The position numbers were made by a program, and so were the translations under genes. DNA of 64,000 bases. Source: an uncultured Tateyamaria sp. (GTDB lineage: Bacteria > Pseudomonadota > Alphaproteobacteria > Rhodobacterales > Rhodobacteraceae). Below the pieces are notes generated by a model. It saw only the letters and a list, made by a program, of their open reading frames with translations, did no database searches and was not told where the DNA came from. The DNA lies in assembly GCF_947504105.1 (NCBI RefSeq), contig NZ_CANNGP010000017.1, positions 1 to 64,000 of the forward strand. Reading direction: 5' to 3'. The number at the start of each line of letters is the position of its first letter. Position 1 is the first letter of the stretch. Shown piece after piece: positions 1 through 64,000 of the stretch.

Positions 1-461
1 TCTTCATGGTACATATTTTGCGCAAGCACTGCACGAAGACGAGACATCGACATCGAATCAATGCGAGAGATGTTGATAACGACGCTAAACTTTTTCTCGT
101 TTGCCATCTCAATGAGAAAGCGATCGTTATTAAAGTTGCGGTTTTGATCATAGAGGTCATACCGTGACGACGTAACAAGCGTATCGGGTGGAGACACTAC
201 TCCCTGACGGTCTCCGAATGTCTCTCTTGAAAGTTGTTCGGTAGACGCAGTAGCCTCTGACGGAGCCAGACTTCCTTGCTCGGCCGATCTTGTTCGACTT
301 CGGATTTGCTGGTTTGCTTCTGCGAACAACTCAGCAGTCTGCGCGTTACTGCTTCTTGGAGTCGGCAAAGAAGCAGCCGATTGACGACCCACGCTAGTCG
401 AGCTCCGCTGCGTGGGTTCATTGTTTTGTGGTGAAGTGCTGCTGTTTCCTGATATTCGCAT
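1..461 (-). CDS. Unrecognised Ser/Thr/Gln-rich protein, 3' end cut by window edge
   Basis: The minus-strand frame is open from an ATG at 459-461 to the first base of the window, giving about 153 residues with no stop. The first 100 residues are rich in Ser, Thr, Gln, Asn and Pro and look unstructured (MRISGNSSTSPQNNEP at the start). They are followed by a more ordered part with RYDLYDQNRNFNNDRF and KKFSVVINISRID. I do not recognise a family. A disordered Ser-rich N-terminus before a folded domain is seen in secreted effectors, but this is only a resemblance. The DNA is visibly AT-richer than the photosynthesis genes, and an IS5-type element lies directly upstream, which fits transferred DNA. 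A shorter 74-residue frame also exists on this strand but has no better claim. Confidence 0.45.
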   Translation of the reverse strand, partial: MRISGNSSTSPQNNEPTQRSSTSVGRQSAASLPTPRSSNAQTAELFAEANQQIRSRTRSAEQGSLAPSEATASTEQLSRETFGDRQGVVSPPDTLVTSSRYDLYDQNRNFNNDRFLIEMANEKKFSVVINISRIDSMSMSRLRAVLAQNMYHE

Positions 462-573
462 TTTGAGCCCCAGTATGTTATGAGAGCCGACTACTCTGTT
501 TTCAAATAAGCATATTTTATGCGTAAGTGCAGCATTATGAGCGCGCTTAATTCGTCGATCCTGAACATCGCCT

Positions 574-1740
574 TCAGGCGGCAATTTTTTTGACCTGATC
601 TCTTCGGCCGTATGCCATTTCCGCATCAACGATGATGCACGCCTGATGGATCAACGAGATAGCCCGGCGCAAAGTGCCTCTCAGGTGCCTGAGGATCATA
701 CGGATGTTGTGACCGCAACCGCAGAGCACGGCGAAGATTGCGTCGCCTTCGGTTCCCTTGAGCGGGCATCGCGTCAGACGACCGTCGTTCTTCATGTGCC
801 CGATCATCGCTTCGATGGCGCTTCGGCGGCGCAGAAGTTTCGCGATGGTTCGGGTGACGTCGCGCCGGGCGCTGGTCATGAAGACCCTTACATGCTTTAC
901 GCCGTGGCCGCAGTATCCCCGGTCCACGAAGGCAAGTTCCGGTCTGTGATCCGTCAGGATCTCGACCTGCTCCAACGCCTCGTGCAACGTGTGACCGTCA
1001 TGGGGATTGCCGGGCAACGCCCGCATCCCGACCACGAAGCCGCCCCGGTTGGTCGTGGCCACGCTGACCTTGGTTCCGAATTCGTATCGCTTGTGCGCCT
1101 TGCCCTTGGAGATGCAGTCCACCGCCGGCTCGTGCAGGCCGTAGAGCTTGCCCTTGTCTTTCGGTTTCTGCGCCAGCAGCTGGCTCACCAGCGCGATCAT
1201 CTCCACCAGGCGGGTCTTCACCGCGCCCTCCGGAACCTTGCCCAGTTGCCGCTCGATGTCGCGCAGCACGCGGCCGGTGTAGCCCTTGAGCCGACGCAGC
1301 GCCTTGCGCATCCGCCTAAACTGGCGGGCATGGGCGTAGCGCCCGACTTGGCCAGCCAAACGGGGTGCGAGGCGGTTGTAATTCTGGCGCAGGCCGATCC
1401 CGGCCTCGCGCGTCATCGACGACGCGTCAATCGGCAGACGGTGCTGAAAGAACGTCTCGCCGCAGAAATGCTGCCAGTACGGGTTCTCGGCCCACCGCGC
1501 CACCACCGCCTCGTCCGAGAGTGCATAGGCATGTTGAAGATACAGCAGCCCCGCAACCAAACGGGGCGGGGTCGCAGGTCGGCCCGTGTGCGAGGGAAAA
1601 AACTCCAGCCATTCACGATCGAAAACACCCCAGTCGATCAAGGCTTCCAGCTTCACCAACTCATGCCGCATGTCGACCATCTCAACCAATCGTGCGCGCA
1701 GGAGGTCGTTTTGGTCCGGGGGCGGCTTTCTGGGCTTCAT
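574..1740 (-). pseudogene. IS5-family transposase with internal in-frame deletion
   Basis: 388 residues. The N-terminal DUF772-type domain (residues ~1-105: DWGVFDREWLEFFP, TGRPATPPRLVAGLLYLQ, GETFFQHRLPID) and the C-terminal DDE half (KRYEFGTKVSVATTNRGGF, LAFVDRGYCGHGV, RSAIEAMIGHMKNDGRL) are those of IS5-group transposases. Between them the text jumps from PIDASSMT directly to REAGIGLRQNYNRLAPRLAG. In intact relatives about 60 residues lie here, including the segment with the first catalytic Asp (a VDTTV-like motif). The reading frame stays open but the enzyme lacks one of the three DDE residues, so it is probably inactive. Terminal inverted repeats could not be delimited by eye. A strong hairpin sits just upstream of the start codon. 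Confidence 0.85.
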
Positions 1741-1750
1741 AACACAGCTC

Positions 1751-1796
1751 GAAAGTGCAGGGCTTCTGCCCCAACACTATCAAACCCTGCACTTTC
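1751..1796. repeat. 12-bp perfect inverted repeat upstream of the transposase start
   Basis: GAAAGTGCAGGG (1751-1762) is the exact reverse complement of CCCTGCACTTTC (1785-1796), with a 22-base loop. It lies about 10 bases upstream of the transposase ATG (1740, minus strand). It could be part of the insertion sequence end or an mRNA hairpin that limits transposase expression from outside transcription. Confidence 0.6.
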
Positions 1797-1905
1797 CGCT
1801 CAACAAAATCCGGCTGTTCATTAACAAAAACAAATGCCTACCCGTTATTCAGTATCGGCTAATTCATTCTGAGCCCGCTTTCAAGTAAAGTGCTCATCGA
1901 CCGAC

Positions 1906-2100
1906 TTGCTGTGGGGCTGGCTGCGTGATTCAAGATTCAAGAAACAAGCCAAGAGCATGCTTGCTCTTGGCTGGTCGAATGACGAGATTGTTTCAGTTGG
2001 TGACGCTAATCGAAAAACCCATGTGAAGTCGTTTACTGTAGAGGACCAACACTTCTGCAAGGGACGACTCAACCTGCTGGCCACCATCATCATCTATTGA
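1906..2100 (+). pseudogene. Possible remnant of a small helix-turn-helix protein
   Basis: A 64-residue frame with only a TTG start and no clear ribosome binding site. The segment LALGWSNDEIVSVGDANRKTH resembles a degraded helix-turn-helix, and the tail (LLATIIIY) shows no domain. It lies in the debris zone beside the IS element. It may equally be chance open frame. Confidence 0.2.
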
Positions 2101-2262
2101 AATGCAAAGCACCTCGGCCGCGCTGCTAACACCCGAAAACGGGCGAGTCTCGACTGCACATCAGAACTCCTGTCGCACAACTCTCCGCTTGGATGGGCCT
2201 ATATCTGCTAACGGTCGAATACAGTTTAAAACACCAATGACATACGGCTTTATGGTGTCATT

Positions 2263-2886
2263 TTGCCCCCAGCCGGAATAAACTCCAACTATGCCGCACA
2301 TGCCCGCGAGATGGGCAAGGATCCGGACCGCGAACTACCGTTCTTCTTCACCAAGCCCGCAGACGCAGTTATCGACAGCCCGTGCACCATTCCGTATCCG
2401 CCCCTGACAAAGGACCTGCATCACGAGATCGAACTGGTCATCGCCATCGGCACGCGCGGCGCAGATATTGCGCCGGATGCCGTCATCGATCACGTCTGGG
2501 GCGCAGGTGTCGGGATCGACCTGACGCGCCGTGATCTGCAAGCCGAAGCCAAGAAGACGGGCCGCCCCTGGGACTGGGCCAAGGCGTTTGATTTCTCTGC
2601 CCCCATGTCTCCGCTTGTGCCATTGGCAGGCGTGGAAAGTATTGAAAGGGGCCGCGTCTGGCTTGCTGTGAATGGAGAGGTGCGGCAGGACGCTGATATT
2701 GCCGACCTGATCTGGCCAGTGCGTGATCACGTAGCCTACCTATCGCAAGCGGTTGCTTTGGCTCCCGGCGACTTGATCATGACGGGCACGCCCGCCGGTG
2801 TTGGTGCGGTGGAACCGGGCGACGTCATGACCGGTGGGGTCACGGGCATCGGCGAGATCAAAGTGACAGTCGGCGCGCGCGCCTAA
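2263..2886 (+). pseudogene. FAA hydrolase (fumarylpyruvate hydrolase-like), 5'-truncated
   Basis: From residue 9 onward the protein matches the FAH/FAA hydrolase superfamily, which cleaves C-C bonds in 2-oxo-acid intermediates of aromatic degradation: NYAAHAREMG, metal-ligand region HHEIELVIAIG, GVGIDLTRRDLQ, and the C-terminal PGDLIMTGTPAGVG. Family members normally start with about 20-25 more residues ending in C(V)GRNYAAHAREMG. Here the homology begins with NSNYAAHAREMG directly after unrelated sequence, and the only start available is a TTG at 2263. The metal-binding Glu/Asp residues remain, so partial function cannot be excluded, but loss of the 5' end (about 2285) by recombination next to the IS debris is the simpler reading. 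Confidence 0.75.
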
Positions 2887-4355
2887 ACCGCTTGTGTCGC
2901 TGCAATCGCGCGCTGCCACCTGGCATAGCCCGCGTTGCGGTCGGCCCCGGACATTTGCGGATCAAAACGCGCTTCGCGCGCCCACGTCGCGGCAAAGCCC
3001 TCGGTATCCGGGTAGAGACCAGCACGCATGCCAGCCAGCCATGCAGCCCCCAGTGCCGTTGTCTCGAGCCCGGCAGGCCGATCCACGGGCGCCCCCAGCA
3101 TGTCCGACAGGAACTGCATGGCCCAATCATTGGCGCTCAGACCGCCATCGACGCGCAGCACTGCGTCGCCCGCATCGGGCCAATCCGCCCGCATCGCTTC
3201 CCAAAGATCGCGGGTTTGGAAGCCGATGCTTTCCAACGCAGCGCGCGCCATATCGGCAGGCCCCGTATCGCGGGTCAGGCCAAAGGTGGCCCCACGGCAA
3301 TCCGGGTTCCAGTACGGCGCACCCAGGCCAGTGAAGGCGGGCACAAGTGTGACATTGCCACTGCCCTTCTCGGCCATCGCTTGCGTTTCGGCCGCACTGG
3401 CAATGATGCCCAACCCGTCACGCAGCCATTGCACAACGGCACCAGCGATAAAGATCGACCCTTCCAGCGCATAGGTCGGCTTGCCATCCAGCTGATACGC
3501 CACCGTGGTCAGCAAACGGTTGTTCGATGTCACCGGCGCGTCGCCTGTGTTCAGCAGCGCAAAGCAGCCCGTGCCATAGGTCGATTTCAGCATGCCTGGC
3601 TCGAAACAAGCCTGCCCAATGGTCGCCGCCTGCTGGTCACCGGCCACGCCATAAATCGGAGTCTCACCGCCCAGCAAATCCGTCACTCCAAAGTCAGACG
3701 CGCAATCGCGCACCTCGGGCAGCATCTCCATCGGAATGTCGAGCATGCCGCACATCTCGGGGCTCCAAGCGCCCTTATGGATATCATAGAGCATCGTACG
3801 TGCGGCATTGGTCGCATCGGTGACATGGGCCGTGCGCCCCGTCATATGCCAGATCAGGAAGCTGTCGACCGTGCCGAACAGCAGTTTGCCCGCCTTGGCC
3901 CGATCCCGCGATCCCTCATGCTGATCAAGGATCCACTTCACCTTGGTTGCACTGAAGTACGGGTCTAGCAGCAAACCGGTGATCGCCGTCACCTGATCTC
4001 CATGTCCTTCGGCCCGCAACCCTTCGCACATCTGCGCCGTGCGCCGGTCCTGCCAGACAATGGCATTGTGCAGCGGCTCACCTGTTTCAGCGTCCCAGAT
4101 CACGGTCGTTTCGCGCTGGTTGGTGATGCCGATGGCGGCAATGTCCGCTGCCCCGAGACCCGCCTTATCCATAGCCGCCTTGCAAGTCGATTGCACAGTG
4201 GCCCACAGATCGGCGGGTTCGTGTTCAACCCAGCCACTGTTCGGGAAATGCTGTGTGAATTCTTCCTGAGCCGAGGCAACAGGCTGCATGTCCCCGTCAA
4301 ACACAATCGCACGCGAGGACGTGGTGCCCTGATCAATGGCAAGAATATGGGTCAT
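2883..4355 (-). CDS. glpK: Glycerol kinase
   Basis: 490 residues. ATP-dependent phosphorylation of glycerol to sn-glycerol 3-phosphate in the cytoplasm. FGGY kinase features are clear: N-terminal phosphate loop [33 protein letters not shown], the catalytic-region [21 protein letters not shown] and the C-terminal [14 protein letters not shown]. The ATG at 4355 overlaps the glpD stop codon (ATGA), so the pair is translationally coupled and glpD is upstream. The frame is open further upstream but the family start fits [10 protein letters not shown]. The stop overlaps the convergent FAA hydrolase gene end by a few bases. Confidence 0.95.
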
Positions 4356-5887
4356 GCAGCGTTTTCCTTCATCCAATCGTCCACGGCGGCGCGCTCTTCT
4401 GCGCTCAGGCGCAATCCAAGTTTGGTCCGGCGCCACAGCGCGTCATCACCTGCCACCGCGTATTCGCGGGTCATCATCCATGTCAGCTCTGCACCGGTCA
4501 ATGTCGCGCCAAAGTCGGGCCCAAGATCATCCGCTGTCTTGGCATCACCCAAAACGTCCCACGCTTCGGTCCCGTATGCCCGGATCAAACGCGCGGCCCA
4601 TTTCTGGTCGAGGAACGAGTAGTCGGACGCCAGTTTCGACGTCAGCGATCCCACATCCGCCACCTTGAAATCCCCACCGGGCAGCGCGACACCGGCGGTC
4701 CATGGCGCGCCCAGCCCAATCTTGGCCAGCGACTGTTCAGCGAGCTTGCGATAGGTGGTGATCTTGCCGCCAAAGACGCTCAGCACGGGGGGGCCATTGT
4801 CATCCAGCGCAAGCACGTAGTCCCGCGTCGCAGCCGTGGCCGAGGATGCGCCATCGTCATAAAGAGGACGCACGCCGGAATAGGTCCAGACCACATCGTC
4901 CGGAGTCACCGGCTTCTCGAAATACTCGGTGGCAAAGGCGCACAGGTAATCGCGTTCTTCATCGGTGATCGCGGGTTTGGTATCCGCATCCGTATGTTCG
5001 GCATCGGTGGTGCCAATCAGGGTGAAATCCTGCTCATACGGAATGGCAAAGATGATCCGGCCATCGGTGCCTTGGAAGAAATACGCCTTGTCGTGGCCAT
5101 AAAGCCGCTTGGTCACGATGTGTGAGCCGCGCACCAGCCGGATGTTGTGCTGTGAATTCTGCCGCATCACGCCAGCCAAAATGTCGGCTACCCATGGCCC
5201 ACCTGCGTTGACCAGGGCCTTCGCGCGATAGGTCCCCTTCTCGGTCTCGATCCGCCAAGTATCACCATCCCGCGTGGCCTCATTGACGGCGCAGCGGGTC
5301 AGGATGGTCGCGCCGCGCGCTTCGGCATCGCGGGCATTCAGCATGACCAGCCGTGAATCCTCGACCCAGCAGTCACTATATTCATAGGCCATCTTGAAAC
5401 GTGACTTCAGGCCCTTACCCTCAGGCGCGGTGGTCAGGTCCAGCGTCTTGGTCCCCGGCAGGATCTCCCGCCCGCCCAGATTGTCATACAGAAACAGGCC
5501 CAAACGGACGAGCCATGCAGGCCGCCGCCCTTTCTCGATCCACGGCATCACGACGCGCAACAGACGCGAGGTCGGGGTGTCACTGTCGAACCGCATGTCG
5601 GGGGCGTAAGGCAGGACAAAGCGCATGGGCCAACTGATATGCGGCATCGCCTTCAGCAGCACCTCGCGCTCTTTCAGTGCGGATTTCACCAATCCGAATT
5701 CGAAGAACTCCAGATAACGCAGCCCACCATGAAACAGCTTTGTTGATGCACTCGACGTTGCACCCCCAAGATCACCGGCTTCAGCCAGGGCAACACTCAG
5801 GCCACGGCCAGATGCATCACGGGCAATCCCGGCCCCGTTGATGCCGCCACCAATCACAAACAGATCATAGATTTTGTCGTCTGACAC
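4352..5887 (-). CDS. glpD: Aerobic glycerol-3-phosphate dehydrogenase
   Basis: 511 residues from a GTG at 5887, chosen because GGAGGA lies 7 bases before it; an in-frame ATG at 5929 has no such site. FAD-dependent oxidation of glycerol 3-phosphate to dihydroxyacetone phosphate, feeding electrons to quinone at the membrane. Seen: dinucleotide-binding [67 protein letters not shown], and the C-terminal domain ending in [14 protein letters not shown]. It forms a two-gene unit with glpK and has no obvious role in photosynthesis, marking the PGC boundary. Confidence 0.95.
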
Positions 5888-5954
5888 GCCCGCGTCCTCC
5901 GGATGGGTACGGAGTCCTCTTAAAACCATAGTAGGCAGTGATCAATCGTTAGCG

Positions 5955-6584
5955 TTAACGTTGCGGCGTGATGTCCTTGAGACCCAACAGAACGGCTGCG
6001 CCGATCATTAGGCCGCCACAGACGCGATTGATGGCCGGCATCGACCGCTGTGCAAAACGGGTAGCCACCCGGTCCCCGGCCCAGCCCCACAACAGCAGCG
6101 TGGCACCGTCCACGACAAGATACGTGGCCCCAAGGATCAACAGCTGCGGCAGGATTGGCGCATTGACCGTGATAAATTGCGGGAACAGGGCCGCAAAGAA
6201 AACAACGGCAAACGGGTTGGTCATCGAGGTTATGAATCCAAGGCGAAACAGCCGAACCGGATGGGCAGCGCCATCCGCACGCCCGCGCCCACTCTCCCCT
6301 CGGGACATCATCATCCGCAGCCCGATCCAGACCAGATATGCCACACCCAACCACTTGATGACAGTAAAGGCCGCCGCAGAGGTGGCAATCACCGCAGCAA
6401 GACCAAAAGCGGCAGCCGTCATCTGGATCACGTTGGCGCTCAGATCGCCGGCAATCACCCAGACTGAGCGGCGCAGCCCATGCTTCATGGCATTTGCAAT
6501 GATCAGAAGTTGGCTCGTGTCGGGTGGCGTTGCAAAGAACACCGCAACCGCCGCGAGGTACAAAATATAGATTTCGGCACTCAC
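5955..6584 (-). CDS. LysE/RhtB-family exporter
   Basis: 209 residues with about six hydrophobic segments, a typical length for LysE/RhtB/ThrE-type amino-acid exporters of the inner membrane. The family's N-terminal P-G-P motif is here PPDTSQLLIIANAMKHG, so the signature is altered. GLAYLVWIGLRMM and FRLGFITSMTNPFAVVFF match the family. The start ATG overlaps the idi stop codon (6581-6584, ATGA), so it is the last gene of the bchG-bchP-idi operon. The substrate is unknown, and why it sits in a pigment operon is unclear. Confidence 0.8.
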   Translation of the reverse strand: MSAEIYILYLAAVAVFFATPPDTSQLLIIANAMKHGLRRSVWVIAGDLSANVIQMTAAAFGLAAVIATSAAAFTVIKWLGVAYLVWIGLRMMMSRGESGRGRADGAAHPVRLFRLGFITSMTNPFAVVFFAALFPQFITVNAPILPQLLILGATYLVVDGATLLLWGWAGDRVATRFAQRSMPAINRVCGGLMIGAAVLLGLKDITPQR

Positions 6585-7123
6585 ACGCGGGCGGCCTGTA
6601 CCAGATCGGCGCCAAAGATCGTGTCGGCGTGGTCAGCCAGATAAATACGCAGCCATGGCGTAAAGCGATCGGGATGACGGGCCACCGTGGCCATCAGATC
6701 GTGGTAGTCGACCCACTCGTAGGCCATGACTTCATCCGGGTTTGGCGCCACGCGCAGATCACCCCGGGCGTGGCCCAGATAGACCTCGACCACCTCATGC
6801 TCAATCAATCCGTCGCCCACATCGGCGCGGTACTCCAGATGGTGGCGATGCTCCAACGGAACGCCGGTCACGCCCAACTCTTCGTTCAGGCGACGGGCTG
6901 CGCACACCGAAGGCGCTTCGTCCCATTCGGGATGCGTGCAACAGGTGTTCGCCCACAGGCCCGGCGTGTGATACTTGCCCATCGCACGTTGCTGCAACAA
7001 CACCTCGGTGCCACGCACAACAAAGACCGACACGGCCTTGTGCTTCAGACCGCGCTGATGCGCCTCCAGTTTTTCAACCGGGGTCAACGCGCCGTCGACC
7101 CAGGCCGGGATCATGATCGTCAT
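6581..7123 (-). CDS. idi: Isopentenyl-diphosphate delta-isomerase, type 1
   Basis: 180 residues. Interconverts isopentenyl and dimethylallyl diphosphate, supplying carotenoid and phytyl-chain synthesis. Nudix-type fold with the catalytic Cys segment WANTCCTHP, the metal and Nudix region RRLNEELG, HHLEYRADVGDGLIEHEVVEVY and YEWVDYHDL. The ATG at 7123 overlaps the bchP stop (ATGA), and its own stop overlaps the lysE start. The open frame continues upstream to 7264 but that part overlaps bchP and is not family-like. Confidence 0.95.
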   Translation of the reverse strand: MTIMIPAWVDGALTPVEKLEAHQRGLKHKAVSVFVVRGTEVLLQQRAMGKYHTPGLWANTCCTHPEWDEAPSVCAARRLNEELGVTGVPLEHRHHLEYRADVGDGLIEHEVVEVYLGHARGDLRVAPNPDEVMAYEWVDYHDLMATVARHPDRFTPWLRIYLADHADTIFGADLVQAARV

Positions 7124-8301
7124 ACGTGGTTCGCCTTCACCAGCCCGGTCAGGTGGGCCATGTTCTTGATACCGATCTTCAGATGCGCCATGGGCCGCGC
7201 CTTGACCAGCTTCTTGTTCATATACGCCTCGAAGGTCAGACGCTGCACATCTATGTCGTGACAAAGTGACACAAAGCGTTCGCGCCGGTCGTCACTGCGA
7301 TAATAGGCATTCTGCATCGACGCCAGAACCCGGAACACAGTCTTGTGCTCGCGCATGAACAGCTTGCGCGCCAGTTTCAGGTCCTTGACCCGGCCCGACG
7401 CCAGCATGGCCGCACAGGCCGTCGCGGCCACTCGGCCCCCAACCATGGCATAGTAGATGCCTTCGCCCGAGGACGGGGCCACGACACCAGCCGCATCCCC
7501 AGCGAGCACAACATCCTTGCCGTTGTCCCAACGATCCATCGGTTTCAGGGGTATGGGTGCGCCTTCCTTGCGCAAGGTCTCGCACTCGTCCAGACCGGAT
7601 GCAACGCGCAGCGCCGCCGTCGCTTCCTTGAGGTTCACAGACGATTGCTCGGACCCCATCCCAACGCTTGTCGTGCCACCATGCGGAAACACCCAGCCAT
7701 AGAAGTCGGGCGAGATTGACCCGTCATAGATCACGTCACAGCGCATCGGGTCATAGGTGTCGGTGGCCTCCGGAGCCTTGATGATCTCGTGATAGGCAAA
7801 GACAAGCGGCACCTTGTCCGCACCTTCGACCTCGGCCTGCCCCACGCGGGACTTGGCGCCATCGGCTCCGATCACCAGCTTGCACGGCAGTTCGCGGTGT
7901 TCCTGCGTTTCCTTGTCACGGTAGATCACCACCGGGTGCCCATCGGGGCGGTCGATGCGCACAAAGGTACCCGTGAAGTACTTCGCCCCTGCCTCCACAG
8001 CCCGCTGGCGCAGGAACGGATCGAAATCCTTCCGATCGACCATCCCGACATAGCCGTTCTCGATCGGGATATCGACGCGACGACCCGTGGGGGAAATCAT
8101 GCGGGCGGTCGTGACCTTGGTCAGCAACTGCTCTTCCCCGATGTGGAAATCCTGCATCAGCCGGGGCGGAATGGCACCACCACAGGGTTTGATCCGCCCC
8201 TCACGGTCCAGCAGGGCAACGGAATGGCCCGACCGCACCAGATCCTCGGCTGCGGTGGCCCCGGACGGTCCTCCGCCCACAACAACGACATCATACATCA
8301 T
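7120..8301 (-). CDS. bchP: Geranylgeranyl diphosphate/geranylgeranyl-bacteriochlorophyll reductase
   Basis: 393 residues. Reduces the geranylgeranyl tail of bacteriochlorophyll to phytyl, the last step of pigment synthesis. The FAD-binding N-terminus VVVGGGPSGATAAEDLVRSGHS, the PCGGAIPPRLMQDF segment, LVIGADGAKSRVG and AGDAAGVVAPSSGEGIYYAM are diagnostic for the ChlP/BchP family. It is preceded by the PucC-like gene with a one-base gap and followed by idi with an ATGA overlap, so the genes are coupled in the bchG operon. Confidence 0.96.
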   Translation of the reverse strand: MMYDVVVVGGGPSGATAAEDLVRSGHSVALLDREGRIKPCGGAIPPRLMQDFHIGEEQLLTKVTTARMISPTGRRVDIPIENGYVGMVDRKDFDPFLRQRAVEAGAKYFTGTFVRIDRPDGHPVVIYRDKETQEHRELPCKLVIGADGAKSRVGQAEVEGADKVPLVFAYHEIIKAPEATDTYDPMRCDVIYDGSISPDFYGWVFPHGGTTSVGMGSEQSSVNLKEATAALRVASGLDECETLRKEGAPIPLKPMDRWDNGKDVVLAGDAAGVVAPSSGEGIYYAMVGGRVAATACAAMLASGRVKDLKLARKLFMREHKTVFRVLASMQNAYYRSDDRRERFVSLCHDIDVQRLTFEAYMNKKLVKARPMAHLKIGIKNMAHLTGLVKANHV

Positions 8302-8302
8302 A

Positions 8303-9559
8303 CTACTCCCCCGGAACCAAGGTTACATCATGGGTCTCGACCGCTCGCATCACGCGAGAGGCGACCAGAGCGGCACATAGGAACAGCGCCGCTTCGAATG
8401 TGAAAACCGTGCCGTAAGCCGCAGCATCGGGCAGGATCAAACGGGTCAGGTCCAGCATGCCCGTGGCGACCAACCCAGCCAGACCCGCGGCAATGGCCTG
8501 CGCCGCACCAAAGACACCCATGCGGGTGCCGGTGTTGCGCGCATGGGCGGCGGCCAACTGCATCATTGAACCGACCGCGCCAACGACAAACAACCCGTTG
8601 CCCAAGCCCAGCACAACCGTCGACGGCACCAGCGGCAGACCGGCGCCCAAACCCAACAAGCCAAGCGCCGACAGCACACAGCCCGTCACAGCCCAAAACC
8701 GCAGGCTGCCAATCCGCAGATGCGACAAAGCCCCAGCCGCAATCATCCCCACCAGGGCGGCCCCATCCTTGCCCCCGGACAGCTTGGTGCTGTCCTCGGG
8801 GCTCAGCCCGTGGACGTGCCCGGCAAAGGGCTCAAAAATCAGTTCGGACAGATAGAACGCGAGTATTGATAGAAAGACAAAGCCGGTAAACTGGCGCGCC
8901 GCGGGGTCAGCCCATGTGCGACGCAGGGCTGCAATCAATGGCGTATCATCCGCCTGATGCTCGAATGCGGCATGGCTCTCAACACCGATAGTTGCGATCA
9001 CAGACAGAAGGAAAGCCACCGCACAAACCGCCGCGACAACCCATACCAGACGATCCGGGCTGTAAGGCTCCAGCGCGATGCCGGTCCCGACAGAGGCAAA
9101 GATCGCGCCGGCAATCAGCAATAGCCACGCCAACGTCGCCCCTGCCCCTTTGCGCGGCCCGGTCACGCAGGCCAGAAGCGCAAGGAACGATGTGCCCGCC
9201 GCTCCGATCCCAAGTCCAATCGCGGCATAGGACAGAAGCCAAACGGCCAGTGCCAAAGGCACCGAAGTCTCGGCAAGCAATATGCCCCACGCCGCGCCAA
9301 TCACACCCAGAGCAACAACAGCAATGCCACCAAGAATAAAAGGCGTTCGCCCACCCTTCACATCCGACCGATGGCCCCAAACAGGCCGGGTCAACTGCAC
9401 ACCATAATGCAGAGCGACCAGCAGACCGGGCAGCAAAGCGGGCAAGGCCAGCTCGACCGTCATCAGCCGATTGAACAGGTTCACGGGCAGCGCGGCCAGC
9501 CCTCCGATGGCGGCATTCACCAGACACAGACGCACCAACATGCCCCAGCCAGCAATCAT
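8303..9559 (-). CDS. PucC/BCD-family (bacterio)chlorophyll-associated MFS protein between bchG and bchP
   Basis: 418 residues, about 12 membrane segments. Member of the PucC/LhaA/'bch2' (ORF428) family of major-facilitator-like proteins thought to deliver or assemble bacteriochlorophyll into light-harvesting complexes. Seen: LPALLPGLLVALHYGVQLTRP, GHRSDVKGGRTPFILGG, FEPFAGHVHGLSPEDSTKL and MGVFGAAQAIAAGLAGL. The ATG at 9559 overlaps the bchG stop (ATGA); the longer open frame to 9634 lies within bchG. Its place between bchG and bchP is the conserved one in Rhodobacterales. Confidence 0.92.
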   Translation of the reverse strand: MIAGWGMLVRLCLVNAAIGGLAALPVNLFNRLMTVELALPALLPGLLVALHYGVQLTRPVWGHRSDVKGGRTPFILGGIAVVALGVIGAAWGILLAETSVPLALAVWLLSYAAIGLGIGAAGTSFLALLACVTGPRKGAGATLAWLLLIAGAIFASVGTGIALEPYSPDRLVWVVAAVCAVAFLLSVIATIGVESHAAFEHQADDTPLIAALRRTWADPAARQFTGFVFLSILAFYLSELIFEPFAGHVHGLSPEDSTKLSGGKDGAALVGMIAAGALSHLRIGSLRFWAVTGCVLSALGLLGLGAGLPLVPSTVVLGLGNGLFVVGAVGSMMQLAAAHARNTGTRMGVFGAAQAIAAGLAGLVATGMLDLTRLILPDAAAYGTVFTFEAALFLCAALVASRVMRAVETHDVTLVPGE

Positions 9560-10455
9560 GCCAGCCCCCGCAACGCAAAGGCGGCGACCATCATGCCGGA
9601 GACATAGAGCAGCACACCCGTGCCGTTGTACCAAGGCGCCTTCGCCTTTGGATCACGGAACATGATTGTCATGGCCCAGAATTGCAGCAAGAGGACCAAG
9701 ACAACCCCCGCTGCATGGGCGGGCCGATCCCACATGCCCAACAGCGCAATCACCACAGCCTGCGGCACCGCCATCACGGCACAGGCCACCTGTGCCGCGC
9801 GACGCGGACCAAGCGTGACAGGCAGGGAATTGACCCCCATCTGCCGGTCGCCTTCCAGCGCTTTGAAATCATTCAGGGTCATGATGCCATGCGCGCCCAG
9901 TCCATAGAGGAGCGCGACCAGCAACACCTCGCCGCGCGGTGCGCCCGCACTCAGCACGGCAGCACCTGTGATCCACGGCAAAGTCTCATAACTCAGACCG
10001 ACAAGGCCCGGACCCCACCAGCCAGATCGCTTCAAGCGGACCGGTTCAGCCGAATAGGCCCACGCGGCCACCACGCCCGCGATCGTCGCGGCAAAACCCC
10101 AAGGGCCCAGCTGCCAGCCCACAAACAAGGACAGGCCAGACATGGCCAACGCAATCCACAGCCCCCACCGACCCGGGATACGACCCGACGGGATCGGGCG
10201 GTCTGGTTCATTGATGGCATCCACATGGCGGTCGCACCAATCGTTTGCAGCCTGTGACATTCCACACACGATGGGACCAGCCAAAAGCACACCCAGCAAA
10301 ACCAGATACCACTGCCCTACAGGCGATGCGCCAGACGAGATCACGCCGCACAGATAAGCCCACATCGGCGGAAACCACGTGATCGGTTTGATCAGGCGCA
10401 GGGCCGCCGCAGGCTCGGGAAATCGGCGCGCAGGTAAAGAAGGGCTGACATCCAT
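9556..10455 (-). CDS. bchG: Bacteriochlorophyll a synthase (chlorophyll synthase)
   Basis: 299 residues. Membrane UbiA-type prenyltransferase that esterifies bacteriochlorophyllide a with geranylgeranyl diphosphate. The prenyl-diphosphate/Mg binding motif is NDWCDRHVDAINEPDRPIPS, and the second Asp-rich region is LNDFKALEGDRQMG. About eight hydrophobic segments. First gene of the operon bchG-PucC-like-bchP-idi-lysE; a PpsR palindrome lies immediately upstream of its ATG, so it should be repressed under high oxygen and light. Confidence 0.96.
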   Translation of the reverse strand: MDVSPSLPARRFPEPAAALRLIKPITWFPPMWAYLCGVISSGASPVGQWYLVLLGVLLAGPIVCGMSQAANDWCDRHVDAINEPDRPIPSGRIPGRWGLWIALAMSGLSLFVGWQLGPWGFAATIAGVVAAWAYSAEPVRLKRSGWWGPGLVGLSYETLPWITGAAVLSAGAPRGEVLLVALLYGLGAHGIMTLNDFKALEGDRQMGVNSLPVTLGPRRAAQVACAVMAVPQAVVIALLGMWDRPAHAAGVVLVLLLQFWAMTIMFRDPKAKAPWYNGTGVLLYVSGMMVAAFALRGLA

Positions 10456-10456
10456 G

Positions 10457-10474
10457 TGTCAACTATGACTGACA
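10457..10474. promoter_or_regulatory. PpsR/CrtJ operator TGT-N12-ACA
   Basis: TGTCAACTATGACTGACA, an exact match to the PpsR/CrtJ consensus TGT-N12-ACA, lying two bases upstream of the bchG start codon. It would control the bchG-bchP-idi operon. Confidence 0.8.
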
Positions 10475-10503
10475 CTTTGAGTCGGCGCAAGGTTGCCAGC
10501 AGG

Positions 10504-11925
10504 CTAGCCGTTCTTGTTGAGCAACCCATACTTGCGCAGCTTCACATAGAGCGACTGACGAGACAGACCCAACATCTCGGCCGCGGCCACGCGATTGTTG
10601 CGGGTCAGGTTCACGGCCGTCTCGATGCACATCTTCTCGACCACATCGGTGGTCTCGGCCACAATCTCTTTCAACGAGGCGGAGCCAATCAAGTCCATCA
10701 CGTTGCGACCTGGCTCGGGCATATGCGTGCTGCCGCTGCCTTCGACCTTACGGACACCTTCCAGACGGCTAACATCGCGGAGGATCAGCGCAACAGCCGG
10801 GTTTTGGTCGTCTTCGAGCGCAGTGGCCGATACCTCGACCGGAATTCGAGCGCCCAGATCATTCACAAGGCGCGTGGCATAGACACGCATCTGACCGGTA
10901 CGCGCCGCATTCTCCAGCAGCACACCCAGATCAATCTGACCGCGGGCCAGATACTCGGCCAAGGATTGGCCCACCACATCCGACAGATGCGTGGCCCCGA
11001 TCAGATCCAGAAAGGCATCGTTGACCGACAGGGTCGTACCGCGCGGATCCATAAAGACGATGGCATCCGTCGTGCCCCTGAACAGCGAAATCGCATGGCT
11101 GGACGCCGTGTCCGTGTTCGACGCGATCGCTTCACTGCCCACAAGACGGCACATCAGAACCCGCTGTCCGGCCGCACGGAACAGGGCCGGATACAGATCA
11201 ACGGTCTGCCGAGTCCGCGACGTACGCACCGAAACAGGTGCGCCATCATCGGTCAGGGTGGCATTCATCAGGCTTTCTGTCAGCTCGGCCCCGGATCGAT
11301 CCGCAAACAGGCTGGCAAAGGCAGCACCAACCAGCGCATCAGGCTTCAGGCCCAGCAGTGCCGCCCCCCAACCGTTCGCATCCTCGATCCGCCCGGTCTG
11401 CACCGACACGAACACAATCGAATCGTCAACATTCGACATAACAACACGATAACGCGCGTCGAACTCGCGGCTGGCTTCATATCCCTGTTCAAGCGCAATC
11501 TGGGCCTGCACCAGCTGCTGCTGCGTCTCGGCAATGGGGCGCAGATCACGACCCAGCAGCAAAACGGCATTCTCCTGCCCGAAGCGGTGGAAAGTATAGC
11601 GTACCGGATACTGCCAGACGGCATTGTCTGAATGGTTCAACTCAAGCGGCTTTTTCGGCGGACGCCCTGACATATACGCGTCGTGGGCATGCTGGAACTT
11701 TTCAATGCTTTCCTCGGTCAGGAACTCGACAACCGGGCGGCCTTCCCAATGGTTTAGATTGCCAAAGCTGTCATCCTGATCATTGAGCAACACCGACAGG
11801 ATTGTACCTTCGGCAGACACCACCAGGGCAATGTCCGAAGCTGCGGCAATAATGCTACTCAGAAATTCCGGCGCGATAAGCGGGACAGAGCCACTTGTCC
11901 AGAAACTGCTTCCATCAGTTGTCAT
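10504..11925 (-). CDS. ppsR: PpsR/CrtJ, photosynthesis gene repressor
   Basis: 473 residues. Redox- and light-responsive transcription factor that represses bch, crt and puc genes by binding TGT-N12-ACA palindromes. N-terminal segment, then PAS domains (around 150-255 and 265-385) and a C-terminal Fis-type helix-turn-helix (NNRVAAAEMLGLSRQSLYVKLRKYGL). Cysteines lie at VLMCRLVG between the PAS domains and at EKMCIET just before the DNA-binding helix, matching the two redox cysteines known in the family. The ATG overlaps the ppaA/aerR stop (11922-11925), so the antirepressor-like gene and ppsR are coupled. Confidence 0.96.
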   Translation of the reverse strand: MTTDGSSFWTSGSVPLIAPEFLSSIIAAASDIALVVSAEGTILSVLLNDQDDSFGNLNHWEGRPVVEFLTEESIEKFQHAHDAYMSGRPPKKPLELNHSDNAVWQYPVRYTFHRFGQENAVLLLGRDLRPIAETQQQLVQAQIALEQGYEASREFDARYRVVMSNVDDSIVFVSVQTGRIEDANGWGAALLGLKPDALVGAAFASLFADRSGAELTESLMNATLTDDGAPVSVRTSRTRQTVDLYPALFRAAGQRVLMCRLVGSEAIASNTDTASSHAISLFRGTTDAIVFMDPRGTTLSVNDAFLDLIGATHLSDVVGQSLAEYLARGQIDLGVLLENAARTGQMRVYATRLVNDLGARIPVEVSATALEDDQNPAVALILRDVSRLEGVRKVEGSGSTHMPEPGRNVMDLIGSASLKEIVAETTDVVEKMCIETAVNLTRNNRVAAAEMLGLSRQSLYVKLRKYGLLNKNG

Positions 11926-12704
11926 ATACGGCCCAATGCCTTTTTGCGCTTCGTCGTGAAGCCAACAACATCTTTTGCCGTATTCGTCACAAGATCGACG
12001 CCTGTTTGCTCTGTTATGCTCTTGGTGACCCCGGAATATGCACCGCCTATGGCAAGCACCGGAGTCACGTCACTCTTCTGCCTTATCTTTTTAACGGTTC
12101 CGCATATGGTTTCAAGACCCGCCGCGCGTGCGCACGAGAACAAGGCCATATCGGGCCGGTCATACTCAACCCGTGCAAGAAGCTGCTCAGACCCTTCATT
12201 GATCGCCAAGCTGACGTCACAGCCCAACCTGCGCAGTTGCGCGGCAACAACGCTTGCTCCCAGAAAATGCTGCTCGGCCTCGGGCACAATGACAAGCGCA
12301 TGCAACACGTTGCTCTGATCCACAGGCTCCCGCGTCAACCCATGCGCTGCAATACCCAAGAGTGACTGCAAACGCAGCGAGCCCACGGTAACCGTGGCAA
12401 AATCCAGATCCGAGGTCATCCACAGCGCGCCCAGTTGCTCGGCAGCTTTAGGGATATGGAGATCGATCAACGCATCATGCGTCAGACGGTACGTGCTCAA
12501 TTCCTCCAGCACCAATGCCGCATCGAAATCGAGACGTTTGATGACGGCACGCACCAGGTAATCAACAGCGACCTGACGCGCGCCGGAGGGGCAGACAGCC
12601 TGACGATCTTTCAGGATGGAAATGACTTCCCCGGCCAACGACTCATGGTCGCAGCTGCGCCCGTAAGGACGACGGGTCGTGCCAAATGGGTCGTCCTGCG
12701 TCAT
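11922..12704 (-). CDS. ppaA: PpaA/AerR cobalamin-dependent regulator of PpsR/CrtJ
   Basis: 260 residues. B12-binding photoreceptor/redox regulator that modulates PpsR/CrtJ. Seen: the helical segment before the Rossmann domain (LHIPKAAEQLGALWMTSDLD, FATVTVGSLRLQSLL) and the cobalamin-ligating region PEAEQHFLGASVVAAQLR, whose His follows the AerR type. LAIGGAYSG is the later loop. Symbols ppaA and aerR are both in use. It is the first gene of the ppaA-ppsR pair and is divergent from bchF; two PpsR sites lie in the shared upstream region. Confidence 0.92.
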   Translation of the reverse strand: MTQDDPFGTTRRPYGRSCDHESLAGEVISILKDRQAVCPSGARQVAVDYLVRAVIKRLDFDAALVLEELSTYRLTHDALIDLHIPKAAEQLGALWMTSDLDFATVTVGSLRLQSLLGIAAHGLTREPVDQSNVLHALVIVPEAEQHFLGASVVAAQLRRLGCDVSLAINEGSEQLLARVEYDRPDMALFSCARAAGLETICGTVKKIRQKSDVTPVLAIGGAYSGVTKSITEQTGVDLVTNTAKDVVGFTTKRKKALGRI

Positions 12705-12793
12705 GGATTACCTCGATCCGTGCAAACGCATTGAACGGTTCTGGCGCGTCAGAGCCGTGAAAACATCAAAAGTGTCTGCCCGAACACCCACAA

Positions 12794-12811
12794 TGTCAAC
12801 TCAATTTGACA
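12794..12811. promoter_or_regulatory. PpsR/CrtJ operator (ppaA side of the ppaA-bchF intergenic region)
   Basis: TGTCAACTCAATTTGACA matches TGT-N12-ACA and is nearly a full palindrome. It is paired with a second site at 12937, about 143 bases away, between divergent ppaA and bchF. Such spacing allows cooperative or looped binding of PpsR tetramers (inference). Confidence 0.85.
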
Positions 12812-12936
12812 TGAGGGCAGCACCTCACCTCCTCCAATTCCGTCTCTTTACGCGTTTAAACGCCACAAAGTGCGGATTTTACGTAATTATAGGGGCATCA
12901 CCCACCCAAGCAGGCGCACCAGGATGACAGTCATAG

Positions 12937-12954
12937 TGTAAGTTATAATTGACA
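12937..12954. promoter_or_regulatory. PpsR/CrtJ operator upstream of bchF
   Basis: TGTAAGTTATAATTGACA matches TGT-N12-ACA and includes a TTATAAT stretch, so it probably overlaps the -10 or -35 region of the bchF superoperon promoter. It lies 58 bases before the bchF start. Confidence 0.85.
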
Positions 12955-12980
12955 CTTTTCCCTCTCACCCGATACGCTGA

Positions 12981-16402
<3,422 letters not shown>

Positions 16403-16421
16403 CACTGGCATAAATGGGCGC

Positions 16422-19400
16422 ATGCCCGGCTACCGCGTGGTGATCATCACGTTGGATAGCCATGCCGCCGGTCCCGCGCGACGTGCAATGGACGCGCTGG
16501 CTGTCGACTACCCCGGCCTAGACCTGCAAATCCATGCCGCCGCCGAATGGGGCGAGTCCCCGGACGCCTTCGCAGCGGCGGAAGAAGCGGTGATGAATGG
16601 CGACATCATCATCTCGAACCTTCTGTTCCTCGAAGAACATGTGGCCCGCATCCTGCCTGCCCTCAAAGCGCGCCGGAACAATTGCGACGCCATGATCGGC
16701 GTCATTGCCGATGCCGAAGTGGTCAAGCTGACCCGCATGGGTACGCTCGACATGCAGGCCCCGCCCTCGACCATGGGCAAGTTGATGAAGCGCCTGCGCG
16801 GCTCCTCCAAACCCTCGACCGAGGACGGCGCCAAGAAGATGCAGATGCTGCGCCGCCTGCCCAAGATCCTCAAATTCATCCCCGGCAAGGCGCAGGACCT
16901 GCGCGCCTGGTTCCTTGTCATGCAATACTGGCTCGGTGGCTCTGACGACAATGTACGGGGCATGATCCAGTTCCTGCTGAACCGCTACGCGACCTCTGCC
17001 GACTGGGCCGAACGGCCCGAAGCGGCGCTGCCCATCGACTACCCCGACACAGGCCTTTATCACCCCGATCTGCCGCAGCGCATCACCACTGATGCCGCTG
17101 ATATCCCCGGTCCCAAAGGGGCGGAGATGACCGTGGGCATCGTCATGCTCCGCTCCTACGTACTGGCGGGCGACACGGCACATTACGACGGCGTCATTCG
17201 CGCGTTGGAGGCCCGAGGCATGCGCGTTCTGCCCGCCTTTGCCGGAGGGCTGGATGCCCGCCCTGCCATCGACATCTATTTCAAAGGTCAGGTGGACGCG
17301 CTTGTCTCCCTGACCGGTTTTTCGCTGGTGGGCGGCCCTGCCTACAATGATAACCAAGCAGCCATCGACGTGCTGGCAGACCTCGACGTGCCCTATCTCG
17401 CCGCACACGCGCTGGAATTCCAGACGCTCGGCCAGTGGGCGGGCAGCACGGGCGGCCTTGGCCCCATCGAAACAACGATGCTCGTGGCCCTCCCCGAGTT
17501 GGACGGGGCCACTTGCCCCACCGTCTTTGGCGGGCGGCTTGGCCCCGAAGGGTGCAATGGCTGCACCCATACCTGTCAGGCAGGCGAACCGAAGGCGATG
17601 GTGCCTTGCGTCGAACGCATCGACAGCCTGGCCGAAAAAACCCTGCGCCTTGGTCGCCTGCGTCGAAAAAAGAATGCCGAGAAGAAGGTTGCTGTCGTCC
17701 TCTTTGGTTTCCCACCCAATGCGGGTGCCGTGGGAACAGCTGCGTATCTTTCTGTTTTCGAAAGCCTTTTCAACACGTTGAAAGCCATGCAAGCGCGCGG
17801 CTACACGGTCGATCTGCCAAAAAGCGTAGACGCCTTGCGCGCCCAAGTCTTGCAAGGCAACGCCGCGCAGTACGGTCAGGAGGCGAATGTCGCCGCCCAT
17901 GTGGATGCCGACACCATCGTTCGCACCACGCCGCCGCTTCACGCCATAGAAGCCGTCTGGGGCCCTGCGCCGGGCCGCATCCAATCCGACGGGCGCGGTG
18001 TGTTCGTGCTGGGCAAGGAACTAGGCAACGTCTTTGTCGGGGTCCAACCCGCCTTTGGCTACGAAGGCGACCCAATGCGGTTGCTGTTCGAGAAAGGCTT
18101 TGCCCCGACCCACGCCTTCACCACCTTCTATCTCTGGCTCCGCAACACCTATCAGGCTGATGCGGTGGTGCATTTCGGCATGCACGGCGCGCTCGAATTC
18201 ATGCCTGGCAAGCAGGCCGGCCTTGGGGCACAGGACTGGCCGGACCGGCTGATTGGCGAGATGCCGAACATCTACCTTTATGCGGCCAACAACCCGTCCG
18301 AGGCGTCGCTGGCCAAGCGCCGGTCCAACGCCGTGACAATCACGCACCTGACGCCACCACTCGCGCAATCCGGTCTCTATAAAGGGCTGGCGGAGTTGAA
18401 AGACTCCCTCTGCCGCTGGCGCGAGATGGACGGTACTGACCCTGCGCGGGTTGAGCTGGAAGAGTTGATCGCCGAACAGGCCGAAGCCGTGGACATGGGC
18501 AGCACGCCTGCCGAAGCGCTCTGGCTGAAACTGCTCGAAACCGAAGACGCGCTGATCCCCGAAGGTCTGCACGTGGTAGGTCAGCCGCTCAGCGATGCCG
18601 CGCGCACGGAATACCTCAACCTCATGTCCCACGCGGATGAAGATGCCCGCGCACGTGTGGACGCCCTGCTGCAGAACGAAACTGAACTCAGCGCCCTGAT
18701 GGCTGCGCTTGATGCGCGTTACATCAAACCGGTGCCCGGCGGTGACCTCATCCGCTCGACCGACATTCTGCCCACGGGCCGCAACATCCACGCCTTTGAT
18801 CCGTTCCGCATGCCCACGGCTTTCGCCTGCCGCGACGGGATGAAACAAGCGCAACTGCTGCTCGATACGCACCCCACTCTACCGCGCTCGATCGCGCTGG
18901 TGCTCTGGGGATCCGACAACATCAAATCCGACGGCGGCCCCATCGCGCAGGCCCTCGCCCTTATGGGCTGCGCCCCGCGCTTCGACAGCTTTGGCCGTCT
19001 TGCCGGGGCCGACCTGATCACACTCACGGACCTCGGCCGTCCCCGCATCGACGTGATCATGACGCTGTCGGGCATTTTCCGCGACCTTCTACCCCTGCAA
19101 ACTCGTATGCTGGCCGAGGCCGCGCTGAAATGCGCCGAAGCGGACGAACCGCTGGACCAAAACTATATCCGCGCCCACGCGCTGGCCTATGCAGAGGCGC
19201 AGGGCGTGGATCTCGCCACCGCTGCGCTGCGCGTGTTCTCGAATGCCGAAGGGGCCTATGGCTCGAACGTGAACCAACTGGTCGACAGCTCCGCCTTCGG
19301 GGACGAGGACGAGTTGGCCGACGCCTATGAGACCCGCAAAAGCTTTGCCTATGGTGTCGATGGCAAATCCGCCGCCAACCCCGCGCTCCTGCAAAAGGCG

Positions 19401-19949
19401 CTCGCAGATGTGGAGGTAGCTTACCAAAACCTCGAATCCGTCGAGCTGGGTGTCACCACGGTGGACCACTATTTCGACACGCTGGGCGGCATCGCCCGCG
19501 CGGTGAAACGGGCCCGCGGGTCCGAGGCATCGGTCTATATCGGCGACCAGACCCGCGGCAACGCGACCGTGCGCACGCTCAAGGATCAAGTGGCGCTCGA
19601 AACCCGGTCCCGCGCACTGAACCCCAAGTTTTTCGAAGGGCTGCTGAAACACGGCGCCGAAGGTGTGCGGCAGATCGAGGCGCATATCACAAACACCGTC
19701 GGCTGGTCCGCCACCACCGGACAAGTGGACGACTGGGTGTACCAGCGCATATCGGAAACCTTTGTGCTGGACGAAGAGATGCGGCAGCGCATGGCCGATC
19801 TGAACCCAACCGCGTCGTCCCGCATGGCCAACCGCCTGCTGGAAGCGTCCGATCGCGAATACTGGGCGCCCGACGCCGAAACGCTCGCCGCGCTCCAGGA
19901 TGCCGCCGATGCGCTTGAGGACAAGCTTGAAGGGATCGCAGCCGAATGA
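16422..19949 (+). CDS. bchH: Magnesium chelatase subunit H
   Basis: 1175 residues. Porphyrin-binding subunit of magnesium chelatase, which inserts Mg2+ into protoporphyrin IX with BchI and BchD; it also hands product to BchM. Family features: PGYRVVIITLDSHAAGPARRAM at the start, TGFSLVGGPAYND, GPEGCNGCTHTCQAGE with its Cys-rich loop, HFGMHGALEFMPGKQAGLG, and the C-terminal NTVGWSATTGQVDDWVYQRI. The first ATG in frame is 16422, 20 bases after the bchB stop; an in-frame TTG at 16392 would overlap bchB. About the usual 1190 residues. Confidence 0.96.
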   Translation: MPGYRVVIITLDSHAAGPARRAMDALAVDYPGLDLQIHAAAEWGESPDAFAAAEEAVMNGDIIISNLLFLEEHVARILPALKARRNNCDAMIGVIADAEVVKLTRMGTLDMQAPPSTMGKLMKRLRGSSKPSTEDGAKKMQMLRRLPKILKFIPGKAQDLRAWFLVMQYWLGGSDDNVRGMIQFLLNRYATSADWAERPEAALPIDYPDTGLYHPDLPQRITTDAADIPGPKGAEMTVGIVMLRSYVLAGDTAHYDGVIRALEARGMRVLPAFAGGLDARPAIDIYFKGQVDALVSLTGFSLVGGPAYNDNQAAIDVLADLDVPYLAAHALEFQTLGQWAGSTGGLGPIETTMLVALPELDGATCPTVFGGRLGPEGCNGCTHTCQAGEPKAMVPCVERIDSLAEKTLRLGRLRRKKNAEKKVAVVLFGFPPNAGAVGTAAYLSVFESLFNTLKAMQARGYTVDLPKSVDALRAQVLQGNAAQYGQEANVAAHVDADTIVRTTPPLHAIEAVWGPAPGRIQSDGRGVFVLGKELGNVFVGVQPAFGYEGDPMRLLFEKGFAPTHAFTTFYLWLRNTYQADAVVHFGMHGALEFMPGKQAGLGAQDWPDRLIGEMPNIYLYAANNPSEASLAKRRSNAVTITHLTPPLAQSGLYKGLAELKDSLCRWREMDGTDPARVELEELIAEQAEAVDMGSTPAEALWLKLLETEDALIPEGLHVVGQPLSDAARTEYLNLMSHADEDARARVDALLQNETELSALMAALDARYIKPVPGGDLIRSTDILPTGRNIHAFDPFRMPTAFACRDGMKQAQLLLDTHPTLPRSIALVLWGSDNIKSDGGPIAQALALMGCAPRFDSFGRLAGADLITLTDLGRPRIDVIMTLSGIFRDLLPLQTRMLAEAALKCAEADEPLDQNYIRAHALAYAEAQGVDLATAALRVFSNAEGAYGSNVNQLVDSSAFGDEDELADAYETRKSFAYGVDGKSAANPALLQKALADVEVAYQNLESVELGVTTVDHYFDTLGGIARAVKRARGSEASVYIGDQTRGNATVRTLKDQVALETRSRALNPKFFEGLLKHGAEGVRQIEAHITNTVGWSATTGQVDDWVYQRISETFVLDEEMRQRMADLNPTASSRMANRLLEASDREYWAPDAETLAALQDAADALEDKLEGIAAE

Positions 19950-19976
19950 CCCGTTACACGGACACATACCGCGGGA

Positions 19977-20942
<966 letters not shown>

Positions 20943-20943
<1 letters not shown>

Positions 20944-21626
20944 TGCCCGCATATGACCAAACCCGCGCCCGTGTCGAAGACTATTTCGACCGCACGGCGA
21001 CCAAGACATGGGAGCGTCTGACCTCTGACGCGCCCGTGTCCCGCATTCGGGAAACCGTGCGCGCGGGGCGGGACCGGATGCGCGACCGGATGTTGAGCCG
21101 CTTGCCGGATGACCTGCGCGGTGCGCGTATCCTTGATGCGGGCTGCGGGCCTGGCGTGGCGACCATCGAATTGGCGAAACGGGGTGCCACCGTGGTCGCC
21201 GCCGATATCTCGCCCCAACTGATCGATATCGCCCAACTGCGCCTGCCCCATGATCTGCAAAGCCAGGTGACCTTCCATACCGGCGATATGCTGGACCCGA
21301 AACTGGGCCAGTTTGATGCGGTCATCGCGATGGACAGCCTGATTTACTACACGGCCTCCGACATCGGCGCGGCACTTGCCGCACTCGAGCCGCGCGTGAG
21401 CGGCCCCATCGTCTTCACGGTCGCGCCGCGTACACCTGCGCTGATGGCGATGTGGTACGCAGGAAAAGCCTTCCCTCGCTCAGACCGCTCGCCCGTGATG
21501 ATCCCGCACGCGCATCCGAAACTCATGAGCGCTGCCAAATCCGCGGGCGTCCGCCGTATGCTGCGCCCGGTCGACCGGATCACCAGCGGCTTCTACATCT
21601 CCGAAGCGATGGAGCTGCGCCCATGA
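20943..21626 (+). CDS. bchM: Mg-protoporphyrin IX O-methyltransferase
   Basis: 227 residues. Transfers methyl from S-adenosylmethionine to the propionate of ring C of Mg-protoporphyrin IX, preparing the substrate of AcsF. SAM-binding ILDAGCGPGVATIELAKRGA, second motif TFHTGDMLDPKLGQFDAVI, MDSLIYYTASD, and the C-terminal SGFYISEAMEL. Overlaps the bchL stop and the lhaA start (ATGA). Confidence 0.96.
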
Positions 21627-23047
21627 GTGCGCTCAAGCATCTCTCGCTCAAGGCGCTGCCTTTTGCCGATGCGGCGTCAGATGACCTGCCGATGGGCCAG
21701 CTTCTGCGCCTGTCGCTGTTTCAGGTGTCGGTCGGCATGGCCTCGGTCATGCTGCTCGGTACACTCAACCGCGTGATGATCGTGGAATTGTCGGTGCCCG
21801 CCATGATCGTAGCCGTGATGATCGCGCTGCCCGTGCTCTCGGCCCCCTTCCGGGCGCTGCTGGGCTTCCGCTCCGACACATACAGCTCCGCCATCGGGTG
21901 GAAACGCATCCCCTATATCTGGTTCGGCGCGCTCTGGCAGTTCGGCGGCCTCGCCATCATGCCCTTTGCCCTGCTTGTCCTGTCGGGCGACACGGTGCAC
22001 GACATCCCCTTCGCGGGCGAAGTGCTGGCGGGCCTCGCCTTCCTGATGACGGGCCTTGGTATCCACATGACCCAGACCGCCGGACTGGCCCTCGCCAGCG
22101 ACCGGGCGACAGACGAAACCCGCCCCCGTGTCGTGGCGATGCTTTATGTCATGTTCCTTGTGGGCATGGGCATCTCCGCCCTCATCATTGGTGGTTTGCT
22201 GAACAATTACAGTAGCTTGACCCTGATCCGCGTAGTGCAGGGCTCCGCCGTTGTCGGCGCCGTCCTCACCTTCATCGCACTTTGGAAACAGGAAAGCGTG
22301 AACCCGATGACCCGGGCACAGCGCGAAGCCCCACGCCCGCTGTTCCGCGAGGCGTGGACAGATTACGCCGCCGGCGGCAAAGCCGGACGGCTTCTGGCCT
22401 GCGTCTTTGTCGGCACCATGGCGTTCAACATGCAGGACGTGCTGCTCGAACCCTATGGCGGCGAAATCCTCGGGCTGTCGGTGTCGGCCACGACAATCCT
22501 GACAGCGCTCTGGGCGGCAGGCGCGCTGACGGGCTTCATCTGGGCGGGTCGTCGGCTTGCAAAAGGGTCAAACTCCTACCGTTTGGCCGGGGCAGGCATC
22601 CTCGCGGGCATCTGGGCCTTCAGCCTCGTTATCTTCGCCGCCCCCATGCAAGCGAACCTCCTGTTTTACGCAGGCGCCACGCTGATCGGCTTCGGTGGCG
22701 GGCTCTTTGCCGTCTCAACCCTCACAGCCGCCATGGCCATGCCCGCCAAGGGGGTCGCTGGGCGCGGCCTGGCCCTCGGCGCATGGGGCGCAGCCCAAGC
22801 TACTGCGGCAGGCGTTGCCATCGCACTTGGCGGCACGCTGCGCGACTGGATCGGCGCCATCGCAATGTCCGGGGCCTGGGGCGAAGGCCTCGCCACACCC
22901 ACCACCGGATACTCTTTCGTCTATCACCTAGAGATTGGCCTTCTCTTCGTCACTCTCGTCATCCTGGGACCGCTTGTGCGCACTTCGGGTCCCCTCACCG
23001 AACGGAAGGACGCGGGCCGCCTGGGCCTCGCGGATTTCCCCACATGA
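21623..23047 (+). CDS. lhaA: Light-harvesting 1 assembly protein LhaA (PucC family)
   Basis: 474 residues, about 12 membrane segments. PucC-family protein upstream of puhA, required in Rhodobacter for normal LH1 assembly. Seen: MGQLLRLSLFQVSVGMAS, LNRVMIVELSVPA, GFRSDTYSSAIGWKRIPYIW, and AFNMQDVLLEPYGGEILGLS. ATGA overlap with bchM. The open frame extends 57 codons further upstream inside bchM and is not family-like. Confidence 0.95.
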   Translation: MSALKHLSLKALPFADAASDDLPMGQLLRLSLFQVSVGMASVMLLGTLNRVMIVELSVPAMIVAVMIALPVLSAPFRALLGFRSDTYSSAIGWKRIPYIWFGALWQFGGLAIMPFALLVLSGDTVHDIPFAGEVLAGLAFLMTGLGIHMTQTAGLALASDRATDETRPRVVAMLYVMFLVGMGISALIIGGLLNNYSSLTLIRVVQGSAVVGAVLTFIALWKQESVNPMTRAQREAPRPLFREAWTDYAAGGKAGRLLACVFVGTMAFNMQDVLLEPYGGEILGLSVSATTILTALWAAGALTGFIWAGRRLAKGSNSYRLAGAGILAGIWAFSLVIFAAPMQANLLFYAGATLIGFGGGLFAVSTLTAAMAMPAKGVAGRGLALGAWGAAQATAAGVAIALGGTLRDWIGAIAMSGAWGEGLATPTTGYSFVYHLEIGLLFVTLVILGPLVRTSGPLTERKDAGRLGLADFPT

Positions 23048-23072
23048 CCTTCTCCAGGAAAGGACATCTGTC

Positions 23073-23843
23073 ATGACCGCAACATTCTTTGGCGAATTCG
23101 ACCTCGCGTCGCTGGCGCTCTGGTTGTTCTACATCTTCTTTGCCGGGCTGATCATCTGGATCCAACGCGAGAACATGCGCGAGGGTTATCCACTGGAAGA
23201 CGACGAAGGCAACGCCTCATCCAATTCCGGCCTATTCCCCCTGCCCGAAGACAAAAGCTTTGACCTGCCCCACGGGCGTGGCACCGTGACTGTCCCGTCG
23301 GGCCAGACGCCTGAACGCGCCGATATTCCCATGAAGCGCACCGGGCCCGGCAACGGTTACCCGCTTGAGCCCACGGGCGATCCGATGCTCGATGGCGTTG
23401 GTCCGGCCAGCTGGGCGCCCCGCCGCGATGTGCCGGAGCTTGATGGTCACGGCCACCCCAAGATCATCCCGATGTCGGCCAATGACAGCTTCCGCTTTGC
23501 CACGGGCCGCGACCCGCGTGGGCTACCACTGATGTCCGGGGACGGCGAGGTTGTGGGCAAGGTGGTCGACATGTGGATCGACGAGCCCGAGCAGCTTGTC
23601 CGCTATCTAGAATACACGCTGGACGCCAAATGGGGCACGGGCAATCGACTGGTGCCGCTGACTCTGGCGCGGATCAAATCCAACCGGGTCGTCGTGCGCA
23701 CGCTCTATGGCAAGCATTTTGCCACCGTGCCACAGCACGCAAGCGCCACGCAGGTGACCATGCTCGAAGAGGAAAAGATCTGCGGCTACTACGGCGGCGG
23801 TGTCCTCTATGCCGACAGCAGCCGGCAAGAGCCCAAGCTCTGA
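23073..23843 (+). CDS. puhA: Photosynthetic reaction centre subunit H
   Basis: 256 residues. Caps the L/M core on the cytoplasmic side and shapes the proton path to QB. One N-terminal membrane helix (LASLALWLFYIFFAGLIIWIQ), then ENMREGYPLEDD and a soluble PRC-barrel domain (GRDPRGLPLMSGDGEVVGKV). The start at 23073 follows AGGAAAGGA. First of the puhABC set. Confidence 0.97.
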   Translation: MTATFFGEFDLASLALWLFYIFFAGLIIWIQRENMREGYPLEDDEGNASSNSGLFPLPEDKSFDLPHGRGTVTVPSGQTPERADIPMKRTGPGNGYPLEPTGDPMLDGVGPASWAPRRDVPELDGHGHPKIIPMSANDSFRFATGRDPRGLPLMSGDGEVVGKVVDMWIDEPEQLVRYLEYTLDAKWGTGNRLVPLTLARIKSNRVVVRTLYGKHFATVPQHASATQVTMLEEEKICGYYGGGVLYADSSRQEPKL

Positions 23844-23978
23844 TGCAACAGGCGCGCGCCATATCCTGGCAAGGCCCCCGGGCACCCCGGCGGCTGGCGC
23901 GTGCGTGTGCAGAACGACGGGCAGTGCGGTCCAGCCGTTACGCCAACCTCACTTCGCAACCAAAAGGGAACGTGCGCC

Positions 23979-24611
23979 ATGTCCCATGATGATTTCGCCG
24001 TCGAGCCTATCGAAGGGCTCCCCGAACGCCCGCCCGAGGGCGAACAGATCCTGTGGCAAGGCAAGCCCAGCACCCTCGCGCTCGCCCGCGAGGCACTGAA
24101 CCTGAACTGGATCATCGGCTACTTCGCCATCCTCGCCGCATGGCGGTTAATATCGGTCGTCGACCTGTTGCCGATCGGACAAGCGATCGGGGCAACCTTA
24201 CCTGTAGCAATCCTCGGGCTGGTGGTTTGCGGCCTGCTCTATGCCATCGCGCTGATCCAGGCGCGGGCGACGATGTACACGATCACCACGTCGCGGATCG
24301 CGATGCGGATCGGGGCGGCCCTTACACTCACGATCAACCTGCCCTATCGCGAACTGGGCAACGCGGCACTTGATCTGCGCAAGAACGGCACGGGCACCAT
24401 CGCGCTCGACACCACAGGTCAGACCAAAATCAGCTACCTCGTCCTCTGGCCCCATGCGCGGCCTTGGCGGTTCGGCAGCACGCAGCCCGCCCTGCGCTGC
24501 ATTCCGGATGCCGAAAACGTGGCCCGCATCCTCGCCGACGCGGCCGAAGCGCGGATCACAACACCCCAAATCACCCGCGTTGCCCCCGGCGGCGCCGTCG
24601 CGGCGGAGTAA
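23979..24611 (+). CDS. puhB: Photosynthetic complex assembly protein PuhB
   Basis: 210 residues. Membrane protein with a PH-like fold needed for reaction centre assembly. Starts MSHDDFAVEPIEGLPE; contains GEQILWQGKPS, two to three hydrophobic helices and the conserved MYTITTSRIAMRIG, INLPYRELGNAALDL. The open frame extends to 23901, but the family start fits 23979 (after AAAGGGAACG). Five bases separate it from puhC. Confidence 0.95.
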   Translation: MSHDDFAVEPIEGLPERPPEGEQILWQGKPSTLALAREALNLNWIIGYFAILAAWRLISVVDLLPIGQAIGATLPVAILGLVVCGLLYAIALIQARATMYTITTSRIAMRIGAALTLTINLPYRELGNAALDLRKNGTGTIALDTTGQTKISYLVLWPHARPWRFGSTQPALRCIPDAENVARILADAAEARITTPQITRVAPGGAVAAE

Positions 24612-24616
24612 GCGCC

Positions 24617-25084
24617 ATGTCACACGCCGACAGCCCCCGCATCCACGCCAAGCAGGACGAGCTTGTCCCGCGCATCCTGATCCGCGCGGTCCTCGCCCTG
24701 CTGCTCATTGTCCTTTCACTGGTCACAATTGCCACCCTCACGGATCGACCTCTCGAAAGCACACCGCCGCAAACAGAAATCATCGCGGAACGCGCGATCT
24801 TCCTGTCCGGCGACGCGTCGGGGGCCGCTCGCGTGCTTGATGCACACGGCACGGTTCTGGCGGATTTCCCATCGGACAAGGGCGGCTTTGTCGCTGGCAT
24901 CGAACGCGTGATCGCGCGCGAACGGGGCAAGATCGGTGCAGACCCCGCCGCCCCGGTGCTGCTGCGCCTGCGCGACGGCAACCGCCTCTCCCTCTACGAC
25001 CCCGAAACCAACTGGAGCGCCGAGCTGATGGGCTTTGGCGCCGACAACCTCCGCACCTTCGCCAGGTTGCTGAGCAAACCCTGA
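24617..25084 (+). CDS. puhC: Photosynthetic complex assembly protein PuhC
   Basis: 155 residues with one N-terminal membrane anchor (LIRAVLALLLIVLSLVTIATL) and a periplasmic domain. In Rhodobacter PuhC aids LH1-reaction centre organisation. Typical text: AERAIFLSGDASGAARVLDAHG, FPSDKGGFVAGIERVIARER and the C-terminal GFGADNLRTFARLL. It sits between puhB and a small conserved gene in the usual order. Confidence 0.93.
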   Translation: MSHADSPRIHAKQDELVPRILIRAVLALLLIVLSLVTIATLTDRPLESTPPQTEIIAERAIFLSGDASGAARVLDAHGTVLADFPSDKGGFVAGIERVIARERGKIGADPAAPVLLRLRDGNRLSLYDPETNWSAELMGFGADNLRTFARLLSKP

Positions 25085-25104
25085 CCCAGAAAGGAAGCCA
25101 CCTC

Positions 25105-25401
25105 ATGGGACTACTGACAAAGGACATTGAACGTGCCCCGTGCACGGTCGAAATCAGCCACAAGTTCGAAAGCCTGCACGCGCATGTGCGGTTCAACAAC
25201 GGCGCCGTGATCTATCCGGGCGACGAGGTGCAGGTGCAGGGCCCCGAAATCATGGCCCCCTTCGGTGAAATCGTCACCGAAGACCGCGAGGCCGTGATTG
25301 TCCGCGCCTCGGGCCTTGAACGGCTCTGGACCCGCCTGACGGGCGATCTCGAAGTCATGGAACTCTGCGAATTCTCCTTCTCCGAAGAGGTGACGCTATG
25401 A
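25105..25401 (+). CDS. Conserved small protein between puhC and acsF
   Basis: 98 residues, soluble, no membrane segment. Contains APCTVEISHKFESLHAHV, YPGDEVQVQGPEIMAPFGE and ERLWTRLTGDLEVMELCEFSF. Small genes of this type occupy the same place before acsF in many proteobacterial PGCs, but I do not know a proven function. The stop overlaps the acsF start (ATGA), suggesting coupled expression and perhaps a role with the cyclase. Preceded by AAAGGAAG. Confidence 0.85.
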   Translation: MGLLTKDIERAPCTVEISHKFESLHAHVRFNNGAVIYPGDEVQVQGPEIMAPFGEIVTEDREAVIVRASGLERLWTRLTGDLEVMELCEFSFSEEVTL

Positions 25402-26510
25402 ATGTCCAGAACGCTGACAAACACACCGCCGACGCCACGTCGGTCGAAGAAGGGCTGGCCATCGCCCAGGCCCAGGACGAACAATTCACGTCCGAATTTG
25501 CGACAGAGACGGCCATGCAGAACACCCTGCTAACGCCGCGCTTCTACACCACCGACTTTGACGAAATGGACGCAATCGACGTGTCCCCGGTGCGCGAAGA
25601 TTGGGACAAGCTGATCGCGCAAATGGAATCCGACCCGAACAAGGGCCACTTCAAGAAAAACGAAGACTGGGACACCGTCGATTGGGACGGGATGGAGCCA
25701 GAGCTGAAAAAGGAATTCATCGACTTCTTGATCAGCTCCTGCACAGCCGAGTTTTCGGGCTGCGTGCTCTACAAAGAGATGAAGCGGCGCGGCAACAACG
25801 AGGACATTACCCAGCTGTTCCAACTCATGGCACGGGACGAGGCGCGGCACGCGGGCTTCATCAATGATGCCCTGCGTGAGGCTGGCTTGCGCGTGAACCT
25901 CGGGTTCCTCACACAGAAGAAGAAATACACCTACTTCCGACCCAAGTTCATCTACTACGCCACTTATCTATCGGAAAAGATCGGCTACGCCCGTTACATC
26001 ACCATCTTCCGGCACCTGCAGGCCAACCCCGAACACCGCTTCCACCCGATCTTCAAATGGTTCGAAGAGTGGTGCAATGACGAGTTCTCTCATGGCGAAG
26101 CCTTTGCCCTGCTGATGAAGACGGACCCGAAACTGACACGCGGACTGAATGTCTACTGGATCAAGTTCTTCCTCACAGCGGTCTACGGCACGATGTACGT
26201 GCGCGATCACCAGCGCCCGGCCTTCCACAAGGCCCTCGGCGTCGATCCCGACTGGTACGCACACGAGGTGTTCACCAAGACCTCGAAACTCAGCGAACAG
26301 ATCTTCCCCATCACGCTCGACATCGACCACCCCCGCTGGCAGCGCCAGTTGGAGAAGCTGCAAAAGGCCAATGTCGACATGGCCGAGGCGAAAGGGCTGA
26401 AAAAGATCGGCGCACAGTTGCGGGCCGCAGCGGCCTTCGTGGCGCTCTACACGATCCCGGCGAAAAAGCACGTTGTGCCTGCGTCAACCCGCTTGGAGCC
26501 AGCGTATTGA
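25398..26510 (+). CDS. acsF: Aerobic Mg-protoporphyrin IX monomethyl ester (oxidative) cyclase
   Basis: 370 residues. Oxygen-dependent di-iron enzyme forming ring E to give 3,8-divinyl protochlorophyllide. Di-iron ligands lie in the E-x-x-H motif DEARHAGF, in EFSGCVLYKEM and in WCNDEFSHGEAF. No bchE (the anaerobic radical cyclase) is present in the window, so pigment synthesis from this cluster depends on oxygen, as expected of an aerobic anoxygenic phototroph. ATGA overlap with the preceding small gene. Confidence 0.97.
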   Translation: MNVQNADKHTADATSVEEGLAIAQAQDEQFTSEFATETAMQNTLLTPRFYTTDFDEMDAIDVSPVREDWDKLIAQMESDPNKGHFKKNEDWDTVDWDGMEPELKKEFIDFLISSCTAEFSGCVLYKEMKRRGNNEDITQLFQLMARDEARHAGFINDALREAGLRVNLGFLTQKKKYTYFRPKFIYYATYLSEKIGYARYITIFRHLQANPEHRFHPIFKWFEEWCNDEFSHGEAFALLMKTDPKLTRGLNVYWIKFFLTAVYGTMYVRDHQRPAFHKALGVDPDWYAHEVFTKTSKLSEQIFPITLDIDHPRWQRQLEKLQKANVDMAEAKGLKKIGAQLRAAAAFVALYTIPAKKHVVPASTRLEPAY

Positions 26511-26554
26511 ACCACGTCGGTCGACATAAGACGGCGTTCCGGTGGAACTGTTGC

Positions 26555-26599
26555 GCCCGGCTTCAAGCCGGGCCGCGCCCGACCCTCCCCCCGGGAGGG
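26555..26599. repeat. Two GC-rich hairpins between acsF and puhE
   Basis: GCCCGGC-TTCAA-GCCGGGC (26555-26573) and CCCTCCC-CCC-GGGAGGG (26583-26599) lie in the 211-base gap between acsF and puhE. There is no following T-run, so they may act as mRNA stability or attenuation structures rather than as a full terminator. Nothing else is seen in the gap. Confidence 0.6.
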
Positions 26600-26721
26600 C
26601 GCATGGGCAATGTCATGCAGCGAACCCAGGTTCTACGGAAATCCGACGCCTCACACCGCACTATTACCGGGTGCGCCCACCCAGGCTCGGGCGCAGCCCT
26701 CAGCATGTCGGGGGCACGTGA

Positions 26722-27531
26722 ATGACCCCCTGGATCGCCGCCCTCATCGCCCTGTTCATCTGGTGGTTCTCCACCGGCACCATCCTGATGGCGGTCAAAT
26801 ACGCCGACCGTTCCGGCGAAAGGGCGCGGCGCGCCACGACATTCGCCGCCCTGCCCCTCATGATCTTGGGCGCTTACGGCACCTATTGGTCCATGACGCA
26901 GACGGACATCCTCGGCACCTATGTCGCGTTCCTCTCGGCCCTCGCTCTCTGGGGCTGGATCGAACTGGCCTTCCTCACGGGCGTCATCACCGGCCCTAAC
27001 CGCATGCCCCTGCCCCCGCACAAGGCCGAATGGGAACGGTTCATCCGCGCCTGGGGCACCATTGCTTATCACGAGATGCTGCTGACAGCCGCCCTGATCC
27101 TTCTGGGCCTCACCCTCTGGCACGCGCCCAATCCGTTCGCCTTCTACACCTTCGCGGTGCTCTTCTTCGCCCGCGTCTCGGCCAAGCTGAACCTGTTTCT
27201 CGGCGTGCCCCGCATCCACGTGGACTTTCTGCCCGAAGCTCTCAGCCATCTGCCCAGCCACTTCCGCACGGCAGGCATGAACTGGCTTTTCCCGATCTCG
27301 GTCACGGCCCTGACATTCGCCGCCGCCTGCTGGCTCGAACGGCTCTATGCAGCCGAAACCACCGGCGCAGTCACGGGCTTTGCCCTGCTGACAGCACTCA
27401 CGGCCCTCGCGGCCCTCGAACACTGGGTGATGGTCCTACCCATCCCCGACGAACGGCTCTGGCGCTGGATGCTGCCTGCGCCCAAACCAACCAAGAACTC
27501 GACACCACAAGGGGGACATCATGGACTTTGA
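26722..27531 (+). CDS. puhE: Putative photosynthetic complex assembly protein PuhE
   Basis: 269 residues, about seven hydrophobic segments. Family known as photosynthetic complex assembly protein 2; in Rhodobacter puhE affects bacteriochlorophyll production. Seen: [62 protein letters not shown]. Its 3' end overlaps hemA by 11 bases, so the two are coupled. Confidence 0.92.
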
Positions 27532-28735
27532 TGTATTGTTCCAAAGCCAAATCGACGCGCTGAAGGACGAGGGCAACTACCGCATATTCGCGGAACTGGA
27601 ACGACAGGCCGGGGCCTTCCCCAAGGCCAAGTGCCACGACCCCGAAGCCCCCGATGAAGTGACGGTGTGGTGTTCGAACGACTACCTCGGCATGGGTCAG
27701 CACGAAAGCGTCACCAAGGCGATGAAAGACGCGGTGGACCTCTACGGCGCAGGCGCAGGGGGCACGCGCAACATCTCGGGCACGAACCACGCCCACAAGC
27801 TGCTCGAAGCGGAACTGGCTGACCTGCACGGCAAGGAAAGCGCACTCCTGTTCACCTCGGGCTACGTGTCAAATTGGGCCGCCCTCTCGACACTGGGCAG
27901 CCGCCTGCCCGACGCCGTGATCCTGTCGGACGAACTCAACCACGCCTCCATGATCGAAGGCATCCGCCACTCACGGGCCAACAAGTTGATCTGGAAGCAC
28001 AACGACCCCGAAGACCTCGACCGCAAACTGGCCTCCCTCCCCGCCAACGCGCCCAAGATCGTGGCCTTCGAATCCGTCTACTCGATGGATGGCGACATCT
28101 GCCCCATGCAGGAAATCGTCGAAGTGGCCGAAAAACATGGCGCAATGACCTATCTCGACGAAGTGCACGCCGTGGGCCTCTACGGCCCGCGCGGCGGCGG
28201 CATCTCGGAACAGGAAGGGCTGGCCGACCGCATCACCCTGATCGAAGGGACACTCGGCAAAGCCTACGGCGTGGTGGGCGGCTACATCACCGGCTCAGAT
28301 GCGATGTGCGACTTCATCCGCTCGTTCTCAAGCGGGTTCATCTTCACAACCGCCCTGCCCCCGGCCGTTGCAGCAGCGGCCCGCACGTCCATCCGGCACC
28401 TCAAGCAATCGGATCAGGAACGGATCGCCCAACGCCAGCGCGTCGCCTACCTGCGCAAGCGGCTGGACCAGGAGGGGATCCCCCATATGGACAACCCCAG
28501 CCACATCATCCCGGTGATGATCAAGGATCCGGTGAAATGCCGGATGCTGTCGGACTACCTGATGCAGCGCTACGGGATCTACGTACAGCCGATCAATTAC
28601 CCCACCGTGCCCAAGGGCACAGAACGGCTGCGATTCACACCCTCCCCCCTGCACAGCACGGATGATATCGAACACCTCGTCATGGCGCTAAAAGACCTAT
28701 GGAAACAGTGCGCTATTGCCCACGCCGTCGCGTGA
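27521..28735 (+). CDS. hemA: 5-aminolevulinate synthase
   Basis: 404 residues. Pyridoxal-phosphate enzyme condensing glycine and succinyl-CoA to 5-aminolevulinate, the first step of heme and bacteriochlorophyll synthesis in alphaproteobacteria. Seen: [46 protein letters not shown] and the PLP lysine loop [15 protein letters not shown]. The ATG follows AGGGGGA and lies inside the puhE end. Its location ties tetrapyrrole supply to the puh operon. Confidence 0.97.
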
Positions 28736-28772
28736 TAGGGGAAAAGCCGCCTACATTTCCCGCCGATCCGCG

Positions 28773-28802
28773 GATCAAGTCAAAGTTACTGTTGACTTGA
28801 TC
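28773..28802. promoter_or_regulatory. 11-bp perfect inverted repeat upstream of cycA
   Basis: GATCAAGTCAA (28773-28783) and TTGACTTGATC (28792-28802) are exact reverse complements with an 8-base spacer, 45 bases before the cycA start. No T-run follows. It could be an operator at the cycA promoter or a weak terminator after hemA. It does not match the FNR consensus TTGAT-N4-ATCAA. Confidence 0.6.
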
Positions 28803-28847
28803 ACGAAGCCGCTACGTTCTTGCGAAGAACTTTGGAAGGAGATTCAC

Positions 28848-29297
28848 ATGTTCCGCACACTTGCCATCGCAGCCACAACCGCCACGCTGGCCGTGCCCGC
28901 ATTTGCAGACGGCCACGCAGCCTCCGGCGACGCCGCCGAAGGGGAAAAGGCATTCCGCCAATGCATCTCGTGCCACGTCGTCCAGAACGAGGCCGGCGAT
29001 ACACTCGCAGGCCGCAACGCCAAAACCGGCCCGAACCTCTACGGGATCGCAGGCGGCCAGTTCGGTATGGTCGAAGGCTTCCGCTACTCCGACATCAACC
29101 AGCTCGCCGCCAGCATGGAAGACCTCGTGATCACCGAGGAAGTGTTCGTGGCCTACGCCCAGGACCCTACGGCCTACTTGCGTGAGGTCACCGGCGACAA
29201 GGGTCGCAGCAAGATGACCTACAAGGTCCGCAAGGAAGAGGACGCCGTGAACCTCTACGCCTACCTGGTATCGCTGCAAGCCGACGGCGGCAGCTAA
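28848..29297 (+). CDS. cycA: Cytochrome c2-type class I cytochrome c
   Basis: 149 residues. Periplasmic electron carrier that can re-reduce the reaction centre via PufC. Signal peptide FRTLAIAATTATLAVPAFA, heme motif CISCH, GPNLYGIAGGQ, and the sixth-ligand Met region KGRSKMTYKVRK. Its position after hemA in the PGC matches other Roseobacter clusters. The start follows AAGGAG. A strong terminator hairpin follows the gene. Confidence 0.92.
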   Translation: MFRTLAIAATTATLAVPAFADGHAASGDAAEGEKAFRQCISCHVVQNEAGDTLAGRNAKTGPNLYGIAGGQFGMVEGFRYSDINQLAASMEDLVITEEVFVAYAQDPTAYLREVTGDKGRSKMTYKVRKEEDAVNLYAYLVSLQADGGS

Positions 29298-29319
29298 GCC
29301 CGACCACGATACAACCAAC

Positions 29320-29348
29320 AAAGGCCGTCGGATCCCCCGGCGGCCTTT
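29320..29348 (+). terminator. Rho-independent-type terminator after cycA
   Basis: AAAGGCCG and CGGCCTTT form a stem around a GC-rich loop, 23 bases after the cycA stop, ending in a short T-run. It likely ends the puh-hemA-cycA transcripts. Confidence 0.75.
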
Positions 29349-29494
29349 CGCATGTGTGGCGCATTCCCGCCGACACAGCGTGCAATGTCGCCGATGTGAA
29401 ACGCTTGCAGGCAAAAGTGACCGCAAAAGGCTGGACGCCACCGCACGGTCTTTGCATCTGTCGCTGCATGGCATCACCGCACCGAAGGACAACC

Positions 29495-31063
29495 ATGGCC
29501 CTCACAGCCCCCATGACGCGCCGCAGCGCCCTTGCCATGCTTCTGGCCAGTGCGGCCCTGCCCAAAAACGTGCTGGCACGCGACCTCGGGCAACCATTCT
29601 CGTTCGAGTGGCTCAAGGCCCGGATGGAATCCCGCTCCTGGGCACCTGACACGCCCCCGCAGCCGCTCGATACGTTCCTTCAGGATCTGACCTACGACGA
29701 CTACCGCAACATCTACTTCCGGCCGAACGCCGCGAAGTGGTCGGACACCCCCCTGCCCTTCCACGTGTCGCCGTTCCACCCCGGCTGGCTGTTCCAGGAC
29801 CCGGTGCAGATCCACGAGGTACACACCGGCAAATCCTACCCCATCACCTTCTCGACAGACGATTTCGAATACCGCAACGACGTTGGCGCCCGCGTACCGG
29901 AAAACGCCGAACTGCCGGGCATCGCAGGCCTCAAACTGACGCATCCGCTGAACATGCCGGACAAGTTTGACGAAGTGGTCACCTTCCTCGGCGCCAGCTA
30001 TTTCCGCGCCCTGGGCCGCGGCAACAGCTACGGCCTCTCGGCCCGCGGCCTCGCCATCAACACATGGCTGAACGGTCCCGAAGAATTCCCCCGCTTCTCC
30101 GAATTCTGGCTGGAAAAGCCCAAGGCGACGGACATGGCGCTGACAGTCTACGCAGCCCTCGACAGCGCCTCGGTCACCGGGGCCTACAAGTTCACGATCA
30201 CACCCGGCGACGACACCACCATGGACGTCGAAGCAACGCTGTTCTTCCGCGAAGCGGTCCCGCAACTCGGCCTTGGCCCGCTCACCTCGATGTTCTACTT
30301 CGCCGAACACTCTGAACGGGATTTCGACGACTTCCGCCGACAGGTGCACGACAGCGAAGCGCTCAAGATCATCCGCAAGGACGGCAACGTGATCATGCGC
30401 CCGCTCAACAACCCGCCCCGCGTGTCCAGCTCCTATTTCAACGAACCGAACATGGCCCAGTTCGGCCTGATCCAGCGCGACCGCACCTATGAGGACTACC
30501 AGGACGCAGGCGCGCGCTACCACGACCGCCCCTCCGTGATGATCGAGCCCCAGAACGATTGGGGACCGGGCACCGTGCGCCTGGTGGAAATCCCGGCTGA
30601 GCTTGAGATCGACGACAACATCGTTGCCTTCTGGGTGCCCCAAACCGCCCCGCAAGCGGGCGAGAGCCGCACGTACAGCTACCGTATGCACTGGGGCGAC
30701 CTGCCCCCCTCAGGTGACCTTGCATGGGTGCAGGGCACGCTCGCAGGCATCGGCGGCCCGTCGGGCGTTCCGCTGGACAACCCGAACCTGCGAAAATTCG
30801 TGGTGGATTTTCAGGGAGGCGCACTCGGGTCCATGCCCGAAGACGCTGACGTGACCCCGATCATCACTCACTCCGCCGGAGAGATCGAAGGCATGGTCCT
30901 GCACAAGGTCACAGACGCCGCCGTGCCAACATGGCGCCTGTTCATCGACATCGACGGGCAGGATCACGACCTGATCGAACTCACCGCCCATGTCGCCGAT
31001 GACACCCAACGGCTCTCGGAAACATGGGTCTTCCAATGGCTGCGGGACGACGCACCCACCTGA
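29495..31063 (+). CDS. Periplasmic glucan biosynthesis protein (MdoG/OpgG/OpgD family)
   Basis: 522 residues. Role: structuring of osmoregulated periplasmic glucans. The N-terminus has a twin-arginine-type signal (TRRSALAMLLASAALPKNVLA). Family blocks include FSFEWLKARM, YDDYRNIYFRP, FLGASYFRALGRGNSYGLSARG, GPGTVRLVEIP and the C-terminal immunoglobulin-like part ending ETWVFQWLRDD. Tat export is typical of OpgD. The start at 29495 follows GAAGGA. It follows the cycA terminator, so it is probably a separate unit; a photosynthetic role is not evident. Confidence 0.92.
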   Translation: MALTAPMTRRSALAMLLASAALPKNVLARDLGQPFSFEWLKARMESRSWAPDTPPQPLDTFLQDLTYDDYRNIYFRPNAAKWSDTPLPFHVSPFHPGWLFQDPVQIHEVHTGKSYPITFSTDDFEYRNDVGARVPENAELPGIAGLKLTHPLNMPDKFDEVVTFLGASYFRALGRGNSYGLSARGLAINTWLNGPEEFPRFSEFWLEKPKATDMALTVYAALDSASVTGAYKFTITPGDDTTMDVEATLFFREAVPQLGLGPLTSMFYFAEHSERDFDDFRRQVHDSEALKIIRKDGNVIMRPLNNPPRVSSSYFNEPNMAQFGLIQRDRTYEDYQDAGARYHDRPSVMIEPQNDWGPGTVRLVEIPAELEIDDNIVAFWVPQTAPQAGESRTYSYRMHWGDLPPSGDLAWVQGTLAGIGGPSGVPLDNPNLRKFVVDFQGGALGSMPEDADVTPIITHSAGEIEGMVLHKVTDAAVPTWRLFIDIDGQDHDLIELTAHVADDTQRLSETWVFQWLRDDAPT

Positions 31064-31252
31064 CGCGCGTATTGGGTTTAAGTCGCGGTTATGGAGAATA
31101 CCTTTGCAAGAGCCTGTAATTCTTTGAATGGAGCCGGATGTCGGGTGTGAGCCCGAAGCGATCGATGCTGCGCTGCGGATGAACGTCTGTTTTCACGACG
31201 TGTCAGCCACGCTACATGGAACCCTGACACCGAAAGATTTGGAACTTAGCTA

Positions 31253-31918
31253 ATGCCCACTACTCACACACCCGTAACCAAGGCCATACCTCTTTTCCTG
31301 ACCTCTGCGGCAAAGGAAGGTAGCAAGCTGCCATCCTATCTATTCAATTGGCAAATGCGTATACTACTAGACGCTGGTGTATCATGGGACAACTTGAACC
31401 CCGATCTGCGGGCGGCATTCCTGCTGGGCTACTATCTCGGAAACGTTCGCAACGGTGGCCACAGCCAGTTCATTGGCAATGCCCGGCACTACCATGGCGG
31501 TGATCCAGAACGATTTCTTGGTTGGGCTATGAAGGTAGCAGAGAAGTATAAGATGCCGGAAACTTTAGAAATCATGCGCGATGTACGAACTTGGATAGCC
31601 AACAATCCAAAGAAAGCGGTAGGGCTGACGGGCGCTTCACCAAATGTTTCCCCGGAACTTAAGCCCTATGACGCGGCTTTAATGACTGCCGATACAATCG
31701 ACGAAAATGCGTGGATTGATCGACTAAACACACTGCCAGGCGTCCATGCCAAAACCTTCTTGCATGAAAGTGGCTACAAGAATGGATACATACGTTTTCC
31801 GGCTATTTTTTCCGAGATCGAAGAAGTTCGATTTCTCGCTACTTTTGACGCAACGGCGATTGTTCCACACGAAACCTTCGAAGAAGAAGTGAAGTCGGCT
31901 GCGGCAGCCTGTCTCTAA
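31253..31918 (+). CDS. DMP19-like (DUF4375-type) protein
   Basis: 221 residues, soluble. The segment LGYYLGNVRNGGHSQFIGNAR matches the core of DMP19/DUF4375 proteins, a family without settled function whose founding member mimics DNA. The codon use and composition are AT-richer than the flanking PGC genes, and the gene lies exactly between the first PGC half and the replication module, so it looks acquired. No clear ribosome binding site precedes the ATG. Assignment rests on the NGG..QF core and general layout only. Confidence 0.6.
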   Translation: MPTTHTPVTKAIPLFLTSAAKEGSKLPSYLFNWQMRILLDAGVSWDNLNPDLRAAFLLGYYLGNVRNGGHSQFIGNARHYHGGDPERFLGWAMKVAEKYKMPETLEIMRDVRTWIANNPKKAVGLTGASPNVSPELKPYDAALMTADTIDENAWIDRLNTLPGVHAKTFLHESGYKNGYIRFPAIFSEIEEVRFLATFDATAIVPHETFEEEVKSAAAACL

Positions 31919-32068
31919 TCTTCAACTGGCGATCAACGACATGCCTCTAAAGCAGACGTTCATTCGTCAACAGGTTATGGCCGCTTCGTCCCGCATACCC
32001 GACCTTTGAGCACCCTATTTAACCAGGACAAAGCCTAAGCCTTGAAGCGCATCACGATGCGCCCCACC

Positions 32069-32570
32069 CTACCCCAACATCGGCAAATCCGTCGGCTCAG
32101 GCCACGCGCCTGCCGCCGTCAACATCCCGTGTATCTGTCCACGGTGATGCGTCTGGTGATTGAACAGATGCGCAAAACACACCGCCGCCGGTTTCTCAAC
32201 ACGCGTGTCCCCTCCCCCAGGATACCACGCGACCACACCTTCCAAATCGGATGATGCAAGACCTTCGGCCCAAGCCGTCACTTCCGCATCCCGCTCCACG
32301 CGCAATCCTTTGAACGCGTCCCAATCTCGCGGCGCCTCCAAAGACACAGGTACGCTCAGCTCAGGCCGCACATCCCCGGCAAAGCGGGCCAACCACAGCG
32401 CATCATCCCACAGCAAATGATTGAAAGTGGCCGCAATAGAGCCAAAAAAAGCCCCCCCAATCCTGCCACCGCTCCGCATCACTCAACGTGTTCGCTGCCG
32501 CCACAAGCGACCCGTTCTGCCACGCATTGTACCGCGCCATCAGCCGCAGATGCTCCAACATTTCAATCAT
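32069..32570 (-). pseudogene. DinB-family protein with a homopolymer frameshift
   Basis: The 3' part (from about 32456 down) encodes a DinB/YfiT-like four-helix protein with the metal-ligand His pattern FNHLLWDD and HLFNHQTHHRGQIH. The 5' part, starting at ATG 32570, encodes MIEMLEHLRLMARYNAW, the usual family start, but in another frame. The two join if one G is removed from a run of seven Gs (seven Cs at 32452-32458 on the plus strand), next to seven Ts. The corrected gene has 167 codons, the normal length. The ATG overlaps the stop of the small membrane protein gene (ATGA). It is either a true frameshift, a slippery site, or a sequencing error. Confidence 0.8.
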
Positions 32571-32818
32571 GCACCAATACACTTGTTAGTCAGAAGAACC
32601 CAAAGTGCAGCAGCCAAAAATGCAGACGTCATGCTTACCCACAATTCCAGAGTAGGCTTTGCGGATTGTTCGGGTGAGAACCCCAGAAACACGCGAAGCA
32701 TTTCGAAGGCACTCAAGTGTTTACCGCGCAAGACCAGAAACGATCTAACCAATACCCCAAACAGGAAAATCACGAAGGGCCAAGCAGCCGTTTCACGGAT
32801 ACATTCTAAAAACGTCAT
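32567..32818 (-). CDS. Small membrane protein between the replication gene and dinB
   Basis: 83 residues with two hydrophobic segments (AAWPFVIFLFGVLVRSFLVL and MTSAFLAAALWVLL). No family recognised. The start ATG overlaps the stop of the DnaA-like initiator gene (32815-32818, ATGA), and its stop overlaps the dinB start (32567-32570), giving a tightly coupled three-gene unit. An open frame runs further upstream inside the initiator gene and is ignored. Function unknown. Confidence 0.65.
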   Translation of the reverse strand: MTFLECIRETAAWPFVIFLFGVLVRSFLVLRGKHLSAFEMLRVFLGFSPEQSAKPTLELWVSMTSAFLAAALWVLLTNKCIGA

Positions 32819-33498
32819 ACGATCACCCGCACCTCGCTCACATCGCCATCCACTTCGCGACACGCCGCCAGCACGCGCCGCTCCAGATGCGTCTGCACAT
32901 AGGCCCCGTGAAAGCGCGACGGCGCCCGCAGGGTCAACCGCCCCCCTGCCCGCTCAACCCGCTCCAGCCCCGCAATCCACGACGCGTACACGCCAGCATC
33001 CTCAGCATGCAGAACCGCCTGGGCCAAGGACCACTCCGTCCCCTTCGACACATCCGGGGCAACCACGGCCCCTTTCACGGGCAAAGGCACCACTTTCGGC
33101 GCCTCCTCCTCCGCAGCCCCCATACGCAACTCAAAATCTGGCCCCACGGCCACCCAATACGCTTCCGTATCAACCAGCACACGCTCCAGATCCAACCCAT
33201 GCTCGGACACACGGCCCCGCGCACCCTGCCGCTTCACGACCAACCAGCCCCGCGCCCGCAGCAACGCCATCTCGCGCTTCACCGTCCGCTCATCCACGGA
33301 CCACAGTCGCGCAATCTCGCGCTGGCCCACGGCCAGCTCGTCCCGCGCCCAGTTGTAGCGCGCCGTGATCAGTGTCATCAGCCGCAGAACGCGCCGCTGC
33401 TCATGCTTGCCCTGCGCCAACGCGAACGCACCCAAGGCTGTCAGAATATCGTATTTGCGCGCAGACGCGCCCCGGCCCACTGGCCTCAGCGTTTGCAT
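32815..33498 (-). CDS. DnaA-like plasmid replication initiator
   Basis: 227 residues from an ATG at 33498 with GAGGG before it; an upstream ATG at 33510 is also possible. The middle holds a winged-helix domain (GQREIARLWSVDERTVKREMALLRARGWLVV). The C-terminal part (WSLAQAVLHAEDAGVYASWIAGLERV, LTLRAPSRFHGAYVQTHLERRVL) resembles the DnaA N-terminal domain. This is the architecture of the 'DnaA-like' replication proteins of Rhodobacterales plasmids. It is divergent from parA-parB across an origin-like region with a DnaA box. Its presence points to an extrachromosomal replicon. Confidence 0.85.
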   Translation of the reverse strand: MQTLRPVGRGASARKYDILTALGAFALAQGKHEQRRVLRLMTLITARYNWARDELAVGQREIARLWSVDERTVKREMALLRARGWLVVKRQGARGRVSEHGLDLERVLVDTEAYWVAVGPDFELRMGAAEEEAPKVVPLPVKGAVVAPDVSKGTEWSLAQAVLHAEDAGVYASWIAGLERVERAGGRLTLRAPSRFHGAYVQTHLERRVLAACREVDGDVSEVRVIV

Positions 33499-33635
33499 CA
33501 CTGCCCTCATTTTCTTTGAATGGTCCGGGCTGCCCCGAACAACACCTGCCAACGGTGGGTTTCCCCGCGGTTCTGGCCGCTTTTCCGTCTCTGCCCCTGA
33601 TTTGCGTCCGAAGCTGCGATTCTGTCAAGGGTGGA

Positions 33636-33644
33636 TGTGGATAA
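33636..33644 (-). promoter_or_regulatory. DnaA box
   Basis: TGTGGATAA, the exact complement of TTATCCACA, in the intergenic region between the DnaA-like initiator and parA. Supports an origin here. Confidence 0.75.
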
Positions 33645-33695
33645 CCTCTCAGACCGAAACCAATTTCAAAAGAAAAGCAGGTTTATATGGTATTG

Positions 33696-33716
33696 GGGGA
33701 CATACAGTTTGTCCCC
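33696..33716. repeat. Divergent half-palindromes GGGGACA-N7-TGTCCCC
   Basis: The two halves of the 16-bp palindrome appear in reversed order with a 7-base AT-rich spacer. A further single half-site TGTCCCC is at 33762-33768. They may bind the same protein with a different geometry. Confidence 0.6.
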
Positions 33717-33852
33717 TATTCCAGCCCTTTTGTCACCCAATAGATGGCGGAAGGCAAAAACTGTCCCCCCAAATCTGGTCGGTCAACACGAGGGGCGGGT
33801 CCATCACAGAATCACAACGATTGCCCCGGCTTCCATGACGCAACGCCCGATC

Positions 33853-33868
33853 TGTCCCCGCGGGGACA
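33853..33868. repeat. 16-bp palindrome copy 1 (putative parS)
   Basis: TGTCCCCGCGGGGACA, exact. In the origin region upstream of parA. Confidence 0.8.
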
Positions 33869-33931
33869 ACCATATTCCCCTTTTGCTTTTTCCGCAAAAT
33901 CAGCGTAAATCTGGAAATGAGCAGAATTAGC

Positions 33932-33943
33932 GTCCCCACGGGG
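33932..33943. repeat. Degenerate palindrome GTCCCCACGGGG
   Basis: Decayed or variant copy between copies 1 and 2, missing the right outer bases. Confidence 0.5.
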
Positions 33944-33956
33944 CCAAAAAACCACC

Positions 33957-33972
33957 TGTCCCCGCGGGGACA
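33957..33972. repeat. 16-bp palindrome copy 2 (putative parS)
   Basis: TGTCCCCGCGGGGACA, exact, 17 bases before the parA start, so binding here could also repress parAB. Confidence 0.8.
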
Positions 33973-33988
33973 AACGTACAGGCAGCGC

Positions 33989-35293
33989 ATGTTCACGCAC
34001 ACAGACCTCGCCCAACTCCAGGCGCAATCCCTCAAAATGCAGGGCTTCATCCGCCAGCAAACCTACTCTCCCGAGAACGAAAAAACGCTTCGCCGCTTCT
34101 CAAGCTGGGAGGTGGCGGAACTCATTTTCAAAGCCAACCAGAGTACCCTGCGCGGCCGCCTCGGCGCCGACCCCTCCCTGCCCCAAGGCATCGTCGAAGA
34201 AGACGGTCGCCAGCGCTGGTACACGCTCGACGAAATCAACGAGTTGCGCCGTCGCATCAAGGTGAACCGCAAATCGCTCATGCCCCACCGTCCTGCGAAC
34301 AAGCGCGCCATCCGGGCCGCCATCGCCAATTTCAAAGGGGGCGCGGGCAAGTCCACAACAGCCCTCCACTTCGCCCACGCCGCCGCTCTCGACGGCTACC
34401 GCGTGCTCTGCGTCGACTTCGACCCACAAGCCACGCTCAGCCACTCCATGGGCCTCAGCGACGTGGCCGAGGAATACACCGTCTGGGGCATCATGGCCCG
34501 CGATCTGGGGCACGAAACCGATCGCATGAACTCGGCCCTGCGTGGCGCGGAATCCGGCACCGCCCTGCCCCAGCGCAAACTGCCCGCCGCCATCACCGAC
34601 ATGGGGCTGAACGACCTGCGCGCGTCGGACTTCATCAAGCCCACGAACTGGCCCACAATCGATATCGTGCCAAGTTGCGCCAACGCCGCCTTTGTCGAAT
34701 TTGCCTCCGCCCAATATCGCCACATCAACCCCGAATGGTCCTTCTTCGCCGCCGTCTCGCGCTTCCTCGACCAGATCGCGCCCGACACCTATGACCTCAT
34801 CCTCTTCGACTGTCCGCCCGCCATCGGCTACCAGTCCATGAACGCGGTCTTCGCGGCTGACGTGCTCTATATCCCCTCCGGCCCCGGCTACTGGGAATAC
34901 GACTCAACCACGTCTTTCATCGGCCAGCTTTCTGAAGCGCTCGAAGATCTCAGCCGCTTCAACGGCCTTGTCCCCGCGGGGACAATGACCCTGCCCAAGA
35001 CCTTCCTCGACCTGCGCTTCCTGCTCACCCGCTATGAACCGGGCAACGAACTCCATCGCGCCATGCAGGGCGCGTTCCAGAAAGTCTTCGGCGATCGCGT
35101 CTGCGAACACCCGATCGAAATGACCCGCGCTGTCGAACAATCCGGGCGGTTCCTGAGCAGTATCTACGAAATGGACTACCGCGACATGACCCGCGAAACT
35201 TGGCGGCGCGCCCGCGCCTCGTTTGACCGGGCCTATGAAGAATTCAAAACGAACCTGGGAACAGCCTGGGACCAATTGGAGGATGAGGCATGA
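33989..35293 (+). CDS. parA: ParA-family partition ATPase
   Basis: 434 residues from ATG 33989; the frame opens at 33917 but that stretch is operator-like DNA. Plasmid partition ATPase. N-terminal helix-turn-helix of the type used for parAB autorepression (FSSWEVAELIFKANQSTLRGRLG), then the deviant Walker A FKGGAGKSTTALHFAHAA, VDFDPQATLSHSMG and DLILFDCPPAIGYQS. One exact copy of the 16-bp palindrome lies inside the gene (34969-34984) and encodes LVPAGT at residues ~327-332. ATGA-coupled to parB. Confidence 0.93.
   Translation: MFTHTDLAQLQAQSLKMQGFIRQQTYSPENEKTLRRFSSWEVAELIFKANQSTLRGRLGADPSLPQGIVEEDGRQRWYTLDEINELRRRIKVNRKSLMPHRPANKRAIRAAIANFKGGAGKSTTALHFAHAAALDGYRVLCVDFDPQATLSHSMGLSDVAEEYTVWGIMARDLGHETDRMNSALRGAESGTALPQRKLPAAITDMGLNDLRASDFIKPTNWPTIDIVPSCANAAFVEFASAQYRHINPEWSFFAAVSRFLDQIAPDTYDLILFDCPPAIGYQSMNAVFAADVLYIPSGPGYWEYDSTTSFIGQLSEALEDLSRFNGLVPAGTMTLPKTFLDLRFLLTRYEPGNELHRAMQGAFQKVFGDRVCEHPIEMTRAVEQSGRFLSSIYEMDYRDMTRETWRRARASFDRAYEEFKTNLGTAWDQLEDEA
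34969..34984. repeat. 16-bp palindrome copy 3, inside parA
   Basis: TGTCCCCGCGGGGACA, exact, in coding sequence; read as L-VPAG-T. Confidence 0.8.
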
Positions 35294-36339
35294 GCAAACG
35301 CCGCGTATTCGACATCGACTTCGAGCCCGAAGAGGCGGCAGAGGTCCCTGCCCCAGCCGAGGAACCGACGCGCCGTGGACCTATGGCTGCGGCCATTTCT
35401 GAGAACGCTACGGCGCTCAGTGAACGCCACACGGCAGAGGCTGAAATCCGTGCCGAGAATGACCGTCTCGCCCACGAATATGTGTCTCTAAAAAGGGATG
35501 GAGCGATTGTGGCGCGCGTTCCCCTCGGGGACGTGGCGATGCAAAAGCTGACCCGCGACCGCAGCACGAACCGCGACCCGGACCTAGAAGAACTCAAAAC
35601 CTCCATCCGCGATCTCGGCCTGTCGAACCCAATCCAGGTCGAAGACACCGGCGACGGTTACGAACTGATCCAGGGCTTCCGCCGTCTCAGCGCCTATAGA
35701 TCTCTCTACGAGGAAACAGGAGACGACAAATATGCCTCCATCCCCGCCGTCCTCGTGGCCAAGGGCGAGGCGCTCGAAAAACTCTACCGCCGCATGGTCG
35801 ATGAAAACATGGTGCGACGTGACATCTCGTTCGCCGAAATGGGCCAGCTTGCCGCCAGCTATGCCCGCCAGATGGATCTGGAATTGAACGATGCTATCGC
35901 CGTTCTTTTTGCCTCTGCCGGACGACAAAAGCGTCACTACATAGGCAGTTTCAGTCTCTTGATGGACAAACTGGGATCCCGCCTTCAGTTCCCCGAAGCG
36001 ATCCCCCGCGCCCTTGGTCTGAAGCTGATCAAGGCGCTGGAAGAACAACCGCGCACCGCACAGCAACTCAACGTCCTGTTGGAGCATCAAAAGCCCAATG
36101 ATGCGGTGGCTGAGTTGGCAGTGTTGAACAAGGTTGTGGCCCCCAAACCGGTCAGTGAGCAAGCTGCCCCCTCGACCTCCTCCAAGACCACGATCAAGCT
36201 GAACCGCAAGGCTGGTGCGGTGAAGGTCATTGGGGCCAAGGGCAAGATTGAATTGCAGATGAACCGCGACTTCGGTTCAGTGGATCCGCGCAAGCTTGAG
36301 GCGGCGGTTCGGGCATTGCTTGACCAACTCGATCTGTAA
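35290..36339 (+). CDS. parB: ParB-family partition protein
   Basis: 349 residues. Centromere-binding partner of ParA. ParB/Srx N-terminal domain (LTRDRSTNRDPDLEELKTSIRDLGLSNPIQV with YELIQGFRRLSAYRSL, replacing the GERR motif of chromosomal ParB), then the KorB-type helix-turn-helix region (DISFAEMGQLAASYARQMDL, SAGRQKRHYIGSFSLLMDKL) and a C-terminal dimerisation part. A degenerate palindrome (TTCCCCTCGGGGAC, about 35519-35532) lies in its 5' part, and an exact copy directly follows its stop. Its expected ligand is the 16-bp palindrome described here (inference). Confidence 0.92.
   Translation: MSKRRVFDIDFEPEEAAEVPAPAEEPTRRGPMAAAISENATALSERHTAEAEIRAENDRLAHEYVSLKRDGAIVARVPLGDVAMQKLTRDRSTNRDPDLEELKTSIRDLGLSNPIQVEDTGDGYELIQGFRRLSAYRSLYEETGDDKYASIPAVLVAKGEALEKLYRRMVDENMVRRDISFAEMGQLAASYARQMDLELNDAIAVLFASAGRQKRHYIGSFSLLMDKLGSRLQFPEAIPRALGLKLIKALEEQPRTAQQLNVLLEHQKPNDAVAELAVLNKVVAPKPVSEQAAPSTSSKTTIKLNRKAGAVKVIGAKGKIELQMNRDFGSVDPRKLEAAVRALLDQLDL
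35519..35532. repeat. Degenerate palindrome inside parB
   Basis: TTCCCCTCGGGGAC, two central differences from the 16-bp unit; encodes VPLGD. May be chance or a decayed copy. Confidence 0.4.
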
Positions 36340-36341
36340 TC

Positions 36342-36357
36342 TGTCCCCGCGGGGACA
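36342..36357. repeat. 16-bp palindrome copy 4 between parB and bchO
   Basis: TGTCCCCGCGGGGACA, exact, two bases after the parB stop and seven before the convergent bchO stop. Confidence 0.8.
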
Positions 36358-36364
36358 GATGCCG

Positions 36365-37237
36365 CTAATCCAGTTCTTTTGTGATGATATCGGTGATCAA
36401 TCTCACAAAGCTTTCGGGGTCTTCCTCGTGCGCCAGATGACCCAGTTCCGCAAAGTGATGCAGTGTGGCATTGCGCATCCGAGATGCGGCTTTCTCCGAC
36501 ACGTCTGGCGGCACGGTTGTATCTTTTTCACCGACGATGAAATGGACGGTAGATGGATGGTCCGGCAGTCGGGAAAGAAGCGGGTCCAACGCCCATTGCG
36601 CCATCATCAAAAGCGTGCCGTCGACATGGTTTCTATCACCGACCAAGCGGCGATAGAGATCCAGCCCCTCAGCATCCAGATCAGAGCCTGTTGAGCCAAT
36701 GAGAGTCTTGATCCGTTCGGGATTAGACGACGCGCCAGAGAACAGAGACGCGGTGAACGGCAGTACCGCCAATGCCTTGGCCATCACTGGAAATAGAAAT
36801 CCGGCCAGCCCCTTGAACTGCGCCAAGGCGGCGTTGATCCCGATCACCAGTGGTGCGTGTCCCCGCGGGGACAGATCGTTTTCAGCCAGTCGCAGGGCAA
36901 TGGCTGCCCCTGCTGAATGGCCGATGATTGCGTCCGGAGTCCATCCCTCTTGGGCGCACAGCTTGCCAATGTCTTTGGCCATCCGATCAAGCCCGCAACG
37001 ATGCCGCGCGCCAAGCTGTGTGAACCCTTGTCCCGGCAGGTCCAATGCGACCACGTGGTGGTTCTGTGCGAGCGCTGGAATGAGGGCTCGGTAGGAGTGC
37101 GTCGACCCGCCAGCGCCATGCAGCATCAACACCGTTTTGCCGACGCCGCTTTCCTGAATATGCCAACGATGCACGGGTCCTTGTCCCCGCCGGGACAGAT
37201 CGGAGTTGGGCCATGTAAGGATGTGCGCCCAGTCCAT
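36365..37237 (-). CDS. bchO: BchO, alpha/beta hydrolase of magnesium chelatase operon
   Basis: 290 residues. Alpha/beta-hydrolase encoded with bchD and bchI; proposed accessory to magnesium chelatase, exact reaction unproven. Starts MDWAHILTWP as in the family; oxyanion loop VLMLHGAGGSTHSYR, nucleophile elbow IGHSAGAAIAL, acid/His parts VGEKDTTVPP and LGHLAHEEDPESF. Two palindrome copies lie in the gene: one mismatch copy at residues ~14-18 (LSRRGQ) and an exact copy at ~122-127 (LSPRGH). Three bases downstream of bchD. Confidence 0.92.
   Translation of the reverse strand: MDWAHILTWPNSDLSRRGQGPVHRWHIQESGVGKTVLMLHGAGGSTHSYRALIPALAQNHHVVALDLPGQGFTQLGARHRCGLDRMAKDIGKLCAQEGWTPDAIIGHSAGAAIALRLAENDLSPRGHAPLVIGINAALAQFKGLAGFLFPVMAKALAVLPFTASLFSGASSNPERIKTLIGSTGSDLDAEGLDLYRRLVGDRNHVDGTLLMMAQWALDPLLSRLPDHPSTVHFIVGEKDTTVPPDVSEKAASRMRNATLHHFAELGHLAHEEDPESFVRLITDIITKELD
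36858..36873. repeat. 16-bp palindrome copy 5, inside bchO
   Basis: TGTCCCCGCGGGGACA, exact; read on the minus strand as LSPRGH after AEND, in a loop following the nucleophile helix. Confidence 0.8.
37183..37198. repeat. 16-bp palindrome copy 6 (one mismatch), inside bchO 5' end
   Basis: TGTCCCCGCCGGGACA; one central G to C change. Encodes LSRRGQ near the BchO N-terminus. Confidence 0.75.
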
Positions 37238-37240
37238 GTT

Positions 37241-38884
37241 CTAGCCATCCAAGGCGGCGTTTACCGCATTGTTTAAACGCTGCGCATCTGCGCGGGGCAA
37301 GGCAACGTAAGATGCGTCCAGCGAGCGGCTCAAGTCCTGCAAGGCAGGTTGGGGACGGTTGGACATATCAATGACCAGCGCGGCCGTTCCCGAGCTGCGC
37401 AATGCCGACGCCATCGCGGTGGCGTCTTGCGCGGCCTGCGCCCGGTTTGCTTGGCCGTCGAGCGTGATATTTGCGCGTCCGTCGGTGATCAGAATGATGG
37501 TCGGTGTCAGTCCCCTGGCAACGCTTTGCTGCGCGAGCAGGAGGGCGTGTTGCAGCCCGGACGCGAGAGGTGTGCCGCCTCCGCCGGGCAGGGCAGAGAG
37601 CCGCCGTTTGGTCTGGACCAGGAAACGGGTGGGGGGCAGCAGGGTTTCAGCCTCGGTACCCCTGAATGAGATGAGCGCGACATGGTCGCGGCTGGCATAG
37701 GCATCTGCGAGCAGGAGTTCGATGGCGCCCTTGGCCTCGCCCAGTCTGGACACGGCGGCCGAGCCGGAAGCGTCGACGGTGAAGATCAGGAGGCGGTCGG
37801 ATTGTTCGGCGTAGCGTTTGAGGCGGATGTCGGACGGGCGGATGAGGAGGCCGGAGCGGTTCGGCTGCTGTTGGCGGCGGAGGGGTTGCCACGGGGCGGC
37901 GGCGCGCAGCGTGGCGATCAGGTCGATACGAGAGGTGCCGTCGAGCCGTCCGGGACGCGAGGGTAGGGGGCGGCCGCGGCGGTTGCTGGTGCGCTTTTGA
38001 CCCGCGCCTGCACCGCCGGATGTGCGGGTTGTCCCCGCGGGGACAAGCCCGTTTAGGAGGTCTGCTGGGAGCAGGGATTTGACGGTTTCGACCAGCATAT
38101 CTGTGTCCGGGAATGCGTCGTTTTCCTGGTTGTCCCCGCGGGGACAGTCATCATTTGAAGGTGGGGGAGGGGGGCTTTCCCGGTCCTCTATGTCCTCTGG
38201 GATCATGGTTGCGCGGTGCGGATAAACGAGGGTTGCGGCAACCTCGACGTCGATGTCTGTGAGGTGCTCTCGGCCCATGTAGTGCGCATGGGCGCGCGCG
38301 GTGCGGAGGGCGAGGGTGGGAGCCCTGAGGGATGCGATGCCGAAGCGGGTGGCGAGCAGGGTGAGCTGTAAGATCGCGTCGGCTGTTTTTACCGCTGTCC
38401 CCGCGGGGACAGATTGGGTTGCCCCCGCGGGGACAGATGGTTTTCGCCCTTCTGGTGACAGGTGGAAGGCGCAACGATCGGCGAGGGGATCGGGGGTGCG
38501 TTCGTCGGGTTTGATCCCTTCGTCCAGGAGCAAAAAGCCCTGTGTTAGAGACTGATCCGTGAGTTGAGAGAGTTTGGCTGCGAGGGCTGGCGGGCAGCGT
38601 TCGGCCATAGGGAGTTGAGCTATGCAAGGGATGCTGAAAAAATATTTATTTTCAATGACTTGTGTAGATGAAAGCGTGGCGCTTAAGTCAATGCCGCCAA
38701 AGAGTTGTTCGTCTGAGATGGTGACGGGCATTTTGCGGATGGGCAGGGAAGGGGTGAAGCCTGCCAGTAGCGCGTCGCGGTCGGGGCTGGCGCGCATGCG
38801 GATGACTGCGCCGCCAAGGCCTGCGGGGTCGAGGGCCAGGAGGCGCAGGGCGAGGGCCGCGTTGTGCCAGCTTTCGGCTGTCAT
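37241..38884 (-). CDS. bchD: Magnesium chelatase subunit D
   Basis: 547 residues. AAA+-like platform subunit that docks BchI to BchH. N-terminal AAA-like domain without a proper Walker A, a long acidic/Pro-rich linker (PPPPPSNDD), then a C-terminal von Willebrand A domain with the MIDAS motif TVDASGSAAVSRLGEAKGA, ALISFRGTEAE, GGGGTPLASGL and ILITDGRANI. Four palindrome copies lie in the gene: two adjacent ones at residues ~150-163 (VPAGATQSVPAGT), one at ~246-251 (DCPRGD) and one at ~280-285 (LVPAGT), all in linker-like parts. First gene of bchD-bchO. Confidence 0.94.
   Translation of the reverse strand: MTAESWHNAALALRLLALDPAGLGGAVIRMRASPDRDALLAGFTPSLPIRKMPVTISDEQLFGGIDLSATLSSTQVIENKYFFSIPCIAQLPMAERCPPALAAKLSQLTDQSLTQGFLLLDEGIKPDERTPDPLADRCAFHLSPEGRKPSVPAGATQSVPAGTAVKTADAILQLTLLATRFGIASLRAPTLALRTARAHAHYMGREHLTDIDVEVAATLVYPHRATMIPEDIEDRESPPPPPSNDDCPRGDNQENDAFPDTDMLVETVKSLLPADLLNGLVPAGTTRTSGGAGAGQKRTSNRRGRPLPSRPGRLDGTSRIDLIATLRAAAPWQPLRRQQQPNRSGLLIRPSDIRLKRYAEQSDRLLIFTVDASGSAAVSRLGEAKGAIELLLADAYASRDHVALISFRGTEAETLLPPTRFLVQTKRRLSALPGGGGTPLASGLQHALLLAQQSVARGLTPTIILITDGRANITLDGQANRAQAAQDATAMASALRSSGTAALVIDMSNRPQPALQDLSRSLDASYVALPRADAQRLNNAVNAALDG
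38030..38045. repeat. 16-bp palindrome copy 7, inside bchD
   Basis: TGTCCCCGCGGGGACA, exact; encodes LVPAGT in the linker before the vWA domain. Confidence 0.8.
38131..38146. repeat. 16-bp palindrome copy 8, inside bchD
   Basis: TGTCCCCGCGGGGACA, exact; encodes CPRGD in the acidic linker. Confidence 0.8.
38396..38411. repeat. 16-bp palindrome copy 9, inside bchD
   Basis: TGTCCCCGCGGGGACA, exact; encodes SVPAGT. It starts 24 bases before copy 10. Confidence 0.8.
38420..38435. repeat. 16-bp palindrome copy 10 (one mismatch), inside bchD
   Basis: TGCCCCCGCGGGGACA; single T to C difference. Forms a tandem with copy 9, giving VPAGATQSVPAGT in BchD. Confidence 0.75.
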
Positions 38885-38898
38885 TGCGTGCTGCCTTT

Positions 38899-39043
38899 GG
38901 CGGACGACACGTCCGCCTTACATGTGGGTGGTGATGCGGTTAAGCGGTGCACGCTGTGGGATAAGTGGTTTGGCGGGGTGAACCCCGCCCTACGGTATGA
39001 TGCAAGGGCAGTGCGCAATCGTAAGGCGGACGTGCCGTCCGCC
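38899..39043. repeat. Three REP-like palindromes between bchI and bchD
   Basis: GGCGGAC-GACAC-GTCCGCC (38899-38917), GGCGGGGT-GA-ACCCCGCC (38972-38989) and GGCGGAC-GTGCC-GTCCGCC (39025-39043, preceded by GTAA) fill most of the 166-base bchI-bchD gap. Outer bases (GTAAG, CTTAC, CCTAC) are shared, as in dispersed palindromic repeats of Rhodobacterales. They could fold in the bchI-bchD transcript. Confidence 0.65.
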
Positions 39044-39050
39044 GCGCCCG

Positions 39051-40058
39051 TCATGCCAGCACAGCGTCGACCGTGCGGGTGACGCGGGTGGTGCTGCCGG
39101 CTTCGTCCAGCGGATCGCGGCGCAACCGGTGGGACAGGGAAATGGGCGCGATGCGCTTGAGATGGTCGCGGGTGAGCACTTTCTTCTTGTCGAAGGCTGC
39201 CAAGGCACGGGCGGCGCGCAGGAGGGTCAACTCGCCGCGCAACCCGTCGCTGCCGAGTGCGATGCACAGTTCGGCGCAATCGTGCAGGATGGCGTCAGGC
39301 GTTTCGATCTGCGGCAGGAGCTTGCGGGCGGCGAGGATCTTGCGGCGGATCTTGGCGTCTTCGCGTGCGTAGGTCGCCATGAAGGTGTCGAAATCGCTCT
39401 CGAACGCGTCGCGGCGTTTGATGACTTCGATCCTTTGGGCCACATCATTGGGGCTGCGCACTTCGACCGACAGACCGAAACGGTCGAGCAGTTGGGGCCG
39501 CAATTCGCCTTCCTCGGGGTTGCCGGAACCCACCAGCACAAAGCGGGCAGGGTGGCGGATGCTGAGCCCCTCACGCTCGACCACGTTTTCGCCGGACTGG
39601 GCGACGTCGAGCAGGAGGTCAACGATGTGGTCTTCGAGCAGGTTGACCTCGTCAATGTAGAGGAAACCGCGGTTGGCGCGGGCCAGCAGGCCGGGTTCAA
39701 AGGCTTTTTCGCCCCGTGTGAGGGCACGTTCGATGTCGAGTGCGCCTACCACGCGGTCCTCGGTTGCGCCGAGGGGCAGGTCGATGACCGGAGTAGGGAC
39801 CTTACGGGTTCTTTTTGTCTCTACATTGGCCCAATCGGGGCAGTCTGCGTGCGTTTCAGCGTTGATCGGGCACCCCTGCACCGCGGTGATCGGGGGCAAG
39901 AGGGCGGCGAGGGCGCGCACGGCGGTGGATTTGCCCGTGCCCCGATCGCCAAACACCAGAACGCCGCCGATACCGGGGTCGATGGCCGTGAGGATCATGG
40001 CCAGTTTCATGTCGTCCTGGCCGACAATGGCGGAGAAGGGAAAGGGCGTTTTCGTCAT
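39051..40058 (-). CDS. bchI: Magnesium chelatase ATPase subunit I
   Basis: 335 residues. AAA+ ATPase of magnesium chelatase. [20 protein letters not shown] at the start, Walker [17 protein letters not shown], Walker [14 protein letters not shown], sensor [20 protein letters not shown] and Arg finger region. The ATG at 40058 overlaps the crtA stop (ATGA); the longer open frame upstream lies inside crtA. Followed by bchD and bchO. Confidence 0.97.
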
Positions 40059-40768
40059 GCTGCGGTCAGGTCCAGTTGGGCGAGTGGGCTGGTGCCGTCC
40101 CATGTGCCGCTGTCGCCAAGGATGGCGAAACGGGCGTAAAGCTCTTCGCGAAACCATGCGCCATCGCGGACGGCCCGGATTGCTTCGGCGTGGGGGCCGT
40201 TTGTGCGTGCGAATTGGGCCATTTCCTGCGGCCCGGGCCAGATCGAGAACGTGACCTGGTGGAGCATGGGGACTTCGCCGATCCCGATCTTGAAGACTAC
40301 GTTGGGGTCGCTGCCGATCATGGCGGAGATGTCAGGGACGCGGCCCCAGAATTTGGTAAGGATACCGGGTTTGATCGTGGCGCGTGTGAGGGCGGCCAGT
40401 GGCCCGGTTTTAGGCTCTGATACAGGGGAAAACGGCATTCGGCCGCTCCAGGCGCCGCGGGCGGAGGTGGGGGCCAGAAAGACGGTCCAATCTTCGGAGG
40501 CACGGGCGCGGTAGCGTTGGAAAATGCGGGTATGTGCCACGCGTTGCCGCGCCGTGTCTTCGTCCGGCCAGGTGCAGAGGATGGCATAGACGGCAGTGTT
40601 GGGCACAGGCGTGAACCCTTCGCCCGTGCCGGAGCCGCAGAGTTTCCAGAACCCGAGATCGGGGACGCGCGACATGGCCAGACGGGCGCCGCCCATCATG
40701 GTCAGCGCCCATGCCCGGTCGCGCCACCGCGGAAAACGGAAGAAGGATATGGTTGTTGTCTGGTCCAT
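40055..40768 (-). CDS. crtA: Spheroidene monooxygenase
   Basis: About 237 residues. Introduces the keto group converting spheroidene to spheroidenone in the presence of oxygen, the typical pink-red pigment of aerobic Rhodobacterales. Seen: [49 protein letters not shown]. The family start fits ATG 40768, but an ATG at 40801 with AGG in front is also possible. First gene of crtA-bchI-bchD-bchO, divergent from crtI, with one PpsR site between. Confidence 0.93.
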
Positions 40769-40828
40769 CAATTCGCACTGGCAGCGTGCCCATTGGCACA
40801 TGATTTAGCCTATCGGTGGAAAAGAAAT

Positions 40829-40846
40829 TGTCAACTAAACTAGACA
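40829..40846. promoter_or_regulatory. PpsR/CrtJ operator between crtA and crtI
   Basis: TGTCAACTAAACTAGACA, exact TGT-N12-ACA, in the short divergent crtA-crtI region 20 bases before the crtI ATG. Expected to control both operons. Confidence 0.85.
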
Positions 40847-40865
40847 CTCGTATTGTTTTGAAGAG

Positions 40866-42392
40866 ATGACACGCCTTGATCCCATCGAATCGAAGACCCG
40901 TGCGGGCAACCGCGCCATCGTCATTGGTGCGGGCTTGGGTGGGTTGGCTGCTGCCATGCGCCTTGGAGCCAAGGGCTATGCCGTCACTGTCGTTGACAAG
41001 CTGGATGTGCCGGGGGGCCGTGGATCGGCGATTTGGCAGGACGGGCATCGCTTTGATCTGGGCCCCACCATTGTGACCGTGCCGCAGCTTTATCGTGAGT
41101 TGTGGGCCGCGTGTGGTCGGCGGTTCGACGACGATGTGGATCTGCGGTCTTTGGACCCATTCTATGAAATCCGCTGGCCGGATGGCACCAAGTTCGTGGC
41201 CCAGCACGACACCGATGCCATGCGGGAAGAGGTGGCCAAGATAGAGCCGCGCGATGTGGCTGGTTTTGACGCCTTTTTGCGCGACAGTGCCAAGCGGTAC
41301 TGGTTTGGCTTCGAGGATCTGGGCCGGCGGTCCATGCACCAGCTTTGGGATTTGGTGAAGGTGCTGCCCACCTTCGGGATGCTGCGGGCTGATCGCTCTG
41401 TCTATGCCCATGCGGCGCACCGGTTCCGCAATGAAAAGCTGCGCATGGCGTTTTCGTTTCACCCGCTCTTTATCGGCGGCGATCCGACCCATGTGACCAG
41501 CATGTATATTCTGGTGAGCTATCTCGAGAAGGAATTTGGCGTGCATTACGCCATGGGTGGGTTGGCCGGGATGGCCCGGAAGATGGCCGATGTGATCGAG
41601 GATCAGGGCGGTACGCTGCTGATGGACACTGTGGTTGACGAAATTGTTGTCGACAACGGTCGTGTGCGTGGGGTGCGGTTGGAGTCGGGGCTGGAGCTGG
41701 GCGCTGATGTGGTCGTATCCAACGCCGATGCCGGTCACACCTATGATCGGTTGATGCGGCAGGTGCCCAAGAAGCGTTGGACGCCCGCTAAGTTGAAGCG
41801 CACGCGCTATTCGATGAGCCTGTTTGTCTGGTATTTCGGGACCAAGGGCACGCGGGGGCAGTGGGGTGATGTGGGTCATCACACGATCCTGAATGGGCCG
41901 CGTTATACTGGCTTGCTGAGAGATATTTTTATCAAGGGCACGTTGTCGGAGGACATGAGCCTGTATGTGCATCGTCCGTCTGTCACCGATCCGTCCGTCG
42001 CGCCGGAGGGGGATGATACGTTCTATGTACTGTCGCCGGTTCCGCATCTGGGTCATGGCGGTGTAGATTGGGCGACGGAGGCGGAGGCCTACAAGGCCAA
42101 GGTTTTGGCTGTGCTCGAAGATCAGCTTTTGCCCGGGTTAGGATCGAAAATCATCACCGAACAGGTTTTCACGCCCGAGACCTTCCGCGATCGGTATCTG
42201 TCGCCGCATGGGGCGGGTTTCTCGATCGAACCGCGGATTTTACAGTCAGCCTGGTTCCGGCCTCACAATGTGAGTGAAGAGGCCGAGGGGCTGTACCTGG
42301 TGGGTGCGGGGACCCACCCCGGCGCGGGTGTGCCGGGGGTGATTTCAACGGCGGAGGTTCTGGCGCAGTTGGTGCCGGATGCGGTGACATGA
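40866..42392 (+). CDS. crtI: Phytoene desaturase (neurosporene-forming)
   Basis: 508 residues. FAD-dependent desaturation of phytoene. N-terminal dinucleotide motif IVIGAGLGGLAAAMRLGAKG and DVPGGRGSAIWQDGHRFDLGP; FSFHPLFIGGDPTHVTSMY; C-terminal carotene desaturase motif LVGAGTHPGAGVPGVI. Product (neurosporene or lycopene) cannot be told from sequence by eye, but the crtC/crtD/crtA set suggests the spheroidene route. ATGA overlap with crtB. Confidence 0.96.
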   Translation: MTRLDPIESKTRAGNRAIVIGAGLGGLAAAMRLGAKGYAVTVVDKLDVPGGRGSAIWQDGHRFDLGPTIVTVPQLYRELWAACGRRFDDDVDLRSLDPFYEIRWPDGTKFVAQHDTDAMREEVAKIEPRDVAGFDAFLRDSAKRYWFGFEDLGRRSMHQLWDLVKVLPTFGMLRADRSVYAHAAHRFRNEKLRMAFSFHPLFIGGDPTHVTSMYILVSYLEKEFGVHYAMGGLAGMARKMADVIEDQGGTLLMDTVVDEIVVDNGRVRGVRLESGLELGADVVVSNADAGHTYDRLMRQVPKKRWTPAKLKRTRYSMSLFVWYFGTKGTRGQWGDVGHHTILNGPRYTGLLRDIFIKGTLSEDMSLYVHRPSVTDPSVAPEGDDTFYVLSPVPHLGHGGVDWATEAEAYKAKVLAVLEDQLLPGLGSKIITEQVFTPETFRDRYLSPHGAGFSIEPRILQSAWFRPHNVSEEAEGLYLVGAGTHPGAGVPGVISTAEVLAQLVPDAVT

Positions 42393-43423
42393 TCGATCCA
42401 CGTGACCTTGAGGCTTGTACCGAGGCGATCCGCCATGGGTCGCTGTCGTTTCACGCGGCATCGAAGCTGTTGCCCACGCGGGTGCGCGACCCGGCGCTGG
42501 CGCTTTATGCGTTCTGCCGGTTGGCGGATGACGAGGTGGACCTGAAGGCCGAGAAGGTGGAGGCCGTGCTGCGCCTGCGGGATCGGCTGGATCTGGTTTA
42601 TGCCGGAAGACCGAAAGACGCGGCGCCGGACCGGGCCTTTGCCGCTGTTGTGGAGCAGTTCGAGATGCCGCGTGCCTTGCCGGATGCGCTGCTTGAGGGA
42701 CTGGCATGGGATGCGGATGCGCGGACCTACGCGTCGCTGTCCGGCGTGAAAGACTATTCGGCGCGGGTGGCGTCTGCGGTGGGCGCGATGATGTGCGTGC
42801 TGATGGGTGCGCGCGATGCGGATGCGCTGGCGCGGGCTTGTGATCTGGGCGTGGCCATGCAGCTGACGAATATTGCCCGCGACGTGGGCGAAGACGCGCT
42901 GGAGCGCCGTTTGTACCTGCCGACAGAGTGGCTGGAAGAGGCGGGGATGACGCCCGAGGGCTTCTTTGCCGACCCGCGCCCGACCAAGGCGGTGCGGGCG
43001 ATGGTCAAGCGGTTGGTGATGGAGGCGAACAGGCTCTATTACAGGTCAGAAGCGGGGATTGCCGCGCTGCCGCGCGGGTGCCGTCCGGGGATTTATGCGG
43101 CGCGGTTCATCTATGCGGGCATCGGTGGGCGGCTGACGGGGATGGGGTATGACAGCATCTCCGCTCGGGCGCGGACATCGAAGGCACAGAAGCTGGGGTG
43201 GCTGGCGCAATCGGTGGCGCTGAGCGGGACCAGCATGGTCATGCCGCAATCGGCCGTCCTTTATGCCAAGCCGCTGCCCGAGGTGCAGTTTCTGGTCGAT
43301 GCTGCCGCCACCGGGGCGCGGCCTAGCCGCAGTGACAGTCTGTTCGAAGCGCTGGCCTCGCTGGAAGCCAAGCGACAGGCGGATCGGGCAAGCTTGATCG
43401 GGACCCGCGCACGGGTTACGTGA
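42389..43423 (+). CDS. crtB: Phytoene synthase
   Basis: 344 residues. Joins two geranylgeranyl diphosphates to phytoene. Asp-rich motifs YAFCRLADDEVD and LTNIARDVGEDALERRLYLP, and AARFIYAGIGGRL are diagnostic. ATGA overlap with crtI; its stop overlaps the GTG start of tspO. Confidence 0.96.
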   Translation: MIDPRDLEACTEAIRHGSLSFHAASKLLPTRVRDPALALYAFCRLADDEVDLKAEKVEAVLRLRDRLDLVYAGRPKDAAPDRAFAAVVEQFEMPRALPDALLEGLAWDADARTYASLSGVKDYSARVASAVGAMMCVLMGARDADALARACDLGVAMQLTNIARDVGEDALERRLYLPTEWLEEAGMTPEGFFADPRPTKAVRAMVKRLVMEANRLYYRSEAGIAALPRGCRPGIYAARFIYAGIGGRLTGMGYDSISARARTSKAQKLGWLAQSVALSGTSMVMPQSAVLYAKPLPEVQFLVDAAATGARPSRSDSLFEALASLEAKRQADRASLIGTRARVT

Positions 43424-43911
43424 CCCTCATGTTCTGGCTTTTGTTCTGCATCTTCTTCGCCGCCTGTCTTGGCGCGGGCGTAACCGGTGGGTTGTTCCCG
43501 CCGGGCCCATGGTACCGCGCGCTGAACAAGCCAAGCTGGACCCCGCCCGACTGGGTGTTCCCGGTGACGTGGATTGTGCTGTACGTCTGCATGGCGGTGG
43601 CCGGTGCCCGGGCCGCGATGGCAGAGGGCAACGGGGTCGCCATGGCGTTCTGGGCGATGCAGATCGCGTTCAACGGGCTGTGGACGCCGGTGTTCTTTGG
43701 TTTGCGAAATATCCGGTTGGGCATGGCGATTATCGGGGTGCTGTGGGTGACGGTGCTGAGTGCGATGCTGGCGCTGTGGCAGGTCGATACGCTCGCGGGG
43801 GTGCTGTTCGTGCCGTATCTGGCTTGGGTCACGATTGCGGGGGGATTGAACGCCGAGGTGTGGCGGTTGAACCGGGATGAGGCGGCTAAGGGGTCTGTGC
43901 AGGCGGGGTGA
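43420..43911 (+). CDS. tspO: TspO/MBR-family tryptophan-rich sensory protein
   Basis: 163 residues if the GTG at 43420 (GTGA overlap with crtB) is used; an ATG at 43429 is an alternative. Outer-membrane protein with five helices that in Rhodobacter affects pigment gene expression, probably through porphyrin handling. Signature WYRALNKPSWTPPDWVFPVTW region, FNGLWTPVFFGLRNI, and the helix ending PYLAWVTIAGGLNAEVWRLN. Last gene of crtI-crtB-tspO. Confidence 0.93.
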   Translation: MTLMFWLLFCIFFAACLGAGVTGGLFPPGPWYRALNKPSWTPPDWVFPVTWIVLYVCMAVAGARAAMAEGNGVAMAFWAMQIAFNGLWTPVFFGLRNIRLGMAIIGVLWVTVLSAMLALWQVDTLAGVLFVPYLAWVTIAGGLNAEVWRLNRDEAAKGSVQAG

Positions 43912-44181
43912 GGGGGCTTTCGCCAGACCAGCTGCCCGTATTTTCGACGCGCTGACAGGACCGGAACAAGCCGAAGGCGCCGGTCCAACACAAGCCCGTT
44001 CCGGCGGGCTGGTGTTTTGGTGTCTGTGCCGGACAGAATTTTTGTGGGATGTGTTTGGCGGCTATTAAGCGCTGCCGAATGTATGGTGCGACACCGGCCC
44101 ACGGGCTTGCGTTGGACCGGCTTGAGAGCGAGATGCGGGACTTTGCTGCCGTTCGCGCACGGAGGGCGCAGGTCCGGTTAG

Positions 44182-44652
44182 CTAGTTTAAATCTCGTTCG
44201 ACCGTCATGGTAACAGGCAGAAAGCCATGACGTTCGAGAAGCCTTGCTGATGCTTGATTGAAAACTGCATGAGATGCCCGCACTGCCGACGCCCCTTTTT
44301 CGAGTGCACGCCTGATCATCTCTTCCATGAGTTTGTCAGCGATACCTTGTCTTCTATGCTGCTCATGTACGGCTATTTCGTTAAGCATAGCAATGCGACG
44401 TGGTACGAGGATGCCGCCGGAGGAAACGTCTGAAATGACGGCCAAGAGATAACCTGAAACCGTGCCATCCTGCACATGACAAAGGGCGATTGCGCCGGGA
44501 TGAGACATCTGCGTTTCGATGATACCCAATAGGTCTGAATCCTCATCAACACTGCGGTAAATACACGGATATTGAGAGGCATGAGCGTCTTGTGTTGACC
44601 TAAGTAAATCGCAGACAGGCCGCAAATCCTCACAACTAAGATCTCTTATCAC
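44182..44652 (-). CDS. GNAT-family N-acetyltransferase
   Basis: 156 residues. Acetyl-CoA-dependent acetyltransferase of unknown substrate. Seen: N-terminal MIRDLSCEDLRPVCDLL, strand IAMLNEIAVHEQHRRQGIADKL with the acetyl-CoA loop (HRRQGIA), and the C-terminal NQASARLLERHGFLPV. The gene is AT-richer than its PGC neighbours and interrupts the usual tspO-crtC proximity, so it looks like an insertion. Confidence 0.85.
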   Translation of the reverse strand: MIRDLSCEDLRPVCDLLRSTQDAHASQYPCIYRSVDEDSDLLGIIETQMSHPGAIALCHVQDGTVSGYLLAVISDVSSGGILVPRRIAMLNEIAVHEQHRRQGIADKLMEEMIRRALEKGASAVRASHAVFNQASARLLERHGFLPVTMTVERDLN

Positions 44653-44884
44653 TCTGCATCCTCGGTATATTCACAACTTTGGTGAACCAGACATTCATGC
44701 AAGACGCAGCATCGGTCAACATGGACTCATTTGCGACCTCGAAACGCGCGCGGCATCAGCGGTAGCCCTGGCTTGAATTCACGATCCGGCAGAAATCGAC
44801 CGATACGCGTCTAAGTTGTTGAGTGAGACATGTCTGGCTGTTAACCAGCGAAACTGGAAACCCTGATTCAGGAGAGATTCAGAT

Positions 44885-44938
44885 ATGATCAATTGTCAGA
44901 CCCCAATGCTTCGCGCGCCAGGCGCAGTAGCCCGTTAA
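44885..44938 (+). CDS. 17-residue leader peptide candidate
   Basis: ATG to TAA gives MINCQTPMLRAPGAVAR. A good ribosome binding site (AGGAGAG, 8 bases upstream) precedes it. GTCAGACC inside the ORF pairs with GGTCTGAC just after it, and a terminator hairpin follows, the usual order of a transcription attenuator. No run of one amino acid is seen, so what would be sensed is unclear. It could be a chance ORF in a small RNA. Confidence 0.35.
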   Translation: MINCQTPMLRAPGAVAR

Positions 44939-44963
44939 CGCGGTCTGACAGGTTTCCGATCTG

Positions 44964-44989
44964 AAGGCCGCCTCATGAGCGGCCTTTTT
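44964..44989 (+). terminator. Rho-independent terminator
   Basis: AAGGCCGC-CTCATGA-GCGGCCTT stem-loop followed directly by a run of Ts, a classical plus-strand terminator, 48 bases before the DUF1127-like gene. Confidence 0.85.
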
Positions 44990-45036
44990 AGTGTTTTTAC
45001 TCATGTGGCGGCTTTCCATCATCAATGGAGAGAACA

Positions 45037-45240
45037 ATGCCAAGCTTATCCCTTTACATCCCACTCAGCCGGTCGCGCGGCCTATTGCTGCGCCTTGCGG
45101 CCGTTTTGGCCCGCCGCCCCCACAAAGCGCGTTCTGTTCCGCGCGGGCCCGTGGAGTTGCCGGATTATCTAAAGAATGACGTCGGCCTCCCTGCAGAGAT
45201 TGAACGCCCGCCGCCTCTTCACCATAGGCCGCCTTTTTAA
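45037..45240 (+). CDS. Small DUF1127-like protein
   Basis: 67 residues, Arg-rich. Starts MPSLSLYIPLSR after GGAGAG. The C-terminal part ELPDYLKNDVGLPAE matches the 'LP.hLl.DIGL' ending of DUF1127 proteins, small Arg-rich proteins of alphaproteobacteria that can bind RNA and influence small-RNA-controlled stress responses. Located after a terminator, so it may be conditionally read through. Family call rests on this motif and size only. Confidence 0.55.
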   Translation: MPSLSLYIPLSRSRGLLLRLAAVLARRPHKARSVPRGPVELPDYLKNDVGLPAEIERPPPLHHRPPF

Positions 45241-45657
45241 CCAGCCCCAGGCAAGCGGGTCGGGCGCCATCCTACGAAATAGTGTTCCTTCTATTTCGGG
45301 TGGACAGTGACTTGCCCACCCGAAATTCTCAAACTGGGACCGGTCGCCAAGGCCAGGTTGATGTATCGAAGGCGACATTCGTGCTGGGTGCTGCATTGGT
45401 CATACAGGGCTCAAAGCTGCCGTTCACCTAACTATCCGGCACGGAATAGAGGAGGCCCCTGGCCGCCGCCGTGCCATCGTCTGACCGCCCCCGGTCAGGC
45501 GATTGGGCTGGCCTTTGTGGTTGTAGGCCTGTCGCGCCATGGTTGCTTCCATAAAGTGCCCGGAAACGTGTGGTGGGTTGCCTCCCCGCGGTCAGGCGAT
45601 GGCACTGCGGGGTGTTTTTCGGGGTCCGTAGGGTGAGCGTTTGTCGCGCACCGTGCC
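45241..45657. other. Intergenic stretch between the DUF1127-like gene and crtC
   Basis: 417 bases. The only structure I see is a perfect hairpin CGAAATAG-TGTTCCTT-CTATTTCG (45275-45298). No gene or clear terminator for crtC was found. Confidence 0.5.
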
Positions 45658-46593
45658 TCAGGTGAAGGTCCATTTGCTGCGCCTTGGCACGCGGACGGCG
45701 AGCATGGGTTTGATCAGGGGCGAGCGGAAGCGGGTGAGGTCGAGCGCTTCGTGCACGCCTGTGGTCCGTTCGCCGTTCAGTGTCGTTTCCACGGCCGAGC
45801 GGGAGTAGAACGGCGCGTCGAGCATGTTTTGCACTTGGCGGGCTTTGGCGCCTGCGTCTCCGCGCGTTTCGCGTTTGACCGCCCAGAGCGAGCGGCGGAT
45901 GGGGGCTTTGGGCGGGAGTGGGATGCTGGTGGCTTTGCCCGTTTCGTCGAAATGGAAGCCTGCGGCGAGTTCTGAGCCGTCGAGCCGTGTGGCGTCGTAA
46001 AAGCAGGTGGCGCCGTCCCCGGTCGGGTAGCGACCCCAGGTCCAGTACGAAAAGTCTTCTTCCAGTGCGCGTGTGCCGAAATTGGCGTCGAAGTAGCCTT
46101 CGCCCGACCACTGCCAGCCGGGGCGGTCGATGTCGACTTCGATGCGGCTGCGTGGGGCGAAGGGGCGCCAGACGTGGCTGCTGTCGTCCGTGAGGGCGAG
46201 CTCGACATTGGTGAGCGCCGAGGGGATGACTCGGATTTGTCCCTTGATCCGCGAGATCAGCGGGGGAGATGAGATTTCGTCGATGTCGATCACGAGCGTG
46301 TCGTTTTCCCATCGCATCATTGAGGGGCCGACTTCGAACCTTGAGGCCGTTTGCCGGAGCGCGGAGGTGCCCCGGTCTGTCATCGTGAATCGGCCGCCTT
46401 TGCCATAGGTGGCGACGTTGATGCAGACGTGGTTTTGCGGGTTCTTGCGCCCGGACCAGCGGTACCAGGGTGAGAACACCGAGCCTATGAAGCCGATGAC
46501 CGAGACGGCGCGGGTGCCGCAATCGCTTAAGCCGTCGACATACCACCACGCATAGCCGTTTGGCCCAACCTCGACGTTGAAATTTGGTCGCTC
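45658..46593 (-). CDS. crtC: Hydroxyneurosporene synthase (carotenoid 1,2-hydratase)
   Basis: About 311 residues. Adds water to the 1,2 double bond of neurosporene-type carotenoids. Family text starts at FNVEVGPNGYAWWYVDG and continues VIGFIGSVFSPWYRWSGRKN, CINVATYGKGGRFTMTDRG, SSHVWRPFAPRSRIEVD, GEGYFDANFG. No in-frame ATG, GTG or TTG exists between the ATG at 46875 (deep inside crtD) and the GTG at 46479 (VFSPWYRW). The conserved N-terminal part thus lacks a normal start. It overlaps the 3' end of crtD by about 65 bases. Start unresolved; coordinates follow homology. Confidence 0.85.
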   Translation of the reverse strand, partial: ERPNFNVEVGPNGYAWWYVDGLSDCGTRAVSVIGFIGSVFSPWYRWSGRKNPQNHVCINVATYGKGGRFTMTDRGTSALRQTASRFEVGPSMMRWENDTLVIDIDEISSPPLISRIKGQIRVIPSALTNVELALTDDSSHVWRPFAPRSRIEVDIDRPGWQWSGEGYFDANFGTRALEEDFSYWTWGRYPTGDGATCFYDATRLDGSELAAGFHFDETGKATSIPLPPKAPIRRSLWAVKRETRGDAGAKARQVQNMLDAPFYSRSAVETTLNGERTTGVHEALDLTRFRSPLIKPMLAVRVPRRSKWTFT

Positions 46594-48065
46594 AAGATCG
46601 CATCGACCGCGTGCCGAGCGGAGAGGGTGGCCATGGGCACACCCGCCCCCGGGTGTGTCCCGCCCCCCGCGAGGTAGAGGTTCGGGATCTGCGTTCGGGC
46701 CGTGGGGCGTTGCAGGGCGGCTGTCAGCCCGTGCGGCGTCTGACCGTAAAGTGCGCCGCGCGTGGCCGGGAACATCTGCCCGAACGCTTGGGGCGTCGTT
46801 ATCGTTGTCGTATCCGGGGTCGGGCTGAAGCTGATCCCGTGCTGCACCATCTGGTGCGTGATCTGATGAAGCCATGGCGAGAGGTCCTCGGGCTGGGTGT
46901 CCGCTGTTGCGGGGGCGTTTGTAATGATCTCGAACCGTTCGAGCTGGGGCGCGTTGGTTCCCTGGCCGCGGTCGAGAGCGCAGATGTAGAAGCTGGGGTT
47001 TTGGGGCACGCGCCCGGCCATGAGGTCGCGGAATTCGGCCTGCGCGTCTTCGGCGAAGAAGACGTTGTGGTGGGCGAGGTCTGGTCCGTGCGGTGTGGCG
47101 GCGAAGCTGAGCACGCGGGCGGAGAAGCTGCGTTTGGCCCTGGCCGTTTGTGGGGCGATCTGCGCGGTGTCGGGTCCGAGTGCGCCCGTGGCTAGCGCCC
47201 TTGGGTCGCCCGCATGTACCAGCACGTCGCAGGGCAGGCGGGTTCCGTCCAGCAACTGGACGGCAATCGCCCGCCCGTTCCGGACTTCGATCCGGTCCAC
47301 ATGCGCGTTTGTCACGGTGTCGACGCCGTTGGTGTCCAGCACATGGAGCAGTGCCTGCGTCAGCCTATGCATCCCGCCCTTGACCACCCAGACCCCGTTG
47401 GCCTCGGCCTGCCAGATCAGCGACAGGATGGCAGGGGCATGGGTGGGGCTGCCGCCGACATAGGTGGCGTAGCGGCCAAAGAGTTGCCGCAGCCTTGGGT
47501 CGCGGAAGCTGCGTTTGAGCAGAGTTTTGAGTGTCGACAGTGGGGCCATGGCCGGGATGAGGTAGGGCTGTTTCAGCACGTGTTTGGTGAGGGCGCCGAG
47601 TTTGGGCTCGGGGGCCTGCATCATGGGCGCGTCGAAGGCCGTGAAGAGCTGGCGCGTGCGTTTGGTGAATTTGAGGAAGTCTGCAACTGCATCGTTGCCG
47701 CCAAAGCTGCGGAGCGCGCCGATGTTGCGCTCTTCGTCCGCATAGAGACTGAGTGTGCTGCCGTCCGGCCAGAAGTGGCGGGCCAGTTCGTTCTGTTTGA
47801 TCAGCTTCACATGGTCTTCGAGCGTTGTGCCCAGTTGCGCAAAGAGGTCGTCGAAGACGTGCCGCATCGTCAGCACGGTGGGGCCTGCGTCGATGGGGCC
47901 TGCCTTGGAAGGGACCGCGCGGATTTTGCCACCGACGGCCGCGTGCCGTTCCAGCAGTGTCACCGCAAAGCCCGCCGCCCGCAGCCGGGCCGCGCAGGCA
48001 AGGCCGGCGATGCCCGCGCCGATGATCACGGCGCGTTGCGGGGCGGGGGCTATGACATGGGTCAT
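46527..48065 (-). CDS. crtD: Hydroxyneurosporene desaturase (methoxyneurosporene dehydrogenase)
   Basis: 512 residues. FAD-dependent C-3,4 desaturase of the spheroidene pathway. AVIIGAGIAGLACAARLRAAG, VGGKIRAVPSKAGPIDAGPT, FGRYATYVGGSPTHAPA and the C-terminal YLAGGGTHPGAGVPMATLS. First gene of crtD-crtC, divergent from crtE with two PpsR sites in between. Confidence 0.95.
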   Translation of the reverse strand: MTHVIAPAPQRAVIIGAGIAGLACAARLRAAGFAVTLLERHAAVGGKIRAVPSKAGPIDAGPTVLTMRHVFDDLFAQLGTTLEDHVKLIKQNELARHFWPDGSTLSLYADEERNIGALRSFGGNDAVADFLKFTKRTRQLFTAFDAPMMQAPEPKLGALTKHVLKQPYLIPAMAPLSTLKTLLKRSFRDPRLRQLFGRYATYVGGSPTHAPAILSLIWQAEANGVWVVKGGMHRLTQALLHVLDTNGVDTVTNAHVDRIEVRNGRAIAVQLLDGTRLPCDVLVHAGDPRALATGALGPDTAQIAPQTARAKRSFSARVLSFAATPHGPDLAHHNVFFAEDAQAEFRDLMAGRVPQNPSFYICALDRGQGTNAPQLERFEIITNAPATADTQPEDLSPWLHQITHQMVQHGISFSPTPDTTTITTPQAFGQMFPATRGALYGQTPHGLTAALQRPTARTQIPNLYLAGGGTHPGAGVPMATLSARHAVDAILSDQISTSRLGQTAMRGGMSTA

Positions 48066-48096
48066 CGGGTGGAATGTTGACTCGTGACAGGCAATG

Positions 48097-48114
48097 TGTC
48101 CAGTATGATTTACA
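48097..48114. promoter_or_regulatory. PpsR/CrtJ operator 1 between crtD and crtE
   Basis: TGTCCAGTATGATTTACA, exact TGT-N12-ACA. It ends 6 bases before the second site, a tandem typical of cooperative PpsR binding. Confidence 0.8.
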
Positions 48115-48120
48115 CTTTAG

Positions 48121-48138
48121 TGTACGCTTAAAGTGACA
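48121..48138. promoter_or_regulatory. PpsR/CrtJ operator 2 between crtD and crtE
   Basis: TGTACGCTTAAAGTGACA, exact TGT-N12-ACA, 25 bases before the crtE ATG. Confidence 0.8.
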
Positions 48139-48163
48139 TTTATACCGAAAGGGAGCGACGCGC

Positions 48164-49045
48164 ATGGGCCTGAGCACGCGGATCGAGACGGCGATTGCCG
48201 AGGCTGTGGGTGTAGGGCAGGGGGCTGGACGGGCGACCCCGCCGAAGCTTGCGAGCGCTTTGTATTACGCGACGGCCCCCGGTGGTGCCCGCATCCGCCC
48301 GACCATTCTCATGTCTGTTGCGATGGCCTGCGGTGATGATCGTCCGGCAGTCTCTAACGCGGCGGCATCGGCGCTGGAGATGGTCCATTGCGCGTCCCTC
48401 GTCCATGATGATCTGCCGTGTTTTGACGATGCGGATATGCGCCGCGGCAAGGCGTCGGTGCATCGTGCCTATTCCGAGCCGCTGGCCGTGCTGGCGGGCG
48501 ACAGCCTGATCGTGCTGGCCTTTGAAACCTTGGCCCGCCAGTCGGGGCATGCGCCCGAGCGGGTGGCGCAGTTGATCATGACCCTGGCCCAACGCACCGG
48601 CATGCCCGGTGGCATTTGCGCAGGGCAGGGATGGGAGAGCGAGGATCAGGTGGATCTGAAGGCCTACCATCAGGCCAAGACCGGGGCGCTGTTCATTGCG
48701 GCCACGCAGATGGGCGCCATCGCGGCAGGGCAGGATGCCGAGCCGTGGTTTGAGCTGGGCGACCGGATTGGCGAGGCTTTCCAGGTGGCCGATGACTTGC
48801 GCGATGCGCTGTATGACGAGGCAACCCTTGGCAAGCCTGCGGGTCAAGACGATCTGCATGGGCGCCCGAATGCGGTGGCCTCATTTGGCGTGCAGGGGGC
48901 GATCAGCCGCCTCAAGGATATTCTGGGTGGGGCGATTGCCTCGATCCCGAGTTGCCCGGGCGAGGCGCAGCTCGCCGAGATGGTGCGGATGTATGCGGAG
49001 CGGCTGACGCCTGTTGTGTCTCCATCCCGCGTGCCGGGCGAATGA
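48164..49045 (+). CDS. crtE: Geranylgeranyl diphosphate synthase
   Basis: 293 residues. Makes GGPP for carotenoids and the bacteriochlorophyll tail. First Asp-rich motif [15 protein letters not shown], second [20 protein letters not shown]-like [13 protein letters not shown], and [11 protein letters not shown]. The ATG follows AAAGGGAG. ATGA overlap with crtF. Start of the crtEF-bchCXYZ-puf series. Confidence 0.95.
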
Positions 49046-50169
49046 CAAGTGAGGCGCATGACCTGCCCGGTTGGCCCAAGTATAGGGTCAGCGGCTGGTT
49101 GAACCGGCTGGTCGCGCGGCCCGGATTTCAAAGTTGGGCCAGCAAGTTTCCACTGACCCGATCGCGGGCGCGGGCCGATGGGGCCGCGCTGTTCGATGTG
49201 GTGCAGGGGTTTGTGCAAAGCCAGGTTTTGATGGCTTTGGTGGAGCTGGACCTGTTCCGGCGGTTGCGAGCGGGGCCACAGACAGCCGAGACATTGGGGC
49301 GCGCCTGTGATGTGCCTGAGGATCGGATGCGGGTCCTGTTGCAAGCGGCGGCCGCGCTGGGGCTGCTCAAACGCAAGAGGGATCGTTTTGCGCTGGCGCG
49401 CAAGGGGGCGGCCCTGATGGGCGTGCCGGGGCTGGAGGCGATGATCCGGCATCACAAGGCATTCTATGATGATCTGCGCGATCCGGTGGCGTTGCTGCGC
49501 AAGCCGGACGAAACGAAGCTGAGCCAGTTCTGGCCTTATGTCTTTGGTGGCGATGTGGATGCGGGTGATGCAGCGGTCTATTCCGACCTGATGGCGCAGT
49601 CTCAGCGCTTGGTGGCTGAGGACACGTTGCGGACCGTATCGCTGAAAGATGTGCAGCACCTTCTGGATATCGGCGGCGGCACGGGGGCGTTTCTGGAAGC
49701 GGCGGGTCAGGCCAACCGGACGATGCAGATGACGCTGTTCGATCTAGCGCCCGTGGTGCCGGATGCACAGGCGCGGTTTGATGCGGCGGGGATGGCCGAC
49801 CGGGTGACCATCGCGCCCGGGTCGTTCCGCGAGGATGCCTTGCCCGAGGGCGCGGATGCGATTTCACTGGTCCGCGTTCTTTATGATCATTCCGATGACA
49901 CAGTGCGCGCCTTGCTGGCATCGGTGCATGATGCCTTGCCTCCTGGCGGGCGGTTGATCGTGTCCGAGCCGATGGGCGGCGGTGCCCGGCCCGAGCGGGC
50001 AGGGGACGTGTATTTCGCATTTTACACGATGGCGATGCAGACGGGACGCGCCCGATCTGCGGAGGAGATCAGTGCGCTTTTGATCGAGGCGGGCTTTGAC
50101 CAGGTGCGCTGTCCGACGCCTGCACGCACCTATGTCACGCGCGTTGTGACAGCGGTGCGTCCGATCTGA
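49042..50169 (+). CDS. crtF: Demethylspheroidene O-methyltransferase
   Basis: 375 residues. SAM-dependent methylation of the 1-hydroxyl of demethylspheroidene. N-terminal dimerisation/winged-helix domain ([34 protein letters not shown]), SAM motif [16 protein letters not shown], and the catalytic region [33 protein letters not shown] overlap with crtE. Confidence 0.95.
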
Positions 50170-50181
50170 TTTACAGGAAAG

Positions 50182-50199
50182 TGTCCAATCTAATTGACA
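50182..50199. promoter_or_regulatory. PpsR/CrtJ operator 1 upstream of bchC
   Basis: TGTCCAATCTAATTGACA, exact TGT-N12-ACA; first of a tandem pair 8 bases apart. Confidence 0.85.
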
Positions 50200-50207
50200 C
50201 AATGATA

Positions 50208-50225
50208 TGTCCAACTAGAATGACA
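50208..50225. promoter_or_regulatory. PpsR/CrtJ operator 2 upstream of bchC
   Basis: TGTCCAACTAGAATGACA, exact TGT-N12-ACA. The bchC tandem is the classical PpsR/CrtJ target in Rhodobacter and would control bchCXYZ and readthrough into puf. Confidence 0.85.
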
Positions 50226-50289
50226 CATAACGACAAAGCGTCGCCCTGAGTCTCTTTCAAAGGAAACCGGGCAATTGCGGCGCCCGAAC

Positions 50290-51237
50290 ATGGAGATGAC
50301 CTTGGACACTTCTGCCGTCCTACTGAAAGGTCCCAAAGACCTTGATGTCGACACGCTGGCGCTGACGGCGCCGGGGGCAGGTGATCTGGTTGTCGAAGTC
50401 ACACATTCCGGAATTTCCACGGGAACAGAGAAACTGTTCTGGTCGGGCGACATGCCCCCGTTTCCGGGCATGGGCTATCCACTGGTGCCGGGCTACGAGG
50501 CTACTGGTGAAGTGGTAGAGGCCGGTGTGCTGACCGGGTTCAAGCCCGGCGACCGTGTGTTCGTGCCGGGGTCGAATTGCTTTGAAGGTGCCTTTGGCCT
50601 GTTTGGTGGGGCGGCGAAAACGCTGGTCACCGACAGCGAGCGTGTGACCCGTATTGATCCCAAGTTGGGGGCGGAGGGCGCATTGCTGGCCTTGGCCGCT
50701 ACAGCCCGTCACGCAATGGCAGGTATGAACAAGGCCGTGCCGGACCTGATCGTGGGCCACGGTGTGCTTGGCCGGTTGCTGGCCCGGTTGACCATCGCCT
50801 CGGGCGCGCCTGCGCCGAAGGTGTGGGAGATTGACCCTGCCCGTCGTAAGGGCGCGCAGGGGTACGAGGTGCTGCATCCTGACGATGACAAGCGCCGTGA
50901 CTACCGGTCGATCTATGACGCGTCGGGGCAGGAGAGCCTGTTGAACGATCTGGTCGGTCGCATCGCCAAGGGTGGTGAGATTGTCTTGGCCGGGTTCTAT
51001 TCCGCGCCTTTGTCTTTCGCCTTTCCGCCCGCTTTCATGAAAGAGGCGCGGTTCCGTGTGGCGGCCGAGTGGACCCGCGAGGATCTGGCCGCAACCCGCG
51101 CGCTGGTCGAGTGCGGAGCGCTGCGGCTGGACGGATTGATCACACACACCCGGCTCGCTGCTGATGCGCACGCGGCCTATGAGCAGGCATTCACGGATGG
51201 GGCCTGCCTGAAGATGATTTTGGATTGGGAGCACTGA
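50290..51237 (+). CDS. bchC: 3-hydroxyethyl bacteriochlorophyllide a dehydrogenase
   Basis: About 315 residues. Oxidises the 3-hydroxyethyl to the 3-acetyl group. Medium-chain dehydrogenase-like: [76 protein letters not shown]. Start uncertain between ATG 50290, ATG 50296 and a TTG at 50275. Followed after 3 bases by bchX. Confidence 0.95.
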
Positions 51238-51240
51238 AGC

Positions 51241-52242
51241 ATGAAAGACGAGGTTCCTAATCTTAAGGATTTCGATCAGCGCCTGCGCGATGAGGCCAAT
51301 GAAGATTTGGCCGACGTGCTGCCCGCTGAGGCGACGAAGGACACGCAGATCATCGCGATCTATGGCAAGGGGGGGATTGGCAAATCCTTCACCCTCGCCA
51401 ACCTGAGCCACATGATGGCGGAGCAGGGCAAGCGTGTGCTGCTGATCGGGTGTGACCCGAAGTCTGACACCACCAGCCTGTTGTTTGGTGGCAAGGCCTG
51501 CCCGACCATCATCGAGACTTCGACCAAGAAGAAGCTGGCGGGTGAAGAGGTTGCCATTGGCGACGTCTGCTTCAAGCGCGGCGGTGTGTTTGCCATGGAG
51601 CTTGGTGGCCCGGAAGTGGGTCGTGGCTGCGGTGGGCGCGGCATCATCCACGGCTTTGAGCTGCTGGAGAAGCTGGGCTTTCACGATTGGGATTTTGACT
51701 ACGTCCTGCTGGATTTCCTTGGTGACGTGGTCTGTGGCGGCTTTGGTCTGCCCATTGCGCGGGACATGGCGCAGAAAGTGATCCTGGTCGCGTCGAATGA
51801 TCTGCAGTCGCTTTATGTGGCCAACAACGTCTGTTCGGCGGTGGAGTATTTCCGTAAGCTGGGCGGCAATGTCGGTGTGGCCGGGTTGGTCGTCAACAAG
51901 GATGACGGGTCGGGCGAGGCGCAGGCCTTTGCCGAGGCCGTGGATATTCCGGTGCTTGCCTCGATCCCGCAGGATGATGACCTGCGCAAGAAATCCGCGA
52001 ATTATCAGATTGTCGGCACGGACACGTCACAATGGGGTGCCCTGTTTGCTGCCCTGGGAGAGAACGTGGCCGTCGCACCGCCGGTGCGTCCCGCACCCTT
52101 GTCGCAGGATGGGCTGCTTGATCTTTTTGACGGGTCCGAGACGGGGGCGGGCATTGAATTGATCCCGGCCACTGACATGGACATGCGCGGCAAGAATGCA
52201 GCGCCGAAAGAGTCCCTTGAAGTGGTGTATGACGACGCATGA
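51241..52242 (+). CDS. bchX: Chlorophyllide a reductase iron protein subunit X
   Basis: 333 residues. NifH-like ATPase of chlorophyllide oxidoreductase, which reduces ring B. P-loop [20 protein letters not shown]; cluster cysteines in VGRGCGGRGIIHG and [13 protein letters not shown]-terminal extension of about 35 residues compared with BchL is normal for BchX. ATGA overlap with bchY. Confidence 0.97.
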   Translation: MKDEVPNLKDFDQRLRDEANEDLADVLPAEATKDTQIIAIYGKGGIGKSFTLANLSHMMAEQGKRVLLIGCDPKSDTTSLLFGGKACPTIIETSTKKKLAGEEVAIGDVCFKRGGVFAMELGGPEVGRGCGGRGIIHGFELLEKLGFHDWDFDYVLLDFLGDVVCGGFGLPIARDMAQKVILVASNDLQSLYVANNVCSAVEYFRKLGGNVGVAGLVVNKDDGSGEAQAFAEAVDIPVLASIPQDDDLRKKSANYQIVGTDTSQWGALFAALGENVAVAPPVRPAPLSQDGLLDLFDGSETGAGIELIPATDMDMRGKNAAPKESLEVVYDDA

Positions 52243-53807
52243 GCACCAAGGTCACATATGACGCCGCCGATACGGTGGAGGTGACCAAGGGCCACCCGCG
52301 CGAGGCAGAGATGCCTGCGGTGGAGGCCCCTGTTGACGGTCTGGGCTGTCATTCAGGCTCCGAGATGGAAAAGGCTGCGCGGATGGCGGGCAACTCCGAG
52401 ATGTTGGACAAGTTTGCTGCCGACTATCCGCAAGGTCCCCATGACAAGCCGCAGAGCATGTGCCCGGCCTTCGGGTCGTTGCGTGTGGGCTTGCGGATGC
52501 GCCGGGTAGCGACTGTTTTGTCCGGCTCTGCCTGCTGTGTGTATGGCCTGACCTTTGTGTCCCATTTCTACGGGGCGCGGCGGTCTGTTGGCTATGTGCC
52601 TTTCAATTCTGAGACTTTGGTGACCGGAAAGCTGTTCGAGGACATTCGCGAGTCTGTTCATGATCTGGCGGACCCAGACAAATATGACGCCATTGTCGTG
52701 ACGAACCTGTGTGTGCCGACGGCCTCTGGCGTGCCGCTGCGGCTGTTGCCGGATGAGATCAATGGGGTTCGGATCGTCGGAATCGACGTGCCCGGGTTTG
52801 GTATTCCCACCCATGCCGAGGCCAAGGATGTTCTGGCCGGGGCCATGCTGAACTATGCCCGCGCCGAAGTGGAGGCAGGGCCGGTGGCTGCGCCCGTGGG
52901 TGGGAAATCTGATCGCCCGACCGTAGCGTTGCTGGGAGAGATGTTCCCGGCGGACCCGATGATGATCGGGCAAATGCTGGCGCCTTTGGGGCTGGCTGCA
53001 GGGCCGGTGGTGCCGTGTCGTGAGTGGCGGGAGCTTTATGCAGCTCTGGATGCGTCCGTCGTGGCGGCGGTGCATCCGTTTTACACCAGCGCCGTGCGTG
53101 AGTTCGAGGCTGCTGGTCGGCCTATTGTTGGCTCGGCCCCTGTGGGCCGGGATGGGACGGCGGCGTGGCTCAAGGCCATTGGCGATGCGCATGGCTGTTC
53201 GGCTGAGCAGATTGCCGAGGCACAGAATGCCGTTCTGCCTGCGATTTCCGGCGCGTTGGCCGCGACCCCGATCAAGGGGACCATCACCCTTTCGGGCTAT
53301 GAAGGGTCCGAATTGCTGGTCGCCCGCCTGTTGATCGAGAGCGGGGCGGAGGTGCCTTATGTGGGTACGGCCTGTCCGCGGACGCGGTGGAACGCGGACG
53401 ATCAGGCGTGGCTTGAGACCAAGGGCGTGAAGGTGACATTCCGCGCGTCGCTGGAAGATGATTGTGCGGCGATGGAAGCGGTACAGCCCGATCTCGCCAT
53501 TGGCACGACGCCGGTTGTGCAGAAGGCGAAGGAGCTGGGTATTCCGGGTCTCTATTTCACCAACCTGATTTCAGCGCGACCGCTGATGGGTGTGGCCGGG
53601 GCAGGATCGCTGGCCGAGGTCATCAATGCTGCCATCGCCAACAAAGGGCGCATGGATCACATGAAAGCCTTCTTCGAAGGTGTGGGTGAAGGTGACACGG
53701 CTGGTGTCTGGGAAGGTGCGCCGAATACGCGGCCCGATTTCCGGGCGCAGAACCTGAAGAAGCTGGAACGTCAGCAGAAGGCCGCGAAGGCGGCGGAGAT
53801 GATTTAG
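52239..53807 (+). CDS. bchY: Chlorophyllide a reductase subunit Y
   Basis: 522 residues. NifD-like subunit of chlorophyllide oxidoreductase. Candidate cluster cysteines in [36 protein letters not shown] and [19 protein letters not shown]-terminal substrate-binding part [21 protein letters not shown]. Coupled to bchX by ATGA; 133 bases before bchZ. Confidence 0.96.
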
Positions 53808-53940
53808 TGCGCGGCGCGTGGAACATATCCCGCGCCCGGTCGATAGGCCGGGCATGCCCGCACCGCCCCCCCGGGGCGGGCATACTGCCCACCCCGCGGC
53901 GCTGCCATGCCCTTGCGCTTCATGTCCGGGAGGGTTGGAC

Positions 53941-55464
53941 ATGCTGATCATGGATCACGATCGGGCCGGGGGATATTGGGGCGCGGTTTACGCCTTTTGC
54001 GCTGTGAAGGGTCTGCAATGTGTGATCGACGGCCCTGTCGGCTGTGAGAACCTGCCGGTGACCTCTGTCCTGCACTACACCGATGCCTTGCCGCCCCATG
54101 AGTTGCCCATCGTGACCACGGGTCTGGGCGAGGAAGAGTTGGGCCGTGACGGGACCGAAGGCGCGATGAAGCGGGCTTGGGGCACGTTGGACCCGGCGCT
54201 GCCTGCAGTGGTCGTGACCGGTTCCATTGCCGAGATGATCGGCGGGGGCGTGACCCCCCAAGGCACGAATATTCAGAGATTCCTGCCGCGCACCATTGAT
54301 GAGGATCAGTGGGAAGCGGCGGATCGGGCGATGACCTGGATCTTTACCGAGTTCGGTATGACCAAGGGTCGGATGCCGCCCGAGAAGAAACGCGAGGAAG
54401 GTGCGCGTCCTCGCGTTAATATCCTTGGTCCGATGTATGGCACGTTCAACATGCCATCCGATCTGGCCGAGATCCGCAGGCTGGTCGAAGGGATCGGCTG
54501 CGAGGTCAACATGGTGATGCCCTTGGGCGCCCATGTGGCCGACATGCGAAATCTGGTGAATGCGGATGTGAACATCTGCATGTACCGCGAGTTCGGGCGC
54601 GGGTTGAGCGAGCTTCTTGCCAAGCCGTATCTACAAGCCCCGATAGGGGTCGAGAGTACCACCAAGTTCCTGCGCGCACTGGGGAATTTGGTGGACCTCG
54701 ACCCCGAACCTTTTATCGAGTGCGAAAAGCATTCGACGCTCAAGCCTGTGTGGGACCTTTGGCGGTCTGTCACGCAGGATTTCTTTGCCACCGCATCCTT
54801 TGCGGTCGTGGCGAACGAGACCTATGCCCGAGGCCTGCGTCTGTTCCTAGAGGACGACATGGGTCTGCCGTGCGCTTTCGCGACGGCGCGCGTTGCGGGC
54901 AAGAAGACCAACAACGAGGAAGTGCGCGCCTGGATGGGCCAGAAGCGCCCCCTTGTCGTTTTCGGGTCCATCAATGAAAAGATGTATCTGGCGGAGCTGA
55001 AGGGTGGGCATGGGCCAAGCCCTGCGTTCATTCCTGCGTCTTTTCCCGGCGCTGCCATTCGCCGGGCCACGGGTACCCCATTTATGGGATATGCGGGCGC
55101 AACCTACGTCATTCAAGAAGTCTGCAATGGCCTCTTTGACGCACTCTTTCACATTCTGCCTTTGGCCACCGATATGGATGCGGCCGAGGCGACCCCGACG
55201 ACACTGCGCCGCGATTTCCCATGGGATGAAGACGCGCAGGCCATGCTGGACCGGATCGTGGCCCAGCATCCCATCCTGACCCGGATTTCCGCGGCAAAGA
55301 CTTTGCGCGATGCGGCTGAGCAAGCAGCCCTCGCGCAAGGTGCGGACCGGGTTGTGATTGAAACTGTGCGCGCTCTCGATCCCGCTTTGGCGGGGTCGTC
55401 CGATATGAAGGATCCGGCCTTGGCCGGGTCGTCAGACAACGTTTCCGAGGGAGGAACAGCATGA
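53941..55464 (+). CDS. bchZ: Chlorophyllide a reductase subunit Z
   Basis: 507 residues. NifK-like partner of Bch[68 protein letters not shown]. The start at 53941 follows GGGAGG; the open frame before it is GC-rich repeat-like sequence. The last 25 residues contain a tandem duplication (DPALAGSSD twice) beyond the usual family end. ATGA overlap with pufQ. Confidence 0.95.
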
Positions 55465-55691
55465 CTGACATGACATCGAACATGGCGACCGAGGCACCCG
55501 CCAGAAAGCGCAACGGCGAGAAGACCGAGTTCATGGTCTATTTCGCGATCATCTTTGTGGCGACCTTGCCGCTGGCCTACCTGACCTGGGCGCTGGCCGC
55601 GATCAAGTCGCGCAGCTTTACTGACAAGGGCCCGATGGCCCGGGCCTGGACCCAGGCGCGGATCATCACGCCGATGATCTTCAACGCGTGA
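55461..55691 (+). CDS. pufQ: PufQ
   Basis: 76 residues. Small membrane protein stimulating bacteriochlorophyll synthesis or delivery at the head of the puf operon. One helix ([23 protein letters not shown]) and the conserved tail [18 protein letters not shown], as in Rhodobacter PufQ. Starts inside the bchZ stop (ATGA), so puf is also transcribed from upstream bch promoters. Confidence 0.9.
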
Positions 55692-55880
55692 GATCAGTCC
55701 CGACATATTTTCTAACGGGCCCGCTTTCGCGCGAGCTTATGAGTTCTCTCGGCCTGTGTGCGCCTGCCGAGACACGAGACTGGACGCCTGCCTGCAGGTG
55801 GACAGAGCCCGGAGGGGGTGACCCCAAAGGACCCGGCCGCGGGGTGCGCGGCGTCAGCATTGATTTCCGGAGGAATGACT

Positions 55881-56036
55881 ATGGCTGAAAACCTGTCTTT
55901 TACAGGTCTTACAGACGAGCAGGCGCAAGAATTGCACGCTGTCTACATGAGCGGGCTCTGGCTTTTCACAGCCGTGGCCGTTGTCGCTCACTTGGCAACG
56001 TACATCTGGCGTCCCTGGTTCGCGAACGGTTGGTAA
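55881..56036 (+). CDS. pufB: Light-harvesting 1 beta subunit
   Basis: 51 residues. LH1 antenna beta polypeptide. [20 protein letters not shown], then the membrane helix with the bacteriochlorophyll-ligating His in [14 protein letters not shown]. The ATG follows CCGGAGGAATGACT. An ATG 6 bases upstream is too close to the ribosome binding site. Confidence 0.97.
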
Positions 56037-56045
56037 GGACAAGAC

Positions 56046-56204
56046 ATGGCAAAGTTCTACAAGATCTGGCTCATTTTTGATCCTCGCCGCGTGTTCGTTG
56101 CGCAAGGCGTCTTTCTGTTCCTGCTGGCAGCGATGATTCACCTCGTCCTGCTGAGCACGGAGCACTTCAACTGGTTCGAGCTGGCTGCCCAAGGCGCCCA
56201 GTAA
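56046..56204 (+). CDS. pufA: Light-harvesting 1 alpha subunit
   Basis: 52 residues. LH1 antenna alpha polypeptide. [20 protein letters not shown], helix with the bacteriochlorophyll-ligating His in [18 protein letters not shown]. Nine bases after pufB, preceded by AAGGA. Followed by a large mRNA hairpin. Confidence 0.97.
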
Positions 56205-56232
56205 GAGCTGGTCCGAAGGGATCATCAAGATC

Positions 56233-56273
56233 GCTGCGGGCGGGGCAACAGTGCGCCCCCGCCTGCCCGCAGC
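56233..56273 (+). promoter_or_regulatory. pufA-pufL intercistronic stem-loop
   Basis: GCTGCGGGCGGGG pairs with CCCCGCC-TGCCCGCAGC, a very stable hairpin in the 142-base pufA-pufL gap. In Rhodobacter such a structure protects pufBA mRNA and sets the excess of LH1 over reaction centre; the same role is likely. Confidence 0.8.
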
Positions 56274-56346
56274 AAACCCATTCTGACACTACCAAGACGG
56301 CTGACGACCCGACCCGGGCCGCGCCGCCAAACGCGGAGATAGAGAG

Positions 56347-57210
56347 ATGGCCTTGCTGTCCTTCGAACGAAAGTATCGCGTCCGCGGAGGGACGCTGATC
56401 GGCGGCGATCTGTTCGACTTCTGGGTTGGCCCTTTCTACGTGGGCTTTTTCGGGGTCACGACCGCCTTTTTCGCCCTTCTGGGCACTATCCTGATTTTCT
56501 GGGGCGCATCCCAACAGGGTACCTTCAATCCATGGCTGATCAACATCGCCCCGCCGGACCTGAGTTACGGTCTGGGCATGGCGCCCCTGCTGGAAGGCGG
56601 GTTGTGGCAGATCATCACGATCTGTGCCACCGGCGCGTTCATCAGCTGGGCCCTGCGCGAGGTTGAGATTTGCCGCAAGCTGGGGATGGGATATCACGTC
56701 CCCATCGGTTTCAGCTTTGCCATTCTGGCCTACATGACGCTGGTCATCTTCCGCCCCTTCCTGATGGGCGCGTGGGGGCATGGGTTTCCGTATGGGATCT
56801 TCAGCCACCTCGATTGGGTGAGCAACACCGGCTACGCCTATCTGCACTTCCACTATAACCCCGCGCATATGCTGGCCGTCACGTTGTTCTTCACGACCAC
56901 GCTGGCGCTGGCGCTGCACGGGGCGCTGATCCTGTCGGCGGCCAACCCCGAAGAGGGCGAGCTGGCCAAGACACCTGATCACGAGGACACGTTCTTTCGC
57001 GACTTCATCGGTTATTCGATCGGCACCTTGGGCATTCACCGGCTTGGCTGGCTTCTGGCCATCAACGCGGTGTTCTTCAGTGCGGTCTGCATCATCATCT
57101 CTGGCCCGGTCTGGACGTCCGGCTGGCCCGAGTGGTGGAACTGGTGGCTGAACCTGCCGATCTGGGGCGCTGATCCGCTGCCTGTCTATCAATCCGGCTT
57201 TGGAGGGTAA
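56347..57210 (+). CDS. pufL: Photosynthetic reaction centre subunit L
   Basis: 287 residues, five membrane helices. Binds primary donor, bacteriopheophytin and QB region. Starts [17 protein letters not shown]; pigment and iron ligands are in [33 protein letters not shown] and GTLGIHRLG. Five bases before pufM. Confidence 0.98.
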
Positions 57211-57214
57211 GGAT

Positions 57215-58207
57215 ATGTTCAATATCGAATATCAAAACATCTTCACCCAGGTCCAAGTTCAGGGGAACCCGGAATGGGGTATGGACGACAGCGGCGAGAT
57301 GATGGCCGAGCGGGGCGGAAAGCCTTGGTTCTCGACCCTCGCTGGCTGGATCGGCAATGCGCAGATCGGACCTATTTACCTCGGCTGGACCGGCATGGTG
57401 TCGCTGGCGACGGGCCTGATCTGGTTCGTAATGGTCGGCATCAACATGCTGAGCCAGGTTGGATTCAGCATCCCCGAGTTCATCCGCCAACTGTTCTGGC
57501 TGGCGCTTGAGCCGCCATCGCCGGAATATGGGCTTAGTATGCCGCCACTGGACGAAGGGGGCTGGTACATCATCGCCTCATTCTTCCTGCTGGTGTCGGT
57601 GATGACGTGGCTCTTGCGCAGCTACCTGCTGGCGGCTGAGCACAAGATGGGCAAGCATGTGTTCTGGGCCTTTGCGGCTGCTGTGTGGTTGTTCCTGGTG
57701 CTGGGTCTGTTCCGTCCGGTCCTGATGGGATCGTGGAGTGAGGCCGTGCCTTACGGCATCTTCCCGCATCTCGACTGGACCACGGCGTTCTCGATCCGCT
57801 ACGGCAACCTCTATTACAACCCGTTCCACGCGCTGAGCATCGTGTTCCTCTATGGCTCTGTCCTGCTGTTCTGTATGCATGGCGGCACCATTCTGGCTGT
57901 GACCCGCTATGGCGGCGACCGCGAGTTGGAGCAGATCTATGACCGTGGTACGGCGACCGAGCGGGCGGCCCTGTTCTGGCGCTGGACCATGGGGTTCAAC
58001 GCCACGATGGAGGGCATTCACCGCTGGGCCTGGTGGTTTGCGGTGCTGACCCCGATCACGGGCGGCATTGGCATCCTGCTGACCGGCACGGTGGTCGACA
58101 ACTGGTTCATCTGGGCGCAGGAGCACAACTTTGCCCCCGCCTATGACGGTGCATATGGCTACGAAGACTACGGGTCGTACGAAGCCTTCATCGGGAAGGA
58201 GGACTGA
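57215..58207 (+). CDS. pufM: Photosynthetic reaction centre subunit M
   Basis: 330 residues, five membrane helices. NPEWGMDD near the start, [23 protein letters not shown] with the special-pair His, [17 protein letters not shown] with the Tyr that speeds charge separation and an iron-ligating His, and EGIHRWAWW. The ATG at 57215 follows GGAGGGTAAGG. Confidence 0.98.
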
Positions 58208-58209
58208 TC

Positions 58210-59298
58210 ATGCTGCCCAAGTGGTTCAATGAATGGAACAAGGCCAATCCGACCAATGTGTTCGGGCCGGCCATCGCCATCGGCATTGTTGGCAGTGCTG
58301 TCTTTGTCGCCGCGCTCTTGGTGACATGGGGCAACCCGGTCCAGACCGAGAGCATGCAGACGGGTCCACGCGGCACGGGCATGTCGGTGCCGGAATACAA
58401 CGTTGCCCGCACTGCCGAGGATCCGACGGTGGCGGACTACAGCTCGGCCCCGCCGGTTGTCCCCGGGGCGGGTGCTGCCCGTGCCGGTGATGTCATCGAC
58501 AATGCCGAACCGTTGCTAGCCGATCTGACACCTGAAAACTACGAACGCATCGTGAATGCGATGCGGACGTGGACGGGCATCAGCGTGCTGTTTGATGGCG
58601 AGGAAAACTACCAGACCGTCGTGGCGCGGCGCATGATCCAGATGACCCAGAACCTGAACGAGAACTGGGCGGGCCATGTCAACGTGAATGGGGATGCAGG
58701 TGTGAACTGCTATACCTGTCACAGGGGCGAGGCTGTTCCAAGCGACGTCTGGTTCAATGTCACGCCGGTCAATGAAAATGTCGGTGGTTGGGCTGCGGAT
58801 CAGAACCGCGCCACGTCGATGAGTTCATCGACCTCGCTACCCTCAACGGCGTTGGAGGTTTACCTGACCGACTATGACAGCCAGGTGAATGTGCATGATC
58901 TGGAAAGCCGGGTGGCCGGTGTGCCGGGTCTGGATGACGATGTTCACACGATCCAGAAGACCGAGATGACGTTCAGCCTGATGAACTATTTCTCGAACTC
59001 GTTGGGTGTGAACTGTGTCTTCTGCCACAATAGCCGGGCGTTCTATGACGGGGCGCAGGTGACGCCGCAGTGGTCGACGGCCCAACAGGGCCGCCAGATG
59101 GTGATCGAGCTGAACCAGGAATACCTGATCCCGCTCAAGGACATTTACCCTGCCGAGCGCCTTGGCCCGATCTATGCCGATGCGCCCAAGGTGGGCTGCC
59201 GGACCTGCCACAAGGGGTATCAGAAACCTTTGCAAGGTATGAACATGGTGGCGGATTGGCCTGAACTCGCGTCGACCGAGGCGCCTGTTTACGAGTGA
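58210..59298 (+). CDS. pufC: Reaction centre cytochrome c subunit, apparently triheme
   Basis: 362 residues. Donates electrons to the special pair. One N-terminal membrane anchor (AIAIGIVGSAVFVAALLVTW) with no lipobox Cys. Only three CxxCH motifs are present: CYTCH (~167-171), CVFCH (~262) and CRTCH (~336). The first motif of tetraheme PufC should lie near residue 125, but the text there is TWTGISVLFDGEENYQ, without Cys. The heme-2 Met region VVARRMIQMT is kept. A triheme PufC is known from Rhodovulum sulfidophilum. Starts after AAGGAGG, two bases behind pufM. Confidence 0.95.
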   Translation: MLPKWFNEWNKANPTNVFGPAIAIGIVGSAVFVAALLVTWGNPVQTESMQTGPRGTGMSVPEYNVARTAEDPTVADYSSAPPVVPGAGAARAGDVIDNAEPLLADLTPENYERIVNAMRTWTGISVLFDGEENYQTVVARRMIQMTQNLNENWAGHVNVNGDAGVNCYTCHRGEAVPSDVWFNVTPVNENVGGWAADQNRATSMSSSTSLPSTALEVYLTDYDSQVNVHDLESRVAGVPGLDDDVHTIQKTEMTFSLMNYFSNSLGVNCVFCHNSRAFYDGAQVTPQWSTAQQGRQMVIELNQEYLIPLKDIYPAERLGPIYADAPKVGCRTCHKGYQKPLQGMNMVADWPELASTEAPVYE

Positions 59299-59303
59299 TG
59301 TGG

Positions 59304-59327
59304 CGGGGGCGGCGCAGCCTGCCCCCG
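59304..59327 (+). terminator. Hairpin after pufC
   Basis: CGGGGGC-N10-GCCCCCG, starting 6 bases after the pufC stop, without a T-run. Probably an mRNA 3'-end stabiliser. Confidence 0.5.
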
Positions 59328-59432
59328 TGACGCCAGGCGCGGGTCGGTGGCTTCCTTGACCCACGCACGGGATCGATGATCCCGGTTCCCTTCCTGTTGG
59401 CTACAGGAACCTGGCGTCGTGCTTGAACCCTC

Positions 59433-59449
59433 AGGCGCGACGCCTTTTT
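59433..59449 (+). terminator. Terminator-like hairpin at the end of the puf operon
   Basis: AGGCG-CGA-CGCCT followed by Ts. The 206-base pufC-dxs gap also contains GGGATC-GAT-GATCCC (59369-59383) and a 9-bp inverted repeat GACGCCAGG/CCTGGCGTC (59329-59337 and 59410-59418). Confidence 0.55.
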
Positions 59450-59504
59450 GCCCCAAGGGTCTGCTTGGCAAGGTGGGTGGGGCGAGTTGAAAGGACGTGC
59501 GCCC

Positions 59505-61436
59505 ATGACCGAGAACATTGCAAAGACACCTCTGTTGGATACCGTGGCTGGCCCCGCTGATTTGAAGCGGCTGAGCGACGATGAGCTGTCCCGTTTGGCC
59601 GTTGAGTTGCGTGGCGATGTGATCGATGCCGTCAGCCGGACAGGTGGGCATTTGGGGTCCTCGTTGGGCGTGGTTGAATTGACCGTTGGCATTCATGCCG
59701 TGTTCGACACCCCGCGTGACAAGCTGATCTGGGATGTCGGCCACCAGTGTTATCCGCACAAGATCCTGACCGGGCGCCGTCATCGTATGGGCAGCTTGCG
59801 TCAGAAGGACGGTATCAGCGGGTTTACGAAGCGGGCCGAGAGCGATTTTGATCCCTTTGGGGCCGCGCATTCCTCGACGTCGATTTCTGCTGCGTTGGGC
59901 TTCACCGTGGGCCGCGACATGGGCATGCCGACGGGCGATGCAGTGGCTGTCATCGGGGACGGATCGATTTCGGCGGGCATGGCCTATGAGGCGTTGAACA
60001 ATGCCGGGCACGAGGGGCGGCGGTTGTTCGTGATTCTGAATGACAACGAGATGTCGATTGCTCCACCTACGGGTGCGATGAGCACGTATTTGTCGAACCT
60101 GTCCCGCAATTCTCCCTTTGCGCCGCTGCATGCCATTGCCGAGGGGATGGAGGCGGCGCTGCCCAAGCCGATGCGCGACGGGGCGCGGCGGGCGCGCGAG
60201 ATGGTGACAGGCGTTGAAAGTCGCGGCACGTTCTTTGAAGAGCTGGGATTTGACTATATCGGCCCGATTGATGGGCATGACATGGGCCAGGTGTTGTCAG
60301 TGCTGCGTGCTGCGCGGACGCGGGCCACCGGGCCGGTACTGATCCATGCTTGCACGGTCAAAGGCAAGGGCTACGCCCCGGCCGAGGGATCGGCGGACAA
60401 GTATCATGGTGTGTCCAAGTTCGACGTGGAGACCGGTGAGCAATCCAAGGGCAAGAGCAATGCGCCGTCTTACACGTCTGTCTTTGGCGAGACGTTAGCC
60501 GATCTGGCGGCGAAGGACCCGTCGATCGTGGCCGTGACCGCCGCCATGCCCTCGGGCACCGGTGTCAACAAGATGGCCGACCGCTTTCCGGGTCGCGTGT
60601 TTGACGTGGGAATTGCTGAGCAGCATGGCGTGACCTTTGCCGCCGGGATGGCGGCGTCGGGGTTGAAGCCGTTTTGTGCGATCTATTCGACCTTCCTGCA
60701 ACGCGGTTATGACCAGGTGGTGCATGACGTGGTCTTGCAGCGCCTGCCAGTACGGTTCGCCATCGACCGCGCGGGGCTGGTCGGGGCCGATGGGGCCACC
60801 CATGCAGGGTCATTTGACATTGGGTATCTGGCGTCCTTGCCGGGGATCGTGGTGATGGCAGCTGCGGATGAAGCGGAGTTGGTGCATATGGTGACCACTG
60901 CCGCGGCCCATGACAGCGGGCCAATTGCTTTCCGTTATCCACGCGGCAATGGGCGTGGGGTGGAGATGCCGGAACAGGGAGAGGTGCTGGAGATCGGCAA
61001 GGGCCGGATGATCCAGGAAGGATCGGACGTGGCGCTGTTGTCGCTGGGCACGCATCTGGATGCCTGCGAACGTGCCGCCGCCCGGTTGGAGGCAGAGGGG
61101 CTGTCGGTGTCCATCGCGGATGCGCGCTTTGCCAAGCCGTTGGATGTGGAGATGATCCGTGATCTTGCCGCGCGACATGAGCTGCTGGTGACGGTGGAGC
61201 AGGGGGCCATGGGTGGATTTGGGGCGATGGTGCTGCAGGCCATGGCGGCCGAAGGGCTGCTGGATCAGGGCCTGAAGGTGCGCACGATGCATCTGCCTGA
61301 CCGGTTCATTGATCAAGCCAGCCCGGATGAGATGTACGAGGATGCCGGTCTGACGGCGGCGGATATTGTGAACACCGTGCGCGATGCCGTGAGGCGGGCC
61401 GAGAGCAATGTGGTTGATCTGATCGCGGGAGAGTAA
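59505..61436 (+). CDS. dxs: 1-deoxy-D-xylulose-5-phosphate synthase
   Basis: 643 residues. Thiamine-diphosphate enzyme of the first MEP-pathway step, supplying isoprenoids for pigments. [37 protein letters not shown]/Mg motif [18 protein letters not shown], transketolase domain [18 protein letters not shown] and [15 protein letters not shown]. The start at 59505 follows GAAAGGA; the frame is open 19 codons further upstream. Its place behind puf is usual in Rhodobacterales. Confidence 0.96.
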
Positions 61437-61513
61437 GGCCTCGCTCATTCGACCTTCAAGTGCCGCTCGACGTCTTTGCCGGAGAGTCCGAATTCCCTGT
61501 TTCAAAAAAATCC

Positions 61514-61554
61514 CCGCCGGAGGCTCCGACGTTAGCTGTTGGAGCCTCCGGCGG
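61514..61554. terminator. Bidirectional terminator between dxs and the TPR gene
   Basis: A 14-bp perfect stem (CCGCCGGAGGCTCC with GGAGCCTCCGGCGG) and a 13-base loop lies between convergent genes. It is flanked by a run of As on the left, giving a T-run for minus-strand transcripts, and by TCGTATTTT on the right. It resembles the dispersed CCTCCGGCGG repeat found near bchB and bchL. Confidence 0.85.
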
Positions 61555-61562
61555 TCGTATTT

Positions 61563-62915
61563 TCAGTCAGAAGAAACACGCGCCCGGGCTGCGGCCGCCT
61601 GCTCAGGCAGTCCGGACTTTTCGTAAACCCCTGCCAGTATGGTGTTGAGCGGAATGCCATCGGGATCGAAGGTGCGGCGCATTTCAAGGACTTGTTGCGC
61701 CTGTGATGTGCGGTCCGCGCGGATCAGCGCATCGAGGTGTATTTGTTCGAAGAGGTCACGTTGGGCGTGGCTGCCGCCACATTCGGCGAGGCGGGGCAGA
61801 GCCTTGCCCAGAAAGCGGATGCAATCGTCGTAATCCTCAGCCGCATGCGCGGCGATGCCATGGGCGGCCCAAAGGGCGACGTCGCGCCAGACGTGCCAGT
61901 CGTGTTTGCTTTCATCCTCCGCGCGCGCTTCGATGGCTTTCAGCAGCGTTTCACCTTCGGGGCGGTGGGTGCGGCCAAGCGCGTAGAGGTATTGCAGCGT
62001 AAGGAACGGGCTGACTGTGTCGGCGCCCCGCTTTGCGACATGGTCAGCCACGTCCTGCCAGCGGTTGCCGACTTCGATCCCGGCAAATTCGATCCGGGCG
62101 AGCAGTGAGACTGCACCAGCCTGATCCTGCGAGTAGTCCTTGTTCACGCCCCAGACATGGGTGTCGTAGGCGGCCAGCAAATCGTCGGTGCGCCCTGCGG
62201 AGATGTAGAACAGCGCCAGATGCCACCAGTTGTGCGTGTGCATGAAGCTGTTGAGGTCGGCCCAATGGTGGGCGACGGATTCCAGAAATGCGGTGCCCTC
62301 GGCCACTTGGCCACGAGTGAGGTAGATATGGGCGAGTGCGTGGTGGGCCCAGGGTTCGCTTTTGTCCAATGACAGCGCGTGGCGTGCGGCGGCTTCGGCA
62401 TCATCCAGCAGGTGGCATTCCTCGAACCCGAAGGCCCGCATGCCGTGGGCATAGGCGATGTCATCGGCCCCGGGCTGGGCCTTTTGTGCAACCCGTAACA
62501 TGGCGGGGAAGTCGCCGATGTTGAACGTGTGGTATTGGCCCAGTTTCAGCATGACCATATCGCGGGGATAGGCGCTGACCGTGGCCTCGCACAGCTGGAT
62601 CAGCTTTGGGATGTCGCCAGCTATGAAGAGGCGGGCCGCCTCGACCGCGGCCTGTTCACGGGGTGTGAGATCGTTGGCGTTGAGCGCATTGTCGAGGAAG
62701 GGTTGGGCCAGTTTCGGCGCTGCGGGCGCTTCGAGCAGCATGTAGAGGATCGCGGCATAGGCGTTGGCGAGGCCGTTGCCTGGGTCGGCCTTGGCAGCTT
62801 TCAGCACATTCACGGCCTTGGTCTGAAAGCTGATGAAGCCATGTACGAAATCGTCGATCCCTTGGCGGGTTGCGTCATTGGTGCAAGTGATGGGCAGGCC
62901 GTAGAGGTCTTGCAT
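61563..62915 (-). CDS. Tetratricopeptide-repeat protein (TTC38-like)
   Basis: 450 residues, soluble and helical, no signal peptide. MQDLYGLPITCTNDATRQG at the start, then repeated helical pairs such as AYAHGMRAFGFEECHLLDDAE and WAHHALAHIYLTRGQVAEGT, as in the TTC38-type TPR family. Function unknown. The start at 62915 follows GAGGGGGA; the frame upstream overlaps the hydrolase gene and is ignored. It follows the hydrolase gene by 10 bases and is probably co-transcribed. Confidence 0.85.
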   Translation of the reverse strand: MQDLYGLPITCTNDATRQGIDDFVHGFISFQTKAVNVLKAAKADPGNGLANAYAAILYMLLEAPAAPKLAQPFLDNALNANDLTPREQAAVEAARLFIAGDIPKLIQLCEATVSAYPRDMVMLKLGQYHTFNIGDFPAMLRVAQKAQPGADDIAYAHGMRAFGFEECHLLDDAEAAARHALSLDKSEPWAHHALAHIYLTRGQVAEGTAFLESVAHHWADLNSFMHTHNWWHLALFYISAGRTDDLLAAYDTHVWGVNKDYSQDQAGAVSLLARIEFAGIEVGNRWQDVADHVAKRGADTVSPFLTLQYLYALGRTHRPEGETLLKAIEARAEDESKHDWHVWRDVALWAAHGIAAHAAEDYDDCIRFLGKALPRLAECGGSHAQRDLFEQIHLDALIRADRTSQAQQVLEMRRTFDPDGIPLNTILAGVYEKSGLPEQAAAARARVSSD

Positions 62916-62925
62916 GATGTCCCCC

Positions 62926-63717
62926 TCAGATCGGGTGTTTGGCCGCGTAGGCGCGCAGCAGCTCTGCCACTTGATCGGGGGCGTCCCAGTGGATGGAGTG
63001 TCCGGCCCCCTCGAGGATGTGGTGCGGCAGGTGGCTGAGCACGGCAAGGATGTGATCGGGTGGCACGATAAGGTCCAGCGCGCCTATCAGCACTTGTGTG
63101 GGGCATGTGGGGCTGGCGAGTGCCGTGCCATCGAATCCGCGTAGGGCTGTGAGCTGGTGCTCCATCGCGTCAGCAGATTGCGCATGGGGGTAGGCGAGGC
63201 TGTCGGCCACGGCCTGATCGACGGCCGCGGGGTCGTGGTAGACGCGCGGATTGAACAACCATGGAAAGAGGGCGCGCAGCCATATGTCTTTGGGTGCTGT
63301 GCTGCGCCGGATGGCGATGAGTGTTGCGAAGAGTTCGGTGTTGCGGGGCAGGCGCACGGGGGCGGAGGCCGCGATATGGGTGGATGCCATGCGGTCCGGC
63401 ACCTCTTGGGCCATGTGCAATGCGATGATGCCACCCATGGAGTGGCCGATGGTGTGATAACGGTCGTGCCCCAGATGGGTCATCAGGGCGAGCGCGTCCT
63501 TGCACATCAGGTCGATGGAGACCGGCGCATCCCAGGGGTTCGTTCGCCCTGTCGTGCGGTTGTCCGGCGTGACGCAGGTGAAGTGATCCCGCAGCAGCGG
63601 TATCAGCGGTGCCCAGCTGGCATGGTCTGACATGAACCCCGCCACCATCAGCAGCGGTGGGCCGTTTCCGGTGACCTCGTAGTGCAGGGCGATGTCGTCG
63701 CGCTCAAGTATCGGCAT
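62926..63717 (-). CDS. Alpha/beta hydrolase
   Basis: 263 residues. Nucleophile elbow TIGHSMGGIIAL, oxyanion-side LLMVAGFMSDHASWAPLIPLL, acid region VLIGALDLIVPPDH and catalytic His in LEGAGHSIHWDAPDQV. Substrate unknown. The start MPILERDDIALHYEVTG at 63717 follows GGAG at 9 bases and overlaps the end of the P1 peptidase gene by 14 bases. Confidence 0.88.
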   Translation of the reverse strand: MPILERDDIALHYEVTGNGPPLLMVAGFMSDHASWAPLIPLLRDHFTCVTPDNRTTGRTNPWDAPVSIDLMCKDALALMTHLGHDRYHTIGHSMGGIIALHMAQEVPDRMASTHIAASAPVRLPRNTELFATLIAIRRSTAPKDIWLRALFPWLFNPRVYHDPAAVDQAVADSLAYPHAQSADAMEHQLTALRGFDGTALASPTCPTQVLIGALDLIVPPDHILAVLSHLPHHILEGAGHSIHWDAPDQVAELLRAYAAKHPI

Positions 63718-64000
63718 TGAGCTGGCTCCAGGTGGGAAGAAGATCGTTTGGCGCAGGTGTGGCCGCATACACCCCGCGTGCAATGGCACGGCTAAGGCAA
63801 AGGGCAGCGGCGTGTCCGATCAGGGCGAGGTCCACCGGGGTGGTCATTGGTCTGGTGCTGGTTGAGATGCTGAAGACGAGGTCCCCGTCGCTTGGACTGT
63901 GGGCGGGTACGCAGGCGCGCGCGATCCCGTCATGGGCCGCGATGGCGACCCGCTGGCATTGTGCCTTGTCGAGCGTCGCATCCGTTGCGACGATTGCGAT
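63704..64000 (-). CDS. P1-family peptidase (DmpA/S58-like), 5' part beyond the window
   Basis: The minus-strand frame is open from the last base of the window to a TGA at 63704, giving 98 C-terminal residues. IAIVATDATLDKAQCQRVAI and HDGIARACVPAHSPSDGDLVF match the C-terminal part of P1/DmpA N-terminal-nucleophile aminopeptidases (peptidase family S58). The catalytic Ser region, normally GSS or similar further upstream, is outside the window. Overlaps the next gene's start, suggesting an operon peptidase-hydrolase-TPR. Confidence 0.8.
   Translation of the reverse strand: MAIVATDATLDKAQCQRVAIAAHDGIARACVPAHSPSDGDLVFSISTSTRPMTTPVDLALIGHAAALCLSRAIARGVYAATPAPNDLLPTWSQLNADT

Follow-up and report, generated by a model that had tools for sequence, protein, structure and literature searches.

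The question raised by this locus is which protein reads a palindrome of 16 bp, TGTCCCCGCGGGGACA, that is repeated around the parA and parB genes of a photosynthesis plasmid and inside the neighbouring pigment genes, and whether its use ends with the plasmid. The window, meaning the whole stretch of 64,000 nucleotides from an uncultured Tateyamaria sp. that was analysed, carries the palindrome in an array next to a probable replication initiator. The overall best explanation, which we regard as likely, is that the palindrome is the parS of a plasmid ParABS system whose ParB has been recruited to a chromosome-wide, Noc-like role.

The replication and partition module

The genes around the array are the following.

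32815..33552, minus strand: probable DnaA-like replication initiator (Pfam DnaA_N 21.5 bits, E 2e-4, below the curated cut-off of 24.6; no NCBIfam match for this ORF)
33917..35293, plus strand: parA, ORF of 458 aa (Pfam AAA_31, E 4e-25)
35290..36339, plus strand: parB, 349 aa (Pfam ParB_N 26.3 bits, equal to the cut-off)
36365..37237, minus strand: bchO (TIGR03056, 331 bits)
37241..38884, minus strand: bchD (NF009943, 624.5 bits)

The open reading frames and Pfam matches place parA and parB side by side in one operon. The true start of parA probably lies at about 33989, by comparison with the parA of T. omphalii pDOK1-4-3, which is annotated as 1305 bases. Against the NCBIfam RepA model ParA scores 212.6 bits, under the equivalog cut-off of 348. 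In a PDB sequence search, the ParB profile matched chains of ParB, Spo0J, Noc and sulfiredoxin by its N-terminal part only (E 6e-7 to 3e-3). A P-loop motif test placed ParA upstream of parB in 76 of the 80 named loci; the exceptions are one locus with no parA there (L267), one fused ORF (L323) and two loci cut at a contig end (L337 and L339).

The module of the T. omphalii DOK1-4 plasmid is classed as DnaA-like I in PMC6739100, and its central position in the photosynthesis gene cluster is described in PMC6052148. As in DnaA-like I plasmids of the Rhodobacterales, parA and parB sit beside the replication module in the midst of the photosynthesis genes, with several perfect palindromes around parB. 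The difference is that sites here lie within the coding sequence of bchO and bchD and, in Tateyamaria, across the chromosome.

The palindrome array

A string search of the window found eight exact and two one-mismatch copies of TGTCCCCGCGGGGACA within 4.6 kb, accompanied by degenerate copies and half-sites.

33696..33716, between the initiator gene and parA: everted half-sites GGGGACA (33696) and TGTCCCC (33710)
33762..33768: half-site TGTCCCC
33853..33868, upstream of parA: exact copy; no match at the aligned position outside Tateyamaria
33931..33946: degenerate copy, three mismatches
33957..33972, upstream of parA if the start is as annotated in T. omphalii pDOK1-4-3: exact copy
34969..34984, within parA: exact copy; aligned exact in R. 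ponti, R. litoralis, Thalassococcus sp. S3 and G308
35518: degenerate copy, four mismatches
36342..36357, parB-bchO gap: exact copy; no match at the aligned position outside Tateyamaria
36858..36873, within bchO: exact copy; aligned exact in R. ponti, Thalassococcus sp. S3 and G308, one mismatch in R. litoralis
37182..37197, within bchO: one-mismatch copy; no match at the aligned position in other genera
38030..38045, within bchD: exact copy; aligned exact in R. ponti, Thalassococcus sp. S3 and G308, one mismatch in R. litoralis
38131..38146, within bchD: exact copy; no match at the aligned position in other genera
38396..38411, within bchD: exact copy; aligned exact in R. litoralis, Thalassococcus sp. 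S3 and G308
38420..38435, within bchD: one-mismatch copy; aligned exact in R. ponti and Thalassococcus sp. S3

The preliminary description had located all eight exact copies, the three half-sites and the one-mismatch copy at 38420 correctly; its other one-mismatch copy, given as 37183, starts at 37182, and both degenerate copies exist, each one base from the position given (33932 and 35519). Matches with up to three mismatches numbered 11, against a mean of 0.69 in 100 shuffles (maximum 5), and the window holds no others at this threshold, as had been claimed. A chance origin is rejected on the strength of the shuffles and the reversed-pattern controls.

The palindrome as the probable site of the neighbouring ParB

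The palindrome is almost certainly the parS of the neighbouring ParB, to judge from the way in which the two sequences vary together. In the named set of parB loci, which are the best 80 of 410 relatives and of which 76 were readable, the outer bases of the palindrome at each locus can be predicted from a single position in the putative recognition helix: R goes with TGT, P with TTT, K with GTT and Y with CTT. The alignment puts the window ParB, with the putative recognition helix ...ASAGRQKRHYI, in the R class. Among these best 80 relatives the R class comprises 51 loci with TGT and two with mixed CGT/TGT, the P class has TTT in 11 of 11 and the K class GTT in 7 of 7; the Y class has four loci with CTT and three without such a palindrome, and there remain one A locus with TTT and one unread locus. 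The observed mutual information between residue and palindrome was reached in none of 10,000 permutations. On a tree built from these 76 loci the residue changes six times and the palindrome five times, counts that leave out unread and empty labels.

Within 3 kb of parB, 38 further loci gave the exact 16-mer in 26 cases, a class variant in eight, only an imperfect TGT-type palindrome in three and none in one; the motif pattern misread or failed at four of these (L088, L106, L107 and L108) and at one of the 80 (L294). Sites at aligned positions within parA, bchO and bchD are partly conserved in other genera. The initial reading of the repeats as a parS array is supported by the palindrome's tracking of this ParB, by its variation with the putative recognition-helix residue and by the conservation of some sites, and a one-residue recognition code is offered for a plasmid family. 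A plasmid search returned 606 records with a ParB match, four of which were looked at.

RepABC plasmids offer a comparison. Their parS consensus is given as GTTNNNNGCNNNNAAC (PMC9040568), which the K-class palindrome GTTCCCCGCGGGGAAC matches, and the ParA is distantly RepA-like; the TGT class of the window, in contrast, falls outside the consensus, and the RepA and RepB equivalog cut-offs are not reached.

Dispersed copies across genomes

The palindrome had been expected to be limited to the window replicon, and here the expectation failed: across the source genome the 16-mer occurs 57 times exactly and 85 times when two mismatches are allowed, against none and three, respectively, for the reversed pattern. 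A genome-wide abundance had been named as an argument against a centromere. The abundance is real, but among the genomes searched dispersed copies occur only alongside a ParB relative, and they therefore extend the parS reading and do not refute it. In Tateyamaria, the 16-mer is present in 14 of 14 genomes with a ParB ortholog and in none of the six without (Fisher 2.6e-5). The total is 51–95 copies in 11 of the 14 ParB-bearing genomes. A survey of 394 genomes of the family found the 16-mer in 34, ParB (E<=1e-90) in 42 and both in 30 (P 5e-31); in the other four genomes with the 16-mer the ParB homologues are weaker, and the palindrome lies inside parB or no more than 0.4 kb away. It is very likely that the same ParB reads the dispersed copies.

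Beyond Tateyamaria, just two genomes among those searched, Actibacterium sp. 188UL27-1 (G106) and G289, had counts above 22. Copies were counted across the whole genome for 50 of the 80 named loci, and 34 of these genomes have none away from parB. Outside the array there are seven copies in G020, 15 in G014 and 43–85 in eleven Tateyamaria; for Tateyamaria and the two other genomes with a ParB relative, the number of such places is about 43–86. ParB alone is not sufficient for dispersal, since G006 and G011, with ParBs 70–73% identical, have zero exact copies outside the array, and 49 of the 50 named genomes have just 1–17 copies. In a two-gene tree, G005 and G018 stand apart from a clade of nine, with ParB-less genomes between, and the spread inside the genus may have had either one origin or two. 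The shift looks graded, from sites at the parB locus only, through a few outside sites and then dozens, to ParBs without a neighbouring parA.

Placement and selection of the chromosomal copies

Chromosomal location is directly visible in T. omphalii (G002) only, most other genomes being drafts. This genome has 45 chromosomal sites and 10 on the photosynthesis plasmid, 55 in total, and no other replicon has any; the probability of zero sites on about 0.37 Mb of other replicons is 0.013, with the genome size taken from PMC6739100. The chromosomal sites are spread without clustering. These data bear on the alternative of a plasmid–chromosome tether, in which ParB would join the photosynthesis plasmid to the nucleoid by way of chromosomal parS, carrying it along with the chromosome. 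The restriction of sites to these two replicons speaks for it, as does the occurrence of dispersed copies, in the genomes searched, only alongside a ParB relative, and a precedent is found in the ori-ori contacts of Agrobacterium fabrum via ParB and RepB, as cited in PMC13342612. However, an unclustered spread over the chromosome is beyond a tether's expected need, and Actibacterium sp. 188UL27-1 keeps ParB and 79 exact copies, only three of them near parB, with no parA adjacent; we consider a tether rather unlikely.

Site context, obtained with a custom codon-usage gene caller trained on T. omphalii, was determined for 87 Tateyamaria sites. It speaks to a regulatory role such as KorB and VirB have in transcription, in which ParB clamps at dispersed sites would regulate nearby chromosomal genes. 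Such regulators are known in the ParB family (KorB, PMC11790492; VirB, PMC10770331) and are likewise ParB-like DNA-binding proteins employed outside partition; intergenic sites are, moreover, enriched (45/87 vs about 14% of background positions). Yet divergent gaps, the promoter-only regions, are not (3/87 against a background of 3.8%), which is where the present sites differ from those of KorB and VirB, while convergent gaps hold 14 of the 87 (background 2%) and 41 lie within genes. Promoter regulation is disfavoured by this context, and transcription control as a whole seems improbable.

Two genes were traced through 20 genomes. In the CN-hydrolase gene the 16-mer is exact in nine genomes, with 0/570 flank windows invariant, and in obg it is exact in eight, with 1/570 invariant; at both it substitutes existing codons with no indel, which argues against insertion and rules out a small mobile palindrome there. 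The chromosomal copies thus appear to have arisen by substitution, and the traced ones are under purifying selection. Bacteria do have dispersed palindromes of other origin, and the copies could in principle be unrelated to ParB, as a HIP1-like motif, the site of another DNA-binding protein or a mobile element of this sort. This account must face the codon replacement as well as the zero copies in all six ParB-less congeners, where no decayed remnants were found (0–3 near matches vs 0–4 in the control), and it is very improbable.

Between T. omphalii and G000, 20 of the 45 chromosomal sites are identical, a lower bound because the test of sharing covered 42 of the 49 sites that G000 has beyond the window array; the flanks are 80.2% identical, and only 6.1% of flank 16-mers are identical (P 3e-13). 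That the copies are passive scars, neutral leftovers of plasmid recombination, would explain their identity with the plasmid site, but they are unchanged in flanks that align as orthologous DNA between species and have diverged to 80%, and the idea can practically be dismissed.

A proposed chromosome-wide role for a plasmid ParB

Dozens of maintained chromosomal palindromes suggest a plasmid protein with a chromosome-wide job. As the traced copies are held by purifying selection, we infer that ParB very probably binds the whole chromosome. According to the recruitment model, sites stay near parB in most relatives and have spread beyond the array in Tateyamaria and two further genomes; ParB would load at the dispersed 16-mers, probably as a CTP-dependent clamp, decorate the nucleoid as Bacillus Noc does, and serve a structural or cell-cycle role at the scale of the chromosome. 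Whether this role is Noc-like or architectural, as opposed to a tether or something else, is an evenly balanced matter.

Among ParB relatives that act along the whole chromosome, the well-studied one is Noc of Firmicutes, whose origin is old, and the sites of both Noc and SlmA are depleted near the terminus. In T. omphalii no such depletion was found, the Ter quarter holding 16 sites against 11.2 expected (Ter from GC skew, 20 samples only), so that classical nucleoid occlusion is not supported. The likeness to Bacillus Noc lies in a ParB-family protein with a chromosome-dispersed palindrome, around 70 NBS sites in B. subtilis (PMC4726725) as against the 43–86 outside-array copies here, and in two genomes without parA beside parB; it ends at the missing terminus depletion and at the Tateyamaria protein, which has kept ParA beside it.

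ParB relatives without a neighbouring parA

In Actibacterium sp. 188UL27-1 ParB adjoins bchO and parA is absent beside parB, and G289 has its ParB relative, again with no parA beside it, together with repABC and bchO/D/I on one contig. The proposed fusion of centromere and pigment genes holds in that several sites lie within parA, bchO and bchD, which therefore share DNA with the centromere; a strict lock to the replicon type is too strong a claim because of these two genomes. Their photosynthesis-linked ParB relatives miss the N-terminal region, which is probably the ParA contact region, and in the recruitment model such ParBs would have been retained after the loss of adjacent parA. The Actibacterium ParB could still borrow a ParA, since a 58% ParA lies on another contig, adjoining a different ParB. 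According to PMC12704722, orphan ParBs with no ParA partner and no ParA-binding motif are common and widespread; the present ones differ in being traceable to a plasmid ParB family with a known site, and in that dispersed sites are visible.

More tentatively, and with slightly less than even confidence, host chromosomes may have taken over a plasmid ParB on at least two occasions, in every case a ParB linked to the photosynthesis gene cluster, the host evolving dozens of selected parS copies, one by altering residues of a conserved protein, until ParB became a second Noc-like organiser that outlasts its neighbouring parA and plasmid initiator. If so, the photosynthesis plasmid would be indispensable for cell-cycle reasons and not for photosynthesis, a possible non-metabolic reason for its being hard to lose. 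The system is testable in cultivable marine bacteria. The NCBIfam Noc model scores the ParBs of the window, Actibacterium and G289 at 29.7, 36.3 and 17.6 bits, all far under its cut-off of 315. In Actibacterium 12 of the 17 sites examined are genic, vs 41/87 in Tateyamaria.

Palindrome array and gene setting

In the window, a string search returned eight exact copies of the 16-bp TGT-class palindrome TGTCCCCGCGGGGACA, all within 33853-38411. Two further copies, at 37182 and 38420, differ by one mismatch, and those at 33931 and 35518 are weaker. When up to three mismatches were allowed, 11 matches were counted, against a mean of 0.69 in shuffles. The preliminary description had read this array as a ParB centromere reaching into bchO and bchD; its copy positions were correct within one base, and the neighbouring genes match its account. 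The gene order is a probable DnaA-like initiator, whose Pfam DnaA_N match lies under the cut-off, then parA and parB (Pfam), followed by bchO, bchD and bchI, with identities confirmed by NCBIfam. The closest plasmid relative of the ParB is encoded on pDOK1-4-3 of Tateyamaria omphalii DOK1-4 (91% identical).

Placement of the putative parS copies (position relative to parA assumes that parA is as long as in the T. omphalii annotation)
33853, 33957: upstream of parA
34969: inside parA
36342: between parB and bchO
36858, 37182: inside bchO
38030, 38131, 38396, 38420: inside bchD

The rep-parA intergenic region (33696-33768) also holds everted half-sites, GGGGACA/TGTCCCC, and one more TGTCCCC, which possibly belong to the plasmid origin or to parAB control.

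The aligned positions were compared in four genomes of other genera, R. ponti, R. litoralis, Thalassococcus sp. S3 and G308, whose flanks are 67-68% identical. In all of these, 34969 (parA) is exact, as is 38396 and/or 38420 (4/4). The sites at 36858 (bchO) and 38030 (bchD) have a single mismatch in R. litoralis and none in the other three. No site was found in these four at the positions aligned with 33853, 33957, 36342, 37182 and 38131. The overlap between centromere and pigment genes therefore partly predates Tateyamaria and partly does not.

Recognition residue and palindrome

The palindrome varies together with the residue preceding the QKR motif in the putative recognition helix of ParB. 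By scanning named genomes with a ParB alignment, the best 80 of 410 ParB relatives were tabulated. Arginine accompanied TGT as the outer bases in 51 loci and mixed CGT/TGT in 2 more, proline TTT in 11/11, lysine GTT in 7/7, and tyrosine CTT in 4, with another 3 tyrosine loci lacking such a palindrome; alanine accompanied TTT in 1 locus. One locus of the 80 was unread. This association was matched by 0/10,000 permutations. A tree of the 76 loci that could be read, inferred with the recognition residue masked, requires 6 changes in the residue and 5 in the palindrome, and the match is therefore not the product of one shared ancestry.

The same variation was seen in a family sample, in which 12 ParB-positive genomes lack the exact 16-mer; 8 of these have a variant palindrome at the parB locus.

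Variant palindromes at parB loci
TTTCCCCGCGGGGAAA: G070, G147, G317, G174
CTTCCCCGCGGGGAAG: G100, G181
GTTCCCCGCGGGGAAC: G150, G287

Only imperfect TGT-type sites were seen at the loci of G118, G159 and G377, and no palindrome was read at that of G314. The K-class palindrome agrees with the published repABC parS consensus (PMC9040568, in part). In Caulobacter ParB/Noc, four interface residues set parS or NBS specificity, and one of the four, R173/Q158, decides the base-1 contact (PMC7383237, in part). As far as sequence evidence goes, the identity of the palindrome as parS is well supported.

Spread beyond the plasmid

A plasmid-only palindrome was not borne out. The genome of the window (G000) holds 57 exact 16-mers (reversed control, 0), and the genome-wide count at up to two mismatches proposed in the preliminary description gave 85 copies (control, 3). 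T. omphalii carries 55 copies: 45 are chromosomal (3.86 Mb), the photosynthesis plasmid has the other 10, and the remaining replicons of ~0.37 Mb have 0 (P 0.013; genome size from PMC6739100, in part).

Across 20 Tateyamaria genomes, G000 included, the exact 16-mer occurs in 14/14 with a ParB ortholog (at least 67% identity) and in 0/6 without (Fisher 2.6e-5); these six showed no near-match excess (0-3 vs 0-4 in the control), and two of them have distant homologues only (32-35%). Exact copies number 51-95 in 11 of the 14 carriers, 22 in G014 and 2 each in G006 and G011. Outside the parB array, which in G004 and G007 runs into the end of a contig, the counts are 43-85 in eleven genomes, 15 in G014 and 0 in G006 and G011.

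Of 394 family genomes, 34 have the 16-mer, 42 a ParB at E<=1e-90 and 30 both (P 5e-31). The ParB homologues of the other four 16-mer genomes (G106, G158, G289, G409) are weaker, at 43-50% identity, and the palindrome lies within parB or at most 0.4 kb away. In this sample, the highest exact counts outside Tateyamaria were 79 in Actibacterium sp. 188UL27-1 (G106) and 62 in G289, the next being 15. Among 50 named parB genomes, 188UL27-1 had 89 copies of the class-wide pattern and the other 49 had 1-17; in 34/50 all copies were confined to the fetched parB locus. ParB alone does not cause spread, because G006, G011 and most genera have it without spread; spread therefore also requires a change on the side of the host or a long period of residence. 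In G020, 7 of 10 copies lie off the parB contig, and 5/5 of those examined are intergenic; this may be spread at an early stage.

Selection on chromosomal copies

Sequence comparisons indicate that the chromosomal copies are selected. Of the 45 chromosomal sites of T. omphalii, 20 have an identical counterpart at the orthologous position among the 42 sites of G000 that were compared (P 3e-13), with flanks on average 80.2% identical and 6.1% of flank 16-mers unchanged. Two site-bearing genes were followed in each of the 20 Tateyamaria genomes. One encodes a carbon-nitrogen hydrolase of the nitrilase family; here the 16-mer is exact in 9/20, among which 0/570 flanking 16-column windows are invariant. 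The remaining 11, among them the 6 that lack ParB, differ from it at 5-10 positions. The site makes Cys-Pro-Arg-Gly, and 9/11 non-site genomes encode Gly-Pro-Asp-Gly. In obg it is exact in 8 genomes, with one mismatch in 3 and 4-7 in the other 9 (1/570 flank windows invariant). No indels were found at either site in the genomes traced; both sites therefore arose by point substitutions and were retained.

ParB without an adjoining parA

In G106 and G289 no parA lies next to parB, and the ParB lacks the N-terminal RRGPMAAAISENA region present in other aligned ParBs, which presumably contacts ParA. The parB of G106 adjoins bchO; that of G289 adjoins repA, repB and repC on a contig that also holds bchO, bchD and bchI. 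Together with Tateyamaria, ParB is thus photosynthesis-linked in 3/3 lineages with spread. In Sulfitobacter guttiformis, the DnaA-like module within the cluster was replaced by another replicon type (PMC6052148, in part). A ParA 58% identical to that of the window occurs in 188UL27-1 on a different, 5.7 kb contig beside a different ParB (34%; L075/L077/L347, contigs C17 and C35), and the partners seem to be shuffled there.

Placement and possible role of the dispersed copies

Since the dispersed copies share the exact specificity and the phylogenetic presence of this ParB, they are best interpreted as further sites of that protein; their function is one that we infer. Two genomes have retained ParB and the sites with no parA adjoining, which suggests that they serve the host in something other than partition, and this would resemble the origin of Noc. 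The copies may instead tether the plasmid to the chromosome. Classical nucleoid occlusion is argued against by the absence of Ter depletion: with the terminus put at ~1.45 Mb from coarse GC skew, the Ter quarter of T. omphalii has 16 sites vs 11.2 expected, whereas Noc and SlmA sites are under-represented in Ter (PMC4726725, in part). Spacing on this chromosome was not distinguishable from random (CV 0.955, P 0.495); its first 1.0 Mb holds only 5 of the 45 sites.

We placed 87 sites of two Tateyamaria genomes with our own gene caller. Genes contain 41 of them (background 83%). Tandem gene pairs flank 28 sites (8%), convergent pairs 14 (2%) and divergent pairs 3 (3.8%), and 1 site fell at a stretch edge. 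Promoter-only regions are therefore not favoured. The context differs in Actibacterium, with 12/17 examined sites genic. Pairs 30 bp apart occur in two genera in different surroundings (1828/1858 in locus L092 of G289; 1709/1739 in L093 of G012), as if paired sites were favoured.

Searches of openly licensed literature on DnaA-like plasmids, orphan ParB and ParB domestication did not turn up any account of this site or of its spread over chromosomes, and matches to the palindrome core, judged by title, concern other organisms only. The word "palindrome" is absent from the available portions of two photosynthesis-plasmid papers (PMC6739100, PMC6052148). Orphan ParBs as such are common (PMC12704722, in part), and diagnostic palindromes are reported for repABC plasmids (PMC9426580, PMC3910702, both in part). 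What we suggest as novel is the spread of the site over chromosomes, together with the recognition code; plasmid palindromes as such, which may be in Petersen et al. 2011, are not claimed as new. Another perfect palindrome, GTTTCGCGCGCGAAAC, occurs twice near a different parB homologue of T. omphalii (9043 and 10143 in locus L067, contig C8), and may serve as parS for another type of plasmid.
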